Shown: positions 1 through 64,000 of the stretch, in pieces
How positions within the stretch are numbered: the first letter of the stretch is position 1
Layout of the letters: each line of letters opens with the position of its first letter
Assembly: GCA_024403455.1 (NCBI GenBank)
Contig: JAKSRR010000002.1
Span: 83,578-147,577 of the forward strand
Reading direction: 5' to 3'
Length of the DNA: 64,000 nt
DNA from: Lachnospiraceae bacterium
GTDB lineage: Bacteria > Bacillota > Clostridia > Lachnospirales > Lachnospiraceae
Notes under the pieces: generated by a model
Databases searched by the model: none
Told to the model about the DNA's origin: nothing
What the model saw: the letters and a program-made list of their open reading frames with translations, nothing else
Translations under genes and position numbers: made by a program

Positions 1-590
1 CACTCCCCCGCATTTTCGTTAATCTTAGAACTGCTTCCTTTTCCACCCTCAAAAGATATATATGTATCTTCATTCCAAACGACACAATTCTTAATAACTA
101 TCTCTTCCTTAACCATCTTTCTAATAGATCTACAATTTTTATCGTCTCCCTCAAAAGCTATAATCTTCTGAAACTTTCTATTTGAGTAACGTAAAAAGGC
201 CCTTATACTATCACCATTGTAGGCGCCACAATCCACAAAAACTTCGCTATCCGTTAACATCACAATGTCCTTAGGAAAATACTGATCCTTTCTACTGTAC
301 TCTGGCCTCTTACTGATATCATGTGTTTGCCTGTACTCTACTGCCTTCATAAAGATTTCCCTCGACTTCTCGTCTGATAATCTATCACACATATTTTTCA
401 CTCTATTTTCATTTCTCGCAAAAAATACTTGTGCACTTTTCATCTCTTCAGTTGGGCATTTCTGATCTTTCTTATATTCTCTATCATTGTACTTTTTACA
501 CAGTTTAGACTCAATTAATGCATCCGCTATAGCCTCTCCTAAAACTGTCCTTCTTAAAAACAGAATTATATTCCACAAAATAGTTTTCAT
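1..590 (-). CDS. FkbM-type SAM-dependent methyltransferase, C-terminus cut by window edge
   Basis: The frame is open from an ATG at 590 to the window edge, giving the first 196 or so residues. A purine-rich Shine-Dalgarno (GGGAG) lies just upstream of the ATG. After about 110 residues of mixed helical sequence comes VFVDCGAYNGDS, the glycine-rich SAM-binding motif I of FkbM-like methyltransferases, then IIAFEGDD (motif II, acidic residue after a beta strand) and VVWNEDTYISFEGGKGSSSKI, the family's typical strand-turn region. FkbM-family enzymes usually O-methylate sugars or small molecules, and in glycan clusters they probably methylate a sugar residue. The gene follows the glycosyltransferase at 837-1865 on the same strand after a 246-bp spacer with no convincing promoter or terminator. 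The true C-terminus lies outside the window. Confidence 0.8.
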   Translation of the reverse strand, partial: MKTILWNIILFLRRTVLGEAIADALIESKLCKKYNDREYKKDQKCPTEEMKSAQVFFARNENRVKNMCDRLSDEKSREIFMKAVEYRQTHDISKRPEYSRKDQYFPKDIVMLTDSEVFVDCGAYNGDSIRAFLRYSNRKFQKIIAFEGDDKNCRSIRKMVKEEIVIKNCVVWNEDTYISFEGGKGSSSKINENAGE

Positions 591-836
591 GCCCTCTCCC
601 TTCGTAATAAAACGCCGTCTTGTATAGACTATCCTTGACTGGTAAATAATGCATATCTTATAATCGATGATTATTTTTACTATAATACCCAAACAATCTA
701 CTCTTGTTCCCAAAATCGAAGGTTCCCCTAGATAACAACCACTCTGCGCAATCTGTCCTTCATTCTTTGTAGGAAAAAGAGCGATGAAATAATTGACACA
801 ATCAGCGATAAAAGGCGGGGGCTCTCTTCCATATTT

Positions 837-1865
837 TTACTGTTTCCACTCACTTCTATCTGCTGCCTCTTTCTTAAAGAGACCTTGTATCGTACCTATT
901 CCGTATATCCAGAGCGTTATCCAGCAAATTGGAAAATGATATTTCCATGCCGCCATGTCTCCTTTTCTTGCATAGCCAATAAACATCTGTATTATTAAGG
1001 GGATAATAGTAACACAACATAATGCAAAAAGAACGATTTTCCCTTTTCCAACCTTGCTCCAAGGATACTTTCTTCCTTTTGCATCGGAAAAAAATAAATA
1101 ATCTTTTATCCTCCGATTCTGCTTCCTTCTAAAAGTCTTAAGATCTGGGCAAAATAAGTGAACAATTCCGGTCTTCACTTTTGCCACTCTTAACTCTGGA
1201 TCTTTCTTAAAAAGTTCCCACAAAACATCAATATCAAATAGATAATCACCCTCGAAATTCTCTATTAATTCTTTACGTCTCATAAAGAATCCGTTTGCAC
1301 CAATCGTAGGAATCATATCTGCACGAAATCTTATAGAAAGATAGTCTCCGCAATCTACCTCTTCCCGTTGTACCGTTGTCCACTTTTTTGTGATAGCATT
1401 ATACCTATCATAATTTCCTGTGAACATGCAGAGCGGATCACCTAGTCCCATCATAGCGAAATATCGATTAAGCGGCTCATCTTGTTTTCGATAAGTAAAT
1501 TCAATAGGTTCTGAGGCAACAATCTGTGCATCTTCAAATGGCTGCATCATCCGCGTAATCCAATTCTTTTCTGGTATGATATTATCCGAATCAAGAAGCA
1601 GGATAATCTCACCCATTGCGGCTCTCACCCCAACAGCTTTCCCAGCTTCTGCTGTCTTTAGTGGATTATCTATTATGGAAATACATATATCATTCTTATC
1701 CGAATATTCCTGCAGTTTCTGAATAGTACCATCTGTCGATCCGCCATCAGCTACAACAATATCTATCATGTTATGTGGGTAATCCTGTTCCCATATTGCA
1801 TCAAGGTACATTTCCAATGTACGCATAGAATTAAGCATGGGAGTTACTATGGTCAAAGTCTTCAT
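837..1865 (-). CDS. GT2 family glycosyltransferase with C-terminal membrane segments
   Basis: The 342-residue protein begins with the GT-A fold of family 2: TIVTPMLNSMRTLEMYL at the N-terminus, DGGSTDGT near residue 40 (nucleotide binding) and DSDN near residue 93 (the DXD-like metal site). Around residues 270-325 are two hydrophobic stretches (IVLFALCCVTIIPLIIQMF and HFPICWITLWIYGIGTI), so it is probably tethered to the membrane and uses a lipid-linked acceptor. It is preceded by the GT4 gene ending at 1891 with a 25-bp gap, consistent with one operon. The donor and acceptor sugars cannot be read from the sequence. Confidence 0.85.
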   Translation of the reverse strand: MKTLTIVTPMLNSMRTLEMYLDAIWEQDYPHNMIDIVVADGGSTDGTIQKLQEYSDKNDICISIIDNPLKTAEAGKAVGVRAAMGEIILLLDSDNIIPEKNWITRMMQPFEDAQIVASEPIEFTYRKQDEPLNRYFAMMGLGDPLCMFTGNYDRYNAITKKWTTVQREEVDCGDYLSIRFRADMIPTIGANGFFMRRKELIENFEGDYLFDIDVLWELFKKDPELRVAKVKTGIVHLFCPDLKTFRRKQNRRIKDYLFFSDAKGRKYPWSKVGKGKIVLFALCCVTIIPLIIQMFIGYARKGDMAAWKYHFPICWITLWIYGIGTIQGLFKKEAADRSEWKQ

Positions 1866-1890
1866 TCTTTTTTCTTTTCTATGTTATTGA

Positions 1891-3009
1891 TTACTTAAAG
1901 ACACTAAGAAACTTTTCTTTTGTTCTTTCATACGTAAATAGATTGGCATAATGATAGGCTTCTTTCTGCACCACATCATACTTCTCTTTATTTGCTATGC
2001 ATTCCTTCATCAAACTGGAGATACCTTCTGCCGATTTGTTATTACATAAATATCCTGCATTTCCAAAATCCACAGCATCTCTTGTTCCCGGTGCATCATA
2101 GGTAATACTTGGTGTTCCTAACGCTGCCGCTTCTGTAATAATCATCCCCCATCCTTCTCTTATAGACGGGAAAATCAGTGCCTTTCCGTCAGCCATCAGC
2201 TCATGCTTTTTATCTTCCGAAACAAACCCCCAGGTAACAACATCGTTTGTCTCTGCATCACCGATAGATAATTCTAATCTACAACACAAAGGTTCTAAAA
2301 CTTCACTAATGTACTGTTCATCCTTTTTTCCTACAACCCATAGTTTTGCCTTTGGTTCAGTCTTTTTCACCTCTGCAAGCGCTTCTATGGATACATTAAT
2401 TCCTTTATATTTAGAATATCTTCCAACAAAAATAAAGTTTGGTGCTTTTTCTTTTTCAAAATTCACGTTTCTGTTCAACAAAGAATCATCAAGACAAATT
2501 GGTACGACATGCACTTTTTCTGGTTTGAAACCAATTTTCACCAAATCTTCTTTTGTTGATTCCGATTCCGTAATGGTAGTGTCATCCTTATTTAACCTAA
2601 GCATGGGAGTCTCAGCAACTTTTCCAACCCAAGAAATTGGTGGTTTCATATTAATGTCCCAAATTTCTCGAGTGAGTTGCCAAATCATGAAAATTCTTTT
2701 CTCCTTAGGCACCCAAAATTTGGTAAAAAACCGAAATGTGTTACACTGATCGATTACATAATCAATTTGGTTCTGATGTTTCTTGTAATAACTCCGCGCT
2801 GTCGCAATAATATTTGAAACACGCCCCGCTCTCCTATATACTACGCCATCAATGGTTTCTCTTGCTTCTAATCCTTCTTCCATCGGAGCAAGATGTACCA
2901 CTTTAATACCTGCCTCCACCGCAGCCTTCAATAATTGATGCGTAAGCACTTCTGCTCCACCATGTGCATTTGATTTTATATCTCTCCAAGATAATGCTAA
3001 AATATTCAC
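1891..3009 (-). CDS. GT4 family glycosyltransferase
   Basis: The 372-residue GT-B protein has an N-terminal acceptor domain containing HGGAEVLTHQLLKAAVEAG, typical of retaining group 1 enzymes. Its C-terminal donor domain carries FIFVGRYSKYKGI and EGWGMIITEAAALGTPSITYDAPG, the EX7E signature of family 4. No transmembrane segment is evident, so it is a cytoplasmic or membrane-associated enzyme that extends the lipid-linked glycan. The start is GTG at 3009, preceded by AAGGTAG. It lies between an acyltransferase (3098-4189) and a GT2 gene (837-1865). Specificity is unknown. Confidence 0.87.
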   Translation of the reverse strand: MNILALSWRDIKSNAHGGAEVLTHQLLKAAVEAGIKVVHLAPMEEGLEARETIDGVVYRRAGRVSNIIATARSYYKKHQNQIDYVIDQCNTFRFFTKFWVPKEKRIFMIWQLTREIWDINMKPPISWVGKVAETPMLRLNKDDTTITESESTKEDLVKIGFKPEKVHVVPICLDDSLLNRNVNFEKEKAPNFIFVGRYSKYKGINVSIEALAEVKKTEPKAKLWVVGKKDEQYISEVLEPLCCRLELSIGDAETNDVVTWGFVSEDKKHELMADGKALIFPSIREGWGMIITEAAALGTPSITYDAPGTRDAVDFGNAGYLCNNKSAEGISSLMKECIANKEKYDVVQKEAYHYANLFTYERTKEKFLSVFK

Positions 3010-3097
3010 TATTCTACCTTTTCCTACATCTGTTTTTCAGATATATGTTCATTGTAAAACCAGAATCTGAAAGCCCAGACTTCTCATTAAAAGTCAA

Positions 3098-4189
3098 TTA
3101 AATATACATGCCATCTAGCCAAACAATAACTCTATTACACAGAGACCCTTTAGTTATGATTTTTATTCCTTTTTCAACAACTTCTCCAATAATGCACCCT
3201 GCCGCAACAACAAGAATCAATATTATTGGAACTGCAAAATATATCAAGCCTTTTTCATACCAGTATGATATGTGAAAAATATGCTCCCATATTTTAAAAT
3301 CAAAGCGCCATAACACTGGCACCGCATGTATCATGTAAATATACCCCGTATTTCTCGCAACACACCTGATTATGGCGTTCTCTTTCCCCCCCACATTCTT
3401 TAATCCTAAGAAAAGGCCCAGTGAACATATAAATCCGGGTAATGCAGCATAATCTGCCGCAAAATGGTTTGCAGCACTATTTATGATACCTATATCCGTA
3501 GCACTACCTAATACAAAAAAAAAGACTATCGAAAAATAACCAACAATCGCCAGCCAAATTCCTCTTACACCGTCAAAACGACAAATCTTACTATCTGGGT
3601 AGAATTTAATATAGCCAACCAACAAATACAAGTAAGTAAACCAAATAAATTCGCTGAACAAGGGTACCGAAAACGAAGTTGGTACAACCATTAAGGTTTC
3701 AACAAATATGATAAATATCAGACCAATCAGTAAAATAGTCTTATGTTGTCTTCTTGAGACATTCTGCATTAACCTACTGATAAATGGCGCAAATAACAAT
3801 AGTAATAAGTACTCACACATATACCACTGTGGTCGTCCAATGATTGGAAAAAATGCTTGCATTACATATACCGATTTTAATGGTGCTATTCTTGTCGCAA
3901 CAGCTATAATGGTGATGAACACATTTACTATAAATACTCGCAACCACATTTTCAAAAAGCGTTCTCCAGAAAACTCTTTTCCAACTAAAAACCATGCCGA
4001 GACCATCACAAAACAATTGATAGCTAGACGTTCACCATTTCCTAATATTTCCTGAAACAAGAATACCCCAACATCATCTTTTATTCCAATATTTACTAGT
4101 ATAGATTCTGACTGCATATGTCCGAATACAATAAGTACTATACTTATGACTCGAAGTAAATCCAGTCCCGTATTTCTCGTCCATTTCAT
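3098..4189 (-). CDS. Acyltransferase 3 family membrane protein (O-acetylation of glycan)
   Basis: This is a ten-helix-type integral membrane protein of the acyltransferase 3 (OafA/WecH-like) family. It begins RNTGLDLLRVISIVLIVFGHM, where the Arg and the His in the first helix are the conserved family pair. A later short element reads RPQWYMCEYLLLLLFAPFIS, and further hydrophobic helices follow. Family members transfer acetyl or other acyl groups from the cytoplasm to sugars or peptidoglycan. ATG 4189 gives 363 residues. A TTG at 4207 in the same frame would add six, and neither has a strong Shine-Dalgarno. A similar gene (24028-25050) lies just downstream of the second ABC flippase, so both flippases have an acyltransferase neighbour. 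Confidence 0.82.
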   Translation of the reverse strand: MKWTRNTGLDLLRVISIVLIVFGHMQSESILVNIGIKDDVGVFLFQEILGNGERLAINCFVMVSAWFLVGKEFSGERFLKMWLRVFIVNVFITIIAVATRIAPLKSVYVMQAFFPIIGRPQWYMCEYLLLLLFAPFISRLMQNVSRRQHKTILLIGLIFIIFVETLMVVPTSFSVPLFSEFIWFTYLYLLVGYIKFYPDSKICRFDGVRGIWLAIVGYFSIVFFFVLGSATDIGIINSAANHFAADYAALPGFICSLGLFLGLKNVGGKENAIIRCVARNTGYIYMIHAVPVLWRFDFKIWEHIFHISYWYEKGLIYFAVPIILILVVAAGCIIGEVVEKGIKIITKGSLCNRVIVWLDGMYI

Positions 4190-4253
4190 CTTTACATTAT
4201 CAACCAATTACTGTATCATCCCACCCTATTTCATTTTTGTTATTCAAAACAAT

Positions 4254-4355
4254 TCAGTAATATGTTTCAACAAAATCAAGACTTTCTCTATCACGCATAA
4301 GGTGTTCTCTTTCTTCTATTGTCAATTCGCATGTACTCTTTGTAATATTCACCAT
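4254..4355 (-). pseudogene. 33-residue ORF matching the C-terminal tail of the 739-residue membrane protein
   Basis: A short frame starts at ATG 4355, five bases after the ABC transporter stop, with GGGGAG overlapping that stop, so translation would be coupled. Its last 30 residues align without gaps to the last 30 of the large membrane protein encoded at 7603-9822. Seventeen positions are identical by eye, including the shared core ELTI-E/D-ERE, LM and DF. It may be the surviving 3' end of a deleted paralogue, left by recombination, or a functional small peptide that shares this tail. The tail itself has no function known to me. The reading-frame conservation and good ribosome site argue for retention; the missing body argues for a remnant. 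Confidence 0.5.
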
Positions 4356-4360
4356 CTCCC

Positions 4361-6088
4361 CTACTTTCTTTTTACTTCCCCGTTCTCAACCTTATAAATC
4401 ACATCACATTTTTCAATCGTTGATAATCTATGGGCAATCATAATCATAGTTTTCTTGCCTTGTAATGCTTCTATAGAATTCATAAGTTCTTTTTCAGTTT
4501 CATTATCAAGAGCTGATGTTGCCTCATCAAACACAAGCACATCCGGATTTCTGTATAAGGCTCTTGCGATACCCACGCGCTGTCTCTGTCCACCAGACAT
4601 ACGTACTCCTCGTTCGCCAACCATCGTATCTAGACCTTCCGGAAGAGACAAGACAAACTCTTTAAGCTGCGCTTCTCCAATAGCTTCCCAAACCTTTGCT
4701 TCGTCTATCTCTTCCGATTTTATACCAAAAGCAATATTGTTTCGAATTGTATCATCTGTAAGATAAATAGATTGCGGAATATATCCAATTCTTCCACCCC
4801 ACTTTCTCTTTGTTGCATGAATATCTACCCCATCAACTAAAACCTTACCTTTTGTGGGTTCCAAAAGTCCTAGAATAATGTCTGCCGTAGTTGTCTTTCC
4901 ACCACCAGAAGGTCCCACAAACGCTATCGACTGTCCCTTCTGGATTTCGAGATTCACATTTCTCAGTACATCTTTGTTCATACCTTCGTATCGATAGAAC
5001 ACTCCTTCTAGACATATATCTTTCTGGAAATCTACAACACCCGCCACTTCCTTCTGACAATCATATTTTTCTAACTCATCAACTTCTTTAATATCCTCAT
5101 AAATTTGATTAACGCCGGCCTTCGCATAAACCATTGTATTCATACTTCCTACAATCGTGTTTACAGCAGGAAGCAATTTGTATGCCGCAACACAAAATGC
5201 TGCAATTTGCGGGATAATAGCATCATAATTCTCATTAAATGAAACACTGTATCCTAGGAAAAGAAGAATCCCAGCAATACACATTGTTTCAATCAGATTC
5301 TTTGGAATCAGACTAAAGATATTATATTTCGCCATATTTTCTACTTTACGATGGTGTGTCCGATCAAAAGCCTCCGTAAAGTAGGATTCATTCTCCATAA
5401 TCTTAATCTCTTTAACACCATTAAATGCCTGTCTTACATGTTTATCCAGTTCACCACTAACCTCCTGGTTCACCTTACCATAATGTCGAAATTTTTTATT
5501 CAGCACAAAATAACTTAACCAGCAACAGAAACCAAGAATTAATGCTATTACTAACGTCATCTTTGGATTGGTGATAATGAGATATCCAACGATACAAAGA
5601 GTCATCAATGCACCTGACATTACCTTAAGTAAGCTAATAACTGACTCAAATAAGGACGCTGTATCTAAATCAACACAACGAAATAGTTCCGAACTATTCT
5701 TATTTAAATGATAGGAATAAGGTTGTTTAAGATAAGCATTCATAAGTCTGAGAGTTACTTTTCTTTTAAATACCATAGAAAACAAGAACTGATGGTTATA
5801 GACATAAATCAAAAAGACAGACTTGAGGATGTAAATCAGGATTGTTGCCGCCACCAGCCACCAGATAACCTGCGACCTGGTCGTAGCTCCCGTCACCTTC
5901 ATAACAGTCGCTTCTATCCAGTTTGCGCCCAATTCTCCCTGATCCATGGCCAGATTGATAATTGGCATAATAATAGCGATACCAAGAAGTTCTGCGAAAG
6001 AAGCCAAAAAATTGAGTATAAATACCCCAACAAATCCTGCTTTATCTTTTTTATCTAAAAGATATCGTAATTTCTTTAATGTGTCCAT
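4361..6088 (-). CDS. ABC transporter, PglK/MsbA-like lipid-linked oligosaccharide flippase
   Basis: The 575-residue half-transporter has an N-terminal membrane domain with about six helices (residues 20-320) fused to an ATPase domain. Walker A is GPSGGGKTT (392-400), the signature is SGGQRQR (498-504), and Walker B with the D-loop is LVFDEATSALD (518-528), followed by the H-loop IAHRLS. This domain order is that of PglK and MsbA exporters, which flip lipid-linked glycans across the membrane as homodimers. Within a glycan cluster that lacks a visible Wzx, flippase is the best inference. A clear paralogue is encoded at 25121-26851 and shares the LLDKK and AELLGI-I--PI-NLAMD segments near the N-terminus. 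Confidence 0.85.
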   Translation of the reverse strand: MDTLKKLRYLLDKKDKAGFVGVFILNFLASFAELLGIAIIMPIINLAMDQGELGANWIEATVMKVTGATTRSQVIWWLVAATILIYILKSVFLIYVYNHQFLFSMVFKRKVTLRLMNAYLKQPYSYHLNKNSSELFRCVDLDTASLFESVISLLKVMSGALMTLCIVGYLIITNPKMTLVIALILGFCCWLSYFVLNKKFRHYGKVNQEVSGELDKHVRQAFNGVKEIKIMENESYFTEAFDRTHHRKVENMAKYNIFSLIPKNLIETMCIAGILLFLGYSVSFNENYDAIIPQIAAFCVAAYKLLPAVNTIVGSMNTMVYAKAGVNQIYEDIKEVDELEKYDCQKEVAGVVDFQKDICLEGVFYRYEGMNKDVLRNVNLEIQKGQSIAFVGPSGGGKTTTADIILGLLEPTKGKVLVDGVDIHATKRKWGGRIGYIPQSIYLTDDTIRNNIAFGIKSEEIDEAKVWEAIGEAQLKEFVLSLPEGLDTMVGERGVRMSGGQRQRVGIARALYRNPDVLVFDEATSALDNETEKELMNSIEALQGKKTMIMIAHRLSTIEKCDVIYKVENGEVKRK

Positions 6089-6109
6089 TATAGTATGGAG
6101 CTCTCTTTC

Positions 6110-7528
6110 CTATTTTGCCCAGATTTTATCTACCAATGCCTTCTGCAATTTGCTGAGACTTACTTCGGTACCACATTTTATTTTACCTTTTTTCAGTAGT
6201 TTCTTCAATTTTGCACAATCTGCAGGATCCTTTTCAGAACCCCGAATTAATTTCATTCTGTATAACATATAAGGTGAAACATACTTAATTCCCATATAAA
6301 CAAAGTGGTAAAGTGGCTGATCAATCACACTATCCACAGAAATCGGGTATAGACTGGGATGATTCTCATAGAGTTTGTTCTCTAACGATATCTCTGGTAC
6401 CTTCGTCAGGAAATCCACATCACCAGCATCTCTTATACCATAAACCGCCAAAATACTACTTGTATCCGATACATAGTCATTTATATCCTGTTTGTGCGTA
6501 CTTACCGTCTCTTTATAGTCATCTACCATTTTATTAAAACTAGGAAATGCATCTGGTTCACCATAAAAAAGATGATTCCTACAATTTCGGTTTAGTATGA
6601 TTTCTGCCATCTGTTTTGTTTCTGTTGCATTATCTGTAATATGAAGAGAATGATTTTCAATTCCAAACAGTTCTCGTACCATTTCCTTCTTCATGAGAAC
6701 TGTATCCAAATCCTCCTGCGCAAACAGAACTATTGTGAGATTTCCTAATGCACTATAGCAGGCATCAGATTTAATTTTAGCCCCAGCATGCTGATTTTCT
6801 ACTGTTCCAACCCAGTCATGGTGACGGTAGATCTGCTGCATAAAATGTTTTTGCGCTGTTGAAGATAGTTTAAAATCTCGAACATATAACAGTGTGGCAT
6901 CTCCCTTGAGAATACCAATAGCCTTCTCACGTTTCTCGGTACCCTTCGCTTTGGGCCACAAACAAGCCATATATAAGTGCTCTTTTAATTCACAATATTT
7001 CAATACCATGTAATCCAATATCTCTAGATTCAGTCCTCTTTGGGCAAAAAAAACCGCATCAAAACATTGCATTTTCTCCGCAAAACGAAGTATCTTAACT
7101 TTCTTATTAAAGTAAGCTGCCGTTGCAACTCTATGGGATCCATCTAAAAGCACATTATTCTTTCCAACCAAAACAAGAGACTTATTCTCATCAAATCCCT
7201 CACTCTGAATGCTATCTATAATCTGTTCAAATGAATCATAATATTTCTGCAAAGAATTCTTTTCTTCTGAACCAGGTTCTGTAAATGTTCCTTCCGAAAA
7301 TGCCTTTATATGTTCTGCATATATTGTTCTTGAGAAGGTCATATCTTGCCCTTTCACATAGGCATCGATATAATACCATTTGGCCATAAGGTCAATTCGT
7401 TCTGGAGTAAGTAGTACTTTCGCATCCACTTCTTCAATAGTATATTTTGTACTCTCGTCAATCCCGTATTCTTTCCAAAAATATTCAGGAACCATATTGT
7501 ACGGATACTGTTTCATATCTCTATTCAT
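6110..7528 (-). CDS. ParB/Srx-like N-domain protein with possible nucleotidyltransferase-like C-terminus
   Basis: Not assigned to a characterised family. Around residues 118-140 it has LVLVGKNNVLLDGSHRVATAAYF, resembling the ParB N-terminal or sulfiredoxin-like fold, where DGxHR contacts a nucleotide or phosphate. Residues 361-374 read AVYGIRDAGDVDFL, resembling a GSxxxxDxD nucleotidyltransferase core, but the match is loose. No membrane segment is evident. ATG 7528 is preceded by a weak AGAAAG and gives 472 residues. A TTG at 7615, overlapping the upstream gene, would give 501 but has no ribosome site. It sits between a GT-C-like membrane protein and the flippase, so a role in glycan assembly or in transfer of a phospho-substituent is possible but unproven. 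Confidence 0.6.
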   Translation of the reverse strand: MNRDMKQYPYNMVPEYFWKEYGIDESTKYTIEEVDAKVLLTPERIDLMAKWYYIDAYVKGQDMTFSRTIYAEHIKAFSEGTFTEPGSEEKNSLQKYYDSFEQIIDSIQSEGFDENKSLVLVGKNNVLLDGSHRVATAAYFNKKVKILRFAEKMQCFDAVFFAQRGLNLEILDYMVLKYCELKEHLYMACLWPKAKGTEKREKAIGILKGDATLLYVRDFKLSSTAQKHFMQQIYRHHDWVGTVENQHAGAKIKSDACYSALGNLTIVLFAQEDLDTVLMKKEMVRELFGIENHSLHITDNATETKQMAEIILNRNCRNHLFYGEPDAFPSFNKMVDDYKETVSTHKQDINDYVSDTSSILAVYGIRDAGDVDFLTKVPEISLENKLYENHPSLYPISVDSVIDQPLYHFVYMGIKYVSPYMLYRMKLIRGSEKDPADCAKLKKLLKKGKIKCGTEVSLSKLQKALVDKIWAK

Positions 7529-7602
7529 ATTATTCTTTCTGCATAGCAATTTTTCATATACACAATTTGCTGCCTTGCATATACGTTGAAGTTTTCTATC
7601 TA

Positions 7603-9822
7603 TTAATAGAAACAAGTGGCAAAGTCAACTTCTTCACGCATCTCCATTAGCATCTCTCGTTCGTCTATTGTTAATTCATATGTGCTAGAGGAGATTGTAA
7701 TTGTCTCATCGGAAGTATTTTTCAAAACAACTGTTGTAGGGCGGTTCACGTTCTCTGTATTTATTATAAATCGAGCCCTATTTGTTCCCTGATTTTGAAC
7801 TTCAAACGCCTTATTCATATCTTCTGTATATAAACAAACTCCCATCATATTTTCACCACACACAGTTAAAATATAATCTCCACCATTTAGTTGTAGGCTA
7901 TATCGTCTTTCCTCACCAGGCTTTAAAACAATCTCACCCTCCTCGATAGGAACCGCAGCATATATTGTTTTCACCAGCAACCTGTCATTTTCTTCCTTTA
8001 TAGAAACATGAATGGAACTTGTATCCTTTGCATCTATTGTATAGCTGATACCACCTTCTATAGGGGTACTTTCAATGGTCAAATATGTTTCGTCTAAACC
8101 CGTGAAATTTATTATATCTTCACCTAAATTATCTCCGTACACTTCAAATCGAGTTGTTCCTAACGGAACTGTCCAGTCAAATTCATTATTATTTAATTTT
8201 CCAGAATCAATTTCTATCGTTTTCCACCGAATATCGTGATCGTAAAAATATATTTTTCCTTGCAGATCATTATTTAAATCCAATAAATCCACATAATCAT
8301 AGTAATTGGTCCTTTCTGCAATCTCGTAATAATCCTTCAATACAGTTCTTAAGCCAACAAAATTCAAATAATGATAACCCTCATTCATTGTATCATCATT
8401 AGCAAATCCCCAATTGTCTCCTACACAAGCAGTATGCACAGCGAAATCAGACCATAAATCCACGTCCACAATGTGCGTGTATTCATAAACAGCACCTTCT
8501 TTATATCCATTCTCGACTAAATATGAGGCCATTTTTTCCCATACACTATAATACGCATCACGATTACTTTTAGGATAAAATAAACATGATGAAAAGATGA
8601 TGGATAATACCGCAATAATAGATAATCCCTCCATACTCAATCTTTTTATACCCTTTTCCTTATCGAAAAACTTTGTAATATAATCGCCAATATTACACAA
8701 ATAAAAAACAGGAGTTAAAAACCATAACGGCGCAAAATACCTCCCTAGGAAAGGAGTATACCCATAAGTCGCATAAGAGTCATGGAGTGTCTTATTGCAA
8801 ATACAAATCAAAAAAACACACCAAATGGATAAAACTATCGTTGCCTCAAAAAACGATGTTTCCTGGGGTTCTTGTACATATTTGATTGTTTTCTTGATAA
8901 ACAATACCAAGAATGAAAATAGCCAAATCCACTTCAATATCGTAAATACAGATTCAATCGCAACCATACCTTCATTTACCGGAATGTCCAGCATATGATC
9001 TATCAGATCAAAAAACATAGGAATCCCCGTAACAAAGATACTCTTGATTCCGCTCCAACTCGTGTAGCCGTTTCCTCCATAAATCCGACCTATTTTCAGA
9101 ATCCCTTTATACTCCAAGCATCTGAACACACCATACAGTATACAGCCAATAACTATTACTAAAAAAAGTGGACGCCTATAGTTTTCTTCTTTCCATATTC
9201 TCATCACAAAATATAAAATTATGGGCATAATAAGCCCCATAATAATTATTAAGTAATCTCCTTGACGAAACCATGCCAAAAATACGAGTACTAAAATACA
9301 AGCAAGGAACAATATTTTACTGTCTTTCTCTTTAATCTGCTTGACCAACAGCAAGACCCACAAAATGACAGCTGTAGAATGTATGTGATAATAATTCGTA
9401 CTGTAAGTTGGAAGTAAAAATAGAACCATCATTAATCCTATTAAAAATTGTTGCAATACTGTTTTTTTAGTATCACGCACAAGATAAAAACAAGGAAATA
9501 TGCAAATCAAGCATCCCAAAATCAAATAAATTCTTATTCCCCTCATGGAAGGTCCAAAGACTGGCACTACTATATTCATTAACAACGTAGTAAAAGAATG
9601 CCATCCCCTAGATGTATATGACATTTCCAGTGGAATCCCATATTTTTCAAGAGCATTTTTATAGTTGTACATCTCAAATGCTTCATCACATCCAATATAA
9701 ATCACCCTGGTAAACAAATATCCAATAAGTAGGGTTGCAGATAAAGTCATCAAGAAATAAAGTCCTCTGGGAACCAGCATCTTATTAAGAAATATATGCT
9801 CTTTTTTCACTTTATTTTCCAT
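7603..9822 (-). CDS. Large polytopic membrane protein, GT-C-like glycosyltransferase with C-terminal beta domain
   Basis: The 739-residue protein has about ten or more hydrophobic helices in its first 430 residues, then a long soluble, probably extracytoplasmic region. The first loop carries GCDEAFEMYNYK, an acidic pair after helix 1 that suits the catalytic DE or DD of GT-C enzymes using polyprenyl-phosphate sugars. The soluble C-terminal part has beta-rich, carbohydrate-binding-like sequence and ends in a charged tail (ELTIDEREMLMEMREEVDF) that recurs in the small ORF at 4254-4355. The start overlaps the upstream stop as TAATG, so translation is coupled to the GT-C gene at 9822-11300. Substrate unknown. 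Confidence 0.65.
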   Translation of the reverse strand: MENKVKKEHIFLNKMLVPRGLYFLMTLSATLLIGYLFTRVIYIGCDEAFEMYNYKNALEKYGIPLEMSYTSRGWHSFTTLLMNIVVPVFGPSMRGIRIYLILGCLICIFPCFYLVRDTKKTVLQQFLIGLMMVLFLLPTYSTNYYHIHSTAVILWVLLLVKQIKEKDSKILFLACILVLVFLAWFRQGDYLIIIMGLIMPIILYFVMRIWKEENYRRPLFLVIVIGCILYGVFRCLEYKGILKIGRIYGGNGYTSWSGIKSIFVTGIPMFFDLIDHMLDIPVNEGMVAIESVFTILKWIWLFSFLVLFIKKTIKYVQEPQETSFFEATIVLSIWCVFLICICNKTLHDSYATYGYTPFLGRYFAPLWFLTPVFYLCNIGDYITKFFDKEKGIKRLSMEGLSIIAVLSIIFSSCLFYPKSNRDAYYSVWEKMASYLVENGYKEGAVYEYTHIVDVDLWSDFAVHTACVGDNWGFANDDTMNEGYHYLNFVGLRTVLKDYYEIAERTNYYDYVDLLDLNNDLQGKIYFYDHDIRWKTIEIDSGKLNNNEFDWTVPLGTTRFEVYGDNLGEDIINFTGLDETYLTIESTPIEGGISYTIDAKDTSSIHVSIKEENDRLLVKTIYAAVPIEEGEIVLKPGEERRYSLQLNGGDYILTVCGENMMGVCLYTEDMNKAFEVQNQGTNRARFIINTENVNRPTTVVLKNTSDETITISSSTYELTIDEREMLMEMREEVDFATCFY

Positions 9823-11300
9823 TACCTATTAACCTCGTATACGTAGGAAAAACTCTCTCCTATAGTCCCTGCATCTATATATTCAAAATTGTAAGTGTTA
9901 TCTAACTCCTCCAGTTGATCAGAGACAAAACAATATACTTTTTCATTCTCGGGAATCTGTGAAATTGCTTCATATAAAGATATATCCATTTTGTCTATAG
10001 CAATTACCTCCCAGGAGGGATAATAGTAAGAACTTAATGGATAATATTTCATCACCCAATCCGTAATAATTACTCCCGGCTCCTCCGCATTAGGATTAAC
10101 CACCTCATATAGTCTTTCCTTGAACTTATAGGAAGCAATCTGGTCGGAGATAGTATTACACAAAATTGGTATATTATACCATAGAATCATACCCATCACT
10201 AAAGTTCCCACAAATCCTGAGCCCCACTTATTGGGTGTCATAGATATACAAATCGGAATAACAAGCCAGAATCCTATAGCTGGAAAATAAATGTAACGAT
10301 CTAATATCATTGGATGCATTAAGTGTGAGAGAATCAACCCTGTGGCTATAGTTGCCACGCCACTAAGTACTACAACCTGAATCAGATATAACTTATGATT
10401 ATTGGCTTTCACAAACAGGTTGGCAAGTTTAATTCTTATCTTTTTTTTACCTTCAACTACCTGAATATATATTATTTTCTTAATAATAATATAGTTAACA
10501 GTGAGAACGAATAAAAATATGAACAATAATTCATATCCTTTAGCAAAAGAGAACAAATACCATATACATGTGCGTGGAGATAATACTTCAGTAATCCAAT
10601 AATCTCCATTTTGTACTACCGAAGATTGTTTTAATAGCACAAAAAGCCATGGCACATAACACACAGCCAAACCAATGGATGTAATTAATGTTCTTTTCAA
10701 TAAATCCCGGCGAAATGCTACCGCATGTATTAATAAATAAAGCACTATAAAAAAGAACTGAATAAGCACATAATAGTGGGTATACATTCCCATCAATGAG
10801 AATATAGCAAACAGAGTCCAATATTTAATCATATTAGCCTTAAAAATATAGTAAAGCGATAGCATACCCGCAAACAAAAAGAATGCTCCCCATCCATACA
10901 TTCTTGCTTCAACCTGATGATATAGTGACTGACTCATTAATCCCCAAAAAGTCACTAATAAGAAAGAAGACACCCCACCAAACTCTTTATATATAAATGT
11001 TCCTGCAGCAATCGTAACCAGCACAAATGGTATTGCGGAGAAAATCGAATACACCTGTGATGCATCGGGCAGAATATGACATACACACCAAAGCATAAAA
11101 TGATAAAAGGGTGGGTGAAAATCCCCTTTCACCCAGGTCATCATTGTTTCCAGCGACTGCCGACAATACTTTATCTGAACTGCCGAGTCAGATCCCAAGT
11201 CATTAAACCACGCATTCACAAGCATTGCTGCCAATAAAGCAATTGCATAAATCCAAAATATACTATGAATAATTACTTGAACTTTTTTTCTATTTCCCAT
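9822..11300 (-). CDS. GT39/ArnT-like GT-C membrane glycosyltransferase
   Basis: The 492-residue polytopic protein has about eleven hydrophobic helices. After the first helix comes NDLGSDSAVQIKYCRQSL, then GDFHPPFYHFMLW. Such an acidic site after helix 1 followed by an HPPxY motif is characteristic of the PMT/ArnT-like (GT39/GT83) superfamily, which uses polyprenyl-phosphate-linked sugars on the outer face of the membrane. The C-terminal 90 residues are soluble. It ends with the TAATG overlap that starts the next large membrane gene, so the two are probably made together. A Dpm1-like donor synthase is encoded at 30991-31701. Confidence 0.75.
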   Translation of the reverse strand: MGNRKKVQVIIHSIFWIYAIALLAAMLVNAWFNDLGSDSAVQIKYCRQSLETMMTWVKGDFHPPFYHFMLWCVCHILPDASQVYSIFSAIPFVLVTIAAGTFIYKEFGGVSSFLLVTFWGLMSQSLYHQVEARMYGWGAFFLFAGMLSLYYIFKANMIKYWTLFAIFSLMGMYTHYYVLIQFFFIVLYLLIHAVAFRRDLLKRTLITSIGLAVCYVPWLFVLLKQSSVVQNGDYWITEVLSPRTCIWYLFSFAKGYELLFIFLFVLTVNYIIIKKIIYIQVVEGKKKIRIKLANLFVKANNHKLYLIQVVVLSGVATIATGLILSHLMHPMILDRYIYFPAIGFWLVIPICISMTPNKWGSGFVGTLVMGMILWYNIPILCNTISDQIASYKFKERLYEVVNPNAEEPGVIITDWVMKYYPLSSYYYPSWEVIAIDKMDISLYEAISQIPENEKVYCFVSDQLEELDNTYNFEYIDAGTIGESFSYVYEVNR

Positions 11301-11410
11301 GCTTTACATTGCCCTTCACTATTAAGTAAATCACAAATCTTATGTTTATTCTTCTTTATTTGACGTTCAACCTTTGTATAAACCTAAAACAAAAAAGTCT
11401 TATACCACAC

Positions 11411-13027
11411 CTATTTAACTTTCCCTGTGTTTAACCACTCTACATAATCAAAATCCTTTTCCCATGCAAATCTGTTAAGTATTTTTGTTTTTTCTTCCAC
11501 CATATACTTTCCACACTTCTCTCTATTTGCAAATGAACGCAGTTGAAGAGCATAATCACATTTCTTATAATCCTTGGCAGTGAAACATACTAACCCTTTA
11601 ACATTTCGTCTAACATTTTCCCATCTACCAATAATTTCTTCATTTTCTCCAATACAGGTAGATGCAATCACAAATAAATTGTCATAATTAATTCTTTTCT
11701 TTCTTCGATCCCAGTCCGCTTTTGCTTCTGCAAACTGCTTATGATGATTAAAATAAATTGTTATCTTTTTATCATTGCGTTTAATGATTCCAATAGGATA
11801 GTGCTCCGTTTCATGGTAACCATGATCTTCAACCTCCGCTGCAGCATACTCTTCAATATGAAGTACAAAGTCATAAAAATCATCTTCATACATCCATAAA
11901 TTAACCGTCGGTGACAGAAACTGCACGCCAAGTTTGTGGGAAATGACGCCGCCTATACAAGTTGGGCAGAGAATGGTTGCATTCTTATTTTTTAGCCGTC
12001 TCGCATTATTTGCTCTCTCCATCTTCTTGTATATTTTACGCGCAAGTATATAATGGATTTTTTTATTCCATATTGCATATATCAATATGCTCAAAATTAC
12101 CGAAACAACTGCAACTGCTATAGGAAATATAATTCTATACAACGTCGTAGATGTATTAATCTCAAGCTTATTTCCTAATATTTCACCAACCTTAATCACT
12201 AACATATGAAAAACATACACATATAGCGACAGTTGCCTACCTACAAAAGCAAGACTTTTACCTTTGTGAGTCTCTGCCGAAATCGCTAACATAAACAGGC
12301 AAATTGGGAAAACGAACGAATACACCAAATATGTTACCAGCGAAAATTCTTCCCAACACGACAGCAAAACAATTATAAAAAAACTTATTCCCGTCAATAT
12401 ACAAAATAAACCTGGTCTATAAGCTGATTCCTCTTTTTCTGCAATCAATCTTCCTAATAATACATAGGGTAATCCACCTAATAAAAAATTACTCCGGTAA
12501 TGCCACGATATTTCTACAAATTCACCTAAAATAATTAGGAATAAACGAAAAACAAACAGACTTACTAATAAAATCAAATATATTTTTTTAGTTTTTCTCT
12601 TTGCCAGCATCCATAAAAATATATAGCTATATAGCAATGCTAATAAAAACCATAAATGCTGTGCTTCTATGATTGAAAAATCTCCAAGAATTAAAACATC
12701 AAATACAGTTCGTACACATATCTTATTTACAATAGTCTGCAAAGTCGAAAATTTCAGATAGTATAACAGTGTATATATTAAATATAAAAGAACAGAGATT
12801 AACAATATTCTAAATATATTCTTTGCTCTCTTCTTTAGTACTACCTCCTCATTTTCCTGACACACAAAATATCCTGCAACCAGAAAGAAAAAGGGAACTG
12901 CAAATCCTGCAAGATTTTTTATAATAATTCCCAGTTCTCCCGGAAGCACGACATGAATAAAGATTACCCCTATACAGGCAATCCCTTTTAGCATATCTAT
13001 ATTATTATTTCTCTTAATTACTGTCAC
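11411..13027 (-). CDS. Acyltransferase 3 membrane domain fused to DUF1919-like domain
   Basis: Residues 1-335 or so are an acyltransferase 3 membrane domain (RNNNIDMLKGIACIGVIFIHV, with the conserved His in helix 1, and about ten helices). Residues 349-538 form a soluble domain starting ILCPTCIGGVISHKLGVQF and LSPTVNLWMYEDDFYDFV, which resembles DUF1919, a family usually found as separate proteins in polysaccharide clusters. The fusion places both on the cytoplasmic side of one membrane protein, suggesting DUF1919 acts with acyl or phospho decoration of the glycan. The start is GTG at 13027 behind AGGGATG, overlapping the end of the upstream GT2 gene by 14 bp. Confidence 0.75.
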   Translation of the reverse strand: MTVIKRNNNIDMLKGIACIGVIFIHVVLPGELGIIIKNLAGFAVPFFFLVAGYFVCQENEEVVLKKRAKNIFRILLISVLLYLIYTLLYYLKFSTLQTIVNKICVRTVFDVLILGDFSIIEAQHLWFLLALLYSYIFLWMLAKRKTKKIYLILLVSLFVFRLFLIILGEFVEISWHYRSNFLLGGLPYVLLGRLIAEKEESAYRPGLFCILTGISFFIIVLLSCWEEFSLVTYLVYSFVFPICLFMLAISAETHKGKSLAFVGRQLSLYVYVFHMLVIKVGEILGNKLEINTSTTLYRIIFPIAVAVVSVILSILIYAIWNKKIHYILARKIYKKMERANNARRLKNKNATILCPTCIGGVISHKLGVQFLSPTVNLWMYEDDFYDFVLHIEEYAAAEVEDHGYHETEHYPIGIIKRNDKKITIYFNHHKQFAEAKADWDRRKKRINYDNLFVIASTCIGENEEIIGRWENVRRNVKGLVCFTAKDYKKCDYALQLRSFANREKCGKYMVEEKTKILNRFAWEKDFDYVEWLNTGKVK

Positions 13028-14024
13028 GTTTCATCCCTAGCATTCGCTTCAGTTTATCTTTAATCCGATTTTTATAGTCCCATCTCTTTCGATAGGAGTA
13101 ACATTTCTCAGGTTTTTGCAAAAAAAATTTTATCTGCTTCTCGTAATTCATACTAATTTCTTCTGCAAATAGCCGCTTACATTCTAAAATCTGTGTATTA
13201 ATACACTGCAGAAGTTCCTTCTTTTGTGAAGGCGCATAATCCTTTGAATGATATCCACACATAATAAGCGAATTAATCAAATCATCACAGGAACTTCTTC
13301 TCAGTTCATCCAGTCCCTTATTACCATAATATACAATTCTATCTTTCAATGCATATACTATATCTTCTATACGCTGTTTACTTACCTTGGACATTATTGA
13401 CCCATCTCTGGTTAAATAGTAATACAACTTTTCCTCTGTGAATACAAACCGCTTACATTCCCCTGCCAAATGATGAATAATAAACTCATCCTCATGAAGA
13501 TGTCCTTTAGGATAACGGATATTATCGAATAAACTCCTCTTGTAGATTTTATTCCAAGCAAGGGTAATCTCTAATCTTCCAAACTGTTTATAAATCTCAT
13601 CTGTTTCATAAAAGTGAATGGGGTAATCCTGCGAAGGAGCATCATCTTGTATATCTGCATTTTCATATACTGGCTGGAAACCACAGGCCCCCATATCGCA
13701 ATCGTATTGCTTCACTAACTGTTGTAGTCGTTCAATCATTCTTGGATGTATAAAGTCATCTCCATCGATAAACACAAGCCAGTCTCCTATCGATGCCTCA
13801 ATACCACAGTTCCTGGCATCCGATAGGCCACCGTTCTCTTTGTGGATTACTTTAATACGGTCATCCTGTTTCGCCAGTTCATCGCAGATATCCCCACAAC
13901 CATCGGTAGAACCATCATTCACCAGAATAATCTCAATGTTACTATATGTCTGATTGATGATAGACTTCACACATTTTTTTAGATATTTTTCTACGTTATA
14001 AATGGGAACAATTACACTTACCAT
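13014..14024 (-). CDS. GT2 family glycosyltransferase
   Basis: This 336-residue GT-A protein has VSVIVPIYNVEKYL at the N-terminus, LVNDGSTDG near residue 36 and FIDGDD near residue 88 (the metal-binding acidic motif, here DGDD). The remaining half, with a basic, tyrosine-rich C-terminus, is typical of capsule GT2 enzymes and has no clear membrane helix. It is the last of three consecutive GT2 genes (13014-16069) that are evident paralogues. Short spacers (3 bp to the next gene upstream) indicate one operon. Sugar specificity cannot be inferred. Confidence 0.86.
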   Translation of the reverse strand: MVSVIVPIYNVEKYLKKCVKSIINQTYSNIEIILVNDGSTDGCGDICDELAKQDDRIKVIHKENGGLSDARNCGIEASIGDWLVFIDGDDFIHPRMIERLQQLVKQYDCDMGACGFQPVYENADIQDDAPSQDYPIHFYETDEIYKQFGRLEITLAWNKIYKRSLFDNIRYPKGHLHEDEFIIHHLAGECKRFVFTEEKLYYYLTRDGSIMSKVSKQRIEDIVYALKDRIVYYGNKGLDELRRSSCDDLINSLIMCGYHSKDYAPSQKKELLQCINTQILECKRLFAEEISMNYEKQIKFFLQKPEKCYSYRKRWDYKNRIKDKLKRMLGMKRDSN

Positions 14025-14027
14025 TAT

Positions 14028-15077
14028 TTATTTCAGTCTCCGTCTAGCTCCTGCTATTATTCTTTTGATATTGGCACATATAAGTGCATATTTTGTTCTT
14101 TTCATAACAAGATTTATATATGATTTAATATGAAAAGGGAGATGTAACTGTTTTGTCAATGTAACAATCTGCCCACACCATTCCTGCCTAGAGAGCAATT
14201 CATATTGCATCTTCATATCACTAAAATTCTTCCTATAGTATCCTAGTCGCAAATGATCATATACAATATTCGTCATCATGTGTGATGCATACTGCAGAAA
14301 CTGTATTTTAAACTGCTCATCATTATATTTTTGCAATTTGTTCCAAAAAAAATTCAGCTCATCTATAGTTTTTATATACTTCTGTGAATCAAAACTCTGT
14401 GTTATGGAATTCTCGTTTTTTCGGTAATAATAGTAACGTTCCTTACAAAAAAATACCTTATCCGCTTCAAGTAAGCAGAAGTAAGAACAGCACGCATCTT
14501 CACCAAGCGAAATTTCTGCTTTCACCTCTAATTGGTGCTGCAATAATAGTTTTCTTCGTATAATTTTATTACACAAAGAAGGGGCTACCCCAAAATTAAA
14601 AAATGGTTTTATTGATAACGAGTTAGGAATAAGTTCTTCTTTAAGTTTTTTTCCAAAATATAATCCTTCCCATTCCATTAAGGAAGGGTTTCTATGTAAT
14701 TCTTCTCCGTCTACATAATCTTGAAGATCGCAAACTACAATATCTGCGCTATGTTCCCTAGCTCGTTCACACATATCAAAGTACATGTCGGCATGTATGA
14801 AATCATCCGAATCAACATAACCTACATACTCACCGGTTGCTATTTGTATTCCCGCCTGTCTAGCACTAACTAGTCCACCGTTACTCTTATGTATCACCTT
14901 AATTCGCTGGTCTTTTTCTGCATACTCATCACATAATGTACCCGAAGAATCCTTCGAACCATCATCAACAAGAATACATTCATAATCTAAAAATGTCTGA
15001 TTTAGAATACTTTCAATACACTTTTCTATATACTTTTCAACATTGTATACGGGAATTATTATACTTAGAAACGGCAT
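14028..15077 (-). CDS. GT2 family glycosyltransferase
   Basis: A 349-residue family 2 enzyme with LSIIIPVYNVEKYIEKCIESIL at the N-terminus, LVDDGSKDSSG near residue 36 and YVDSDD near residue 88 as metal site. The C-terminal region is basic, with MKRTKYALICANIKRIIAGARRR, suggesting peripheral membrane contact. Its ATG overlaps the stop of the preceding gene as TAATG at 15077, so it is translationally coupled to that paralogue. The run of three GT2 enzymes probably adds successive sugars of the repeat unit. Confidence 0.86.
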   Translation of the reverse strand: MPFLSIIIPVYNVEKYIEKCIESILNQTFLDYECILVDDGSKDSSGTLCDEYAEKDQRIKVIHKSNGGLVSARQAGIQIATGEYVGYVDSDDFIHADMYFDMCERAREHSADIVVCDLQDYVDGEELHRNPSLMEWEGLYFGKKLKEELIPNSLSIKPFFNFGVAPSLCNKIIRRKLLLQHQLEVKAEISLGEDACCSYFCLLEADKVFFCKERYYYYRKNENSITQSFDSQKYIKTIDELNFFWNKLQKYNDEQFKIQFLQYASHMMTNIVYDHLRLGYYRKNFSDMKMQYELLSRQEWCGQIVTLTKQLHLPFHIKSYINLVMKRTKYALICANIKRIIAGARRRLK

Positions 15078-16069
15078 TATCTTTTCACCATTTTTGATAA
15101 CCTATAATAAACAGAATACCCAAAATAACGATAAATATAGTATTCTCTTTTTCGAATTTGTTTTTTGCTCAAACGTAAACTTTCTTTTACTTCTTTTTCT
15201 TTTAGTAATGTGTTATTAATCTGTAGTTTTTCTTTGAGACTTTGCTCATTTGCATCCATCATAGTGTTGTATAACGCATGACTAACATACTGCCAGTATC
15301 TCTGATAGTACAATTGCCAATCCTCTTCTGGTATCATCCACTTTATAGCATATTTCTTCTGTTTTTTAAGGATTTCACGGTGAATCTGCCAATAATTAGG
15401 CACAAACCTGCAGTCAAGAGAACCCTCTTGACGTATATACTGATATGATGTGGATTCTACTATTTTGATTATCTGACTACCTATGGCATCCAGATAATCC
15501 AGATTAAAAGCCAAATCTTCCGCGATTTGACAACCTACGGGAAATCGCATATTTCGTTTTCTTATTAAGTCACCATCATACATTTTGCAGTAAGGCGGAT
15601 TTAGTATTCCTATACAGGATAATTTCATAACATCCCGCCTGTCGGAAATCGTCGAGAACATCTTAGCATCTGTGCGCCCAGTCTTCCATCCCTCTGTAAT
15701 TTCATCAATGCCACACCAAGAGAAATAACCCTTCCTGCTTTCTTGAATAAGTTCCTCAATATAATTGGGTGGAACAATATCATCACTATCGACAAAACAA
15801 ATATAGTTGCCTACACTACTATCAATCCCCCTATTGCGGGCTGCAGAGACGCCAGCATTTGATTGATGAATCACCTTTACTCTTGCATCTTCTGCCAAAT
15901 ATTTATCTATTATTTCTGCACTGTGATCTTTTGAACCGTCATCAACAAGAATGATTTCCAAACAATCATAGGATTGCTTCAAAATGCTATGTATGCTGTT
16001 TTCCAGTGTTTTTTCCGCATTATACACCGGGACAATAATACTACATAAAGGATTCGTATATTCAATCAT
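15077..16069 (-). CDS. GT2 family glycosyltransferase
   Basis: The 330-residue protein opens with CSIIVPVYNAEKTLENSIHSIL, LVDDGSKDHS near residue 42 and FVDSDD near residue 94. These are the nucleotide and metal motifs of inverting GT2 enzymes. Its C-terminal third is rich in Lys, Tyr and Arg. It is first in a block of three related GT2 genes and is separated by 183 bp from the next gene upstream. That spacer holds only an unsupported 42-codon frame and no convincing promoter or terminator. Confidence 0.86.
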   Translation of the reverse strand: MIEYTNPLCSIIVPVYNAEKTLENSIHSILKQSYDCLEIILVDDGSKDHSAEIIDKYLAEDARVKVIHQSNAGVSAARNRGIDSSVGNYICFVDSDDIVPPNYIEELIQESRKGYFSWCGIDEITEGWKTGRTDAKMFSTISDRRDVMKLSCIGILNPPYCKMYDGDLIRKRNMRFPVGCQIAEDLAFNLDYLDAIGSQIIKIVESTSYQYIRQEGSLDCRFVPNYWQIHREILKKQKKYAIKWMIPEEDWQLYYQRYWQYVSHALYNTMMDANEQSLKEKLQINNTLLKEKEVKESLRLSKKQIRKREYYIYRYFGYSVYYRLSKMVKR

Positions 16070-16252
16070 CTTATTCTATATAGCACTCTTTTCTTGAATT
16101 AGTCTAATCATGATAACATACTTTTTACTACAACCACTTTTCTGCAGTTGTTTCTCGTAAATCTTGCCTTCATTTCCAATCATTTTGATTATAAATAACG
16201 CCATTATTGAAGCAAAGAATTGCGACTAACCTTATTTAAACAGTTCACTTCA

Positions 16253-17413
16253 CTATATCAACTCACTTAATTCTTTTTCAAACCAATCAACTTTTCTTTG
16301 TCTATGACAATATGTATCTGCATACTGTTTTAGTAGATGTGCCTTCTCCATACGCTCAGTTTTGTTTTCAGCTATATTTGCAATTGCTATCGCCATCTCT
16401 TCTTCTGTATTTGTAATAATCACACCATCCACAGTTGATGCATGTCCTACATCAGTTGATATGCAAGCAAGTCCAGAGGCCATAGCTTCACATAGGGAGA
16501 TGGAAAATGCTTCTATTTGGCTACCACATACATAAACATCAGATTTTCTGTATAAATCAAAAATCTCTTCCCTTGTTTTTTCATAAAGTAGCGATATCCT
16601 CTTGCTTCCATACTCTATTTCCAGGGTCTTCTTTATTTCTAGCAGATGTTCATAATACGCATTTCTTGTCTGACCACAAAATATTAATTCTGTGTTTTCA
16701 ACATCAGCACTATAGAAGGCACGGAGAACCATTTCCTGCCCTTTCTTTTCATTGTATCCAGCTACATAGATAAAACGAATTATTCCATCCTTATTACTGC
16801 TTTTCTGCCCCCAGGAAAATCCGTCAAAAAATCTGTCCTCAACAGCATTTCCAAGCATCTTTCCATTGGTTAATCCATGATTTACAGCATACAGATTAGC
16901 CTTATCCTTTTCATGTAAATAGGTTACCAAATCAAATTTTGCAATATACCTATATACTTTTGAGTAGTATGATTTATTTAAGATTATGTTAAAAGCTTTC
17001 CCAAACTGTCCTCGACGAATTTTTCCCCAGAAATCATATTTCAATTCATATTCAGAATAGCCATGCGTATAAAGTACCTTTTTACATTTCATCTTATCTA
17101 GTTTATTAACTATCCAATCAAAGGGCCACGATTGAGTACATACAGGAACAAAAACATCTGGCTGATACGATTTAATTCTTGCAAAATACTTATTCTTCTC
17201 ACCAACAAATTTATGAAACAAATTACGGTGCACACAAATTCGTTCAATGGAAACTCCATTATGCGTCTCCTGTTCAGGATAGTCTTCTAATGAATTTGTC
17301 ATCACTAAAACCTCATGCCCCTTCTGGGCAAGTCCTTCGGCGATATACTGCGTAACTGCTTGCACCCCATCGTTCTCTGGATAATATGTATGCACTGCAA
17401 TTAATATTCTCAT
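16253..17413 (-). CDS. GT4 family glycosyltransferase
   Basis: The 386-residue GT-B enzyme has an N-terminal RILIAVHTYYPENDGVQAVTQYIAEGLAQKGHEV, the classical start of retaining GT4 proteins with the glycine-poor variant of the GGx motif. The donor domain follows with FIYVAGYNEKKGQEMV and a C-terminal EAFSISLCEAMASGLACISTDVG carrying the EX7E motif. It is cytoplasmic. The gene starts three bases after the stop of the TupA-like ligase gene. The donor may be a nucleotide hexose, but nothing in the sequence fixes it. Confidence 0.87.
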   Translation of the reverse strand: MRILIAVHTYYPENDGVQAVTQYIAEGLAQKGHEVLVMTNSLEDYPEQETHNGVSIERICVHRNLFHKFVGEKNKYFARIKSYQPDVFVPVCTQSWPFDWIVNKLDKMKCKKVLYTHGYSEYELKYDFWGKIRRGQFGKAFNIILNKSYYSKVYRYIAKFDLVTYLHEKDKANLYAVNHGLTNGKMLGNAVEDRFFDGFSWGQKSSNKDGIIRFIYVAGYNEKKGQEMVLRAFYSADVENTELIFCGQTRNAYYEHLLEIKKTLEIEYGSKRISLLYEKTREEIFDLYRKSDVYVCGSQIEAFSISLCEAMASGLACISTDVGHASTVDGVIITNTEEEMAIAIANIAENKTERMEKAHLLKQYADTYCHRQRKVDWFEKELSELI

Positions 17414-17416
17414 AGG

Positions 17417-18295
17417 CTATTTCCTGTCAATCTCTATCCAATCACCAATGATTTTATTGTACTGTTCTGGTTCAAACAAAGAGAATCCCGAATCATCAAA
17501 AAATGTTAATTCCCCAAAATACAATTGCCCTTGTGAATAATACCAGTCCACTCGAACATGATGAATTCCCTTCGCAAGGTAGCTGGACTTCTCTAGCATT
17601 TCATCCAAAAAAGCAGGTCGTTCTAATACTTCTAAATTTGTTTTAGTCCCTTGCGAAATCTCTGTTTTATTCCACTGCGCATCATAAAAATCCTGTGTGT
17701 GATTTTCAAATCTTCCCTGATGTACTTCAATTAATTTGGGAATGCCTTCAAAACACATCACTTTGTAATCATCAATAGATTTTTCATCCTCATTTCCCAA
17801 ATATTTTTCTGCAATAACCCTTGGTTTAACCCCTTTGTAAACCCATTCTCTTCCTGGCAGGTAATAATCTCTACTCAACAGTTTTTTATATTTTTCTCGA
17901 ACCAACATCTCATCAAGTTCTTCTTTATTCTTACATATAAAATAGCCGCCACTATCATGGGTTGACTTTAAGACAAACGAGTCTGGTAGGCTAGAAAAAT
18001 CAATATCTCCTGGAGTATTCCAAACACCATACAGTGGAACGACATACTGTGAGCCGATTTTCTCCTTAATATAATTCTTCACTTCATATTTATCGACCAA
18101 CATATGATATAAGGGATTTCTGTCATATAACTTTAACCACTGTAATTTTTCTCCATAAGTCACAGGGTTCTTTAAGTTCAACTTCTTCCCAATAATATCT
18201 CTGTATAAAAGTTTTAAATACATCTTATCTGGAATTAGTCGTGCAATTCCGATTCTTTTTGCTACTGCCAGAAACAAGTGTCTAAATGATTTCAT
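17417..18295 (-). CDS. TupA-like ATP-grasp ligase
   Basis: The 292-residue protein matches the ATP-grasp family typified by TupA of teichuronopeptide synthesis. Features include LNLKNPVTYGEKLQWLKLYD near residue 40, DKYEVKNYIKEKIG near residue 65, the nucleotide-binding segment FVLKSTHDSGG near residue 105, and a late DWYYSQGQLYFGELTFFDDSGF with the metal-chelating E, D and D. ATP-grasp enzymes form amide bonds by way of acyl phosphates. In the known TupA system an amino-acid polymer is joined to a sugar acid. Directly upstream (28 bp) is a diaminobutyrate aminotransferase, so this ligase may attach that amino acid to a uronic acid of the glycan. That substrate assignment is inference. Confidence 0.8.
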   Translation of the reverse strand: MKSFRHLFLAVAKRIGIARLIPDKMYLKLLYRDIIGKKLNLKNPVTYGEKLQWLKLYDRNPLYHMLVDKYEVKNYIKEKIGSQYVVPLYGVWNTPGDIDFSSLPDSFVLKSTHDSGGYFICKNKEELDEMLVREKYKKLLSRDYYLPGREWVYKGVKPRVIAEKYLGNEDEKSIDDYKVMCFEGIPKLIEVHQGRFENHTQDFYDAQWNKTEISQGTKTNLEVLERPAFLDEMLEKSSYLAKGIHHVRVDWYYSQGQLYFGELTFFDDSGFSLFEPEQYNKIIGDWIEIDRK

Positions 18296-18323
18296 TACAA
18301 ATTACATCTTTCTACCACATATT

Positions 18324-19580
18324 TTAAATAGGATGTTCTAATATTTCCTTAACAGACTCCGCAACAATGTTTAAACCTTGCTCTAAAATACTCTTCTCTA
18401 TTGTTAATATAGGCATCAGTTTTAATACACAGTCTTTTCTACCAGCAAGTTCTATCACCAGTCCTTTTTCAAAACATTTCTGGCTACACTTTTTAGCCGT
18501 TCCTTCAGGAAATGCAGAAAAATCAATTCCCCAAATCATACCTTTTCCGCGGTACTCTAGGCGTTGATTAATAGTAGAAATATTATTTTTCAAAAACGTT
18601 TCAATAATCTGCTCCTTCTTGCACACTTCTTCTTCAACATGGTTCTCCAGCATAAACTCTAACCCCGCTTTTCCTGCAACAGTTGCAAGCTGGAAGCCTC
18701 GAAACGTGCCATTATGTTCTCCTGGACTCCAAATATCCAGCTCTGGTCTAAATAGAGTTAATGCCATAGGCATTCCAATACCACCAATGGACTTAGCCAT
18801 AGTAACAATATCTGGCTTAATTCCTGCATGTTCAAAGGAAAAGAATTTTCCTGTACGGCAATTACCAATTTGAACCTCATCTGCAATAAGTAAAATGTCA
18901 TACTTATCACAAAACGCCCTAGCCTTTTGTAACCACTCATTAGGAAGAATATAAATCCCCCCCTCTGCTTGTAATACTTCAATAACTAGCGCCGCAGGTT
19001 TATCTACACCACTGTGATCATCCTCTATTAATGTTTCCATATACTGAATGGTATCTAACTCAGGAAACATGTATGGTGCAGGAATATGTGTCACATCATG
19101 AAGAGCCACTCCTGCACCCTTACGTGCTGCTTCTTCAGTTGTTAATGCAAGAGTTCCCAGTGTCATACCGTGGAAGCATCCCATTAATGCAAAAATTCCC
19201 TGTCTTCCTGTAACTTTTCTCGCCAGTTTTAGTGCTGCTTCATTTGCATTAGTTCCAGTTGGACCAACAAACATGATCTTATAATCAAGATTCCTGGGCT
19301 TAAGGATTTTTTCTTCAAATGTTTGTATAAATTCTCTTTTACTGCTGGTATACATATCCATGGAATGAATGATTCCATCCTGCATTAAATACTCGCAAAC
19401 CTTGCCTTTTATATAGTCATTATTATGACCATAGTTCAGCGCACCAGCCCCGCAAAAGAAATCAATATACCGATCCCCATTTTCTGCATACATATATGCA
19501 TCTTTTGCCCGGCTAAAAACTACTGGAAACTTTCTACAGTACGATCTAACTTCACTTTCATAATCATTAAAAATATTCAT
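18324..19580 (-). CDS. Diaminobutyrate--2-oxoglutarate aminotransferase (EctB-like)
   Basis: This 418-residue class III PLP aminotransferase closely resembles EctB. It has YESEVRSYCRKFPVVF at the start, DFFCGAGALNYGHNN near 40-54, FVGPTGTNANEAALKLARK near 104-122, FHGMTLG near 136-142, IADEVQIG (Asp234 for the pyridine nitrogen) and MAKSIGG (Lys263, the likely Schiff-base lysine). EctB enzymes convert aspartate semialdehyde and glutamate to L-2,4-diaminobutyrate. No ectA or ectC lies nearby, so ectoine is not the product. Placement between a glycosyltransferase and a TupA-like ligase suggests diaminobutyrate is made for attachment to the surface glycan. Confidence 0.85.
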   Translation of the reverse strand: MNIFNDYESEVRSYCRKFPVVFSRAKDAYMYAENGDRYIDFFCGAGALNYGHNNDYIKGKVCEYLMQDGIIHSMDMYTSSKREFIQTFEEKILKPRNLDYKIMFVGPTGTNANEAALKLARKVTGRQGIFALMGCFHGMTLGTLALTTEEAARKGAGVALHDVTHIPAPYMFPELDTIQYMETLIEDDHSGVDKPAALVIEVLQAEGGIYILPNEWLQKARAFCDKYDILLIADEVQIGNCRTGKFFSFEHAGIKPDIVTMAKSIGGIGMPMALTLFRPELDIWSPGEHNGTFRGFQLATVAGKAGLEFMLENHVEEEVCKKEQIIETFLKNNISTINQRLEYRGKGMIWGIDFSAFPEGTAKKCSQKCFEKGLVIELAGRKDCVLKLMPILTIEKSILEQGLNIVAESVKEILEHPI

Positions 19581-19587
19581 TGGTTCA

Positions 19588-20652
19588 TTAATCCTCTGAT
19601 TTTAATTCATCATATTTTTGAATAATTTGCTTAACTCTATCTTTCACCTCATGCCCATCTTTCAGAAGCCTCTCTCGCCCCTGCCGTGCAATCTTTTCTC
19701 TATCTTCATTATGTTCCAAATAATAAAAGACCTTATTTACAAAATCCACTTTATCTCTATAATATACAGCCTCTTTATTTTCCTCATACATAGAAGACAT
19801 ATCTTCAGTATACGGGCTTAAAATAAAGGCTTCCGCCGCTGGGATTTCAAAACATCTTCTAGTATAAGTATCATGATTAATTTTCGAGAGAAAAATAAGT
19901 GGAATCTTGCAACTCGCCAAATACTTATTATAATCTCTTCTTTCATTTGAAAGACTCACAATACCTTCTCCAAGTGTTTGAAAACGTTTAAAGTGTTCAC
20001 TAGGGACTCCCACCTTTAAACCCTTTTCTAAAAGAGCTTTAATATATTCCCCTCTTTCATCGTCTTCATAATGTCCAAGAAAAATCACTTCTGGAGTCTT
20101 AATTTTCTCTTCTTCTAGAATAGGATAATTCTTATCATCCAAATAGTACGAACGTATGATTTCTGTTTCAATACCATATTTAGCTTTTATATCCTGAACA
20201 TTTTTTTGCCTATAGACAAAATTATAATCACATACTTTTAGTGATCTCTTATAGTGCCTCCAATGATAAAATGGATAGAACATTGCAAAAGGATCATCAT
20301 TGTTGTAGCTAAATACCACGGCTCCCGTTTCCTGTTTGATTCTTCTAATTGTACTGGGAAAAATATTTATTCCCTGATATAGAAAAACAAGATTGGGACG
20401 CATATCAATACATTTATTCACTAATTCCAAATTTTTCTTTCTAACCAGCGGACCCACATTATATTTATTCTGAATTTTAACCCCTATGCTCATCGTTTTT
20501 CCTTTTTTCTCATAGTCTGTAATAATAGAGGAGTTAAATACTTCCACTGCTTCATACCCCAATTGAACAAAGGCATTATAAAATGCCAACACATATATTG
20601 GATGTTTCGTATTGCCTACAACTAGGATTTTATCTGTCTTGTCCATTATCAT
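19588..20652 (-). CDS. CgeB-like glycosyltransferase
   Basis: The 354-residue protein has the pattern of CgeB/DUF3880-type family 1-like glycosyltransferases: an N-terminal Rossmann half with KILVVGNTKHPIYVLAFYNAF, then YNNDDPFAMFYPFYHW and CDYNFVYRQKN. The C-terminal half has VIFLGHYEDDERGEYIKALL followed by TRRCFEIPAAEAFILSPYTEDM, the donor-site Glu region, and a terminal helix with REKIARQGRERLLKDGH. Such enzymes are found in spore-coat and surface-glycan loci. It ends eight bases before the aminotransferase start. The sugar is unknown. Confidence 0.75.
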   Translation of the reverse strand: MIMDKTDKILVVGNTKHPIYVLAFYNAFVQLGYEAVEVFNSSIITDYEKKGKTMSIGVKIQNKYNVGPLVRKKNLELVNKCIDMRPNLVFLYQGINIFPSTIRRIKQETGAVVFSYNNDDPFAMFYPFYHWRHYKRSLKVCDYNFVYRQKNVQDIKAKYGIETEIIRSYYLDDKNYPILEEEKIKTPEVIFLGHYEDDERGEYIKALLEKGLKVGVPSEHFKRFQTLGEGIVSLSNERRDYNKYLASCKIPLIFLSKINHDTYTRRCFEIPAAEAFILSPYTEDMSSMYEENKEAVYYRDKVDFVNKVFYYLEHNEDREKIARQGRERLLKDGHEVKDRVKQIIQKYDELKSED

Positions 20653-20660
20653 CTATTCGT

Positions 20661-21677
20661 CTACAATTTTGGTGTTCTTCCCAAAACCTTCTTGATTCCT
20701 CGAATCACTTTATCACAAAATTTCTCGCCAAATAAATACAGCCCTATATAATAAATGTAATAGTAGCCCGATTTATTGAATCCAATCTCACATAATCTCT
20801 TATGATATTCTTTGAATTCTTTCCTTCCCCGTTTTCTTTGTATTGCAAGTACGGGATAAGAATACTTTGACCACTCTTTCTTTAATGCTTTGCTGGATTG
20901 TACCTTATATTTTTCATCAATGTAATCCGTAATCTGAAACCAGCTCCTCATAAAGTTGATACTGTTCTCAATAGTGACGGTCCCTGGCGTATACAGATCT
21001 TTTTCCGACTCGCTATTCCCAAAATACGGCGTTCCGCCGTCATATTGTTCAGTAATCGGAGTATTGTAATATGCTGCCGGTTTATTAAGACAGATTTCAG
21101 CTAGTACATAAAGTTGGTACAGTAGCGTTCCATCAAACCTGTCCGTCAGTGTTTCCAGCGCAATATCCTTTCTGAATGTAAATCCAGAAATAAATACACT
21201 TTTTCGAAACAACGCCATATAGGTATCAAAACCTGGTTTAAAGAATTTATTATCTGAATAATACCTATAGTACTCTACCTTGCCATCGGAATGGAACCTC
21301 CTATAACTACGAAGAATATAATGTAGTTCATCATGTTCCACTAAAAAATCATAATAGTCATCCAAAACGCCAGGAATAAAACAGTCATCATCACCCATAA
21401 AGAGAATCCATTTCCCCTTAGCAGTAGTAATACACTCACGAAGATTCTTGTCAAACCCCAGATTCTTCTCATTTTCGTGATATTCTACACGAAGCTCTGT
21501 TTCACCAATAAATTGTTTTACCTTTTCTGCTACCTCTTGACGCCTTGGTGCCTTATCTTCACAAATCAAAACTTCCACAGATTTGTCAGAAGAAATATCA
21601 ATAGATTCTAATAATCTATACAGTTCCTCCGGTCTGTTGTAGCTAGGAATACAAATTGTCAAAAAAATATCATTCAT
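20661..21677 (-). CDS. GT2 family glycosyltransferase
   Basis: A GT-A enzyme with FLTICIPSYNRPEELYRLLESI at the N-terminus, LICEDKAPRRQ in place of the usual DDGS motif, and LFMGDDDCFIPG near residue 100 as the acidic metal site. The C-terminal part ends in YYYIYYIGLYLFGEKFCDKVIRG, a short amphipathic segment. ATG 21677 gives 338 residues and lies in an ATGAATGA overlap with the stop of the fucosyltransferase gene. A TTG nine bases earlier is possible but less likely. Coupled translation with the upstream GT11 gene suggests consecutive steps. Confidence 0.82.
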   Translation of the reverse strand: MNDIFLTICIPSYNRPEELYRLLESIDISSDKSVEVLICEDKAPRRQEVAEKVKQFIGETELRVEYHENEKNLGFDKNLRECITTAKGKWILFMGDDDCFIPGVLDDYYDFLVEHDELHYILRSYRRFHSDGKVEYYRYYSDNKFFKPGFDTYMALFRKSVFISGFTFRKDIALETLTDRFDGTLLYQLYVLAEICLNKPAAYYNTPITEQYDGGTPYFGNSESEKDLYTPGTVTIENSINFMRSWFQITDYIDEKYKVQSSKALKKEWSKYSYPVLAIQRKRGRKEFKEYHKRLCEIGFNKSGYYYIYYIGLYLFGEKFCDKVIRGIKKVLGRTPKL

Positions 21678-22539
21678 CACAACCAATTAATTTAAAACCG
21701 TTCAGAATTGCTTCCTTTACCATTTCATTTACTTTCTCTTCTACATACCACTTCTCTGGCGCAATCTGTATCGATTCCTCTTTCTTACCTAGATACGCTG
21801 CCCACCAGCTAAAACTACTATTTGCAATGATGTGATGTTTGCAGGACTGCATTAAATACAAGTCCTCTTGTGAAGATTTCTCTAAATCACTTGAAATAAC
21901 ACAGGAATCCTCTAAGGCAAACTCTTTTTTACACCATTCCATATCATCTGAGAAAAAGTAAAACACGGGATTCTTTGTATTCGTCCTAATATAAGCCATT
22001 GCCTTTCTATAATAATCTTGTGACGGCATGGCATAAATAGTCTGATTATTATAGGTCAAATAATCCCCGCGGCGCACATGCACTGCCACGGAAGTCGTCT
22101 CCAATATTCTCTGATGTAGGCTTCGACAGGATTCCCCTAATTGCTTTCCCCCATCCAGTTCCTCCGCTAAATCGCATTTTATACGTTCGAAGTACCTAAT
22201 ATTCTGCCAACATCCTTCATAGAATCTCGCCTTATTATTAACGAGTTCCTCGTATTGGAAAAAACCATTTTCAATATATATACCCGCTTTTTTCTTTCCC
22301 GGTTTAGCAAAATGAAGTTTCCTGTTTCCATAAAACAGAATTATATACCAAAGGTTCTTTATCCCTTTTAATATCTCTGCTTTAATAGGATAATTACCCA
22401 ATGCATACTCTCTTTGAGGATCTCTCTTAAATCCATAAGTATCTATATACAGTTTTTCACCTTTAGCCTCACTAACCGCTCTTCCCATAGCATACTGGAA
22501 CATCTGGTTACCGAGACCACCAGACAATCTGATAATCAT
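21670..22539 (-). CDS. Alpha-1,2-fucosyltransferase (GT11)
   Basis: The 289-residue protein carries all the GT11 landmarks: MIIRLSGGLGNQMFQYAMGRA at the start, VAVHVRRGDY at 151-160 (the GDP-fucose binding HxRRxDY), FYFFSDDMEWCKKEF near 193-207 and IIANSSFSWWAAYLG near 237-251. GT11 enzymes transfer L-fucose in alpha-1,2 linkage to galactose-type acceptors. ATG 22539 was chosen because the motif-bearing N-terminus begins there and the upstream gene ends at 22545. Seven extra in-frame residues upstream have no support. GDP-fucose synthesis genes are not in the window. An alpha-1,3-type GT10 enzyme is encoded at 26848-27831. Confidence 0.9.
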   Translation of the reverse strand: MIIRLSGGLGNQMFQYAMGRAVSEAKGEKLYIDTYGFKRDPQREYALGNYPIKAEILKGIKNLWYIILFYGNRKLHFAKPGKKKAGIYIENGFFQYEELVNNKARFYEGCWQNIRYFERIKCDLAEELDGGKQLGESCRSLHQRILETTSVAVHVRRGDYLTYNNQTIYAMPSQDYYRKAMAYIRTNTKNPVFYFFSDDMEWCKKEFALEDSCVISSDLEKSSQEDLYLMQSCKHHIIANSSFSWWAAYLGKKEESIQIAPEKWYVEEKVNEMVKEAILNGFKLIGCDE

Positions 22540-22544
22540 CGTTT

Positions 22545-23930
22545 TCACTCTGCAGGCCAAATGCCCGTTGTATCCGTTAATATTTCATATCCATAATCAT
22601 GCAAAATCTTATTTCGGTAAAACCAAATTCCCTGAATATTTTTTTGATCATAGAAATAAGAATAATCCACCTGCTCCCCTGCCTCATATAATGCATAAGC
22701 TTTATCACGGCAGGCGAGATATCCACTACTAGTGTCCATATTTAAATTCTTAAAATTCGGCAAAAGACTCCATATACAAAATACCATTAATCCTATATTT
22801 ATTATTATTCTTGGAATGGTACAATCTTTCTTAATAGCACCCTGTACTGTCTTTGTTAGTCCCCGAACCAATTCACCTATTGCCATCACAAATAGCGGAT
22901 ATGCTGGAATATGCTCTCTTGCAACTGGCTGACCAACCTTACGTAGAAAATGAATGATCAAAACATACGCCAGAAACATCAAAACATATTTATAATGATC
23001 TATTTTATCCTTTTTCATTACCACCCTTGTCACTGCAACTGCAATCAGTAATCCAAGAATAACAAGAATCATTATTGAAATATCTGATCGTATACAGAAG
23101 TCAGATACAAATCGTCTTATTATTGAGAAAAAAGAGAATCCCTCTGCTGTCTCAAGATTATCATACTTCACTGTCTTAAAGTGATATAACACCATCACTA
23201 GATTCATTGCAACCAAAGGAATCAACGGGATCCACGTTTTTTTAAGAAACTCACCTAATCTTTTTTCGCGTAGGATGCAGATAAAAATATAAACATATAT
23301 TACGAATACCGATAAAAACGACACGGTATTTGCTACTTCTGCTATTGTCAGTGCAAATATACAGAGAATGATATTCACATTTTTTCCTTTATTTGTCTCT
23401 TTCTTCTTTGATGCTTCCAAAAAAAGCAGGGCAAGTATTACAAAGGCAGCCGCCATACCGTAACCTCTTGCCATAGAAAAATACTCGATTACTAGAGTTG
23501 AACTCCAGAAAAAAATCACCGTAGAAAAAGAAATATATCTTTTCTTGTACATAATGATAGATGCAGCAAGATATATTACAAAACAAATCATGATTGGGAT
23601 ACGAATTAATGTCTCATCATAGCATATTCCTGTTAAAGCATTCACAATACCAATTCCTACAGAATTTAGAATATGATTGTTCCCAAGGCACATGGTGCAT
23701 CCTAATGGTGACGTCATATGCCACCAGTAGTTTTTAAGTCCACTAATCAAATCATATTCGCCAAACATGGGATGTACATAAGCACAATATGTTACGCCTT
23801 CATCCCAGAGAATAGGCCATAAGATTGCTCTTCGAATCACGACGAAAAGTAATCCCAGCGCGGCAAGGATGAGTATAATCATACCTGTTCTACGAAGTAT
23901 TTTTTCATCAATACCTCTTTTTGTTTCCAT
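22545..23930 (-). CDS. Polytopic membrane protein, probable GT-C glycosyltransferase
   Basis: The 461-residue protein has one helix at residues 13-35, then an extracytoplasmic loop WPILWDEGVTYCAYVHPMFGEYD and nine or so further helices. The acidic DE after helix 1 fits the GT-C fold, where it activates the acceptor. ARGYGMAAAFVILALLFLEA recalls the R-Y/D region of GT39-like proteins. The soluble tail after residue 400 is short. ATG 23930 has an excellent GGAGGAATT Shine-Dalgarno, suggesting a fresh translation start. It lies upstream of the fucosyltransferase. GT-C is inferred from topology, not from a full motif match. Confidence 0.6.
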   Translation of the reverse strand: METKRGIDEKILRRTGMIILILAALGLLFVVIRRAILWPILWDEGVTYCAYVHPMFGEYDLISGLKNYWWHMTSPLGCTMCLGNNHILNSVGIGIVNALTGICYDETLIRIPIMICFVIYLAASIIMYKKRYISFSTVIFFWSSTLVIEYFSMARGYGMAAAFVILALLFLEASKKKETNKGKNVNIILCIFALTIAEVANTVSFLSVFVIYVYIFICILREKRLGEFLKKTWIPLIPLVAMNLVMVLYHFKTVKYDNLETAEGFSFFSIIRRFVSDFCIRSDISIMILVILGLLIAVAVTRVVMKKDKIDHYKYVLMFLAYVLIIHFLRKVGQPVAREHIPAYPLFVMAIGELVRGLTKTVQGAIKKDCTIPRIIINIGLMVFCIWSLLPNFKNLNMDTSSGYLACRDKAYALYEAGEQVDYSYFYDQKNIQGIWFYRNKILHDYGYEILTDTTGIWPAE

Positions 23931-24027
23931 AATTCCTCCAAAGCAAAACTTAATATGTATTATATTCCTATTAGGCGCAACCTACATGAGAACTACCATA
24001 AACACTAATTCATTTAACTGCTAATCT

Positions 24028-25050
24028 TTATGAGTTATTAATTTTCTTCTTAATATATGTTGGAAGGAAATTAACAACCATATGTAAAACACACGCTATT
24101 GCAACTGTCACCAGAACATATAAGTAGGCACTAACGTCACTATTAATATACTGCTGTGTATAGTTCTGAACCAAAAACAACTCATAAGAAATAATACCGG
24201 TCAATTGCAAGAACCAGTTTCGCACCAGAATAGTACATTTTTGGGTCAAAAGCAGTATCCCCAATGCCAATGGGACTACTGTAAATAGTGAGAGAATATT
24301 ATTTACACAGTTTCCCATTTTTTTTACTTCTTCCAACTGTGTTAATAACATAAATACCCCCCCCGTCACAACCAGGAATGATGCGAGTATTATCTGATTT
24401 CTCTTTAAAGATAATTTTGTTTCTATTGCGCTCTTGTTGGATGCCAACATCACTCCTAGCGGAAAAGCCAACATCTGTCTAGCTCTCAAAAATGGGATTG
24501 CTTCTGACCACGGTTTTATACATTCATAAACAAAAAATAATCCAAATGCAACAAGCAGGACTATTGTTTCCCACTTTTTATTACTAATTTTTTTTGATAT
24601 TAGCTTTACACTATAATATATCAAATAACAAATCAAAAGGTACTGGAGATACCATCCTCCACCACCTAACAGGAACGCATTATTTGTATAATTCTTCCAC
24701 GATAGTGTATTTTGTATACATTCCCAAATTAATTCTACAATCCATAAAGGTATACATATTTTCCAAAAACGCTTTCTCCAAAACCCATGAAGGCCATTTT
24801 TCTCAAAAGATTTTTCTAGCCCGTATCCTGAGCATATTAAAAAAAGTGCTACCCCAACACCCGCAATAAACTGAATACCCCCGATGTTCAAATGATCACT
24901 TCCATGAGCCCATATCACAGTCAGTATAGAAAAACCTTTAATGCGGTTTGAATATAAATGATCAAAAAAATCACTCTTACTTGGCTTTCCAATAAACCCA
25001 ATGGTATAAAGGCCAATAAATAATAGTGTGAAAATAATAAATATTTTCAT
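24028..25050 (-). CDS. Acyltransferase 3-like membrane protein
   Basis: The 340-residue polytopic membrane protein has about ten helices. NRIKGFSILTVIWAHGSDHL is the acyltransferase 3 first-helix region with conserved R and H, and VALFLICSGYGLEKSFEKNGLHGFWRKRFWKI is the second conserved block. The family moves acetyl or longer acyl groups onto surface sugars. ATG 25050 is favoured by AAAGGAAGCAG directly upstream. A TTG 21 bases earlier lacks a ribosome site. It follows the second ABC flippase, mirroring the flippase/acyltransferase order at 3098-6088. Confidence 0.75.
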   Translation of the reverse strand: MKIFIIFTLLFIGLYTIGFIGKPSKSDFFDHLYSNRIKGFSILTVIWAHGSDHLNIGGIQFIAGVGVALFLICSGYGLEKSFEKNGLHGFWRKRFWKICIPLWIVELIWECIQNTLSWKNYTNNAFLLGGGGWYLQYLLICYLIYYSVKLISKKISNKKWETIVLLVAFGLFFVYECIKPWSEAIPFLRARQMLAFPLGVMLASNKSAIETKLSLKRNQIILASFLVVTGGVFMLLTQLEEVKKMGNCVNNILSLFTVVPLALGILLLTQKCTILVRNWFLQLTGIISYELFLVQNYTQQYINSDVSAYLYVLVTVAIACVLHMVVNFLPTYIKKKINNS

Positions 25051-25120
25051 CTGCTTCCTTTTATAGAACAAAAACTATTTCGACAATCTATTCCCAAATC
25101 TCAATAGAAAACAATTATCT

Positions 25121-26851
25121 CTATCGTTCTCTAACTATAGTTCCATTCTCAACCTTATAAACAATGTCACATTTTTCTATGGTGGATAATCTATGAGCAA
25201 TCATTAGGATAGTTTTTGTCCCCTGTAATCCTTCAATAGCCCTCATTACTTCTTTCTCTGTCTCATTATCCAGCGCAGAGGTCGCTTCATCAAATACCAG
25301 CACTTCTGGATCTCTATATAGTGCCCTGGCAATACCGATTCTTTGCTTCTGTCCACCAGAAATACGAGCGCCACGTTCTCCTACCATAGTATCAAGCCCA
25401 TCAGGTAGGGATTTCACAAAGGTCTCCAACTGTGCGCTTCTTAACGCACCCCACACCTTTTCATCATCTACCTCTTCCTGTTCCACTCCAAAGGCCACAT
25501 TTGCACGGATAGTATCGTCAGTAAGGTAGATGGCCTGCGGTATGTAGCCAATCTTTCTCTTCCACCCATTTTCATTGCTTCTAACATCTACTCCATCTAT
25601 TTTTACAGTGCCTCGATAAGGATTCAGAAGGTTAAGAACGATATCTGCCGTAGTCGTTTTCCCACCACCCGACGGACCAATAAAAGCAACAGATTTTCCT
25701 TTTGGAATGGAAATATTAATTTCACTTAATATATCTTTATCCGTATTATCATACTTAAAGGAAACATTTTCCAAGACAATTTTGTCCTCAAAAGACATTT
25801 CTGACTGTTCATCTTTTTCGTCAAAGGAAGAATCCAACTCATCGGCTTCCTTAATATCATGGTATACCAAATCAATGGATGCTTTGTAATAGATCAACAT
25901 ATTAAAACTCGCATACATAGCATTTACAGATGGTAGTAATTTATAAGCAGCCACACAAAAGACAGCTAACTGAGGCAATAACGTCATATAATTGGGATTG
26001 AATATAATATTAATTCCTAAGTAGCCCAGTATTGATAAAATTGCAAATAATTCAATCATATATTTAGGTAATACGGAATATAGTGAATACTTCACATATA
26101 AATTGGCTATTTTCTCGTATGTTGTTTTATATAAGCCAATAAAATGCTTTTCTGTATTCATTATTTTAATTTCTTTAACACCCTCAAAGGCCTGTCTAAG
26201 ATGTTTCGTCAGCTGCCCATTATAATACTGATTCAGTCTTCCATTCTTTCTGTTTTTCCTTTGTAAGCCAAATATTATGATGCACAGACAGATACCAAGA
26301 ATCAGTGCAATAGTAAGTGTCATCCAGATATTTGAGATTGCAAGAAATACAATAATAGCAATTGCCGTGATACCATTGGATGCCACAGATAAAATATTAT
26401 TAATTAACTGGAATAACTGATCGACATCTGTCGTAACTCCTCTAATTAATTCTGAAGAATTAACATTTAAAAAGTAGGAATAGGATTGTACGAGATAGGA
26501 AGACATTAATTTTGTTGCCAATTCCATTCTAACAAAGGCAGAAAAATGATACTGTACCTTATGCATCCAACACAAATACAAATTCTTTAGTATATACAAT
26601 ACTATGGTAATACCAATCAACCACAAAAGGACCTGCTCTTTTGAATTGGCAGAAGTCATCTGAATGATTATTTTACAATATGTATTTTGGGTATAATCCC
26701 CTGTATCCATTGCCAGGTTGACGATAGGAAGTATAATTGTGATTCCTAACAGTTCCGCAGCAGAACCAATAAGAATCATAACGAACATACCAAAAACTTT
26801 TAGTTTTGTCTTTTTGTCTAACAAATAATCAAGTTGCTTAAGTGTACTCAT
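25121..26851 (-). CDS. ABC transporter, PglK/MsbA-like flippase (second copy)
   Basis: A half-size exporter of 576 residues from ATG 26851. It has a six-helix membrane domain, then an ATPase with GPSGGGKTT, SGGQKQR and LVFDEATSALD, ending in IAHRLSTIEKCD. It is a paralogue of the protein at 4361-6088, with the same length and shared stretches in both domains. The ATG overlaps the stop of the GT10 gene as ATGA, a tight translational coupling. Longer in-frame starts that would overlap that gene further are unlikely. Two flippases in one locus could mean two glycans, or two clusters joined by recombination. Confidence 0.85.
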   Translation of the reverse strand: MSTLKQLDYLLDKKTKLKVFGMFVMILIGSAAELLGITIILPIVNLAMDTGDYTQNTYCKIIIQMTSANSKEQVLLWLIGITIVLYILKNLYLCWMHKVQYHFSAFVRMELATKLMSSYLVQSYSYFLNVNSSELIRGVTTDVDQLFQLINNILSVASNGITAIAIIVFLAISNIWMTLTIALILGICLCIIIFGLQRKNRKNGRLNQYYNGQLTKHLRQAFEGVKEIKIMNTEKHFIGLYKTTYEKIANLYVKYSLYSVLPKYMIELFAILSILGYLGINIIFNPNYMTLLPQLAVFCVAAYKLLPSVNAMYASFNMLIYYKASIDLVYHDIKEADELDSSFDEKDEQSEMSFEDKIVLENVSFKYDNTDKDILSEINISIPKGKSVAFIGPSGGGKTTTADIVLNLLNPYRGTVKIDGVDVRSNENGWKRKIGYIPQAIYLTDDTIRANVAFGVEQEEVDDEKVWGALRSAQLETFVKSLPDGLDTMVGERGARISGGQKQRIGIARALYRDPEVLVFDEATSALDNETEKEVMRAIEGLQGTKTILMIAHRLSTIEKCDIVYKVENGTIVRER

Positions 26852-27831
26852 TTTTTCTTTTTCAAAACCTTCCTGGCAAACTGGAACCATTTCTTTTCTT
26901 CTATTTTTTTCCACTGCTGCATATGATGTTCATAGTTATTGCCCCACATAGTAAAAACGCTGTTTCTTCGGAGTGCCTCCTTAGGGCTCTGGTCAAATAT
27001 ATTCGTAAGAAACTTTTCCAGGTACTCTTCTCTCATCATTTTGTTAACCTTACTGTCGGGTAACAGTATGGGTTCTCTAAGCATGGTCAGATATTTATGA
27101 TCGTCCTCATCCAGTTCCTTCACTGCATCAATAATTTCACTTTCTGATTTCATATTCGTGCAGTCAATAAATGCTTTGGGATTAAAGTAGTCTGCCACAT
27201 CCGGGGCTCCCCAATATAAGGGAATCGACCCTGCTGCCCATGCATCCACTATTTTTTCTGTTACATATCCTGGAAAGGAGGAATTTTCAAACGCAAAACT
27301 AAACTTATACTGTTTCTGGAATTCTAACTTGTCTGGGACCGGCTGCCCATCTGGCAGATTATTCTTATGCCTTCCACCAGAATCAACATGTTTGTAGGTA
27401 CATAATGCCTCAAAATATCGATCTCTCACATTACAACCCAAATCATTGGATACTACTGTGTTGCAAAACTTCCTGTTTAGTGATAATTCATCCCTTTCAG
27501 GAATCTTCTTTTCTAATGCCTTTTTAAAAATATCATATCCTATAAAAAAACATGGATATTGAAGGTAACGATCTCCAAAGGCTATGTCATCAAATGCTAT
27601 CCCATAATCATACACATTAAAGTCCACCGCCTTTGCTTCCGCCAGATACAGTATTCTCGGACAGTTGTACTTTAAATAGTCTGTTCCAAAGTTTGAACAG
27701 ATGATATAGTCTGGATTATTACTGTCTATTATAACCTCATATTTTTTTTTCAATATTTTTGTTATAACAAAATTCTCAAAATCAAGATTTTTCCAAAAAT
27801 CAATGTAAGCAATTTTTATGGTTTTCATCAT
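26848..27831 (-). CDS. Alpha-1,3/1,4-fucosyltransferase-like protein (GT10)
   Basis: The 327-residue protein has the GT10 signature block KFSFAFENSSFPGYVTEKIVDAW at residues 176-198, followed by GSIPLYWGAP (201-210), the GDP-fucose binding region. The N-terminal half has the shorter acceptor domain usual in bacterial GT10 proteins. GT10 enzymes add L-fucose in alpha-1,3 or alpha-1,4 linkage to GlcNAc or glucose. Together with the GT11 gene at 21670-22539, the locus could build difucosylated, Lewis-like units. The C-terminus is basic (ARKVLKKKK), as in Helicobacter-type enzymes that bind membranes. Regiospecificity cannot be told from the sequence. Confidence 0.87.
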   Translation of the reverse strand: MMKTIKIAYIDFWKNLDFENFVITKILKKKYEVIIDSNNPDYIICSNFGTDYLKYNCPRILYLAEAKAVDFNVYDYGIAFDDIAFGDRYLQYPCFFIGYDIFKKALEKKIPERDELSLNRKFCNTVVSNDLGCNVRDRYFEALCTYKHVDSGGRHKNNLPDGQPVPDKLEFQKQYKFSFAFENSSFPGYVTEKIVDAWAAGSIPLYWGAPDVADYFNPKAFIDCTNMKSESEIIDAVKELDEDDHKYLTMLREPILLPDSKVNKMMREEYLEKFLTNIFDQSPKEALRRNSVFTMWGNNYEHHMQQWKKIEEKKWFQFARKVLKKKK

Positions 27832-27864
27832 ATTCCGTTTCTATACTTCATGAGTAAAGCAATA

Positions 27865-28887
27865 TCACCAGCGTCCTCTGATTTTGTCTATAACTCTACA
27901 GGATCGAACGCACATCGTTGGGCATAACATAAAATATTGAAAGAAAATCTTTTTAGATGCCGTTATCTTTCCCATTTTGCTATGATATATTTTTTTCATC
28001 TTCTCCTTAAGTAATAAACAAATCTTTTTTCTTTCCTCGCCTTTTAATTTCTGGTCTGCCATACCATAATTTCTGAATATGCAGACAAGATAGCGGTAAA
28101 AAATATGGTTAATCAGATCTTCTTTTCCCTCTAACTCGGAGTGTTGTACGCTTTTTATACGATCATCATAACATTCCAATATAGAGAGACGCTTAGGTGT
28201 CCAGCCAACTCTGATAAGGCTGCCTTCTGCTTTTCTATAATAATATAATGGTAAATCGATGTATGTTATTCCATCAGCAGCAATAATATTTCTATGTATT
28301 ACAAACTGATCTTCATGCAGCCTCATGCCCTCTGGAAATAGCAGAGAATCAAAGGCGCTTTTTCGATATAACTTGGTCCATACAACAATTGTTCTAAGGT
28401 TAATTTCATATTCCTTTCCTGGTTTGCTTCTTTCGATAATATATAAGCAATCTTTTGCAGAAAGGGTATGCGTATATTTCTCTAAGTTTTTTAAATCAAC
28501 ATTTTTATGATAGTCTTTAAAGTTGCTTTCTACATCTTCAAATCCTATTTGAACAATATTTGCACCTTTAGTTTCTGCCACATTATACAACAATTCTAAC
28601 AAACATATATTTATACAGTCATCACTATCAACAAAGAAAAGAAAATCACCTTTGGCCGCCCTAATTCCAGTATTTCTTGCACTGGCAAGGCCCTTATTTT
28701 CCTGATGAATCACCTGGAATCTTTCATCTTCTTCCTGATATTCCTTACAAATCTCATAGGAATGGTCCGTAGAACCATCATCAATCATGATTACTTCTAT
28801 TTCTTTGTATGTTTGTTCTTTGATGGAATCCAGACAACATCTAAGATATTTTTCAACATTGTATACTGGAACGATAACACTGATCAT
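27865..28887 (-). CDS. GT2 family glycosyltransferase
   Basis: A 340-residue family 2 enzyme with ISVIVPVYNVEKYLRCCLDSI, MIDDGSTDHS near residue 36 and FVDSDD near residue 88. The body resembles the GT2 proteins at 13014-15077, and the C-terminus lacks a clear helix. It is cytoplasmic and likely adds one sugar to the lipid-linked repeat unit. It lies 33 bp upstream of the GT10 gene in the same direction, so it may make the acceptor that is then fucosylated. That order is only suggested by position. Confidence 0.86.
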   Translation of the reverse strand: MISVIVPVYNVEKYLRCCLDSIKEQTYKEIEVIMIDDGSTDHSYEICKEYQEEDERFQVIHQENKGLASARNTGIRAAKGDFLFFVDSDDCINICLLELLYNVAETKGANIVQIGFEDVESNFKDYHKNVDLKNLEKYTHTLSAKDCLYIIERSKPGKEYEINLRTIVVWTKLYRKSAFDSLLFPEGMRLHEDQFVIHRNIIAADGITYIDLPLYYYRKAEGSLIRVGWTPKRLSILECYDDRIKSVQHSELEGKEDLINHIFYRYLVCIFRNYGMADQKLKGEERKKICLLLKEKMKKIYHSKMGKITASKKIFFQYFMLCPTMCVRSCRVIDKIRGRW

Positions 28888-28908
28888 ATATATCCTACTC
28901 TATACAGT

Positions 28909-29712
28909 TTATTTCCTGGAAAGCATCTTCTTATTATCTCGTCTCTGCTTTATCCAAAAAGAAATCCCTTTACACCTGATAATTTCGAAATTACGACACA
29001 ATTTTTTCCCTATCTTTTTTCCAAATATCTTTTGATATTTCAGTTCTTTTGCCTGATAATTTCTCTCCTTGTCAGAATGAACCTTCTTCCATTCCCCATT
29101 AAAGTGATGGTTAGCATAAGTATGATCGGTGAAACAATCTCCTTCACTTCGATAAGGATTGAATGGGCAAAAATAATCCATAGGATATATGGTAATATCT
29201 TCAAGTTCCTGGTAGGTATTATCCAGCCTTAGCCCCCGGTCTATTAACGCATTCGTAATAGGCACTGGATTGGGAGTCAGGTCATACACACCGTTCCCCA
29301 GTACAAAACGTCTTCCTTCATAATCATCCAAAAACTTTTTAAATATAGGATTGTTCTTTTCAGATGCAAATATCCACGCAGCGATTCTATCTGGTGACTC
29401 AAATCCCGTGAATGCCTTATTATTTAGCAATTCATCAAACGATTTTAAAACCTCTATATCACTATCCAAATATATACCACCATAATTATATAGGGCCCAC
29501 AATCGGACATAGTCACTTGCGAAAGCATATTTCCCTTCCGTATACGCTTCTCTTGCATATTCACACAGGGAAAAGTCAAAATTTTTCGCATTCCATAATT
29601 TTATCTCATAATCCGGGAGATGTTTTTTCCAAGATTCGATACATTTTAAAACATCTTCTGTATAATTGGGTGGATCTGAAAACCATACATAATGGATTAT
29701 TTTAGGTATCAA
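28909..29712 (-). CDS. GT32-type glycosyltransferase (DXD sugar-binding region)
   Basis: The 267-residue protein is typical of the GT32 or Gly_transf_sug group. It begins IPKIIHYVWFSDPP, then CIESWKKHLPDYEIKLWN, and has AFASDYVRLWALYNYGGIYLDSDIEVLKSFD around residues 73-103, where YGGIYLDSD contains the DXD metal motif. Members of this group include OCH1-like mannosyltransferases and capsular galactosyltransferases. The likely start is TTG at 29712 behind AGAGGAAAT, and no ATG precedes the conserved N-terminus. The rare start may lower expression. It is the third of a run of transferases reaching the flippase. Confidence 0.85.
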   Translation of the reverse strand: MIPKIIHYVWFSDPPNYTEDVLKCIESWKKHLPDYEIKLWNAKNFDFSLCEYAREAYTEGKYAFASDYVRLWALYNYGGIYLDSDIEVLKSFDELLNNKAFTGFESPDRIAAWIFASEKNNPIFKKFLDDYEGRRFVLGNGVYDLTPNPVPITNALIDRGLRLDNTYQELEDITIYPMDYFCPFNPYRSEGDCFTDHTYANHHFNGEWKKVHSDKERNYQAKELKYQKIFGKKIGKKLCRNFEIIRCKGISFWIKQRRDNKKMLSRK

Positions 29713-29763
29713 AACAATATTTCCTCTTATACTCGTTAAATAAATCAGTTTAAAGCTGTAAAT

Positions 29764-30966
29764 CTATCTCAATATACGTTTATAAAGATTTACATACTCC
29801 TTATAGCATTCTTGTTGGTCGAAAATCAGTCCTTGGTTCTTCCAGTCATCTTTTGCCGTTACGGTAAGTACAGCATCCTTTAGACCCTTAACATCCCCCA
29901 ATGGAACCAGCTGCCCCATACCACTTTCCTGCACACTTTCCACACTGCCATCAATCTCATAGGTAATAACCGGTGTACCACAGGCTATGGCCTCCAAATT
30001 GCAGGTGGGATAATTATCCTCATAGGTTGCATTAATAAATACATCTGCTGCCGTGTACAATTCAGCTAACTCTTGTACGCTGTCTGTATGAGCTATCTTT
30101 ACGATTCTATCTGGCAGTTCCTTCATCTGTTCTTCTAAAAGTCCCACCATCACAATCTTATATCCTTCTGGAAGAATCTCTGAGAGCTTAGCAAAATCCT
30201 TAATACCCTTCTGCTCTGTCCAAGTAGAAGAAACTCCAAGGACAATCTTTTGACCTTTCAAACTGCTATACTTCTCTTCCACCCTCTTTCGCGCATTCTC
30301 TCTAGGATAGAAATCTTCTGTATTAATCCCATTATGAATGACTTCTACAGGATACTCTTTAAAGAAAGATTCTCTGACCTTTCCCGCAAACCACTTAGAT
30401 GGCGTCACAATCGTCATGTTCTTTACGCCAGTAAAAGCTGCTTTTTTTCTATCAAAATTCTCGTAAGAACGATCAAAGAACCAGCTTTCTGGATGAAACT
30501 TTCTTCGTTCACACTTCTCACAGTGTGTTTTCCACTTATTACAGGTATTGTAGCAATAACAAGGACAATGCCCTGTAAAGGCCCATCCATCATGAAAGGT
30601 CCATACTACAGGAATCTCCTTTTTCTTGATATAGGCAAACAGCAATTCTAGATTAATGTAATATCCATGCATGATTTGCAAGTGAATAAGGTCTGGTCGT
30701 ATGACATCCACCTCTTTCAGGAACCTCTTTGTAGCTCCCTTAGATCCAAAACCACAGTGATCTGTTAGCCTAGTATAAAGGCCATGCATATTCTGGTCAA
30801 AGTCAGTTCCGATACGAAGTGTCTTTACCTCATCCGGAGCAGTGTTAGTCCTTCCCCAGGCAACTACGCTTTCTTGCCCTTCGCTTACCAACGCTCTGTC
30901 GATTCCATATACAATTCTTCCTGTGCATCCCCATCCAGAGAATGCAGATATCTGAAGGATTTTCAT
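29764..30966 (-). CDS. GT4 family glycosyltransferase
   Basis: The 400-residue GT-B enzyme has KILQISAFSGWGCTGRIVYGI at the N-terminus, a Cys-rich segment around 140-155 (CPCYCYNTCNKWKTHCEKCERR) seen in a subgroup of capsule GT4 enzymes, then VLGVSSTWTEQKGI and the donor motif NYPTCNLEAIACGTPVITYE, which holds the EX7E acidic residues. The Cys cluster may bind zinc or form a structural site; this is inference. It is 24 bp downstream of the Dpm1-like gene. The protein is cytoplasmic with unknown sugar specificity. Confidence 0.87.
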   Translation of the reverse strand: MKILQISAFSGWGCTGRIVYGIDRALVSEGQESVVAWGRTNTAPDEVKTLRIGTDFDQNMHGLYTRLTDHCGFGSKGATKRFLKEVDVIRPDLIHLQIMHGYYINLELLFAYIKKKEIPVVWTFHDGWAFTGHCPCYCYNTCNKWKTHCEKCERRKFHPESWFFDRSYENFDRKKAAFTGVKNMTIVTPSKWFAGKVRESFFKEYPVEVIHNGINTEDFYPRENARKRVEEKYSSLKGQKIVLGVSSTWTEQKGIKDFAKLSEILPEGYKIVMVGLLEEQMKELPDRIVKIAHTDSVQELAELYTAADVFINATYEDNYPTCNLEAIACGTPVITYEIDGSVESVQESGMGQLVPLGDVKGLKDAVLTVTAKDDWKNQGLIFDQQECYKEYVNLYKRILR

Positions 30967-30990
30967 TAAGGTTTCATTCCCCGTTACATA

Positions 30991-31701
30991 CTATTTATTA
31001 TATTTTTTACCATTTCCATACTTCAGGATACAGAAAATTGCACGCAATCCGTCTTTAAACCCTATCTTCTTTCCTTCCACAACACTTCTTGGATAATATG
31101 AAATTGATACCTCTGCGATTTTGATCCTCTTTCCAGAGATTTTCGCTGTAATCTCTGGCTCAAAACCAAAGCGTTTCTCTTCTATATCTATACTTTGAAT
31201 AATATCCCTGCGAAATGCTTTATAACAAGTTTCCATATCTGTAATTTTTTGGTGTGTAAACAGATTCGAGAATCGTGTTAAGAATTTATTTGCGATTCTA
31301 TTTGCCACATACCCCTTTGCCTTTTGTTTCTTAAATCTTGATCCATAGCACACCCTCGCTTTTTCTTTAACAATCGGCATAATTACTTTGGGATAATCCA
31401 TCGGATCATATTCCATATCCGCATCCTGTACAATTACAATATCGCCAGTTGCAGCTGCAAAGCCCGTCTTTAATGCTCCACCTTTTCCCTGATTTTTCTC
31501 GTGATGAATAACTTTACTAACCATAGGTGCTATTTTTTCATCTATTAATTCTGTTGTTCCATCCGTACTCTTATCATCTACCACTATTATTTCCATATTG
31601 GGTATAGGAGTCGCTAGAACTCTGTTTACAATCTTTTCAATATTATGAATCTCGTTATAGCATGGAATCACCACTGTGAGCGTTATGTCATTAAGTTCCA
31701 T
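30991..31701 (-). CDS. Dpm1-like polyprenyl-phosphate glycosyltransferase (GT2)
   Basis: A short 236-residue GT2 enzyme with LTVVIPCYNEIHNIEKIVNRVL, VVDDKSTDGTTELID near residue 40 and QDADMEYDPMDYPKVIMPI near residue 91. These match dolichol- or undecaprenyl-phosphate mannose/glucose synthases, which make polyprenyl-phosphate hexose for GT-C enzymes. It has no membrane helices, as in the soluble Dpm1 type. The locus encodes several GT-C candidates (7603-11300, 22545-23930, 35294-36832), so this enzyme probably supplies their donor. The 182-bp upstream spacer is very A/T-rich and may hold a promoter, but the boxes are weak. Confidence 0.8.
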   Translation of the reverse strand: MELNDITLTVVIPCYNEIHNIEKIVNRVLATPIPNMEIIVVDDKSTDGTTELIDEKIAPMVSKVIHHEKNQGKGGALKTGFAAATGDIVIVQDADMEYDPMDYPKVIMPIVKEKARVCYGSRFKKQKAKGYVANRIANKFLTRFSNLFTHQKITDMETCYKAFRRDIIQSIDIEEKRFGFEPEITAKISGKRIKIAEVSISYYPRSVVEGKKIGFKDGLRAIFCILKYGNGKKYNK

Positions 31702-31883
31702 TTTTGTCCTTACTCCTTTTACCCAATATCTCCCGACTCGGTTAATTTATCAAAACCATACTCACGTAAAATTTAATTACGATAAATCAAAATCCTTTAT
31801 ACATATATTGACTGTATTTGTTTCAAATTTTTCTCTCTAAGTCAACATTTTTTAGGTTTAACTAAAGTTTTCTCCTATATATG

Positions 31884-32822
31884 TTAATCTTTTCTTAGAA
31901 AGTTTTCATTAATATAATCTGCAAGGAATGTCGTGTTCTTCTTTGCACCCTTATCATTGAGGTGATGATAATCAAAATAATCCTCGCTATTATCAATCTG
32001 GGCCAGTAGTTCTGGTTCATAGTTAATATCAAAATGGGGAATACCCTTACTGTCTAAGTACTGATACATACCATTGATATATGCATAGCTTTCACCAATA
32101 TATTCAGGATTAGAAGCATTAAAGAATAACAGCTGTATATCATTCTCCTGACAGATTTCAATTAGTTTATCAATCTGATCTGTCATTTCTTTTGTCGGCT
32201 CTAACACCTCTGTTGATGGCACAGTATTCGGTTTCTGCGGAGCAACAGAATTCTGTGTTCCATTCCACTTCGGCCGATCATAGGTCTGTTCTCTTAAGGA
32301 TGTATATCCGTTTGCATTGAGAGCCTCCCATTGGTGATGTTCTCCTGGAATGAGAAATGATATTTTCTCAAAAGGATCACCCGACACAGGCATTTCCCAT
32401 ATAGTTCTCCACTTATTCCAGGAAGGTTTCATCCCATCTAATGCAAAACTAGCATTATCTGTAGACATCGCCCAGGGAGAATGCGTGGGAATGAATCTAT
32501 ATACTTCTACTACTACAAGTTTAGGGTTCTGATTTTTTAAAACTTCCCTTAAATATCCTGCTCGTACACTTGAGGAACAACCGGCCACACCAAAATTAAA
32601 GGCTGAGAGTCCTGTCTCCTCCTCTAACTGATATGGATCAATAGCCACTTCAATAATGGAGGAACCCAGAAGCAAAATATCAATACTATTATCTTCTTGG
32701 GCATAAAAACTGTTCCAATGTATATAATCCTCTTGCCTTGTAAAAAAAGGGCTAATGACTATCATGATTCCCAAAATTATTAAGGGAAGAATAATCATGC
32801 TTGCAATCTGTTTTTTCTTCAT
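31884..32822 (-). CDS. SGNH/GDSL-like hydrolase or acyltransferase partner of MBOAT protein
   Basis: From ATG 32822, with strong GGAGAGGGGAG upstream, the protein has 312 residues. A single N-terminal hydrophobic helix (residues 8-26) acts as signal anchor, so the domain is outside the membrane. IDILLLGSSIIEVAIDPYQ near 48-65 gives the nucleophile Ser in a GSS block and DYFDYHHLNDKGAKK near the C-terminus gives the Asp-His pair. This is the AlgJ/AlgX/DltD-like SGNH fold used to move acyl groups on extracellular glycans. It lies 13 bp downstream of an MBOAT gene, the usual partner. A second such pair is at 60864-63337. Confidence 0.78.
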   Translation of the reverse strand: MKKKQIASMIILPLIILGIMIVISPFFTRQEDYIHWNSFYAQEDNSIDILLLGSSIIEVAIDPYQLEEETGLSAFNFGVAGCSSSVRAGYLREVLKNQNPKLVVVEVYRFIPTHSPWAMSTDNASFALDGMKPSWNKWRTIWEMPVSGDPFEKISFLIPGEHHQWEALNANGYTSLREQTYDRPKWNGTQNSVAPQKPNTVPSTEVLEPTKEMTDQIDKLIEICQENDIQLLFFNASNPEYIGESYAYINGMYQYLDSKGIPHFDINYEPELLAQIDNSEDYFDYHHLNDKGAKKNTTFLADYINENFLRKD

Positions 32823-32835
32823 ATCTCCCCTCTCC

Positions 32836-34218
32836 TTAAAATTGGAAATAGATAAAACTGATTCCCGCACCTTCACTATAAAAGCCAAAAATCATAATTC
32901 CCAAAAATGCCAATATATATATTGTCCAACGGACAGGCAATTCAAGTTTAATAATCTTTTCTCTGATACAAATTCCCTTTAATTTACAAAAATCAGCAAT
33001 CCCCAAAATAAACAAACCAATAATGACAAGAGTGAAATGGTAATGTCCTAATCCACATGTATAGATAGATCCATCCGTTAACACCCACGGGTTAAATGTT
33101 GTGAATATACTTTTTATGATGCCACATGCTTCTTTAATACTAGCCGCGCGGAAGAAAATCCAGGCAAAATCTACAAGAAGAAAGGTTATCGCGGCCTTCC
33201 CCACTCTACTTCGAAGTGTAATCTTTTTTCTAACTTTTTCTGTTGCTTCCCCAGCTACCTGATAGAAGCCATTCAATCCTCCCCACACTACAAAGGAAAG
33301 ATCTGCTCCATGCCAAAGACCACTCAGCAAAAACACTATCATCTTGTTAAGATACTTTCTGATGGTACCCTTGCGGCTACCGCCTAATGGAATATAAACA
33401 TAATCTTTAAACCAGCTAGTTAAAGAAACATGCCATCTTCTCCAAAATTCGCCAACCGTCTTTGCATAATACGGAGTATCAAAATTCTCCATAAGTTTAA
33501 TACCAAGAATCTTGGCACTTCCCATGGCAATGATGGAATAGCCATAAAAATCACAGTAGATTTGCACCGCAAACAAAACTGTTGCTAGAACCAAATAAGC
33601 CCCCGGATAAGAATTATAATTTCCATAAGCAAAGTCCACATAAACAGCAATTCTATCTGCTAAAAATACTTTCAAAAAGAATCCCCACAGCATAAGAAGC
33701 ATTCCATCCCTAAACATTTCGAAATTAAATGGGTGCTTTTCTCGAAGCTGCCCTAATAGATTTTTAGATCGTTCAATGGGTCCTGCTACCAGCTGCGGGA
33801 AGAAAGAGATATAAAGGGCAAATCGGAAGGGATTCTTTTCTATTTCCGTATCCCCTCTATAAACATCAATCAGGTAACTGATGGCCTGGAAAGAATAAAA
33901 AGAGATACCCATAGGAAGGGTAATTTTCTCCCACTTTACATACTTAAATAAAAATAAGACTGCCAGAATACCGGTAATAGAAAACCCAAGAAGTACTTTC
34001 TTTGCATTTTGACTTTTGGCCTTTGCAATAAGCAGTCCCCCAACATAAGAAACTCCTGTCGCAAACAAAAGAAGTACCACGTGATTGACATGCCAGCACA
34101 TATAGAAGAAATAGCTAGCAATAAGCAACCACACCCATCTCGCTTTTTGTGGGATTACATAGTAAAACAATAATACAATTGGAAAAAATACTAAATATTT
34201 AAAAGAATTGAAAATCAT
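32836..34218 (-). CDS. MBOAT O-acyltransferase (AlgI/DltB-like)
   Basis: The 460-residue polytopic protein starts MIFNSFKYLVFFPIVLLFYYVIP, typical of AlgI. WRRWHVSLTSWFKDYVYIPLGGSRKG and later GLWHGADLSFVVWGGLNG hold the invariant His of MBOAT enzymes (in LWHG). AlgI-like proteins carry acyl groups across the membrane for glycan O-acetylation. Its partner is the SGNH protein encoded directly downstream. It is part of the glycan operon, 37 bp after the gene ending at 34255. The acyl group is probably acetyl, by analogy with alginate acetylation. Confidence 0.88.
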   Translation of the reverse strand: MIFNSFKYLVFFPIVLLFYYVIPQKARWVWLLIASYFFYMCWHVNHVVLLLFATGVSYVGGLLIAKAKSQNAKKVLLGFSITGILAVLFLFKYVKWEKITLPMGISFYSFQAISYLIDVYRGDTEIEKNPFRFALYISFFPQLVAGPIERSKNLLGQLREKHPFNFEMFRDGMLLMLWGFFLKVFLADRIAVYVDFAYGNYNSYPGAYLVLATVLFAVQIYCDFYGYSIIAMGSAKILGIKLMENFDTPYYAKTVGEFWRRWHVSLTSWFKDYVYIPLGGSRKGTIRKYLNKMIVFLLSGLWHGADLSFVVWGGLNGFYQVAGEATEKVRKKITLRSRVGKAAITFLLVDFAWIFFRAASIKEACGIIKSIFTTFNPWVLTDGSIYTCGLGHYHFTLVIIGLFILGIADFCKLKGICIREKIIKLELPVRWTIYILAFLGIMIFGFYSEGAGISFIYFQF

Positions 34219-34254
34219 AATTATTCATTCATAATTGAACGTATTGCTTTGACC

Positions 34255-35163
34255 TTAAGCCTTCAGTTCACCTTGTTCCTTCATCTTTGTACCATTTTTT
34301 TCACATTCATACATTTTTGCATCTACCAAAAATCGATACCAGTATGCCTGCAAAAAGTGATATATTTTTCCTTCTGGTCCATCTAGAAAGCCCAGTTTTA
34401 TATAATATCGATATAGAAAATAAATCTTTACTCGGAAGAATTTGGGAAGTTTGTAATATCCCCCGTTTTTCACCTTACGCTTTTTCTCTGCCTGTTTTGT
34501 AGAGGATGCACCACTCTCCAAAGTGTTACCCTCTCCTTGGTTCTGCAAAAACAATTGATGATCAAGCACTTCTCTATTGCTGTACCAGTTATGCTTTGCA
34601 GTCCACCACTCTAAATCTTTCTGGTTATTATCCTGCAAGTCATAATCAAAGGTAACCGTCTTACCTTCTGATAGAATCATATGTTCATCCATTACCTTTT
34701 GTTCACATAATGCTTTTCCTGTACGCCATATGCGAAGAAGGTATTCCGGATATCTTCCACCATGTTTAATCCAGCGTCCCATAAAAATCAAACGCCTCTT
34801 TAATACAATCCCATTCACATCCTGAGAAACATTAGGAAGTTTACCTTCTATTTCATCAGCCAGTTCAGGGAGCAGTTCTTCATCTGCATCCATACGCATG
34901 GTCCATGTTGTATCAATACTCGTGTTGGCAATCCCCCAATTTAGCTGCATTGCGTAATTTATCCACTGATTCTGATAAAAATCCACACTAGTGCCCTGCA
35001 TTTTTAATTCTTCACCCAGTTTTTTACAAATCTCTTCTGTGTGATCAGTACTAAAACTGTCTACGACAACAAAGCGCTTTGCAACAGTTTTAAACGAGCG
35101 AATGCACTTCTCTATATTCTTTTCTTCATTTTTCGTAAGTATAATAACGGTTAAATCAGTCAT
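34255..35163 (-). CDS. GT2 glycosyltransferase of the WaaE/KdtX-like type
   Basis: The 302-residue protein begins TDLTVIILTKNEEKNIEKCIRSF, followed by VVVDSFSTDHTEEIC near 35 and TMRMDADEELLPELADEI near 92. LTKNEE and DADEE are characteristic of the lipopolysaccharide core/WaaE-like GT2 branch. GGRYPEYLLRIWRTGKA, near the middle, is also typical. The C-terminus is basic with YYIKLGFLDGPEGKIYHFLQAYWYRFLVDAKMYE, a conserved end block in this branch that probably contacts the membrane. Specificity is unknown. Confidence 0.83.
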   Translation of the reverse strand: MTDLTVIILTKNEEKNIEKCIRSFKTVAKRFVVVDSFSTDHTEEICKKLGEELKMQGTSVDFYQNQWINYAMQLNWGIANTSIDTTWTMRMDADEELLPELADEIEGKLPNVSQDVNGIVLKRRLIFMGRWIKHGGRYPEYLLRIWRTGKALCEQKVMDEHMILSEGKTVTFDYDLQDNNQKDLEWWTAKHNWYSNREVLDHQLFLQNQGEGNTLESGASSTKQAEKKRKVKNGGYYKLPKFFRVKIYFLYRYYIKLGFLDGPEGKIYHFLQAYWYRFLVDAKMYECEKNGTKMKEQGELKA

Positions 35164-35293
35164 ATAATAATTTCTTTCTCATATTTCCCACACCATTAAG
35201 GTGTATTGAATTTTCAAGGTACAAATCCCTTTGGGGTATGGGAAGACTTGGTTTGTAAATCAAAGAATTATCGCTGTTTGTCAAGTTTACAGA

Positions 35294-36832
35294 TCAGTCT
35301 GACAACCTAACATATATTGTATCATCGATAAATTGTATGGATGATTCCTTAGGGAAACAATCCATACAGTTTATTTTTTCCGCAAGTTCTGGATTGTCGC
35401 TGGCCAATGTTTCAATGTCTTCTATCATGTTTATATCCATATTAACACCCATAATGTTCCTGCAATAATTATATAAAGTGCCACTATACGTTATAGAACT
35501 TGCAGTCATACCAACTCCTCTATAATATGGTGTGCCATATAGCGAGTCTGTATCGCAGAGACTTCCAATAAGGACAACTGGAGTTTCGCCTTCTTCATAT
35601 TCATTGCACATCTCTACTCTTGTAACAATTCTATTAAGGAATGCATAAGCCTGTTGGTCATCCAGTGCCTTCTTGTTATAAACCTGATTAGAATATATTA
35701 CATTTGAATAAATAAAGAATATCATTAACACAACAAAGCTCTTAAAAATATATTTTGAATATTTGATTTTTGCATTGTCCAAAATAACAGAAACAAAAAT
35801 GAATGGGATTATAAAGGCATACATCATTAATTCATGTTCCACACCTGAAGTTAGAAATGCACAAAAATTCAATCCAAATGGAAATAGTATCACTATTAAT
35901 GTTTGCAGAAAATTATTAACTGTGAGTTTCTTTTGAGATACTATTCTCGAGATGAAAATGATAAATGCTAGTATGTATGGAACAATTGCTGCGCATATTA
36001 GTAGTGCTCTTATAATTAATTCAAATATAGAGCTACCACACTTATATACATAAGGTTTAAAAATCCAAACAGCATAATTCTTATATGTTAAGAAGAGATT
36101 GGAAATAATGCTTTGTATACCAAGCGAACCTACCTGATCTACACCATTGGTTGAGTCTGCAGCATCCATTCCTGTACATGCAAGTAACAGTTTCCATATA
36201 ACAAAGTATAAAACTGCAGAAATTATTAATAATACTACTCTTTTAATGATATAGATCATCTGCTTTTTTAAATCTTCACAACCTGATAACTCTGTATAGC
36301 AGCTAACCATAATCATTCCTATAGCGACACTAAAATATGCAGGGTATAGTGACAATGAAAATACAAGGCATACAAGCGAAACTATGTATTTTTTCTGCTT
36401 TAACAAATAAGCACCACTAACAGCCATTAATAATGCAAGACCATATATATCAAGCCATGAAATATAAGACGCGGAAGAGAGTGTGACTGTAATGTTACAT
36501 GACATTACTCCAGAGATTACTACAATAAGATAATTATTTTTTATATCGAAATAATTAATTATTAGGCATACAGATACAACAAGATATATTAAAAAAAGCC
36601 ACATTAACAAAGAAGGTGAGCTGACTGTTCCTCTTATAAATGGAATCAATTTCACGCCATATCTTCCTAAAGATACCTGCCAATTCATATCTCCGGTAAT
36701 ATCAAGAACACTCAATGAATCATGCGAGTACATTAGATTAAACATTCGATATGCATGTGAAAGCAAAAAGAAAATAACAGTACTAAGCACTGTTACAATA
36801 TTTCTTTTTGATAATAAAGTCCGATTGCTCAT
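35294..36832 (-). CDS. GtrII-like glucosyltransferase, polytopic membrane protein
   Basis: The 512-residue protein has about eleven hydrophobic helices. SHAYRMFNLMYSHDSLSVLDI follows the first helix and WQVSLGRYGVKLIPFIRG follows shortly after. This HDSL plus GR layout matches the GtrII/Glucos_trans_II family, in which phage- and chromosome-borne enzymes glucosylate O-antigen from polyprenyl-phosphate glucose. The last 100 residues are soluble and probably extracytoplasmic. It is the rightmost clearly A/T-rich gene of the glycan cluster. The Dpm1-like enzyme at 30991-31701 is a candidate donor synthase, in place of a classical GtrB. Confidence 0.78.
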   Translation of the reverse strand: MSNRTLLSKRNIVTVLSTVIFFLLSHAYRMFNLMYSHDSLSVLDITGDMNWQVSLGRYGVKLIPFIRGTVSSPSLLMWLFLIYLVVSVCLIINYFDIKNNYLIVVISGVMSCNITVTLSSASYISWLDIYGLALLMAVSGAYLLKQKKYIVSLVCLVFSLSLYPAYFSVAIGMIMVSCYTELSGCEDLKKQMIYIIKRVVLLIISAVLYFVIWKLLLACTGMDAADSTNGVDQVGSLGIQSIISNLFLTYKNYAVWIFKPYVYKCGSSIFELIIRALLICAAIVPYILAFIIFISRIVSQKKLTVNNFLQTLIVILFPFGLNFCAFLTSGVEHELMMYAFIIPFIFVSVILDNAKIKYSKYIFKSFVVLMIFFIYSNVIYSNQVYNKKALDDQQAYAFLNRIVTRVEMCNEYEEGETPVVLIGSLCDTDSLYGTPYYRGVGMTASSITYSGTLYNYCRNIMGVNMDINMIEDIETLASDNPELAEKINCMDCFPKESSIQFIDDTIYVRLSD

Positions 36833-36885
36833 CTATAATAGTCTCCTGATTTCTATTGAGCTGACGTAATTGATTATCATCAATT

Positions 36886-38478
36886 TTAACATGGATAATC
36901 CTTTATCTTTTCCTTCTTCTCTACCTCGTGATACTCTTTTTCTGTATTCACACTCCAGATATTTGACTTATCTTTGATACCATTTTCGATGTTCTTCGCC
37001 GCTTCAAAGGAGGTACACATGGAATGATCTATATTATTATACCTGTGCTGACCATTTCTTCCCACACAGTAAAGATTCTCAATGCTCGAAAGATACTCCA
37101 CAAGTTCATCCATATGGTCATAGGTATCAAAGTAAGCAGGGTATGCCTTCTTCACTTTTTCCATATGACTATCCAGAACATCCTCCGTCTTCTCGATGAG
37201 TCCGATTTTTACCATTTCCTCTATCGCAAGTTTAGAAAACTCCTCTTCTGTCTGGTTCCAGAACTCGTCACCTTCATTACAAAAATACTCAAGGCCAATC
37301 CAGACGGTATTCTCCAAGTCCTTTACTAGATAAGGAGACCAGTTATTATATAGTTGGAAACGCCCCATCTTGACGCGTCTGTCCTGCACATACACCCAAC
37401 AGTCTGGTGCGATATCGCCCACTGTCTTCATGTCGGTTTCATTTTTTAATTTAATCTTAGAAACCAAAACTCCTAGGGTCATATAGTCTCTGTAAGGTAG
37501 TCCAGCCGCAATCTTCGCCATATCTTCTGGCACATCATTCATGCCAGCCACCAGGTCCTTCACCGGCATGGAAGAAATCAGAATATCACACTCTTTTGTA
37601 TAATGCGTCCCTTCCTGCTCATATTGCACGGAATCAATCACGCAGGCTTCCGTTCCGGTCTTATGAATACCTTCTGCCCTAGCATTCATTAGGATAGTAC
37701 CGCCAAGTTCCTTCACCTTCTCCGCAGTAACTTCCCAAAGTTCCCCAGGGCCAAGCTTGGGGTATTTAAACTCCTCAATCAAAGACGTCTCGACCTTACG
37801 GTTCTTTTTCTTAAAGGCCTTTCCAAATACGTCTTTCAGTACTGCTCTAATAGAAAGTCCTTTCACTCTCTGGGCTCCCCAAGAGGCATCAATCTCAGAA
37901 GGATGTCTTCCCCAAAGATTCTCTGTATAGTACTCAAAAAACATAGAATATAATTTTCGGCCAAAACGATTAATATAAAAATTCTCCAGATTCGTCTCTG
38001 GCTTTTTCTTTATCATGGCACCGAGATAAGAAAACCCTACCTTCATGGTATTGCCGAACCCCATATTCTTTAAGGTCTTCCCTTTTAAAGAAATAGGGTA
38101 ATCATAGAATTTATCATCAAAGAAAATGCGGGAAACACGGTGTCTTACCAGCATGGCTTCATCTGTCTGCTCAGGATCCGGACCACCCGCTACAAGAGGA
38201 ATCTCACGTTCTAGCATAAGATCATCTTTAGACTTTGCTCCCTGCATTGGAAGCATCTGATCCCACCATGCATTAACTTCGGGAACCTTAGAAAAGAAGC
38301 GGTGTCCACCCATGTCCATGCGATTTCCCTTATAGTTCACCGTCTTAGAAATACCACCGATACAGTCTGACTCTTCGAGAACGGTGACATTATACTTTTC
38401 CTTGCCCCCATCTTTTAAGAGTTCATAGGCTGCCGTCAGTCCTGCAGGACCCGCCCCTATGATTACTACATTCTTCAT
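36886..38478 (-). CDS. FAD-dependent oxidoreductase of the protoporphyrinogen-oxidase/UGM-like fold
   Basis: The 530-residue flavoprotein starts [20 protein letters not shown], where GxGxxG (8-13) binds the FAD ADP moiety, and continues with [31 protein letters not shown], the second FAD-contact region shared by protoporphyrinogen oxidase-like and UDP-galactopyranose mutase-like proteins. [28 protein letters not shown] near the end is the C-terminal FAD loop. Length exceeds that of typical UGM (about 370-400), so mutase activity is not assumed. Proteins of this form recur in glycan clusters, where they may oxidise or isomerise a sugar nucleotide. Its base composition is less A/T-rich than that of genes to the left. 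Confidence 0.72.
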
Positions 38479-38539
38479 GCGTATTCCTTCCTGTATCTCT
38501 GTATCCTAAAGAACTATTATCTTTTCCACCTTGTAGCAC

Positions 38540-39127
38540 TTACTCACAGAGTTTCCGAATCACTCTGCCAGGGTTTCCAACAATCACACTGCCAGGTTCA
38601 AACTTACCACTTACCACAGCACCAGCACCAACTACACATCCATCTCCAAGAACTGTCCCCTTTAAAATAATGGCATTACACCCAATAAAGCAGTTCTTTC
38701 CAATATGGATTGCTTTCGTACCAATCCACTCGGCCATCTCACCGCTTTCTGGTGCCTTTCCGTTAAGAAGGGCATTTCTCTTTTCTACTTCCACGGGATG
38801 AAAGTCATTGTCTAAAATCTTTACATTTCCACCGATGCAGGTATTATCCCCGATGGTAATCTCTTTTCTGGCATAAATCGTTGCGCCAGAAATCCCTACG
38901 TTATCCCCGATAACAATCTTCGCTCCCGGCGTTCTGGTCACAATGATGGTTTTAGAATACAGTCCCACCAGATTGGACAGAAAACTACTCTTAATCGTGC
39001 AGTTTTTTCCGAGTTTCAGTACAGCACCTTTCTTATTAAAGATAAAAGGGGCACCCTTTAACAAGAGCCCCTTTCCATACTGTACCTTTGTCATTTTAAG
39101 TGCTAACTTATACCAATTGCTGGACAT
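38540..39127 (-). CDS. Hexapeptide-repeat acyltransferase
   Basis: The 195-residue protein has left-handed beta-helix repeats of the [LIV]-G-x4 type: VIGDNVGISGATIYARKEITIGDNTCIGGNVKI and IHIGKNCFIGCNAIILKGTVLGDGCVVGAGAVV. DNDFHPVE between them supplies the catalytic-type His of maltose/galactoside O-acetyltransferases. GNPGRVIRKL at the end is the usual terminal motif. It acts as a cytoplasmic trimer and probably O- or N-acetylates a sugar using acetyl-CoA. ATG 39127 is preceded by AGGGAAGAAT. The toxin-antitoxin locus separates it from the upstream polymerase gene. Confidence 0.87.
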   Translation of the reverse strand: MSSNWYKLALKMTKVQYGKGLLLKGAPFIFNKKGAVLKLGKNCTIKSSFLSNLVGLYSKTIIVTRTPGAKIVIGDNVGISGATIYARKEITIGDNTCIGGNVKILDNDFHPVEVEKRNALLNGKAPESGEMAEWIGTKAIHIGKNCFIGCNAIILKGTVLGDGCVVGAGAVVSGKFEPGSVIVGNPGRVIRKLCE

Positions 39128-39138
39128 ATTCTTCCCTG

Positions 39139-39167
39139 TTGATTTTCGAACATTTGTTTGCTACAAT
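39139..39167 (+). promoter_or_regulatory. Sigma-A-type promoter for the small toxin mRNA
   Basis: TTGATT (39139-39144) and TACAAT (39162-39167) are separated by exactly 17 bp on the plus strand. Transcription would begin near 39174, at the first base of the left inverted-repeat arm AGGTGCTACC and about 100 nt before the peptide start. It points against the surrounding glycan operon. The two boxes fit the consensus at 4/6 and 5/6 positions. Confidence 0.6.
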
Positions 39168-39273
39168 ACCAATAGGTGCTACCTCTATCGGTGCGGTTGC
39201 CTTCTTCCAGGAGTTGAAAGCCTGGCTCAGATAGAAATCCCTCGGGAAATCTGTGACAAAGGAGGTGATGTCT

Positions 39274-39372
39274 ATGCTTACTATTAGTGATCTGATTACT
39301 GTAATTAGCCTTTGTGCTACTTGCTTTGGTCTGGGTTATACGATAGGTTATAACGCTAAGACAAAAAAATAA
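39274..39372 (+). CDS. Small hydrophobic peptide, putative type I toxin
   Basis: The 32-residue peptide has one hydrophobic helix (about residues 7-25, LITVISLCATCFGLGYTIG) and a basic tail ending KTKK, the layout of membrane-acting type I toxins such as Fst or TxpA. ATG 39274 lies eight bases after a perfect AGGAGG (39260-39265). An in-frame ATG at 39268 is too close to that site. It is on the plus strand, opposite to all its neighbours, with its own promoter and a facing antisense promoter and terminator. Toxicity is inferred from form and context. It is not a fragment of a larger gene, as stops close the frame and the ribosome site is optimal. Confidence 0.75.
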   Translation: MLTISDLITVISLCATCFGLGYTIGYNAKTKK

Positions 39373-39441
39373 CCGCCTAGCCCTGACAAGTTAGCGGTTA
39401 TCCGTGAAATAAATCAGGCAACCGTTACCGGTAGCACCTTT
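39362..39441 (-). ncRNA. Antisense antitoxin RNA candidate (about 80 nt)
   Basis: A perfect consensus promoter on the minus strand should start an RNA near 39441. It begins with AAGGTGCTACC, crosses the right inverted-repeat arm, and ends at an intrinsic terminator whose T-run falls at 39363-39369. It is fully antisense to the 3' end of the toxin reading frame and its 3' untranslated region. Its 5' end copies that of the toxin mRNA, so it could compete for the same pairing site. Ends are predicted, not mapped. Confidence 0.7.
39363..39401 (-). terminator. Intrinsic terminator of the antitoxin RNA
   Basis: On the minus strand ATAACCGC (39401-39394) pairs perfectly with GCGGTTAT (39376-39369) across a 17-nt loop, and seven Ts follow (39369-39363). 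On the plus strand no T-run follows the hairpin, so it should stop only minus-strand transcripts. As it also faces the glycan operon, it may reduce read-through from the polymerase gene into the genes downstream. Confidence 0.8.
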
Positions 39442-39447
39442 GCTAAT

Positions 39448-39476
39448 ATTATAGCTTTTACCCCCGCTTTTGTCAA
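39448..39476 (-). promoter_or_regulatory. Perfect consensus sigma-A promoter for the antitoxin RNA
   Basis: On the minus strand TTGACA (39476-39471), a 17-bp spacer and TATAAT (39453-39448) form an exact consensus promoter. The -35 box overlaps the stop region of the polymerase gene at 39473. The strength expected of such a promoter fits an antitoxin RNA made in excess of its toxin mRNA. Confidence 0.82.
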
Positions 39477-40606
39477 TCTAAGGAGCCCTCCGTCTCCCTC
39501 TTCCCTGCGCTCACCACCATGCCGCCAAACATCATCACAAACCAGCTGCACTGGGTAAATTCCATGCAGTTATTGAGGATGCTGCTGCCCAGGAAAAGGA
39601 TTGCAAGCAACGCCAAAATGTAATAGGTTTTCCTATCCTCGATGGTAAATAAACGACGTAGCAAATCTATAGCATAAATGACTGCTACCAAACAACCGAT
39701 CACGCCAATGGATGACAGCGCTTTGATATACTGATTCGCAAAACTACCTGCCAAGCTGATACCAAAGAGCTTCTCTGCCGGCTGGGAAACCCGGATGCCT
39801 AACCACGCTTCCTGCCAGGATTCATAACGACTTGCCAACTGCTCGTAGGAAACCCATCCGTCCCCAAAGAGATTGGAGATGAAATTCTGCTTCCCAGTAA
39901 ATACAGGGAGAAGTAGCATCACAATAATAGCCATGAGGCCCGCCAGAGCTGTCACAAGAATGGCATTTGACACCTTTCTTGGAACCCCCAGCTTCTCTAG
40001 GCAATAAATCACAAGCAATATATAGATGGCAATAAATAACGCCTTTTGTACTCCTGCATCAGAGCAGAGCACCAATACCGGAATGGTAAAAAAGATGGTA
40101 ATGATTTTCACCAGACTGTTTCGACCATACATACCGATAAAAATTAGTGCAATCAGGAGGCCAAACACTAAGTCCGTATCATTGTAGTAGAAATCCCCTC
40201 CAGCATTCGTGATGCCAAAGAAGTTCGTCTTCGTAGTAATCGCTAACACAATTCTATGAATCAGATTGGCATATACAATGACATATCCCGATGCTACCAG
40301 CGCACCACTACACTCCTGCAGTCTTTCATAGTACATTCTTCCCACAAAATACATTAGAAAAGCAGAAAGTACCTTTACATAAATTCCATAGTTGCTGCCA
40401 GCATCTTTGATAAAACTAGCAGTCAGAATGCCAGCCATGACAAGAATTGCCACATCTGCAACCTGCACATGGTGCCTCACCTGGGGCCGTACTAATAGCA
40501 CCTGATAAGCTAACGCCACCACCGCCATCACCACCATGGCATAATCTAGGAAATGGAACTGGTACAGCATATCTGTAATTTGTTTTAAAAAAAGAAATAC
40601 TGTCAT
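39473..40606 (-). CDS. Wzy/O-antigen polymerase-like membrane protein
   Basis: The 377-residue protein has about eleven hydrophobic helices and one larger loop near residues 230-290 (GKQNFISNLFGDGWVSYEQLASRYESWQEAWLGI), with ASRYESWQEAW containing the R-x-x-x-W/E pattern often seen in the catalytic loop of O-antigen polymerases and ligases. It lies three bases downstream of a GT26-GT4 fusion and is the only such polymerase candidate in the window, so it may link repeat units outside the membrane. Polymerases diverge greatly, so the assignment rests on topology and the loop. The 3' end overlaps the antitoxin promoter. Confidence 0.65.
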   Translation of the reverse strand: MTVFLFLKQITDMLYQFHFLDYAMVVMAVVALAYQVLLVRPQVRHHVQVADVAILVMAGILTASFIKDAGSNYGIYVKVLSAFLMYFVGRMYYERLQECSGALVASGYVIVYANLIHRIVLAITTKTNFFGITNAGGDFYYNDTDLVFGLLIALIFIGMYGRNSLVKIITIFFTIPVLVLCSDAGVQKALFIAIYILLVIYCLEKLGVPRKVSNAILVTALAGLMAIIVMLLLPVFTGKQNFISNLFGDGWVSYEQLASRYESWQEAWLGIRVSQPAEKLFGISLAGSFANQYIKALSSIGVIGCLVAVIYAIDLLRRLFTIEDRKTYYILALLAILFLGSSILNNCMEFTQCSWFVMMFGGMVVSAGKRETEGSLD

Positions 40607-40609
40607 GCC

Positions 40610-42628
40610 TTAGCTCTTCAAAATTTCATCCCTATACTTCCGAATAGAGATATCCTTGGTTAATTTCTCCTCCAGGAATCTGCGGCCATCCATGCCCATC
40701 TGGGGAAGAGATGCATCCTGCTTTCGACTGATAAACTCCTTCATGAGAGCTTTGATTGCCTTATAATCCCCGGGATCCACGCACTTACCACAGCCAGATT
40801 CCTCAATAATCATTCTGGCTTCGCTATCCTTTTCCAGAATACCAAGCACCGGCTTTCCTGCTGCCATGCAGCCATATAGCTTACTGGGTACGGAAACGCC
40901 CTTAATGCCCTTGGCATTCACTACCAGATGTACATCTGCCACATTTAAGCTATAGGAAAGGGCACTCTTTTTCTGATAAGGCGCAAACTTCACATTATGA
41001 AGTCCATGCTCCGCCACATATTTCTTAAGATGCTCCAGAAGGGAACCTTCGCCCGCAAAGAAGAATGCAATAGAATCATCCTTCTTAAATACTTCCATGA
41101 CACGAATCAGATTTGCCAAATCATAATAAAGACCAATATTCCCTGAATACATAATGACAAATTTGTCTGTCAGACCATATTTTGCCTTTAACTTCTGCAC
41201 AATCTTATTATCTTTCGGTAATGGTGTGATTTCCTTCTCGTCAATCCAGTTATTAATACAAGTATAGTTCGGAAGTCCCCTGCGACCGGCAAAACGCTTC
41301 TCTAAGGTATCCACCATATCACGTCCCACCACAATAACCTTATCTGCCTTCCGGCAGCTGTGGCGGTCTAGCTTCATAGCCATATTTAGCAGAAACTTAC
41401 TCTTTGAATAATGAATTGCTTCAATCTGTTCCGGATTGAAATCCTGAATGTTGTAAATAAATTTTGCCTTCTTAATCTTCTTTCCAATGACACCTAAAAG
41501 ACCGCCCAGAACCGGGGGCTGGGAAATGGAATAAACATAATCCTGCGGCCCCGTCTTAAAGGTTGCCGCAATGGCAGAAAAGAAATACTGGGCAATGTTA
41601 TAGATACGACTAGGCTTAAAGTTCTTCCGAAACTCCGGCACGCGAAGGCGAAGCACTGTAATGCCATTGATATTTTCATAATAATATTTATGGGTTCTAT
41701 ACTTTCTGGCAATCTTTCCCGTATAGGAAGGTACCGTACAAATCACCGTGATGTTAAAGGAATCCTTAAGTCCTTCTGCTAAATCCGTCAAAATCTGTCC
41801 CGTGGATGCCACATCAGGATAATAATAATGTGCATAAATTAGTAGATTCTTCTTACTTACATCATTTTCTAATGCAGCTCTTCTTCTACCGGAACCCTTT
41901 AATAAGGTGGTCACAAACTTGAAGTTGGTCTTCATATATCTGCGCCAAAGTCTGGAAGGATCCTGGAACAATCTGTAAAGCCACTCTAAATAATGGGTCT
42001 GCATCCACATAGGTGCACGCTTCGCAATACCCGCGTGGAAGTCAAAACCCGCACCTACACCTACCATAAGGGCATTGATTTTTCCCTTATGGGCATACAT
42101 CCATTCTTCCTGTTTTGGCGCACCAAGACCGACCCATACAACAGACGCCCCGGAGTTATTTATTTCTGCAATCGCTGCGGTATCCTCTTCCTCGGAAAGT
42201 GGCCTAAAGGGCGGCGATACCATACCAGCAATCTTCAGCCCCGGGTATTTCTTCTGCAGACATTCCTTCAGACTTGCAATAGTGGACTCCGTGCTTCCAT
42301 AGAAATAATGGGTAATCTCTGTATTTTCTGTAGCCTTCCAAAGCTCTGTCATGAAGTCTGGACCTGCACAACGTCTCGCTTCCTTGTATCCCCTTACTCT
42401 CTGTACATAGGAAAGCGGACTTCCATCCGGAAGTGCCATAAACGCGCTGTTCTGCACGTAACGATAGGACTTATTTTCATAACTCATCACCGTGGTATGC
42501 ACATTAGAAAAACACAGGTACTCACCCTTCAGTTCTTCCAACTGACTAAGGACGGTATGTACCAGTTCCTGCATATTAGTGACGGATATGTTCACGCCTA
42601 AAATATTGGTTGTGTGGGGTTTAAACAT
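40610..42628 (-). CDS. Bifunctional WecG/TagA-type (GT26) and GT4 glycosyltransferase fusion
   Basis: Two transferase domains lie in one 672-residue chain. Residues 5-240 are GT26: NVHTTVMSY (near Thr45), LPDGSPLSYVQR with Asp68, and VVWVGLGAPKQEEWM near 162-176, as in TagA and WecG, which add ManNAc or ManNAcA to a lipid-linked sugar. Residues 258-672 are GT4, with PDVASTGQILTDLAEGL, YNIQDFNPEQIEA, IMYSGNIGLYYDLANLI and a C-terminal KLYGCMAAGKPVLGI donor region. ATG 42628 follows AGAGGAAAG. An upstream in-frame ATG at 42664 lacks a good ribosome site. A fusion of early-step enzymes suggests channelling of the lipid-linked di- to trisaccharide. Confidence 0.85.
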   Translation of the reverse strand: MFKPHTTNILGVNISVTNMQELVHTVLSQLEELKGEYLCFSNVHTTVMSYENKSYRYVQNSAFMALPDGSPLSYVQRVRGYKEARRCAGPDFMTELWKATENTEITHYFYGSTESTIASLKECLQKKYPGLKIAGMVSPPFRPLSEEEDTAAIAEINNSGASVVWVGLGAPKQEEWMYAHKGKINALMVGVGAGFDFHAGIAKRAPMWMQTHYLEWLYRLFQDPSRLWRRYMKTNFKFVTTLLKGSGRRRAALENDVSKKNLLIYAHYYYPDVASTGQILTDLAEGLKDSFNITVICTVPSYTGKIARKYRTHKYYYENINGITVLRLRVPEFRKNFKPSRIYNIAQYFFSAIAATFKTGPQDYVYSISQPPVLGGLLGVIGKKIKKAKFIYNIQDFNPEQIEAIHYSKSKFLLNMAMKLDRHSCRKADKVIVVGRDMVDTLEKRFAGRRGLPNYTCINNWIDEKEITPLPKDNKIVQKLKAKYGLTDKFVIMYSGNIGLYYDLANLIRVMEVFKKDDSIAFFFAGEGSLLEHLKKYVAEHGLHNVKFAPYQKKSALSYSLNVADVHLVVNAKGIKGVSVPSKLYGCMAAGKPVLGILEKDSEARMIIEESGCGKCVDPGDYKAIKALMKEFISRKQDASLPQMGMDGRRFLEEKLTKDISIRKYRDEILKS

Positions 42629-42712
42629 GCTGCTTCTTTCCTCTATGGGGCTTCTCAAACCCATGACTATTCTTCATCACACTGCGGGGTTTCCCCCTGT
42701 TTCTTTACTTTT

Positions 42713-43633
42713 CTATCCCTTCGTCATCTGTCCGATAATGAATTCTGCTGCCGTATCCATGGCCTCTTCTGCCGTTTTAAATGGACTCATTTGGAAAACA
42801 TGCCACATGCCAGGGAAAATATCCAGTCGGCACTGCACACCTTCTTCTTTTAATTTATTCCTAAGGCGGACTGCATCATCCAGTAAAATCTCATTATCCC
42901 CTACCTGAATATACACAGGTGGGAAATTTTTATAATCTGCATAAAGAGGGGAAAGGAAAGGATCTTTCAAATCCTGTCCTTCCGGCACATAGACCTTTGT
43001 AATCTTATCGATATATTCTGCATCCAAAACGGGGTCCACATCCTTACGAGTCTCATAGGACTCTCCGGAAGCTGTCATATCCGTCCAGGGGCTCATAAGG
43101 AACAGCGCCTTAGGGAGCATACGTTTTTCTTTCTTCAGTTTCAGACACAGGGTAAGGGCCAGATTTCCTCCCGCGGAGTCTCCTGTCACAATAACATCCT
43201 TTGCACCGAAGCCAAGAAGCATCAGATGATTCCAGGCTTTCATGGCATCCTCCAGAGCCGCCGGGTAAGGATATTCCGGAGCCAATCGGTAATCAAATGC
43301 AAGGACACGCATATTCGTATTCTGTGCCAGCTTGGTCGTAATGGATCTTGCATAAATGGTAGAACCTGTGGAGTATCCGCCGCCATGGCAGTGCAAAATC
43401 ACCTGCCTCTTATTATGGGCACGATTCACCATCGTCCATTCCCCATGAACGCCCTGTAAATCCACATCCCCAAAGGCATAGTCCTTGCTATGATTTAATA
43501 GTCCTCCCAGTCGATCCTGGCTGGAGCGCTGTTTTTCGATATCATCCGATTCCCATAGTCCATGGGCCTTCTTTAAAAGGTGCATTAAATTCTGATTTTT
43601 AAGGACCGTATTTGGTTCCACTTTATTACTCAT
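42713..43633 (-). CDS. Alpha/beta hydrolase of the HSL (GDXG) esterase family
   Basis: From ATG 43633, with GAGGGAGATGAA upstream, the protein has 306 residues. LHCHGGGYSTGS carries the HGGG oxyanion-hole motif, VTGDSAGGNLAL the nucleophile Ser in GDSAGG, DPFLSPLYAD the acid region, and FPGMWHVFQM the catalytic His. This matches hormone-sensitive-lipase-type carboxylesterases with no signal peptide. It is last in a three-gene group with a zinc-ribbon membrane protein and a condensation-domain-like acyltransferase, so it may cleave or edit an acyl ester made by that group. Confidence 0.86.
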   Translation of the reverse strand: MSNKVEPNTVLKNQNLMHLLKKAHGLWESDDIEKQRSSQDRLGGLLNHSKDYAFGDVDLQGVHGEWTMVNRAHNKRQVILHCHGGGYSTGSTIYARSITTKLAQNTNMRVLAFDYRLAPEYPYPAALEDAMKAWNHLMLLGFGAKDVIVTGDSAGGNLALTLCLKLKKEKRMLPKALFLMSPWTDMTASGESYETRKDVDPVLDAEYIDKITKVYVPEGQDLKDPFLSPLYADYKNFPPVYIQVGDNEILLDDAVRLRNKLKEEGVQCRLDIFPGMWHVFQMSPFKTAEEAMDTAAEFIIGQMTKG

Positions 43634-43692
43634 TTCATCTCCCTCAATAGAACAAGTAACTACTTCACTTACATAATACAAAAGTCAAAAGC

Positions 43693-44394
43693 CTACAGAT
43701 GCAAGCGTTTCCTAAGTACTGCCCGCATCTTTTTACTGCCCATAATGGTAACTGCTGCCACATCAATAACCACCATCACCACGGCAACAACAGCGGAGTA
43801 GGATAACTTCACCGCACCATGCAGCGCATAATCAATAATGCACTCCAGCAGTACAACATAAACACCTATGGTGCTTACAATCTCAATGATGGTGGAAAGG
43901 ATATGATGCTTAATCACATTACGGCAGACCGCCAGTACCTCTGCTGCCAGCGTTGTCGCAATCACAATGGGGATGCCCACAATCAGTAACCACCCATCGG
44001 TATCGGTCATTCGCTCAATCAACCATAGATATAAAAGTACAGCTCCACCATCTAAGAAAAGATATACATACACCGGCACATTCTTCGTTATATAGGTCGG
44101 CAACAGGAAAATCCAAAGCATTACACAACCGCCAATAACCGCAATAGACCAAGGGTAACTGTCATAGGCAAATAAGTTTAGCAGAACACAGGTCCCGGAA
44201 ATGGCTAACACTAAGGAGGAAATCAAGATTCCAATATCTCTCTTCGGCATCTCCACCTGCCCTTTTTCAGAGGGGAAGGGTGCTACCGCCTCCGGATCCG
44301 GGATTTCCGACGGATCATATACAGGCGTACTGCAAAGCGGACATTTTTTTGCTGTTTTATCCAGTTCGACACCGCAGTGTACACAATAAGACAT
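43693..44394 (-). CDS. DUF6320-like zinc-ribbon membrane protein
   Basis: The 233-residue protein begins YCVHCGVELDKTAKKCPLCSTPVYDP, a CxxC-x(13)-CxxC zinc ribbon, followed by a Pro-rich linker and about six hydrophobic helices between residues 50 and 225, ending in basic KKMRAVLRKRL. Its match to DUF6320 is by overall form. The function is not known. Position between the acyltransferase-like gene (44399-45718) and the esterase gene, with four bases to the former, suggests all three act together at the membrane. Confidence 0.68.
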   Translation of the reverse strand: MSYCVHCGVELDKTAKKCPLCSTPVYDPSEIPDPEAVAPFPSEKGQVEMPKRDIGILISSLVLAISGTCVLLNLFAYDSYPWSIAVIGGCVMLWIFLLPTYITKNVPVYVYLFLDGGAVLLYLWLIERMTDTDGWLLIVGIPIVIATTLAAEVLAVCRNVIKHHILSTIIEIVSTIGVYVVLLECIIDYALHGAVKLSYSAVVAVVMVVIDVAAVTIMGSKKMRAVLRKRLHL

Positions 44395-44398
44395 GTTT

Positions 44399-45718
44399 TT
44401 ACTCCCGATTACTTTCTATCTTCACGTGAATACCATCTTTCACCAGTCTTCTAAAGAACCACCTCTCCACATCGGCCTCTTTAATACTGCTGGCAAAATT
44501 CACGGTAAGGATATCGTTATAACTGATGATGGCGCAGTTGGTTCTGCAGGAGAAGGGTTGCCCCATATTAATGTCTACGCGGGCAATATATTTCTCCATT
44601 CCCTTAGGAAGTGTCAGCTTACCCATGTTGGTAAGACCGGCAGAAGAGCTTCTATCCTGTACTTTGGTGTAAAAGGTCTTCACCACCAGGTCCTTGATTC
44701 CCAAAGGGACGATTTTGATAAGGGGATTTCTCTGGATGGACGCATTTGCCGTCACATCTCTCCCCAAAAACTTCTCGTTAATAAAGTATTTCATGTAGTT
44801 ATGAACCTGTTTTACAATTTCCTCAAAGGTATATTCTCCAAGATTTGGATCCACGCATGGATATACCATTGTTATAAAATTACGAAGGGTATCTGAAGGA
44901 TAAAACTGCCGCAAATTCACGGGCATCGCAAGAGCTACCGGCTTCATGCGGTGTTTTCCCTCTTTTTTCTGCTTCCGAAGAAGGGAGTCTAGCAGCACTG
45001 CATTAAAATATTCCGTTACCGTAGCGCCATACTTCTTCGCCACAGTCTTCACTTCCCCCGCCGGCATGATACCGTCAATAATATTGAGCGTATAGAACGG
45101 CTCTTTAGTTCCTAACACTCTATAGGCTTCCGGTCCCCGTGGCGGCTTCGTTACCTTGGTCCCCGGCTTTGTATAACGCATATAAGCGTCTTCCATTTCC
45201 GACTGGGGCGATTCCTCTGTAATATCCTTTACATAGCCGCCCGTACCAAAATCGTTGTAACCCTTCAGGTGGAGATAGGTCGCCACGATGGTTAAAAATA
45301 CCGCCATACCACCGGTTCCATCCCCCAAACAATGGTGCGCTTCAAAACTAATACGATTCTCATAATAGTAAAGTCGCACCAGATAGCGGCTTCCCATACG
45401 AAAGCTCATAGGCTGGCAGGGATTCTTCACATCCTTCTGTACATAGGGTCCCGGCTTATTATTCTGCTCAAAGTATCTCCAAAAAAGCCCAGAACGGATT
45501 GCAACCTTATAGGTCGGAAACCTTTCCAGAGCTTTATCAAAAGCCTGTTGCAAAAGTTCTGGATCCACCTGCTCGTGCAAGAGGACACTCATTCTGTATA
45601 CCGATGAAAAATCTCTGCGCTGCAAAGTAGGAAAAACGATAGCCGTCAAATCAAGCTTATACCAGGCCTGAGACTTTAAGATTCCTTTTTTAGTTGTCCC
45701 ACTGTCTTTTCTAGCCAA
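44399..45718 (-). CDS. Condensation-domain-like acyltransferase (alcohol acetyltransferase-like)
   Basis: The 439-residue protein has FEAHHCLGDGTGGMAVFL near residues 125-142, the HHxxxDG active-site motif shared by chloramphenicol acetyltransferase-like, condensation-domain and wax-ester-synthase enzymes. MNMGQPFSCRTNCAIISYNDILTVNF near the end resembles the DFGWG-side region. No membrane helix is seen. The exact acyl donor and acceptor are unknown; alcohol acetyltransferase is the nearest annotated form. It overlaps the end of pseG by eight bases, so it is expressed with the pseudaminic acid genes. Confidence 0.72.
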   Translation of the reverse strand: MARKDSGTTKKGILKSQAWYKLDLTAIVFPTLQRRDFSSVYRMSVLLHEQVDPELLQQAFDKALERFPTYKVAIRSGLFWRYFEQNNKPGPYVQKDVKNPCQPMSFRMGSRYLVRLYYYENRISFEAHHCLGDGTGGMAVFLTIVATYLHLKGYNDFGTGGYVKDITEESPQSEMEDAYMRYTKPGTKVTKPPRGPEAYRVLGTKEPFYTLNIIDGIMPAGEVKTVAKKYGATVTEYFNAVLLDSLLRKQKKEGKHRMKPVALAMPVNLRQFYPSDTLRNFITMVYPCVDPNLGEYTFEEIVKQVHNYMKYFINEKFLGRDVTANASIQRNPLIKIVPLGIKDLVVKTFYTKVQDRSSSAGLTNMGKLTLPKGMEKYIARVDINMGQPFSCRTNCAIISYNDILTVNFASSIKEADVERWFFRRLVKDGIHVKIESNRE

Positions 45719-46724
45719 TCATCTTCTCCGCGATTCGTTTTGCTCCCTTACCATCCACCAGCTGCTGCATTCTTTCTGACTGCTGTTTCCGGTAGGTCTG
45801 CTCTGTATATTTACCTGCAAGAAGTTGCAGGATATTTGTCGTGACATCTTCGGTTCTCGCATCCCCGACCCAGGGAATGATTCCCATTTTGGCAAATGCC
45901 CTTGCATTCGGAATTTGGTTGTCTGCCAGAACATAGGAAATCGTCGGCGTTCCCATGGCACACAATTCGTACAGCGTGGTTCCCGCCGCAGAAATCGCCA
46001 CATCTGCCTGTTCCATATAGGTCTCAATATGACTGGTTGCCTTCACAAGTTCTACCTGAGGCATCTGCTTATAGGTCTCCACCAGCGCTGCATAGTCTTC
46101 GCAAAAGGCGCCACAGATGGCGATAACCTTCTGATAGTTAGCGAGAGGTAGTCTTCCTAGGAGCTTTTTGATGATTCCCATTGGATCCGAGCCCCCTGAC
46201 ATAATGAGTAATGTCTCCACCTGGCCACGAATTTGTTTTTTATGATTTTCCTGAAATACCCCTCGCAAAGGTACATAGGAAGGACCTAATAAAAACTCCG
46301 TCTTGCTGCCAGCATTCTTTGACAAATAATCAAAATCTTCATAATAGGCGCCATAGCAGATTCTGCGATTCTCAACCACCTTGATATCATTTAAATCATC
46401 CAGATAGGTTACAGGGATCACCTGCTGTAACGACTTCAGATAGCTTTCTGTCGCACCATAATGGTCCACCAAAATACCTTCTGCCTTCTCCTCCTGCAAA
46501 AGAGAAAGAAGCTTTGGAAGTTCGCCCTCTAAATCCTGCCAATCAGAGGAAAGCACCTTCACTTCATATCCTCTTTCATCAAGAAGCGCCACTGGATTCT
46601 CATCCGCTACCGCAAAGAAGACCTCTGCACCCTGCTCCCGCATGGCATCTGCGATAGAAAGGCAGCGCATAATGTGTCCTGATGCTATTTGATTATTCAT
46701 ATCTGCACGAAAACAGTATTTCAT
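45711..46724 (-). CDS. pseG: UDP-2,4-diacetamido-2,4,6-trideoxy-beta-L-altropyranose hydrolase
   Basis: The 337-residue GT-B-like hydrolase has RADMNNQIASGHIMRCLSIADAM near the N-terminus, with His17 in GHxxRCL as likely catalytic residue. LVDHYGATESYL, LLIMSGGSDPMG and ISAAGTTLYELCAMGTPTISYVLADNQ follow, as in PseG. PseG removes UDP from the C1 of the altrosamine intermediate in pseudaminic acid (CMP-Pse) synthesis. It lies ten bases downstream of the cytidylyltransferase gene and follows pseC. Pseudaminic acid decorates flagellins or capsules in many bacteria. Confidence 0.87.
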   Translation of the reverse strand: MKYCFRADMNNQIASGHIMRCLSIADAMREQGAEVFFAVADENPVALLDERGYEVKVLSSDWQDLEGELPKLLSLLQEEKAEGILVDHYGATESYLKSLQQVIPVTYLDDLNDIKVVENRRICYGAYYEDFDYLSKNAGSKTEFLLGPSYVPLRGVFQENHKKQIRGQVETLLIMSGGSDPMGIIKKLLGRLPLANYQKVIAICGAFCEDYAALVETYKQMPQVELVKATSHIETYMEQADVAISAAGTTLYELCAMGTPTISYVLADNQIPNARAFAKMGIIPWVGDARTEDVTTNILQLLAGKYTEQTYRKQQSERMQQLVDGKGAKRIAEKMIG

Positions 46725-46733
46725 TATTCCAAA

Positions 46734-47423
46734 CTACTTGCCTGTCTGCATGAGATGATACTTCATCTCCGCAATCTTCCAGTCCTCTTCATTATCGATG
46801 TCCTGTACTTCTAAGTCGCTGACAATGAGTGCCTTTGTCTTCTCGCCAATGACCTTTCCTTCCCGCAGAAAATCTTCCACAGAGAAACAATAGAACTGCC
46901 CTGCATCATGATACACAGGCTCTAGGTCCTGGGATCTCTTTAACTGATACTCCGGATACTGGGGCGTAAGATTCTCATCCCGAATCACTAACGCGCGCTG
47001 GGGTGGAAAAGAATACTGTACCACCGGCATCACTGTCGTCGCCTCTGTTTCTGCCAGTGTTTTCATTGCTTCCTTTAACTTCTCCGCTGTCACAAAAGGA
47101 GCAGTTGGATATATGCAACAAGCATTGGTAAACTGCTTTCCATTAGCCTGATAAGCATCAAATACTTCCTTTAAAACATCCGCCGTCGTTGCAAAATCAT
47201 TAGCTGTAGCTTCGCTTCGCATAAAAGGAACTGCTGCCCCTGCCTTCTTTGCAATAGCCGCAATTTCTACATCATCTGTAGATACCATCACTTCATCAAA
47301 GCATCCAGACTGCAGTGCAGCTTCGATGGAATACTCAATAATGGGCTTTCCACAAAATGCTTTTACATTTTTACGAGGGATACGCTTACTGCCTCCCCGG
47401 GCAGTAATAATTGCGATGTTCAT
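46734..47423 (-). CDS. pseF: Pseudaminic acid cytidylyltransferase
   Basis: From ATG 47423 the protein has 229 residues and begins MNIAIITARGGSKRIPRKNVKAFCGKPII, the CTP-binding loop of CMP-sialate synthase-like enzymes, with R and K residues in place. VSTDDVEIAAIAKKAGA, CIYPTAPFVTAEKL and DLEVQDIDNEEDWKIAEMKY match PseF. It activates pseudaminic acid with CTP. A longer in-frame reading to 47504 lacks support; AGGAGG lies 13 or so bases upstream of the chosen start. It sits between pseC and pseG. Confidence 0.86.
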   Translation of the reverse strand: MNIAIITARGGSKRIPRKNVKAFCGKPIIEYSIEAALQSGCFDEVMVSTDDVEIAAIAKKAGAAVPFMRSEATANDFATTADVLKEVFDAYQANGKQFTNACCIYPTAPFVTAEKLKEAMKTLAETEATTVMPVVQYSFPPQRALVIRDENLTPQYPEYQLKRSQDLEPVYHDAGQFYCFSVEDFLREGKVIGEKTKALIVSDLEVQDIDNEEDWKIAEMKYHLMQTGK

Positions 47424-47556
47424 ACTTCTCTTTACTCCTCCTGCATGAACTATCTCATGCACTAGAATCTTTATCGGCAGAGCCTTTTCGCTCTGCATTT
47501 GCAAATACTACTTAGGTAGCGCATACGCATCTTTCTGTAGAACACAGCACTGCCAA

Positions 47557-48753
47557 TCACTTCTGGTAGTACTCCACGCACTTTTTCACAGCGTGAATCA
47601 CATCCTCCACATCCTGATCAGTCATGGCCGGATATAAAGGAATACTCATGATTCCCTGGTAAAGTGCCTCTGCATGAGGACACTCCCCTATTCTATGTCC
47701 CAAACGTTTGTAATGCGGGAACCAGTACACTGGCACATAATGAATCTGACACTGCACATTTTCTGCTGCCATGGCATCAAAAAACTCTCTACGACTACAG
47801 GTCAATTTACTAAGATCTAATTGGATAATGTATAAATGCCTGCAGGTATCCGATTCTGATATTTCTTTCTGCAGAATCAGGCCCTCTACATCTGCAAAAG
47901 TAGCCTCGTATCGCCCTACAATTTCCTGCCTTCTTGCCTTAAATGTTGATAATTTCTCTAACTGACTCAGAAGTAACGACGCCTGTATATCCGTTATACG
48001 ATAGTTATATCCAAGTTCAACTTGTTCGTAGTACCAGGGGCCTTCGTGAGGCGCCTCTTCCATCAAATCTTCATCATGGGTAATGCCATGGGTGTGGGCT
48101 AAAACCAATTTCTGGTATAATTTCTCATCGTTGGTCAGGATGGCGCCACCTTCTCCTGCTGTCACCGTTTTTACCGGATGGAAACTGAAGGTCGTTAAGT
48201 CCGCGAGAGATCCAACCGCCTGCCCTTTATAGGTTGTTCCTATAGAGTGGGCTGCATCCTCAATAAAAATCAGATGATGTTTCTTGCAAATGGCACGAAT
48301 CCGCTCTATTTCCACAGCCTGACCAGTAAAGTCTACCGCAACCACAGCTTTTGTCTTTTCCGTAATCTTTGCTTCTATGCTTGCCGGATCAATGTTATAA
48401 GTTTCTGGATTAATATCCGCAAATACTGGTGTCGCCCCAACATACAACGCACAGTTGGCACTTGCGGCGAAAGTAATCGGCGTAGTGATTACTTCATCTC
48501 CAGGGCCAATCCCTGCAGCAATGCAGGCACAGTGTAATGCAGCTGTTCCATTAGAAACAGCTACCGCATATTTTGCTCCCGTGATTTCACAGAGTTTTTC
48601 TTCTAGTTCCTTAACTTTAGGTCCACAGGTTAAATAGTCACTACGAAGCGTGGCAACAACAGCCTCCACATCCTGCTCATCAATCCACTGTCTACCATAA
48701 AATATTTTTTTATCTCTAACAGGCTTTCCGCCCTTGATTGCTAGTTCTTCCAT
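47557..48753 (-). CDS. pseC: UDP-4-amino-4,6-dideoxy-N-acetyl-beta-L-altrosamine transaminase
   Basis: The 398-residue DegT/DnrJ/EryC1 aminotransferase has SNGTAALH near 67-74, IEDAAHSIG (Asp166), FSFHPVKTVTAGEGG with Lys195 as PLP lysine, and YNYRITDIQASLLLSQLEKL. The specific HGITHDEDLMEEAPHEGPWYYEQVELGYNYR region is characteristic of PseC rather than of other sugar aminotransferases. ATG 48753 follows AGGATAGAA. Its substrate would be made by PseB, which is not encoded in the window, nor are PseH and PseI. It starts the right end of the long glycan gene run, 93 bp after the sensor kinase gene, with no terminator seen between. Confidence 0.87.
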   Translation of the reverse strand: MEELAIKGGKPVRDKKIFYGRQWIDEQDVEAVVATLRSDYLTCGPKVKELEEKLCEITGAKYAVAVSNGTAALHCACIAAGIGPGDEVITTPITFAASANCALYVGATPVFADINPETYNIDPASIEAKITEKTKAVVAVDFTGQAVEIERIRAICKKHHLIFIEDAAHSIGTTYKGQAVGSLADLTTFSFHPVKTVTAGEGGAILTNDEKLYQKLVLAHTHGITHDEDLMEEAPHEGPWYYEQVELGYNYRITDIQASLLLSQLEKLSTFKARRQEIVGRYEATFADVEGLILQKEISESDTCRHLYIIQLDLSKLTCSRREFFDAMAAENVQCQIHYVPVYWFPHYKRLGHRIGECPHAEALYQGIMSIPLYPAMTDQDVEDVIHAVKKCVEYYQK

Positions 48754-48846
48754 TTTCTATCCTAACTTTACCGTCCCGCAGTGGTCGTCTTCCCCTTGCG
48801 CTCTGGCGTTTACATTCACCTTTATGCTTTGCATTTTACGCCGCTT

Positions 48847-51738
48847 TTAAATCCCTTGCTTCACTACTTCCTGCAGGTACTTTACCAGTGCATCATACAT
48901 TTTAATAATGTCTCCATGATGCGCCTTTACGTAATCGTAGTTCTGTTCTTTGCAGGCATCCTCCACCTTTTTGGCTTCGTCACCCATAACAGCAGCACCA
49001 ATGGAGTAGGAGGTACTCTTCAGTGCATGCACGGAAATCTGATAGTTCTTCATATCTTCACTCTGAAGATACTCTTCTAACATCTTACCTCGTTCATCCT
49101 GAATATATTCTTCCAGCACTTCCAGATAGAGTTCTTCATCTCCACCTACATACGTGAGTCCCTCTTCCTTATTCAGCATAACCTCTGGCTGTTCACTCAT
49201 CTTCTCTTCCTCCGCCCGTTGCTTCTTTGCTGATTCGTCTTTTACGGTTTGATCCTTCGTAGTTGCTCCTATTATCTCCAATTGCTCTTTCGTTGATACT
49301 TCTTCCTTTAATTTCTCTTTCGAGCTTGCGTTCCCTGCATCTACCGGTTCTGTCCCCAACTGTACCAGCTGCTTTGGCATATAATCAATAATTTTATGAC
49401 GAAGTTCTTCTTCATTCACCGGTTTCGCCAGATAATCTGCAAATCCTTGCTTCAAATACTGTTCCTTCGCACCAAAGATGGCATTTGCCGTAAGCATAAT
49501 CACCGGTACGTTTGCATTCGGAGAGTCGCTTTGCTTCATCATCTCCTTGCGAACTTCAACGCCATCCATTCCCGGCATCATATGATCCAAAAATACAAGA
49601 TCGTATTTCTTTTGCTGTAGCATTTTCAGACATTCCTGACCATTCAGTGCCGTGTCAATCTGAAGACCAGTACCCTTGAGTAATCCCTTAATTACTTTCA
49701 GGTTCATCGGAACATCATCCACCACCAGGATATGTCCTTCCCGGCAGGTAAACTGTGTAATTTCTTCTGCCTGCAATTTGGAATGTCTGTCCTTATCAAA
49801 TGCACCTACTGGAATATCCTCAACAATTCGCTGGGGCAGAATCAGGGTAAAAATGCTTCCTTTGCCATAGGTACTTTCTGCCATAATTTCACCCTGCATC
49901 AATCTTGCAAACTGTTTTGTAATGGCTAGTCCCAGTCCCGTGCCTTCAATATTGCGATTCTTCTTCTCGTCAAAACGCTGGAAGGATCCAAACAACTTTT
50001 CCATATCCTCTGGCTTGATTCCGATACCCGTATCCTCTACGCTGGCACGGAGAGTAATCTCATCTTCCATGGTTTTCTCACCGGTTAGCTTTAGCATCAC
50101 CAAGCCATGCTCGGTATATTTAATTCCATTGGTCAGAAGATTGACAATCATCTGTCGCACCTTTGCCTCATCACCTTGCAATAGTTTTGGTAATGTAGGA
50201 TCAATTGCAAAAGTTAAGTCAATGCCCTTCTCTTCTGCGCGGCTACGCACCAGCTGGTATACAGAAGTCAGCAATTCACCTAAGTCATAAGTACAGGGAG
50301 TAATCTCCATTTTCCCAGATTCCACCTTTGAAAAATCAAGGATTTCATTGATAATGGAGAGCAGGTTATTACTAGCATTATGAATATCGGTTGCATACTC
50401 CTTTACAACCTGCTGGTTAGTTTCTCGAAGAATCATCTTATTCATGCCCAACACTGCGTTGATTGGCGTACGAATTTCATGACTCATGTTTGCCAGGAAA
50501 TTATCCTTCGCTTTGGAGAGTTCAAGTGCCTCTCTCTTCTCAATATCCACATTTCTGATTTCCTGGAAGGTCTTGATCAAACTCATGGAAATCATGAAAA
50601 TAAGTCCCACACAAAGGATGGAACCATCCATACTTTCCGGTTGCACTATATAATAAATGGCGACTTCCAAAAAGCCTGCAAATAGGCAGCCTACAATACC
50701 CAGGATTTCCAAAAAGTACGATTTCGTCTGCTTTTTGATGCAGTCAATAACAACGGTAACGATAAAAGTAATCGCATTTGCTCCAATCAAAAGAACGGTT
50801 ATAGGAAAAAGGTTCTGTAAGGATGCAACTTCCATTAGCTGCAATGCAAAACAAATCACAACATTTGCAATCGACGCATAACCAATAGGTGCAAACCATT
50901 TATGATATCTTCTTTGCTGTGCTGCATCCATGTACTGCGATATAAAAATGGGTAGCATCATCAGACAAAGGAATGTCATCTCTCCGGCCATAGATGTGTT
51001 CGGAAACATAAACTGCTTAATATCCGACTCTACCAAAACCCAGAGTCCCGCAAAGAATACTAACCATCCCAAAGGTTCCAAGGGTAATTCCCGCTTATAG
51101 ATATTACGGAGAACGAAACCTATGGCTGCACTGGCGATACCTAGCAGAATTACGCCAAAGGACACGAATAATTCTCGCATCTCCTGCTCAATGATATGGC
51201 GGAAAATACCTAACTGTGTACCAACAAAGATTCCCGGCAAACGTCCTGTGTAACTGTTATTGCCGACAAATTCAATACGGATGGTCTTGCCATAGTCTGC
51301 AGGTGTTAAATGTATGAAAGTGCGAATAAAAGGACTGGACTTACCAAAAGGTCTGCTGTTGTCAGTATTATGCTCCAGGCGAAGCTCATCATCCACGTAA
51401 ACATAAATGTCCTGTTTCTGAGAACTAAAGGACATCCAGGTGTCTTCATCTTTTGCAATTTCAAGCTGGGTCTCTAATACATATTTATAATCACCGGATA
51501 GTAACTGGCGACGGGCATCCGCCTCTATCTGACAGGGGAGTTCAACCGCTTCACCGGTCTCATCAAAATTCACGAGTTTCCAGCTATTTTCGTAGGATTG
51601 ATAGGTTGTATCTCCATACTCCCTTTCTTCCGGTAGTGTAATCTCCTTCACCACAAAAAAGGCAATTACAAAAATCGACACAAGAAGTGCGCAAAATTGC
51701 CCTAAATATGCTCTTTTACCACCACGATTTTTCTTCAC
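48847..51738 (-). CDS. Hybrid sensor histidine kinase with receiver and Hpt domains
   Basis: The 963-residue protein has a signal-anchor helix (15-32) and an extracytoplasmic beta-rich sensor (about 40-180). About seven membrane helices follow (190-390), as in 7TMR-type sensors. The catalytic core comes next: HisKA NMSHEIRTPINAVLG with His420, HATPase N-box near 525-540 and G-boxes DTGIGIK and GTGLGLAI. A receiver has Asp718 in VFLDHMMPG, and an Hpt domain has His904 in HALKS. This is a full internal phosphorelay. The ligand is unknown; a sugar- or cell-surface-related signal would fit its position. The start is GTG behind AGAGGTG. Confidence 0.9.
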   Translation of the reverse strand: MKKNRGGKRAYLGQFCALLVSIFVIAFFVVKEITLPEEREYGDTTYQSYENSWKLVNFDETGEAVELPCQIEADARRQLLSGDYKYVLETQLEIAKDEDTWMSFSSQKQDIYVYVDDELRLEHNTDNSRPFGKSSPFIRTFIHLTPADYGKTIRIEFVGNNSYTGRLPGIFVGTQLGIFRHIIEQEMRELFVSFGVILLGIASAAIGFVLRNIYKRELPLEPLGWLVFFAGLWVLVESDIKQFMFPNTSMAGEMTFLCLMMLPIFISQYMDAAQQRRYHKWFAPIGYASIANVVICFALQLMEVASLQNLFPITVLLIGANAITFIVTVVIDCIKKQTKSYFLEILGIVGCLFAGFLEVAIYYIVQPESMDGSILCVGLIFMISMSLIKTFQEIRNVDIEKREALELSKAKDNFLANMSHEIRTPINAVLGMNKMILRETNQQVVKEYATDIHNASNNLLSIINEILDFSKVESGKMEITPCTYDLGELLTSVYQLVRSRAEEKGIDLTFAIDPTLPKLLQGDEAKVRQMIVNLLTNGIKYTEHGLVMLKLTGEKTMEDEITLRASVEDTGIGIKPEDMEKLFGSFQRFDEKKNRNIEGTGLGLAITKQFARLMQGEIMAESTYGKGSIFTLILPQRIVEDIPVGAFDKDRHSKLQAEEITQFTCREGHILVVDDVPMNLKVIKGLLKGTGLQIDTALNGQECLKMLQQKKYDLVFLDHMMPGMDGVEVRKEMMKQSDSPNANVPVIMLTANAIFGAKEQYLKQGFADYLAKPVNEEELRHKIIDYMPKQLVQLGTEPVDAGNASSKEKLKEEVSTKEQLEIIGATTKDQTVKDESAKKQRAEEEKMSEQPEVMLNKEEGLTYVGGDEELYLEVLEEYIQDERGKMLEEYLQSEDMKNYQISVHALKSTSYSIGAAVMGDEAKKVEDACKEQNYDYVKAHHGDIIKMYDALVKYLQEVVKQGI

Positions 51739-51774
51739 AAATCACCTCTGAATGTGCATTATACTCCTATAATA

Positions 51775-51802
51775 ATTATACTACTTTCGCCCTGTTTATC
51801 AT
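51775..51802 (-). promoter_or_regulatory. Probable promoter of the sensor kinase gene
   Basis: On the minus strand ATGATA (51802-51797) and TATAAT (51780-51775) are 16 bp apart, giving a start near 51768, about 30 nt before the GTG codon. The -10 box is perfect; the -35 box fits four of six positions. It lies just after the terminator of the butyrate operon, where a new promoter would be expected. Confidence 0.45.
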
Positions 51803-51878
51803 AGGTCGGCATTACATGATACTGGGGGCAAAAGGCGGATACACGAATCCTCAAAGTTCTGGGCCCTTGGGTCATTTC

Positions 51879-51914
51879 ATAAAAAGAACCCTGGGGGTCA
51901 TACAACACCCAGGG
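51879..51914 (-). terminator. Intrinsic terminator of the butyrate operon
   Basis: On the minus strand CCCTGGG (51914-51908) pairs with CCCAGGG (51895-51889) and is followed by TTCTTTTTAT. It lies about 80 bp beyond the etfA stop. The plus strand has no T-run after the hairpin, so it stops the thl-to-etfA transcript only. A 63-codon frame crossing it is therefore rejected as a gene. Confidence 0.8.
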
Positions 51915-51992
51915 CGCTTCTATAAAATCATTTACTAATATGACTGGCATGCTTCAATCATTGCGAATCATAATCATCGTTTTAAATTTTAA

Positions 51993-53048
51993 TTACTTTG
52001 CAGCCTTAGCAGCCTTAATCTGCTCAGTAAGCTGAGGAACGATCTTGTTAAGATCACCAACTACACCGTAGTCAGCTACATCGAAGATAGGAGCATCTTC
52101 GTCTTTGTTGATTGCGATGATGATATCGGACTCTTCCATACCAGCAACGTGCTGAATAGCACCAGAGATACCGATTGCGAAGTATACCTGAGGACGAACG
52201 GTCTTACCAGTCTGTCCTACCTGAAGATCCTTAGGCTTCCAGCCAGAATCTACAACGGCACGAGAGCAAGATACGGTACCACCGATAGCTGCTGCAAGAT
52301 CATCAAGAAGCTTGAAGTTCTCTGCAGAACCAACACCACGACCACCAGATACTAAGATCTTAGCATCCATGATATCTGCAACGTCAGATACAGCCTTAAC
52401 AACTTCCTTAATGGTTACATACTTGTTGTTAGGAGTAAATCCAGGATTGTACTCGATAACTTCAGCAGTAGCACCCTTTACTGGCTCGATCTTCTGCATA
52501 ACACCAGGACGAACGGTAGCCATCTGAGGACGAGTATTAGGGCAAGCGATGGTAGCGATGGTGTTACCACCGAATGCAGGACGAGTCATAAGAAGCTGGT
52601 TGTGCTTCTGCTCGGATTCCTTACCAGGAATTGCTACCATAGGGAAATCACCGATTTCAAGCTGGGTGCAGTCTGCGGTAAGACCAGTTGCAACTCTTGC
52701 AGAAACGGTAGGACCGAGGTCACGACCGATTGCAGTAGCACCTACAAGCATGATTTCAGGCTTGTATTCGTTAATTACGGATGCAAGAGCATGAGCATAA
52801 GGCTCAGTTCTGTACTCCTTAAGTTCAGGATCGTCTACAACGATAACCTTATCAGCGCCGTACTCAGCAAGCTCAGAAGCAAGGCCCTTTACATCAGAAC
52901 CGATCAGAACTGCTGCTACCTTTGCACCGTCGCCACGAGCTTCAGCAAGTCTCTTACCTTCGCCAAGCAGCTCAAATGCGATGCTGCTGATCTGGTTATC
53001 AACCTGCTGTGCGAATACATAAATATCTTTATATTCTTCTAAATTCAT
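51993..53048 (-). CDS. etfA: Electron transfer flavoprotein alpha subunit
   Basis: The 351-residue subunit has an N-terminal domain typical of EtfA (DIYVFAQQVDNQISSIAFELLGEG, LVGATAIGRDLGPTVSARVATGLTADCTQLEI) and a C-terminal FAD domain with LVSGGRGVGSAENFKLL, GQTGKTVRPQVYFAIGISGAIQHVAGM and IIAINKDEDAPIFDVADYGVVGD. With EtfB it passes electrons to butyryl-CoA dehydrogenase. In clostridia, Bcd-EtfAB bifurcates electrons from NADH to crotonyl-CoA and ferredoxin. ATG 53048 is preceded by GCGGAGGTAATT. It is the last gene of the operon, before a strong terminator. Confidence 0.95.
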   Translation of the reverse strand: MNLEEYKDIYVFAQQVDNQISSIAFELLGEGKRLAEARGDGAKVAAVLIGSDVKGLASELAEYGADKVIVVDDPELKEYRTEPYAHALASVINEYKPEIMLVGATAIGRDLGPTVSARVATGLTADCTQLEIGDFPMVAIPGKESEQKHNQLLMTRPAFGGNTIATIACPNTRPQMATVRPGVMQKIEPVKGATAEVIEYNPGFTPNNKYVTIKEVVKAVSDVADIMDAKILVSGGRGVGSAENFKLLDDLAAAIGGTVSCSRAVVDSGWKPKDLQVGQTGKTVRPQVYFAIGISGAIQHVAGMEESDIIIAINKDEDAPIFDVADYGVVGDLNKIVPQLTEQIKAAKAAK

Positions 53049-53074
53049 TTTAATTACCTCCGCATCACATTTGA

Positions 53075-53860
53075 TTAGATTACATGCTTTTCCTTTAACT
53101 TGCCAATGATGTAAGCTGTTCCTTCATCGGGAGAATCAGGAGTAACCTTCTCACCAGCACCCTTACGTACCTTATCAGAAGCCTTAGCGATCTTGGTAGG
53201 AGAACCGTTAAGACCAAGGTTGCAGTCTTCAACATCCTTAAGATCTGCACGTCCCCAGGTAGTAATCTCAGCTGCACATGCAGTCTTGATTCCACCAGGA
53301 GTCATGTATCTAGGAGCTCCAAGCTCGGAAAGAGCGGTTACAAGGCAAGGCATCTTAGCAGTAAGCATGTGATATCTATCATCATACTGACGCTTAACAG
53401 TTACGGTATCTCCATCAACAGCGATTTCCTGCGCATAGGAAATTACAGGGATACCAAGGTGCTCAGCGATCTGAGGACCAACCTGTGCGGTATCACCATC
53501 GATAGCCTGACGACCAGTGATGATGAGATCATAATCGATGTTTCTAAGTGCACCAGCAAGAGTGGTAGAGGTAGCCCAAGTATCAGCACCACCAAGTACT
53601 CTATCGGTTACAAGAACGCCCTTATCAGCGCCCATTGCGATCGCTTCACGAAGAACGTCTGCAGCCTTGGGAAGACCCATGGTAAGAACAGTAACTTCTG
53701 CGCCGGTAGCATCCTTAATCTTAAGAGCAGCTTCCAAACCAGCCTTGTCATCAGGGTTCATAATAGCAAGCATTGCGCCACGGTCTAAGGTTCCATCAGG
53801 ATTGAACTTAACGCCACCCTTTGTATCAGGAACCTGCTTAATACAAACAACAATTTTCAT
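53075..53860 (-). CDS. etfB: Electron transfer flavoprotein beta subunit
   Basis: The 261-residue protein begins KIVVCIKQVPDTKGGVKFNPDGTLDRGAMLAIMNPDDKAGLEAAL, the standard EtfB opening, followed by VTVLTMGLPKAADVLREAIAMGADKGVLVTDRVLGGADTWATS and DLIITGRQAIDGDTAQVGPQIAEHL, which form the second flavin or AMP site. The C-terminus, GEKVTPDSPDEGTAYIIGKLKEKHVI, is that of the bifurcating clostridial type. It pairs with EtfA and Bcd. Spacing of 26 bp to etfA and 23 bp from bcd indicates one transcript. ATG is preceded by AAAGGAGAAAATACA. Confidence 0.95.
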   Translation of the reverse strand: MKIVVCIKQVPDTKGGVKFNPDGTLDRGAMLAIMNPDDKAGLEAALKIKDATGAEVTVLTMGLPKAADVLREAIAMGADKGVLVTDRVLGGADTWATSTTLAGALRNIDYDLIITGRQAIDGDTAQVGPQIAEHLGIPVISYAQEIAVDGDTVTVKRQYDDRYHMLTAKMPCLVTALSELGAPRYMTPGGIKTACAAEITTWGRADLKDVEDCNLGLNGSPTKIAKASDKVRKGAGEKVTPDSPDEGTAYIIGKLKEKHVI

Positions 53861-53883
53861 TGTATTTTCTCCTTTTCCTAAAA

Positions 53884-55050
53884 TTACTTAAGCAGTGCTG
53901 CAGAGATAACCATACGCTGTACTTCGGAAGTACCTTCGTAGATCTCGGTAATCTTTGCATCACGCATCATACGCTCAACATCGTACTCCTTGATGAAACC
54001 GTAACCACCGTGAAGCTGTACGCACTTAGTGGTAACTTCCATAGCGATTTCTGCTGCGCAAAGCTTAGCCATTGCAGCTTCTACAGAGTAAGAGGTCTTA
54101 GGATTCTTGGTGAATTCATCCTTCTTGCAAGCAGCCTTATAAACCATCATCTTAGCGCACTCAACCTTGGTTGCAAGGTCAGCAAGTACGAACTGGGTGT
54201 TCTGGAACTGTGCGATTGCACGGCCGAACTGCTTTCTTTCCTTAACGTAGTTAATAGTAGTCTCAAGAGCACCTTCTGCAAGACCAAGAGCCTGTGCAGC
54301 GATACCGATACGACCACCATCAAGGGTGTGCATAGCGATTGCGAAGCCCTTACCCTGCTGTCCAAGTAAGTTCTCCTTAGGAATACGGCAATCAGTAAAG
54401 ATAAGTTCATAGGTAGAAGATGCGCAGATACCCATCTTGTTCTCCTTGGTACCGAAGGTAAATCCAGGAGTTCCTTTCTCTACGATGAATGCAGAGATTT
54501 CTTTCATTACTTTGCCACGCTTTTCAACCTTACCGGTTACAGCGATTACGATATAAACATCAGCTTCCTTACCATTGGTGATGAAGCACTTGGATCCGTT
54601 AAGAACCCACTCGTCACCATCAAGAACAGCCTTGGTCTGCTGACCCTGTGCATCGGTACCAGCGCCAGGCTCGGTAAGACCGAAAGCACCAAGCTTCTCA
54701 CCCTTTGCTAAGGGTACTGCGTACTTCTGCTTCTGCTCTTCAGTACCGTAGGTCATAATAGGATCTACGCAAAGAGAGGTATGTGCAGATACGATAACAC
54801 CGGTAGTACCGCAAACCTTAGAAAGCTCTTCTACACACATAGCGTAGGTTAAGATATCACAACCCTGTCCGCCATACTCCTTGGGTACAGGAATTCCGAG
54901 GAAACCATACTTTGCAAGCTTATCAACAGTCTCTCTAGGGAATCTGTGATTTTCGTCAATTTCCTGTGCAAGAGGCTTAACTTCGTTCTCGGAGAAATCC
55001 TTGAACAGCTGTCTGGCCATCTCATGTTCTTTGTCTAAATTGAAATCCAT
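53884..55050 (-). CDS. bcd: Butyryl-CoA dehydrogenase (short-chain acyl-CoA dehydrogenase)
   Basis: The 388-residue acyl-CoA dehydrogenase has FGLTEPGAGTDA near 128-139 and WVLNGSKCFITNG (FAD and substrate binding), MGICASSTYELIF, RKQFGRAIAQFQNTQF and a final ITEIYEGTSEVQRMVIS, where Glu372 is the likely catalytic base. It reduces crotonyl-CoA to butyryl-CoA, coupled through EtfAB to ferredoxin reduction. ATG 55050 follows AAAGGAGTTAAATTATC. The 155-bp spacer upstream, toward hbd, holds a structured element. It is typical in length and motifs, with nothing missing. Confidence 0.95.
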   Translation of the reverse strand: MDFNLDKEHEMARQLFKDFSENEVKPLAQEIDENHRFPRETVDKLAKYGFLGIPVPKEYGGQGCDILTYAMCVEELSKVCGTTGVIVSAHTSLCVDPIMTYGTEEQKQKYAVPLAKGEKLGAFGLTEPGAGTDAQGQQTKAVLDGDEWVLNGSKCFITNGKEADVYIVIAVTGKVEKRGKVMKEISAFIVEKGTPGFTFGTKENKMGICASSTYELIFTDCRIPKENLLGQQGKGFAIAMHTLDGGRIGIAAQALGLAEGALETTINYVKERKQFGRAIAQFQNTQFVLADLATKVECAKMMVYKAACKKDEFTKNPKTSYSVEAAMAKLCAAEIAMEVTTKCVQLHGGYGFIKEYDVERMMRDAKITEIYEGTSEVQRMVISAALLK

Positions 55051-55089
55051 GATAATTTAACTCCTTTGTATATTTTTTGAGCTACAACC

Positions 55090-55177
55090 CTCACCAGGGA
55101 CGGTCCTTTTGAGCAGTAGAGCGTCCCTTTGATGCAGGGAATGTCCCTCTGAGCACACCATTCGCTCCCTAGGTGAG
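55090..55177. repeat. Structured spacer between hbd and bcd with three related hairpins inside an outer stem
   Basis: An outer stem is formed by CTCACCAGGGA (55090-55100) and TCCCTAGGTGAG (55166-55177), with one bulged base. Inside are three diverged copies of a unit with GGGAC or its complement followed by CTxxGxGCA: around 55096-55116, 55121-55136 and 55138-55155. Two can fold as short hairpins such as GGGA-ATG-TCCC. The result resembles a multi-branched RNA in the operon transcript. It may affect mRNA stability or segmental expression, or be a small inserted repeat. No T-run follows it. Confidence 0.5.
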
Positions 55178-55205
55178 TTTCGTAAGCTCTTATTAATTTA
55201 GTAAA

Positions 55206-56078
55206 TTACTGTGCATCGATAGGGGTCTTGGTACGATCTGCATTGTAGATGTAGAAGCCCTTACCAGTCTTGCAGCCAAGGTTACCGCCACGAACCATCT
55301 TTCTAAGAAGAGGGCAAGCACGATACTTGGAATCACCAGTCTCATTGTAAAGAACATCCATGATTGCGAGGCAGATATCAAGACCTACATAATCGCCAAG
55401 CTCTAAGGGTCCCATAGGATGGTTAGCACCAAGCTTCATAGCGCTGTCGATACCAGCGATATCAGATACACCTTCCATCTTAATGAAAGCTGCTTCGTTG
55501 ATCATAGGAATAAGAATTCTGTTTACTACGAAACCTGCTGCTTCGTTAACCTGTACAGGAGTCTTGCCGATTTCTTCAGAAATCTTCTTGATAGTAGCAA
55601 CAGTCTCATCAGGAGTATTAACACCTGCGATAACTTCGATAAGCTTCATTCTATCAGCAGGATTGAAGAAGTGCATACCTACTAAAGGACGGTTTACACC
55701 CTTACCAATCTCAGTGATGGAAAGAGAAGAAGTATTGGAAGCGAATACACACTCAGGCTTGCAGATTGCGTCAAGCTCCTTGAAAGTGGTCTGCTTAACT
55801 TCCATGTTCTCGAATGCTGCTTCTACGATAAGATCGCAATCAGCACAGAGATCTTCCTTAAGACCTGCAGTGATGGAATTCATGATTCCGTCAACCTGCT
55901 CCTGGGTCATCTTTCCTTTTTCAACAAGCTTTGCATAACCTTTAGCAATCTTGTCCTTACCGCCGTCTGCCCACTCCTGCTTAATATCGCAGAGAGCTAC
56001 AGTATAGCCATCAACCATTGCAAATGCCTTTGCAATACCCTGGCCCATAGTACCGGCACCAATTACACCAACCTTCAT
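55206..56078 (-). CDS. hbd: 3-hydroxybutyryl-CoA dehydrogenase
   Basis: The 290-residue enzyme begins KVGVIGAGTMGQGIAKAFAM with the GxGxxG NAD-binding loop (7-12) and acidic DIK after strand 2. FASNTSSLSITEI and VGMHFFNPADRMKLIEVI carry the Ser and the catalytic His near 139, and ETVATIKKISEEIGKTPVQVNEAAGFVVNRIL contains the Glu partner and Asn. Length and C-terminal domain are normal. It oxidises or forms (S)-3-hydroxybutyryl-CoA from acetoacetyl-CoA. ATG follows AGGAGGATATAAAA. The 353-bp spacer toward crt is unusual for an operon. Confidence 0.95.
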   Translation of the reverse strand: MKVGVIGAGTMGQGIAKAFAMVDGYTVALCDIKQEWADGGKDKIAKGYAKLVEKGKMTQEQVDGIMNSITAGLKEDLCADCDLIVEAAFENMEVKQTTFKELDAICKPECVFASNTSSLSITEIGKGVNRPLVGMHFFNPADRMKLIEVIAGVNTPDETVATIKKISEEIGKTPVQVNEAAGFVVNRILIPMINEAAFIKMEGVSDIAGIDSAMKLGANHPMGPLELGDYVGLDICLAIMDVLYNETGDSKYRACPLLRKMVRGGNLGCKTGKGFYIYNADRTKTPIDAQ

Positions 56079-56431
56079 TTTTATATCCTCCTAAAAAATT
56101 ATTTTTATTCTTTCAATCGAACGCGTATGTGCAGATAAGTCATATATACACTACCGAATCCATATAAGGTTCTTTGCTCAAAGAGAATATTCGCACGAGC
56201 CTTATATGGATTCGTTGCTTATTCTCTTTAATATAATTCGCAAAGTATATACAGAATGCGTGCAAAATGTTTTGCACCGTGCGAATATTCTTTTCTGAGC
56301 TAAGGTGCAATCATTTTGCACGCACTACTCTATCATTCGCACACTTTCACTAAATCATGTTCTACATGCATCATTCTCAAGCAACGATGTAATATCAGAT
56401 CCACCTGCATCGCTCTCAGATAACGATGATA
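56079..56431. repeat. crt-hbd spacer with nested inverted repeats and a direct repeat
   Basis: This 353-bp spacer has no plausible gene but many exact symmetries. CGAATCCATATAAGG (56155-56169) is inverted at 56200-56214. The loop between them contains TCTTTG-CT-CAAAGA (56171-56184). AGAATATTCGCACG (56184-56197) is inverted at 56278-56291. GTGCAAAA-TG-TTTTGCAC spans 56260-56277, and TGCGTGCAAAATG (56257-56269) is inverted at 56312-56324. Near crt, an imperfect direct repeat of about 32 bp occurs at 56367-56398 and 56406-56438, the second copy overlapping the crt stop. The stems compete, so alternative RNA folds are possible. A decayed MITE-like insertion is the other explanation. Confidence 0.7.
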
Positions 56432-57262
56432 TTAGCAGTTCTTGAAAGGAACAACCTTTAACTTCTTTTCCTTGTCCTTCTCTAAGAAGTTGCCCATACC
56501 AGCCTTCTGGTCTTCGGTCTCGAAGCAGTCACCGAAAAGCTTCTCTTCGATTACGATTGCCTGATCCATATCTACCTGAAGACCATCGTTGATTGCCTTC
56601 TTGCAGTTACGTACAGCAATAGGTGCCTGCTGTGCGATGCCAGCTGCCATCTTATTTGCTGCTGCCATAAGTGCATCCTTAGCGGAGGTAACAACTTCAC
56701 CAGCTTCATTAACTTCAGCAGAGATTACCTGATTTACAAGACCGATTCTGTATGCTTCCGCAGCCTTGATGTTTCTTGCAGTATAGATTAACTGCTTAGC
56801 CATACCAGGGCTTACAAGACGAGCCAGTCTCTGGGTACCACCAAATCCAGGGGTAATTCCAAGACCAACTTCAGGCTGACCAAATACTGCATTATCAGAG
56901 CAGATTCTGATATCACAGCTCATGGAAATTTCGCATCCACCGCCAAGTGCAAAACCGTTAACAGCTGCAATCACAGGGATAGGGAAAGTCTCAAGCTTTC
57001 TGAATACGTCGTTACCCTTCTTACCAAAAGCTTCACCTTCTGCCTTGGTTAAGGTGCTCATCTCTCCGATATCAGCACCAGCAACGAAAGACTTCTCGCC
57101 TGCGCCGGTAAGAATTAAGCAGCGAACAGTGCTTAAATCTACTGCATCAAGAGTAGCGGAAAGTTCATCAAGAACCTGGCTATTTAATGCATTTAATGCC
57201 TTCTCACGATTAATGGTAATGGTACCAACTGCACCATTTACTTCGTATAAAATGAAATCCAT
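56432..57262 (-). CDS. crt: 3-hydroxybutyryl-CoA dehydratase (crotonase)
   Basis: A 276-residue enoyl-CoA hydratase-family protein. AGEKSFVAGADIGEMSTL forms the oxyanion hole region, and NGFALGGGCEISMSCDIRICSDNAVFGQPEVGLGITPGFGGTQRLARLV holds the two catalytic Glu residues (in GGCE and QPEVGLG). It dehydrates 3-hydroxybutyryl-CoA to crotonyl-CoA. It is about 15 residues longer than typical Crt, owing to an insert SAEVNEAGEVVTSAKDAL near residue 190 and an extended, Lys-rich C-terminus. ATG 57262 follows AGAGGAGTAAAAGA. A terminator-like hairpin lies upstream, between it and thl. Confidence 0.93.
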   Translation of the reverse strand: MDFILYEVNGAVGTITINREKALNALNSQVLDELSATLDAVDLSTVRCLILTGAGEKSFVAGADIGEMSTLTKAEGEAFGKKGNDVFRKLETFPIPVIAAVNGFALGGGCEISMSCDIRICSDNAVFGQPEVGLGITPGFGGTQRLARLVSPGMAKQLIYTARNIKAAEAYRIGLVNQVISAEVNEAGEVVTSAKDALMAAANKMAAGIAQQAPIAVRNCKKAINDGLQVDMDQAIVIEEKLFGDCFETEDQKAGMGNFLEKDKEKKLKVVPFKNC

Positions 57263-57301
57263 TCTTTTACTCCTCTACTATTTCTTAACGTGCTTTTTTA
57301 C

Positions 57302-57333
57302 GCACAAAACCGGGAAGTCCGAAAACTTCCCGG
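57302..57333 (-). terminator. Terminator or attenuator between thl and crt
   Basis: On the minus strand CCGGGAAGT (57333-57325) pairs with ACTTCCCGG (57318-57310) across a 6-nt loop and is followed by TTTTGTGCG. The stem is strong and G/C-rich with a short T-run, so partial termination after thl is likely. It would leave thl more expressed than the downstream genes. It might instead protect the 3' end of a processed thl mRNA. Confidence 0.6.
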
Positions 57334-57349
57334 CAAAAGCAGTTCTAAA

Positions 57350-58537
57350 TTAATCTCTGGAAACGATGGTTGCACAACCCATACCACCACCGATGCAAAG
57401 GGTTGCAAGACCCTTCTTAGCGTCTCTTCTAACCATTTCGTGAAGAAGAGTAACAAGGATACGGCATCCGGAAGCACCTACAGGGTGACCAAGTGCGATT
57501 GCACCACCGTTTACGTTAACCTTGCTCATATCGAATGCAAGATCCTTTGCTACTGCTAAGGACTGTGCAGCGAATGCTTCGTTAGCTTCAATAAGATCCA
57601 TATCAGCTACGGTAAGACCAGCCTTAGCCATTGCCTTCTTGGTTGCAGGAACAGGACCAACACCCATGATGGAAGGATCGCATCCACCAAGTGCACCAGC
57701 TACGAAGGTAGCCATAGGGGTGATACCAAGTTCTTTTGCCTTGGACTCGCTCATTACTACAACTGCAGCTGCACCATCGTTGATACCAGATGCGTTACCA
57801 GCGGTAACTACGCCGCCTTCCTTCTTACCGGAGCAGCACTTAAGGCCTGCAAGGCTTTCAGCGGTAACACCAGCACGAGGACCTTCATCGGTAACGAAAT
57901 CAACAACTTCCTTCTTAACCTTTACAGGAACAGGAACGATTTCATCAGCGAATACATTGTTCTTCATAGCTACTTCGCACTTCTGCTGAGAAGATGCTGC
58001 AAATGCATCAAGTTCTTCTCTAGTAAGACCCCACTGCTCAGCTACGTTCTCAGCGGTGATCATCATGTGATACTGGTTGAATGCATCCCAAAGAGCATCG
58101 TTAACCATGGTATCTACTAAAGTGCCATTGTTCATTCTATAACCGAAACGTCCGTTCATCATAGCGTAAGGAGCCATGGACATGTTTTCCATACCACCAG
58201 CTACAACGATGTCTGCATCGCCAGCTTTAATCATCTGCGCTGCCATGTTTACGCAGTTCAGACCAGAACCACATACTACGTTAACGGTAACTGCAGGAGT
58301 CTCTACAGGAAGACCTGCTTTGATGGAAGCCTGACGAGCAACGTTCTGTCCAAGACCAGCCTGGATAACGCAACCCATGTATACGTGATCAACCATCTCA
58401 GGAGCAACATTTGCTCTCTTTAATGCTTCCTTGATTACGATGGAACCAAGTACGGGAGCGGGAGTAGAACTTAAAGCTCCACCCATCTTACCGATAGCAG
58501 TACGACAAGCGCTTGCGATTACAACTTTTTCTGACAT
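57350..58537 (-). CDS. thl: Acetyl-CoA C-acetyltransferase (thiolase)
   Basis: The 395-residue thiolase has [16 protein letters not shown] with the nucleophilic Cys89, [39 protein letters not shown] with the catalytic His, and [12 protein letters not shown] with the second Cys near the C-terminus. It condenses two acetyl-CoA molecules to acetoacetyl-CoA, the first step of butyrate formation. ATG 58537 has an excellent GAGGAGGACATAAAA upstream. No clear promoter separates it from hpf, so it is probably transcribed partly from the hpf side. It begins the thl-crt-hbd-bcd-etfBA order. Confidence 0.95.
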
Positions 58538-58569
58538 TTTTTATGTCCTCCTCAAAAATATTGATTATT

Positions 58570-58603
58570 TCATTAAATGGCAGGGTCTATAAGGCCCTGC
58601 CAT
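58570..58603 (-). terminator. Weak terminator-like hairpin after hpf
   Basis: ATGGCAGGG (58603-58595 on the minus strand) pairs with CCCTGCCAT (58585-58577) across a 9-nt loop, followed by the T-poor TTTAATG. It lies 9 bp after the hpf stop. The stem is good but the tail is poor, so read-through into thl seems likely. Confidence 0.45.
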
Positions 58604-58611
58604 TAAGGTTC

Positions 58612-59136
58612 TTATACTTCGGGCTCAATGAGACCGTAGGTGTTGCCCTTACGCTTATAAACAACATTTACCTGATCGGTTTCTGCGTTCATAAATACGT
58701 AGAAGCTGTGACCAAGAAGCTCCATCTGTACGCATGCATCTTCAGGATACATAGGCTTAATATCAAACTTCTTGGAACGGATAATCTTAATATCCTCTTC
58801 ATCCATGAAATCTTTCTCAAGATACTCCTGCTTGAAGCTTTCTACAGCATTCTTATCAGCAATCTTACTCTTGTACTTCTTGAGCTGTCTTTCAATGATT
58901 TCCTCTACTAAATCGATGGAAACATACATATCGTTAGAGGTTTCCTCAGAACGAATAATGTTGCCCTTAACAGGAATCGTAACTTCAATCTTCTGACGAT
59001 CCTTCTCTACACTTAACGTAACATGTGCAACCGTCTCCGGTGCAAAATACTTCTCTAGCTTGCCAATCTTCTCCTCAACGGCAGTTCTTAACCCCTCTGT
59101 AACATCGATGTTCTTGCCAACAATTTTAAATTCCAT
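58612..59136 (-). CDS. hpf: Ribosome hibernation-promoting factor, long form
   Basis: The 174-residue protein has the S30AE/YfiA N-domain (EFKIVGKNIDVTEGLRTAVEEKIGKLEKYF, then VHVTLSVEKDRQKIEVTIPVKGNIIRSEE) and the C-terminal dimerisation domain of long HPF (IIRSKKFDIKPMYPEDACVQMELLGHSFYVFMNAETDQVNVVYKRKGNTYGLI). It silences ribosomes as 100S dimers in slow growth. ATG 59136 is nine bases after AAAGGG. Other in-frame starts upstream lack this spacing. A sigma-A promoter with extended -10 lies at 59197-59225. It precedes the butyrate genes. Confidence 0.93.
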   Translation of the reverse strand: MEFKIVGKNIDVTEGLRTAVEEKIGKLEKYFAPETVAHVTLSVEKDRQKIEVTIPVKGNIIRSEETSNDMYVSIDLVEEIIERQLKKYKSKIADKNAVESFKQEYLEKDFMDEEDIKIIRSKKFDIKPMYPEDACVQMELLGHSFYVFMNAETDQVNVVYKRKGNTYGLIEPEV

Positions 59137-59196
59137 AGCAATCATCCCTTTCTCTATTAGATTACGAGACGAAAAAGCGGAGAGTCTCGCTATGTC

Positions 59197-59225
59197 ATTA
59201 TACCAAAATAGGGTCGTCTTCGCAA
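59197..59225 (-). promoter_or_regulatory. Sigma-A promoter of hpf with extended -10
   Basis: On the minus strand TTGCGA (59225-59220), a 17-bp spacer ending in TGG, and TATAAT (59202-59197) form a strong promoter. The leader to the hpf start is about 55 nt. The extended TGn upstream of a perfect -10 makes it the best housekeeping promoter in the right half of the window. Confidence 0.75.
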
Positions 59226-59430
59226 CCAAAGAACCAGCCGAAAAGTCCGAATTTATGGGCATTCCAAGTTATGTAACCCGTTGTAATTTTTTTGTAATTT
59301 TTTGTCTTTTTTGCTTGTTTTATACACGTTCACGTTGTAAAATTGGATTAAGTAGTATGTCCATGTTTTGGATTTATTATTTCTATAATTAAAGTGATTT
59401 AGCATGTGACCTAACATTTGCTATGTGGAT

Positions 59431-59450
59431 CTGTCGTAAGGATGCGACAG
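59431..59450 (+). promoter_or_regulatory. CsrA-site-like leader hairpin
   Basis: CTGTCG-TAAGGATG-CGACAG forms a perfect 6-bp stem whose loop holds AAGGATG, close to the CsrA consensus ACARGGAUG with GGA exposed in the loop. It lies 38 nt before the start codon of the FliD-like gene, whose own Shine-Dalgarno (AAAGGAGGGG) supplies a second GGA. CsrA represses flagellin translation through such paired sites in Firmicutes. No csrA gene is in the window. Confidence 0.5.
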
Positions 59451-59488
59451 GTAGCAGATGCCCAATCAAGGAAGAAAGGAGGGGTACC

Positions 59489-60805
59489 ATGGCTTCGCTT
59501 CATAATACAGCTATACACAATGTATACGATTACTATCGCCAGGCTTTTGCGCCCCACTCTTCCAACAAAAAAGAGCGGGATCAAAAGGTTACTTCTAAGG
59601 GCGACAGTAAAGGAATCTATTCTCAGATTCGTTCTATTGATAAAGAATCCCCTGTTTTTATCATGAATTATTCCAAGGACATTCGCGCCTTTTCTGTTCA
59701 TATGAAGGAAAGTGCGTTGAAGTTCCGTTCTAATATTGCTGACCTTGGTGGCTTAGACCAGGAGGATATGTTTGGTAAAAAGTCCATCTTCTCCTCCGAT
59801 GACTCCATTGCCGATGCAAAATATTACAGGGATGCTTCTCCTTCCGAGGAAGAAGACAGCCTGGAACTGATTGTTAAGAATCTGGCACAGCCCCAGAAGA
59901 ATCAGGGCTCCTTCCTGCCCAGCTACGATATTGGTGTTCCTCCTGGAGCCTACTCCTTCGATGTCACCAACAGCGTATCGAACTACGAATTACAATTTAC
60001 CGTTTCTGAAACGGATACAAATATCAATATCCAGAACCGTCTGGCCAGACTTATTAATAACTCTGGTATCGGTATCACAGCCTCTGTGGAGGAAGACGGC
60101 GCAGGCAACTCTGCTCTGTCCCTAACCAGCAATACCACTGGTTATAATGATGGCAAGAACCCATTTGAAATCAGTGACGAAGATACCAGTCAGCAAGGCG
60201 GTATTGTAGACTTCTTTGGCATCCGTGATATTACGCAGCCGGCTAGCTGGGCTACCTATTCCGTTAATGGCGTAGAAAAGCAGTCTCCCACCAACGATAT
60301 TGTGGAGCAGCAAAAGTATGCCATCAAATTAAAAAAGGCGGCACCAGATACCACCGTTACTATGGAGACCAAGCCTGATTATGAGTCTCTGTCCGAAAAT
60401 ATCAAAGGCTTAGCCTCTTCCTATAATGATTTTGTAAAAGCAGTATCCGAGTATCTGGTAAAGCAGCCCCGTACTACTCTTTTGGTAGGAAGCATGAAGC
60501 AGATGACTTCTTCCTACGCATCCCAGATGGCTCATTTTGGTATGAAGCAAAATGGGGATGGAATGATTGAGATTGATGAGGCAAAGCTTACAGAAGGTCT
60601 TTCCTCAGAAGATGCTGGTGATACCCTGCAGTCCTTAAAGGATTTCACAAGGACAGCGTTAACAAAGGCATCACAGGTACAGTTAGATCCCATGAACTAT
60701 GTGGATAAGAAAATTGTAGCTTATAAGAACCCCTTGAAGGAGCATTTTTCCAATCCATACCTGACAAGTTCTTACTCGGGACTGATGTTTAATTCGTATA
60801 TGTAG
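59489..60805 (+). CDS. FliD-like flagellar filament-cap/hook-associated protein
   Basis: The 438-residue protein ends with FSNPYLTSSYSGLMFNSYM, a hydrophobic terminal block resembling FliD-type proteins of Lachnospiraceae. It has a mid-region (LQFTVSETDTNINIQNRLARLINNSGIGITASVEED, LSLTSNTTGYND) like the flagellin-hook and FliD domains, and helical segments SLSENIKGLASSYNDFVKAVSEYL. It lacks the usual 600-or-more residue length and the canonical FliD N-terminus, so it may be a diverged or accessory cap protein. ATG 59489 is six bases after AAAGGAGGGG. An in-frame ATG 66 bases earlier would include the leader hairpin and is less likely. It is convergent with the MBOAT gene and divergent from hpf. 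Confidence 0.6.
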   Translation: MASLHNTAIHNVYDYYRQAFAPHSSNKKERDQKVTSKGDSKGIYSQIRSIDKESPVFIMNYSKDIRAFSVHMKESALKFRSNIADLGGLDQEDMFGKKSIFSSDDSIADAKYYRDASPSEEEDSLELIVKNLAQPQKNQGSFLPSYDIGVPPGAYSFDVTNSVSNYELQFTVSETDTNINIQNRLARLINNSGIGITASVEEDGAGNSALSLTSNTTGYNDGKNPFEISDEDTSQQGGIVDFFGIRDITQPASWATYSVNGVEKQSPTNDIVEQQKYAIKLKKAAPDTTVTMETKPDYESLSENIKGLASSYNDFVKAVSEYLVKQPRTTLLVGSMKQMTSSYASQMAHFGMKQNGDGMIEIDEAKLTEGLSSEDAGDTLQSLKDFTRTALTKASQVQLDPMNYVDKKIVAYKNPLKEHFSNPYLTSSYSGLMFNSYM

Positions 60806-60863
60806 CCAAGCAGAAACATACCTGGCGTTATACAGACGGACTTCTTTGTGGCGCAAGCCTCCG

Positions 60864-62306
60864 CTAAAATGCGCCATAAATAAAAGCTGTGTTTCCAAAA
60901 TACCCAAGAATCATCGTGATTCCTACAAAGGTGAAGAACAGTATCTGACTAGACATTTTTCGTAAATCAAAACACGGGCAGAATCCCTGTAAAGTGGATT
61001 CTGCTTTTTTTCTGCTTCTTACACAGGCCACCATCGTTGCAATACCTAACACAAGAACCGCAAAGAAGCTCCAGGTATAGGGCTGACAGATGCCCGTCTG
61101 TAAAGAAAAGCAGCCCTGTAGCACAGCAAGTGCATTTGGCAGAGAAGAAGCTCTGAAAAATACCCACAGAAGAGACACAATAAAGAAGTTCACCCCGGTT
61201 AACAGAACGCGAAGGAATCCATTTTTTGTTCTGGATAATTTTCTTCCCGAAAGCATATCCACCGCTTTATAAAGACAACTATAAAGGCCATGCAGTGCAC
61301 CCCAAACAAGAAAGGTAAGTCCTGCTCCATGCCAAAGGCCACTAATAAGCATTACCAAAAACAGATTTCCGTAGACTCTCCAAGCACCCTTTCTGCTGCC
61401 GCCTAGCGGAATGTAAAGATAATCTCTGAGCCACGCAGACAAACTGATGTGCCAACGATTCCAAAACTCGGAAGGACTCTTAGAAACATAGGGCAAGTTA
61501 AAGTTCGCATCTAATGAGATTCCTAACATCTTCGTTGCACCAATGGCCATATCAGAGTAGCCTGCAAAATCAAAATAAATCTGCAGTGCATAACTAAACA
61601 CCGCAAGCCACATAGTGCCTGTTCCATAAGCCGACGGTGCAAAAAATACATCATCCGTAAAAACAGACAGATGATCTGCCAAAACAATCTTCTTAAAGAG
61701 TCCCACAAAAAACATCTGCAAGCCCTGCAGAACACCTTCCGAAGAAAGTCCTCTGTAGCTTCTCATTTGCGGAAGGAACTGTTTCGTTCGAACGATGGGT
61801 CCGGAAAGCACTTTCGTAAATAAGCAAATCATCAAGGATAAATGCACAAAATTTTTCTCTGCTTTTTCCTCTCCCCGGTAAACATCCACTAGATAACCAA
61901 TAGATGTAAAAATGTAGAAAGAGATTCCTATAGGAAGCAAAATGTGCAGCATTACAAAATCTTTCTTAAAACATGCTGCTAATGTTTCTATGAGAAAATT
62001 CGTATATTTAAAATAAGCCAGCTCACCCACTAATACCGTAATGCCAAGGGCTAGCAGCCCCTTCTTCTGCTTCTTTTCTAATATTCTTCCCCATACATAC
62101 ACGAAGAAAATCGTTCCTAAAAGGATGCACAGATACCAGGGACTACTGCAGGCAACAAACGCAAAACTGCAGAGCAGCATAATGATTTTCTGCGCAACAG
62201 GATAGCTCTCTTTTTTGAAAACTTTTGTCCCAAGAATCTGCACCAGAAACAGCACAGCCAGAACCCCTGCCATAAAGGGAAGAAAATAGATACTATTTAA
62301 CGTCAT
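60864..62306 (-). CDS. MBOAT O-acyltransferase (second copy)
   Basis: The 480-residue polytopic protein begins with hydrophobic SIYFLPFMAGVLAVLFLVQIL. It has FWNRWHISLSAWLRDYLYIPLGGSRKGAWR and SGLWHGAGLTFLVWGALHGLYS, with the invariant MBOAT His in LWHG. About eleven helices are seen. It resembles the DltB/AlgI group that moves acyl groups onto extracellular glycans. Its start overlaps the SGNH gene stop by ATGA, so the two proteins are made together. The gene order here (SGNH then MBOAT) is reversed relative to 31884-34218. The stop codon lies within a small hairpin (60849-60876) shared with the convergent fliD-like gene; T-runs are lacking. Confidence 0.87.
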   Translation of the reverse strand: MTLNSIYFLPFMAGVLAVLFLVQILGTKVFKKESYPVAQKIIMLLCSFAFVACSSPWYLCILLGTIFFVYVWGRILEKKQKKGLLALGITVLVGELAYFKYTNFLIETLAACFKKDFVMLHILLPIGISFYIFTSIGYLVDVYRGEEKAEKNFVHLSLMICLFTKVLSGPIVRTKQFLPQMRSYRGLSSEGVLQGLQMFFVGLFKKIVLADHLSVFTDDVFFAPSAYGTGTMWLAVFSYALQIYFDFAGYSDMAIGATKMLGISLDANFNLPYVSKSPSEFWNRWHISLSAWLRDYLYIPLGGSRKGAWRVYGNLFLVMLISGLWHGAGLTFLVWGALHGLYSCLYKAVDMLSGRKLSRTKNGFLRVLLTGVNFFIVSLLWVFFRASSLPNALAVLQGCFSLQTGICQPYTWSFFAVLVLGIATMVACVRSRKKAESTLQGFCPCFDLRKMSSQILFFTFVGITMILGYFGNTAFIYGAF

Positions 62307-63337
62307 CTCGTCTCCTCCCTTTCTAAAATTGTTTTGTATAATACCTCCGCAATGACCTGGTGTCCTCTCGCATTCAGGTGTCCAATACCGACTCCACCAT
62401 TGATAAAACCATGGGCAAGGATATTTTCCCTGACATACAATTTTTCAAAATCCTCGGATAAATCCACAAAAATAATATCCAGCTCTTTGCAGACCTGAAC
62501 AAATAATTTTCCTGCTCTTCCCGTATCCGGCGCATGATACTCTCCTGCTTCATCTAACAGTGTTCCTGGATGATAAAAAATAAGAAGCTGACAGGATGCC
62601 GGCATCACTGCCTTTGCCTTCCCTAGAAAATCTCGCAACACTTCTTCGTATTCTACCCAGGCTTCCTCAGGAATAATAAAGGGTTCTGCCGGCCCCTCAA
62701 ACTGTATCTGACTACCATGCCAAGCAGAAACATTTCTCCAATCCACATATGCCTTATATAAACTCTTCACCGCAGGAATGCGTTTCTGCACTTCATACAG
62801 TGTGCCAGACTGCACCGTTTCCACTTCCGGATATACACCACCCGCAGAATTTCGCATGGCATCCACGTCAAAAGCAATAGAATCTGTTTCTAGAATCACA
62901 TAGGAGGTTGGCTTATATTTTTCCACGGCTGCAGGGAGATTCTGCACGCAGCTAAAAATGGTATGGCTGGAAACGCCAAGATTATAAACATGTTTCTCCG
63001 GGAAATAGGTTCCTAGAAGCACTGCAGTATTTTGATCTTTTGGAATCTGTACCGCCTCCATGTGAGAACTTCCTAACAATAGAATATCTACAGGTTCACC
63101 GGTAAATGCCGCGTCAGAAGGATTATTAAATCCATCTGCATCAAAACGAAACCAGGTGAAACCTTCCTTCATATTAGAAAAGTACTGGTTTGCTTCCCAT
63201 TTATAATCCGTACTGCCATCCTCGTTTATTACATGACGTCCTGTGTAGTTATAGAAGTAACAGAACAGCGAAAGTAACGCTAAGGAAATGCATCCAGAAA
63301 GAATCAATTTTAAGATTTGTATGCTTACTTTCTTCAT
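62303..63337 (-). CDS. SGNH/GDSL-like extracytoplasmic acyltransferase partner
   Basis: The 344-residue protein has an N-terminal signal anchor (residues 8-28), then VDILLLGSSHMEAVQIP near 83-99 with the nucleophile Ser in GSS, and GGVGIGHLNARGHQVIAEVL near the C-terminus with the catalytic His. It is an AlgX/DltD-like SGNH protein acting outside the membrane with the MBOAT protein encoded directly downstream. ATG 63337 follows AGGAAAAGATATTT. An IS110-type element has its left end within about 70 bp upstream, so the native promoter may have been separated from the gene. Confidence 0.78.
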   Translation of the reverse strand: MKKVSIQILKLILSGCISLALLSLFCYFYNYTGRHVINEDGSTDYKWEANQYFSNMKEGFTWFRFDADGFNNPSDAAFTGEPVDILLLGSSHMEAVQIPKDQNTAVLLGTYFPEKHVYNLGVSSHTIFSCVQNLPAAVEKYKPTSYVILETDSIAFDVDAMRNSAGGVYPEVETVQSGTLYEVQKRIPAVKSLYKAYVDWRNVSAWHGSQIQFEGPAEPFIIPEEAWVEYEEVLRDFLGKAKAVMPASCQLLIFYHPGTLLDEAGEYHAPDTGRAGKLFVQVCKELDIIFVDLSEDFEKLYVRENILAHGFINGGVGIGHLNARGHQVIAEVLYKTILEREETR

Positions 63338-63417
63338 AAATATCTTTTCCTATTGTATCATGTCTTTTCTAACCTAATATATGGGAAAGTAAGGATTCAG
63401 CGTCCATAGTGTATAAT

Positions 63418-63609
63418 ACGTATGATACAGGGGACCGAAAACATCTTTATGCCCCTGACATCATTCCTATAATGCAAGGATATGAAGTATGGAGCATTCC
63501 TGTAATTCAGAAATAACGTCAATTGAATAAAAGAAAACCTCTAGGTAAGATAAAGGTGTTCATCTTGGCCGGATGAAAAAACACTTTACACAAACTGGAG
63601 GTTTCTAAA
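63418..63609 (+). ncRNA. Possible IS110 bridge RNA region
   Basis: The segment between the left-end TATAAT and the transposase ATG is non-coding and can form a 5' hairpin (CAGGGG/CCCCTG) followed by a longer region containing pseudo-repeated ATTCCT, as would be needed for target and donor loops. AAACCTC (near 63533) could also pair with GAGGTTT (near 63597) around the ribosome site. This is by analogy with IS621; no loop has been matched to a target here. Confidence 0.35.
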
Positions 63610-64000
63610 ATGAATCATACACAGAATGACAGACTTAAGCAAGTAACAAGTGACACTCTTATTGTTGGAGTTGATGTTGGATCACAGACTCACTTCTGCA
63701 GAGCATTTGACTGGAGAGGCTTTGAACTTTCAAGAAGAGTATTTAAGTTTAGCAACACTGGAATGGGATTCCTCACTTTCCTTCACTGGACAGAGGAACT
63801 CATGAATAAAACCGAAATGAAAAAGGTTATTGTCGGCTGCGAGCCTACCGGTTGCTATTGGCTTACTTTTCAGAAGTTCTTACAGGACCATGATATTCAG
63901 CTTGTAACGGTTAATCCGTTTACAGTAAACAGAAGTATGGAACTGGATGATAACAGTCCTGAAAAGAGTGATTTAAAGGATCCGAAGACGATAGCGTTGC
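63610..64000 (+). CDS. IS110-family transposase, N-terminal part
   Basis: 130 residues are visible before the window ends. LIVGVDVGSQTHFCRAFDWRG carries the first Asp of the DEDD RuvC-like catalytic site, IVGCEPTGCYW the Glu, and LVTVNPFTVNRSMELDDNSPEKSDLKDPKTIA the next acidic region with conserved SPEKSDLKD. This is the IS110 transposase N-terminus; the serine-bearing C-terminal domain is outside. ATG follows CTGGAGGTTTCTAAA. It is read on the plus strand, away from the SGNH gene. Whether the element is intact cannot be judged. Confidence 0.9.
   Translation, partial: MNHTQNDRLKQVTSDTLIVGVDVGSQTHFCRAFDWRGFELSRRVFKFSNTGMGFLTFLHWTEELMNKTEMKKVIVGCEPTGCYWLTFQKFLQDHDIQLVTVNPFTVNRSMELDDNSPEKSDLKDPKTIAL

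What the first reader, a model, noticed from the sequence alone, without database searches (positions are those of the whole stretch)
39139..39476. Compact type I toxin-antitoxin locus inside a glycan operon
Seen: a 32-residue hydrophobic ORF with perfect AGGAGG; a plus-strand promoter (TTGATT-17-TACAAT); a facing exact-consensus promoter (TTGACA-17-TATAAT); and an intrinsic terminator ending the antisense RNA within the toxin stop region. The flanking 10-bp and 8-bp inverted repeats start both RNAs with the same sequence. In pAD1 par (RNA I/RNA II) the repeats are direct and make the RNAs complementary at both ends. Here they are inverted, so the antitoxin RNA could mimic the toxin mRNA's own 5' end and compete for its 3' tail. 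I know no named family with this layout.
Basis: partly seen in the sequence, partly recalled or inferred. Interest (0 to 1): 0.85.

Follow-up and report, generated by a model that had tools for sequence, protein, structure and literature searches.

The report
SOS-controlled toxin gene with RNA switch
A tiny gene for a membrane peptide, probably a toxin silenced by an antisense RNA, belongs to an apparently unnamed gut-bacterial family whose message seems to switch shape using its own two ends and which often carries a DNA-damage control site.

Summary
The locus is one copy of a conserved type I toxin-antitoxin-like family centred on Lachnospiraceae: the peptide profile matches 107 of 397 sampled genomes of the window's family; 156 distinct elements with both arms were collected elsewhere. 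Rfam, Pfam and NCBIfam gave no family for the window copy. The inverted arms covary (12 of 19 arm pairs change on both sides), with more G-U than A-C, pointing to a helix inside the toxin mRNA between 5' leader and 3' tail. Folding suggests a switch: without the tail the leader arm covers the Shine-Dalgarno site, with it the arm pairs with the tail. The antisense RNA starts like the leader and covers the tail, so it could throw the leader back onto the ribosome site. The chassis also carries other small peptides. Toxicity, transcripts and the switch's direction are untested.

The parts
39139..39167 (+). toxin promoter, TTGATT-17-TACAAT
   Evidence: promoter-like sequence at the same place in homologs
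39147..39160 (.). LexA/SOS-type box CGAACATTTGTTTG in the promoter spacer
   Evidence: same kind of box upstream of recA in this genome and of recA and lexA in relatives; exact box in 39 of 156 other elements
39174..39202 (+). 5' leader arms of the toxin mRNA (arm1 39174-39183, arm2 39194-39202)
   Evidence: covariation with the tail in homologs
39196..39206 (+). anti-Shine-Dalgarno use of the same leader region, predicted to pair with 39259-39269 when the tail is absent
   Evidence: fold without tail; family trend
39207..39225 (+). leader hairpin CCAGG/CCTGG, likely counterpart of the segment 2-3 hairpin of homologs
   Evidence: hairpin kept in homologs; the correspondence is by eye
39260..39267 (+). 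Shine-Dalgarno region AGGAGGTG
39274..39372 (+). 32-residue hydrophobic peptide ORF MLTISDLITVISLCATCFGLGYTIGYNAKTKK, presumed toxin
39369..39401 (.). terminator hairpin ATAACCGC...GCGGTTAT over the stop codon; bidirectional in many homologs, plus-strand T-run missing in this copy
39416..39442 (+). 3' tail of the toxin mRNA, complement of the leader arms, then TTT; mRNA end inferred
39362..39441 (-). antisense (antitoxin) RNA, about 80 nt, starting about AAAGGTGCTACC; both ends inferred
   Evidence: promoter, hairpin; no transcript data
39448..39476 (-). antisense promoter TTGACA-17-TATAAT, 12 of 12
   Evidence: 109 of 156 elements have 10 or more of 12 matches there

Best explanation
A chromosomal type I toxin-antitoxin module under SOS control. 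The toxin promoter is covered by LexA and opens on DNA damage (inferred from the box). The mRNA starts at about 39174 and runs past the hairpin at the stop codon to the tail at about 39442 (inferred). Its leader arm has two exclusive partners: the Shine-Dalgarno region (closed) or the 3' tail (opened). In the complete mRNA the leader pairs with the tail (supported by covariation, not by probing), which in the model frees the ribosome site. The strong antisense promoter makes an RNA of about 80 nt that is complementary to the 3' end and whose 5' end copies the leader start. It takes the tail away from the leader, so the leader falls back onto the Shine-Dalgarno site, and the duplex can be cut by RNase III (inferred). 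Only when mRNA outruns the antisense RNA is the membrane peptide made; it would depolarise or slow the cell (inferred by analogy with TisB).
For: Covariation of leader and tail: 502 of 513 and 548 of 570 pair positions are standard pairs in 57 distinct loci, 0 of 2000 shuffles each; in 42 aligned loci 12 of the 19 arm pairs (17 of 28 with the stop-codon hairpin) change on both sides, 0 of 500 shuffles for the whole structure, and slid controls fall to 25-50% paired. In the arms 75 G-U against 19 A-C (shuffles about 125 against 68), which favours pairing on the mRNA strand. T-run of 3 or more right after the tail in 126 of 156 elements, A-run of 3 or more before the leader arm in 28 of 156. A hairpin terminator beyond the tail in up to 15 of 156. 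Folding of 83 loci: Shine-Dalgarno pairing with the leader arm falls from 0.40 without the tail to 0.05 with it, lower by more than 0.05 in 53, higher in 2; with a shuffled tail it is 0.37. The window's own locus shows an 11-bp leader/Shine-Dalgarno helix that the tail replaces. LexA-type box: 39 of 156 exact against 0.1 in shuffles; 46 of the 53 with at most one mismatch lie 26-31 nt before the arm; boxes upstream of all 4 recA loci and all 4 lexA loci over the cut-off that were fetched. Antisense promoter stronger than the toxin promoter: 109 against 55 of 156 with 10 or more of 12 matches.
Against: No transcript, toxicity or binding data. Folding frees the Shine-Dalgarno site only modestly (mean unpaired 0.16 to 0.24; up by more than 0.05 in 36 of 83, down in 2), because it finds other partners in the leader and the ORF. 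In 93 of 143 hairpins found at the stop codon a plus-strand T-run of 4 or more follows, so part of the mRNA may end before the tail. 103 of 156 elements have no LexA-type box within one mismatch, and by eye neither has the Lachnospira eligens copy L288. The A-rich start of the antisense RNA could explain the T-run. Leader-terminator pairing holds (97.9%) but is not above shuffles on the alignment. The window copy itself is not among the 57, 42, 83 or 156 loci, because its leader motif departs too far from the consensus.
Confidence: 0.5

Rival explanations
1. Hok/AapA-like fold-back inhibition: the leader-tail helix keeps the complete mRNA inert, 3' trimming or termination at the first hairpin activates it, and the antisense RNA removes the active form.
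For: Long 5'-3' helices that close inert toxin mRNAs are known for hok and aapA1 (recalled; PMC6733600 seen only as a listing with the start of its abstract). The Shine-Dalgarno site stays mostly paired in the full-length models (mean unpaired 0.24). Many copies could end at the stop-codon hairpin.
Against: Removing the tail closes the Shine-Dalgarno site further in the models (unpaired 0.24 to 0.16; leader-arm pairing 0.05 to 0.40). The antisense RNA covers the 3' end, not the leader.
Confidence: 0.25
2. Plain 3'-overlap antisense control (as recalled for txpA/RatA or bsrG/SR4): the duplex is cut by RNase III, and the arms matter only for termination or stability of the two RNAs.
For: The antisense RNA is complementary to the mRNA 3' region by position; both RNAs can form a 5' hairpin.
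Against: It does not explain why leader and tail covary pair by pair, nor the leader/Shine-Dalgarno fit beyond shuffles (0 of 300).
Confidence: 0.15
3. The inverted arms are a DNA-level feature (ends of a small mobile element, or inverted repeats kept alike by conversion) and not an RNA structure.
For: Several copies in some genomes, copies close together (L008, L165, L176), different neighbours, 9 viral contigs.
Against: Promoter-like sequences outside the arms are kept with them; G-U pairs are kept more than A-C, which identity of DNA repeats would not favour. Target-site duplications were not looked for.
Confidence: 0.05

Closest known systems
Fst/Ldr par family (pAD1 RNA I/RNA II)
   Same: Convergent promoters, short hydrophobic peptide, shared bidirectional terminator, leader structure hiding the Shine-Dalgarno site (PMC7472228 passages).
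   Different: pAD1 has direct repeats that make the two RNAs complementary at a second region; here the repeats are inverted and covary as a helix of the mRNA itself; the peptide did not match an Fst family.
tisB/istR-1 (Escherichia coli)
   Same: Toxin promoter under LexA (tisB: start of the abstract of PMC8145889) and a separate antitoxin RNA promoter.
   Different: IstR-1 acts on the toxin leader from a divergent gene (recalled); here the antisense RNA is convergent and covers the 3' end. No TisB match. The one review passage seen names SOS-inducible type I systems from E. coli only (PMC6563280).
hok/sok and aapA1/IsoA1
   Same: Long-distance pairing of the two ends of the toxin mRNA (recalled; PMC6733600 seen as a listing).
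   Different: There the closed form is inert and the antitoxin targets the 5' part (recalled); here the antisense RNA targets the 3' tail.
timP/TimR (Salmonella)
   Same: A long-range RNA pairing is needed for toxin translation and the antitoxin RNA breaks it (PMC11228461 passages): the closest precedent for the proposed logic.
   Different: Pseudoknot within the leader and a separate sRNA; sequences were not compared.
Hol_Tox peptides (Pfam PF16935)
   Same: Elements L272 and L276 carry Hol_Tox peptides above the Pfam cut-off on the same RNA chassis; L161's, trimmed by its first residue, reaches the cut-off exactly.
   Different: The window's peptide does not match Hol_Tox.

Membership tests
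Type I toxin-antitoxin (general) | small hydrophobic peptide ORF with overlapping antisense promoter and terminator | tested here: met
   sequence only; in homologs
Type I toxin-antitoxin (general) | peptide toxic, antisense RNA made and protective | not testable with these tools
   needs bench work
[quoted passage not shown]
   repeats are inverted and covary as an mRNA helix; definition
Fst/Ldr par | Fst-family peptide | tested here: not met
   no Fst hit in Pfam or NCBIfam
Fst/Ldr par | bidirectional terminator | tested here: met
   in homologs: T-run of 4 or more on the right in 93 of 143 and A-run of 4 or more on the left in 101 of 143 hairpins; plus-strand T-run missing in the window copy
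tisB/istR-like SOS toxins | LexA site in the toxin promoter | tested here: met
   sequence only: CGAACATTTGTTTG in the window; exact box in 39 of 156 other elements; boxes at recA and lexA
tisB/istR | TisB peptide and divergent IstR antitoxin | tested here: not met
   no TisB match; antisense promoter convergent
hok/sok or aapA1-like | 5'-3' long-distance helix in the full mRNA | tested here: met
   covariation in homologs only; prediction for the window
hok/sok or aapA1-like | 3' processing activates the mRNA | not testable with these tools
   needs RNA end mapping
Hol_Tox | Pfam PF16935 above cut-off | tested here: not met
   window peptide has no Hol_Tox hit; peptides of L272 and L276 do
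Any Rfam family | covariance-model match over the element | tested here: not met
   nothing reached a gathering score in window 38500-40200 or in 10 loci of the family

The most novel reading that the evidence does not exclude
A modular RNA chassis, unnamed so far, in which the toxin mRNA tests its own completeness: the 3' tail unlocks the ribosome site held by the 5' leader, and the antitoxin RNA works as a decoy of that leader that steals the tail. The chassis hosts interchangeable membrane peptides and in a quarter to a third of the copies collected is wired to the SOS response, so it would be a Gram-positive gut counterpart of tisB/istR.
Probability: 0.42. Interest if true: 0.85.

Novelty: new variant of a known kind. 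Interest (0 to 1): 0.72.

Why it matters
The one review passage seen here names SOS-controlled type I toxins from E. coli only (PMC6563280). A conserved family with LexA-type boxes in Lachnospiraceae, common gut commensals, would connect DNA damage by antibiotics or host chemistry with membrane peptides and possibly dormancy in these bacteria. The leader-decoy logic would also explain how an antisense RNA that touches only the 3' end can control translation at the 5' end, and the swap of peptides on one RNA scaffold would show regulation evolving separately from the toxin. The covarying pairs give exact compensatory mutants to test.

Tried and rejected
Rfam on the window and on 10 loci of the family: only matches far below the gathering scores. 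Pfam, NCBIfam, PHROGs and PDB sequence searches with the peptide: no named family; BcsF and EpuA scores lie below their cut-offs. Leader pairing with the left half of the stop-codon hairpin: 97.9% paired but not above shuffles (54 of 500), although a coarser test had shown 0 of 2000; I do not build on it. The local 5' hairpin of the leader: 98.6% paired, weak covariation (27 of 500). A first model in which the tail simply opens the Shine-Dalgarno site was weakened: the site is mostly re-paired elsewhere. The middle leader fits its own Shine-Dalgarno region only slightly better than shuffled ones (6 of 300). The strict tail pattern outside the family: 8 of 391 class genomes and 1 of 398 phylum genomes, all hits in the window's own family; some named records outside Lachnospiraceae do match (titles as deposited), a few perhaps mis-binned. 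No structure prediction was run.

Selections: of 128 ORFs, 85 had leader and tail within the tolerance; 17 of these were dropped because arm1 was mislocated or bulged, and 68 collapsed to 57 distinct. Folding used 83 loci with leader, tail and Shine-Dalgarno site. The 42 rows of A2 were picked by me from 91 non-redundant references, which required an arm ending in ACC, GCC or ATC. The window copy is in none of these sets. Elements fetched by the tail pattern have a conserved tail by construction. Shuffles ignore relatedness; those keep base composition only. The print left out loci without a plus-strand box; one search repeats it in full.

Full report
What is there. The locus 39139-39476 was confirmed. 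It lies on the plus strand between minus-strand genes of a surface-glycan cluster: a hexapeptide transferase at 38540-39127 and, beyond an ORF without Pfam match at 39473-40606, a WecG plus group-1 glycosyltransferase. The own genome gave one copy.

A family. DNA search found matches in 12 of the 60 genomes listed: the own genome and 11 of 59 others. A profile of 12 peptides found 107 of 397 genomes sampled from the family (own genome included), 103 of 334 genera, often several copies per genome. I extracted 128 peptide ORFs from the loci held then. In unnamed samples of class and phylum all hits were in the window's own family: 8 of 391 and 1 of 398 genomes.

Anatomy shared by many homologs: toxin promoter; 5' arm GGTGCTACC, short loop, GGTAGGCGGTTAGYCC; a leader with SD-like and anti-SD-like segments; GGAGGG before the ORF; stop codon inside AATAACCGCC...GCGGTTATT; tail GGRCTAACCGTCTATCGGTAGCACC followed by T; then the antisense promoter reading back. 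Rfam gave no such family; the window's peptide is in no Pfam or NCBIfam family.

The arms are an RNA helix. In 57 distinct loci the two leader arms pair with the tail at 502 of 513 and 548 of 570 positions, each beyond all of 2000 shuffles. On a 42-row alignment 7 of 9 and 5 of 10 arm pairs change on both sides; the whole structure tested, stop-codon hairpin included, is 96.2% paired against 91.5% shuffled, with 17 against 6.9 pairs with double changes, 0 of 500 shuffles, and sliding the partner by 1 to 3 columns drops pairing to 25-50%. Loci such as L097 (AGCACTGCC with GGCAGTGCT), L003 (CGGTTGCTC with GAGCAACCG) and L051 (TGGCTGGCCC with GGGCCAGCCA) show the exchange. G-U exceeds A-C (75 against 19; shuffles about 125 against 68), which points to the mRNA strand; loci are related, so this is suggestive. 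The tail is followed by a T-run of 3 or more in 126 of 156 elements, while only 28 of 156 have the mirror A-run before the leader arm; up to 15 of 156 have a hairpin terminator after the tail, one of them (L276) at a different spacing. I conclude that a form of the toxin mRNA includes the tail. In the window copy the plus-strand T-run of the first hairpin is missing (GCGGTTATCCG), so read-through is expected there.

A switch. In the window, folding without the tail gives an 11-bp helix between leader 39196-39206 and the Shine-Dalgarno region 39259-39269; with the tail the leader pairs with 39416-39424 and 39430-39439 instead, and the Shine-Dalgarno unpaired probability goes from 0.01 to 0.23. 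In 83 homologs the leader-arm pairing of the Shine-Dalgarno site falls from 0.40 to 0.05, lower by more than 0.05 in 53 and higher in 2; a shuffled tail leaves it at 0.37. The site is then partly taken by other partners, so the net opening is modest (0.16 to 0.24; up by more than 0.05 in 36 of 83, down in 2). In 70 non-redundant loci the leader arm fits the Shine-Dalgarno region of its own locus better than those of others (0 of 300 shuffles, a gain of 0.9 kcal/mol). The segment 2-3 hairpin of the leader is also kept by compensation (260 of 294 pairs, shuffled 223, 0 of 1000). The antisense RNA begins with the leader's own first bases and covers the tail, so it can replace the leader there. 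TimP/TimR is a tested precedent for an antitoxin that breaks an activating RNA pairing (PMC11228461, passages).

SOS control. The toxin promoter spacer of the window holds CGAACATTTGTTTG. In this genome two such boxes (CGAACAACTGTTTG, CGAACGGATGTTTT) lie just upstream of recA, and boxes of this type lie upstream of recA in the 3 relatives fetched and of lexA in the 4 relatives with a lexA hit over the cut-off; the one weak lexA hit, L147, has none. Own lexA was not found in this 82% complete genome. The pattern alone is common: 17 matches to the looser form in the own genome against 49 for the reversed control pattern, so it is place and conservation that count. Among 156 elements 39 have an exact box and 14 one mismatch, against 0.1 and 1.4 in composition-preserving shuffles, 46 of these 53 at 26-31 nt before the arm. 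Elements with other peptides have it too (L157, L160, L179). Seventeen antisense promoters have a LexA-like box within one mismatch, 16 of them in the 53 elements with a toxin-promoter box. LexA as the binder is inferred from the match.

Peptide exchange. Of 156 elements 128 carry the window's peptide family, 4 gave no ORF and 24 gave a different ORF, some of them probably wrong frames; at least a dozen are other short hydrophobic peptides with a good ribosome site, including Hol_Tox members L272 and L276.

What is not shown. No transcript, no toxicity, no binding. The direction of the switch is the weakest step, and a hok-like closed form remains possible. Literature: the searches, judged from listings and from passages of four papers, showed no paper that describes this family; that is limited to the open-licence library searched.

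Noticed in passing
L152, L165, L198, L208, L057, L104 and others, antisense promoter: A degenerate LexA-like box (such as AGAATATATGTTTG) overlaps or lies near the -35 of the antisense promoter in 16 of 53 elements that have a toxin-promoter box, and in 1 of 103 that do not, so the antitoxin may be SOS-tuned too.
   Followed up: partly
L013, L006, L010, L004; window 38540-42664: Several same-genus copies also sit beside surface-glycan genes (PseC-like, NusG/LoaP-like, glycosyltransferase-like; by eye only).
   Followed up: no
L022, L023, L025, L049, L080, L085, L090, L091, L093, L094, L100, L176, L232: A subgroup has a classical hairpin terminator after the tail; in several of them (L022, L025, L085, L093) the toxin promoter spacer holds a shared CTGTCRRATTATGGTA-like sequence and no LexA-type box.
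   Followed up: partly
L077, L108, L109, L116: A similar insert sits between leader segment 2 and the ACTGTG-like loop, able by eye to form its own hairpin.
   Followed up: no
L269, L270, L273, L274; L289 (MT835527.1): Viral contigs carry the chassis with another peptide (MEIVEHIDTILEW...), and a fecal phage record carries the main peptide with a LexA-type box.
   Followed up: partly
L013 and L015: Decayed copies: in L013 the LexA-box promoter lies directly before the middle of the ORF, as after an internal deletion; L015 lacks the 5' part.
   Followed up: no
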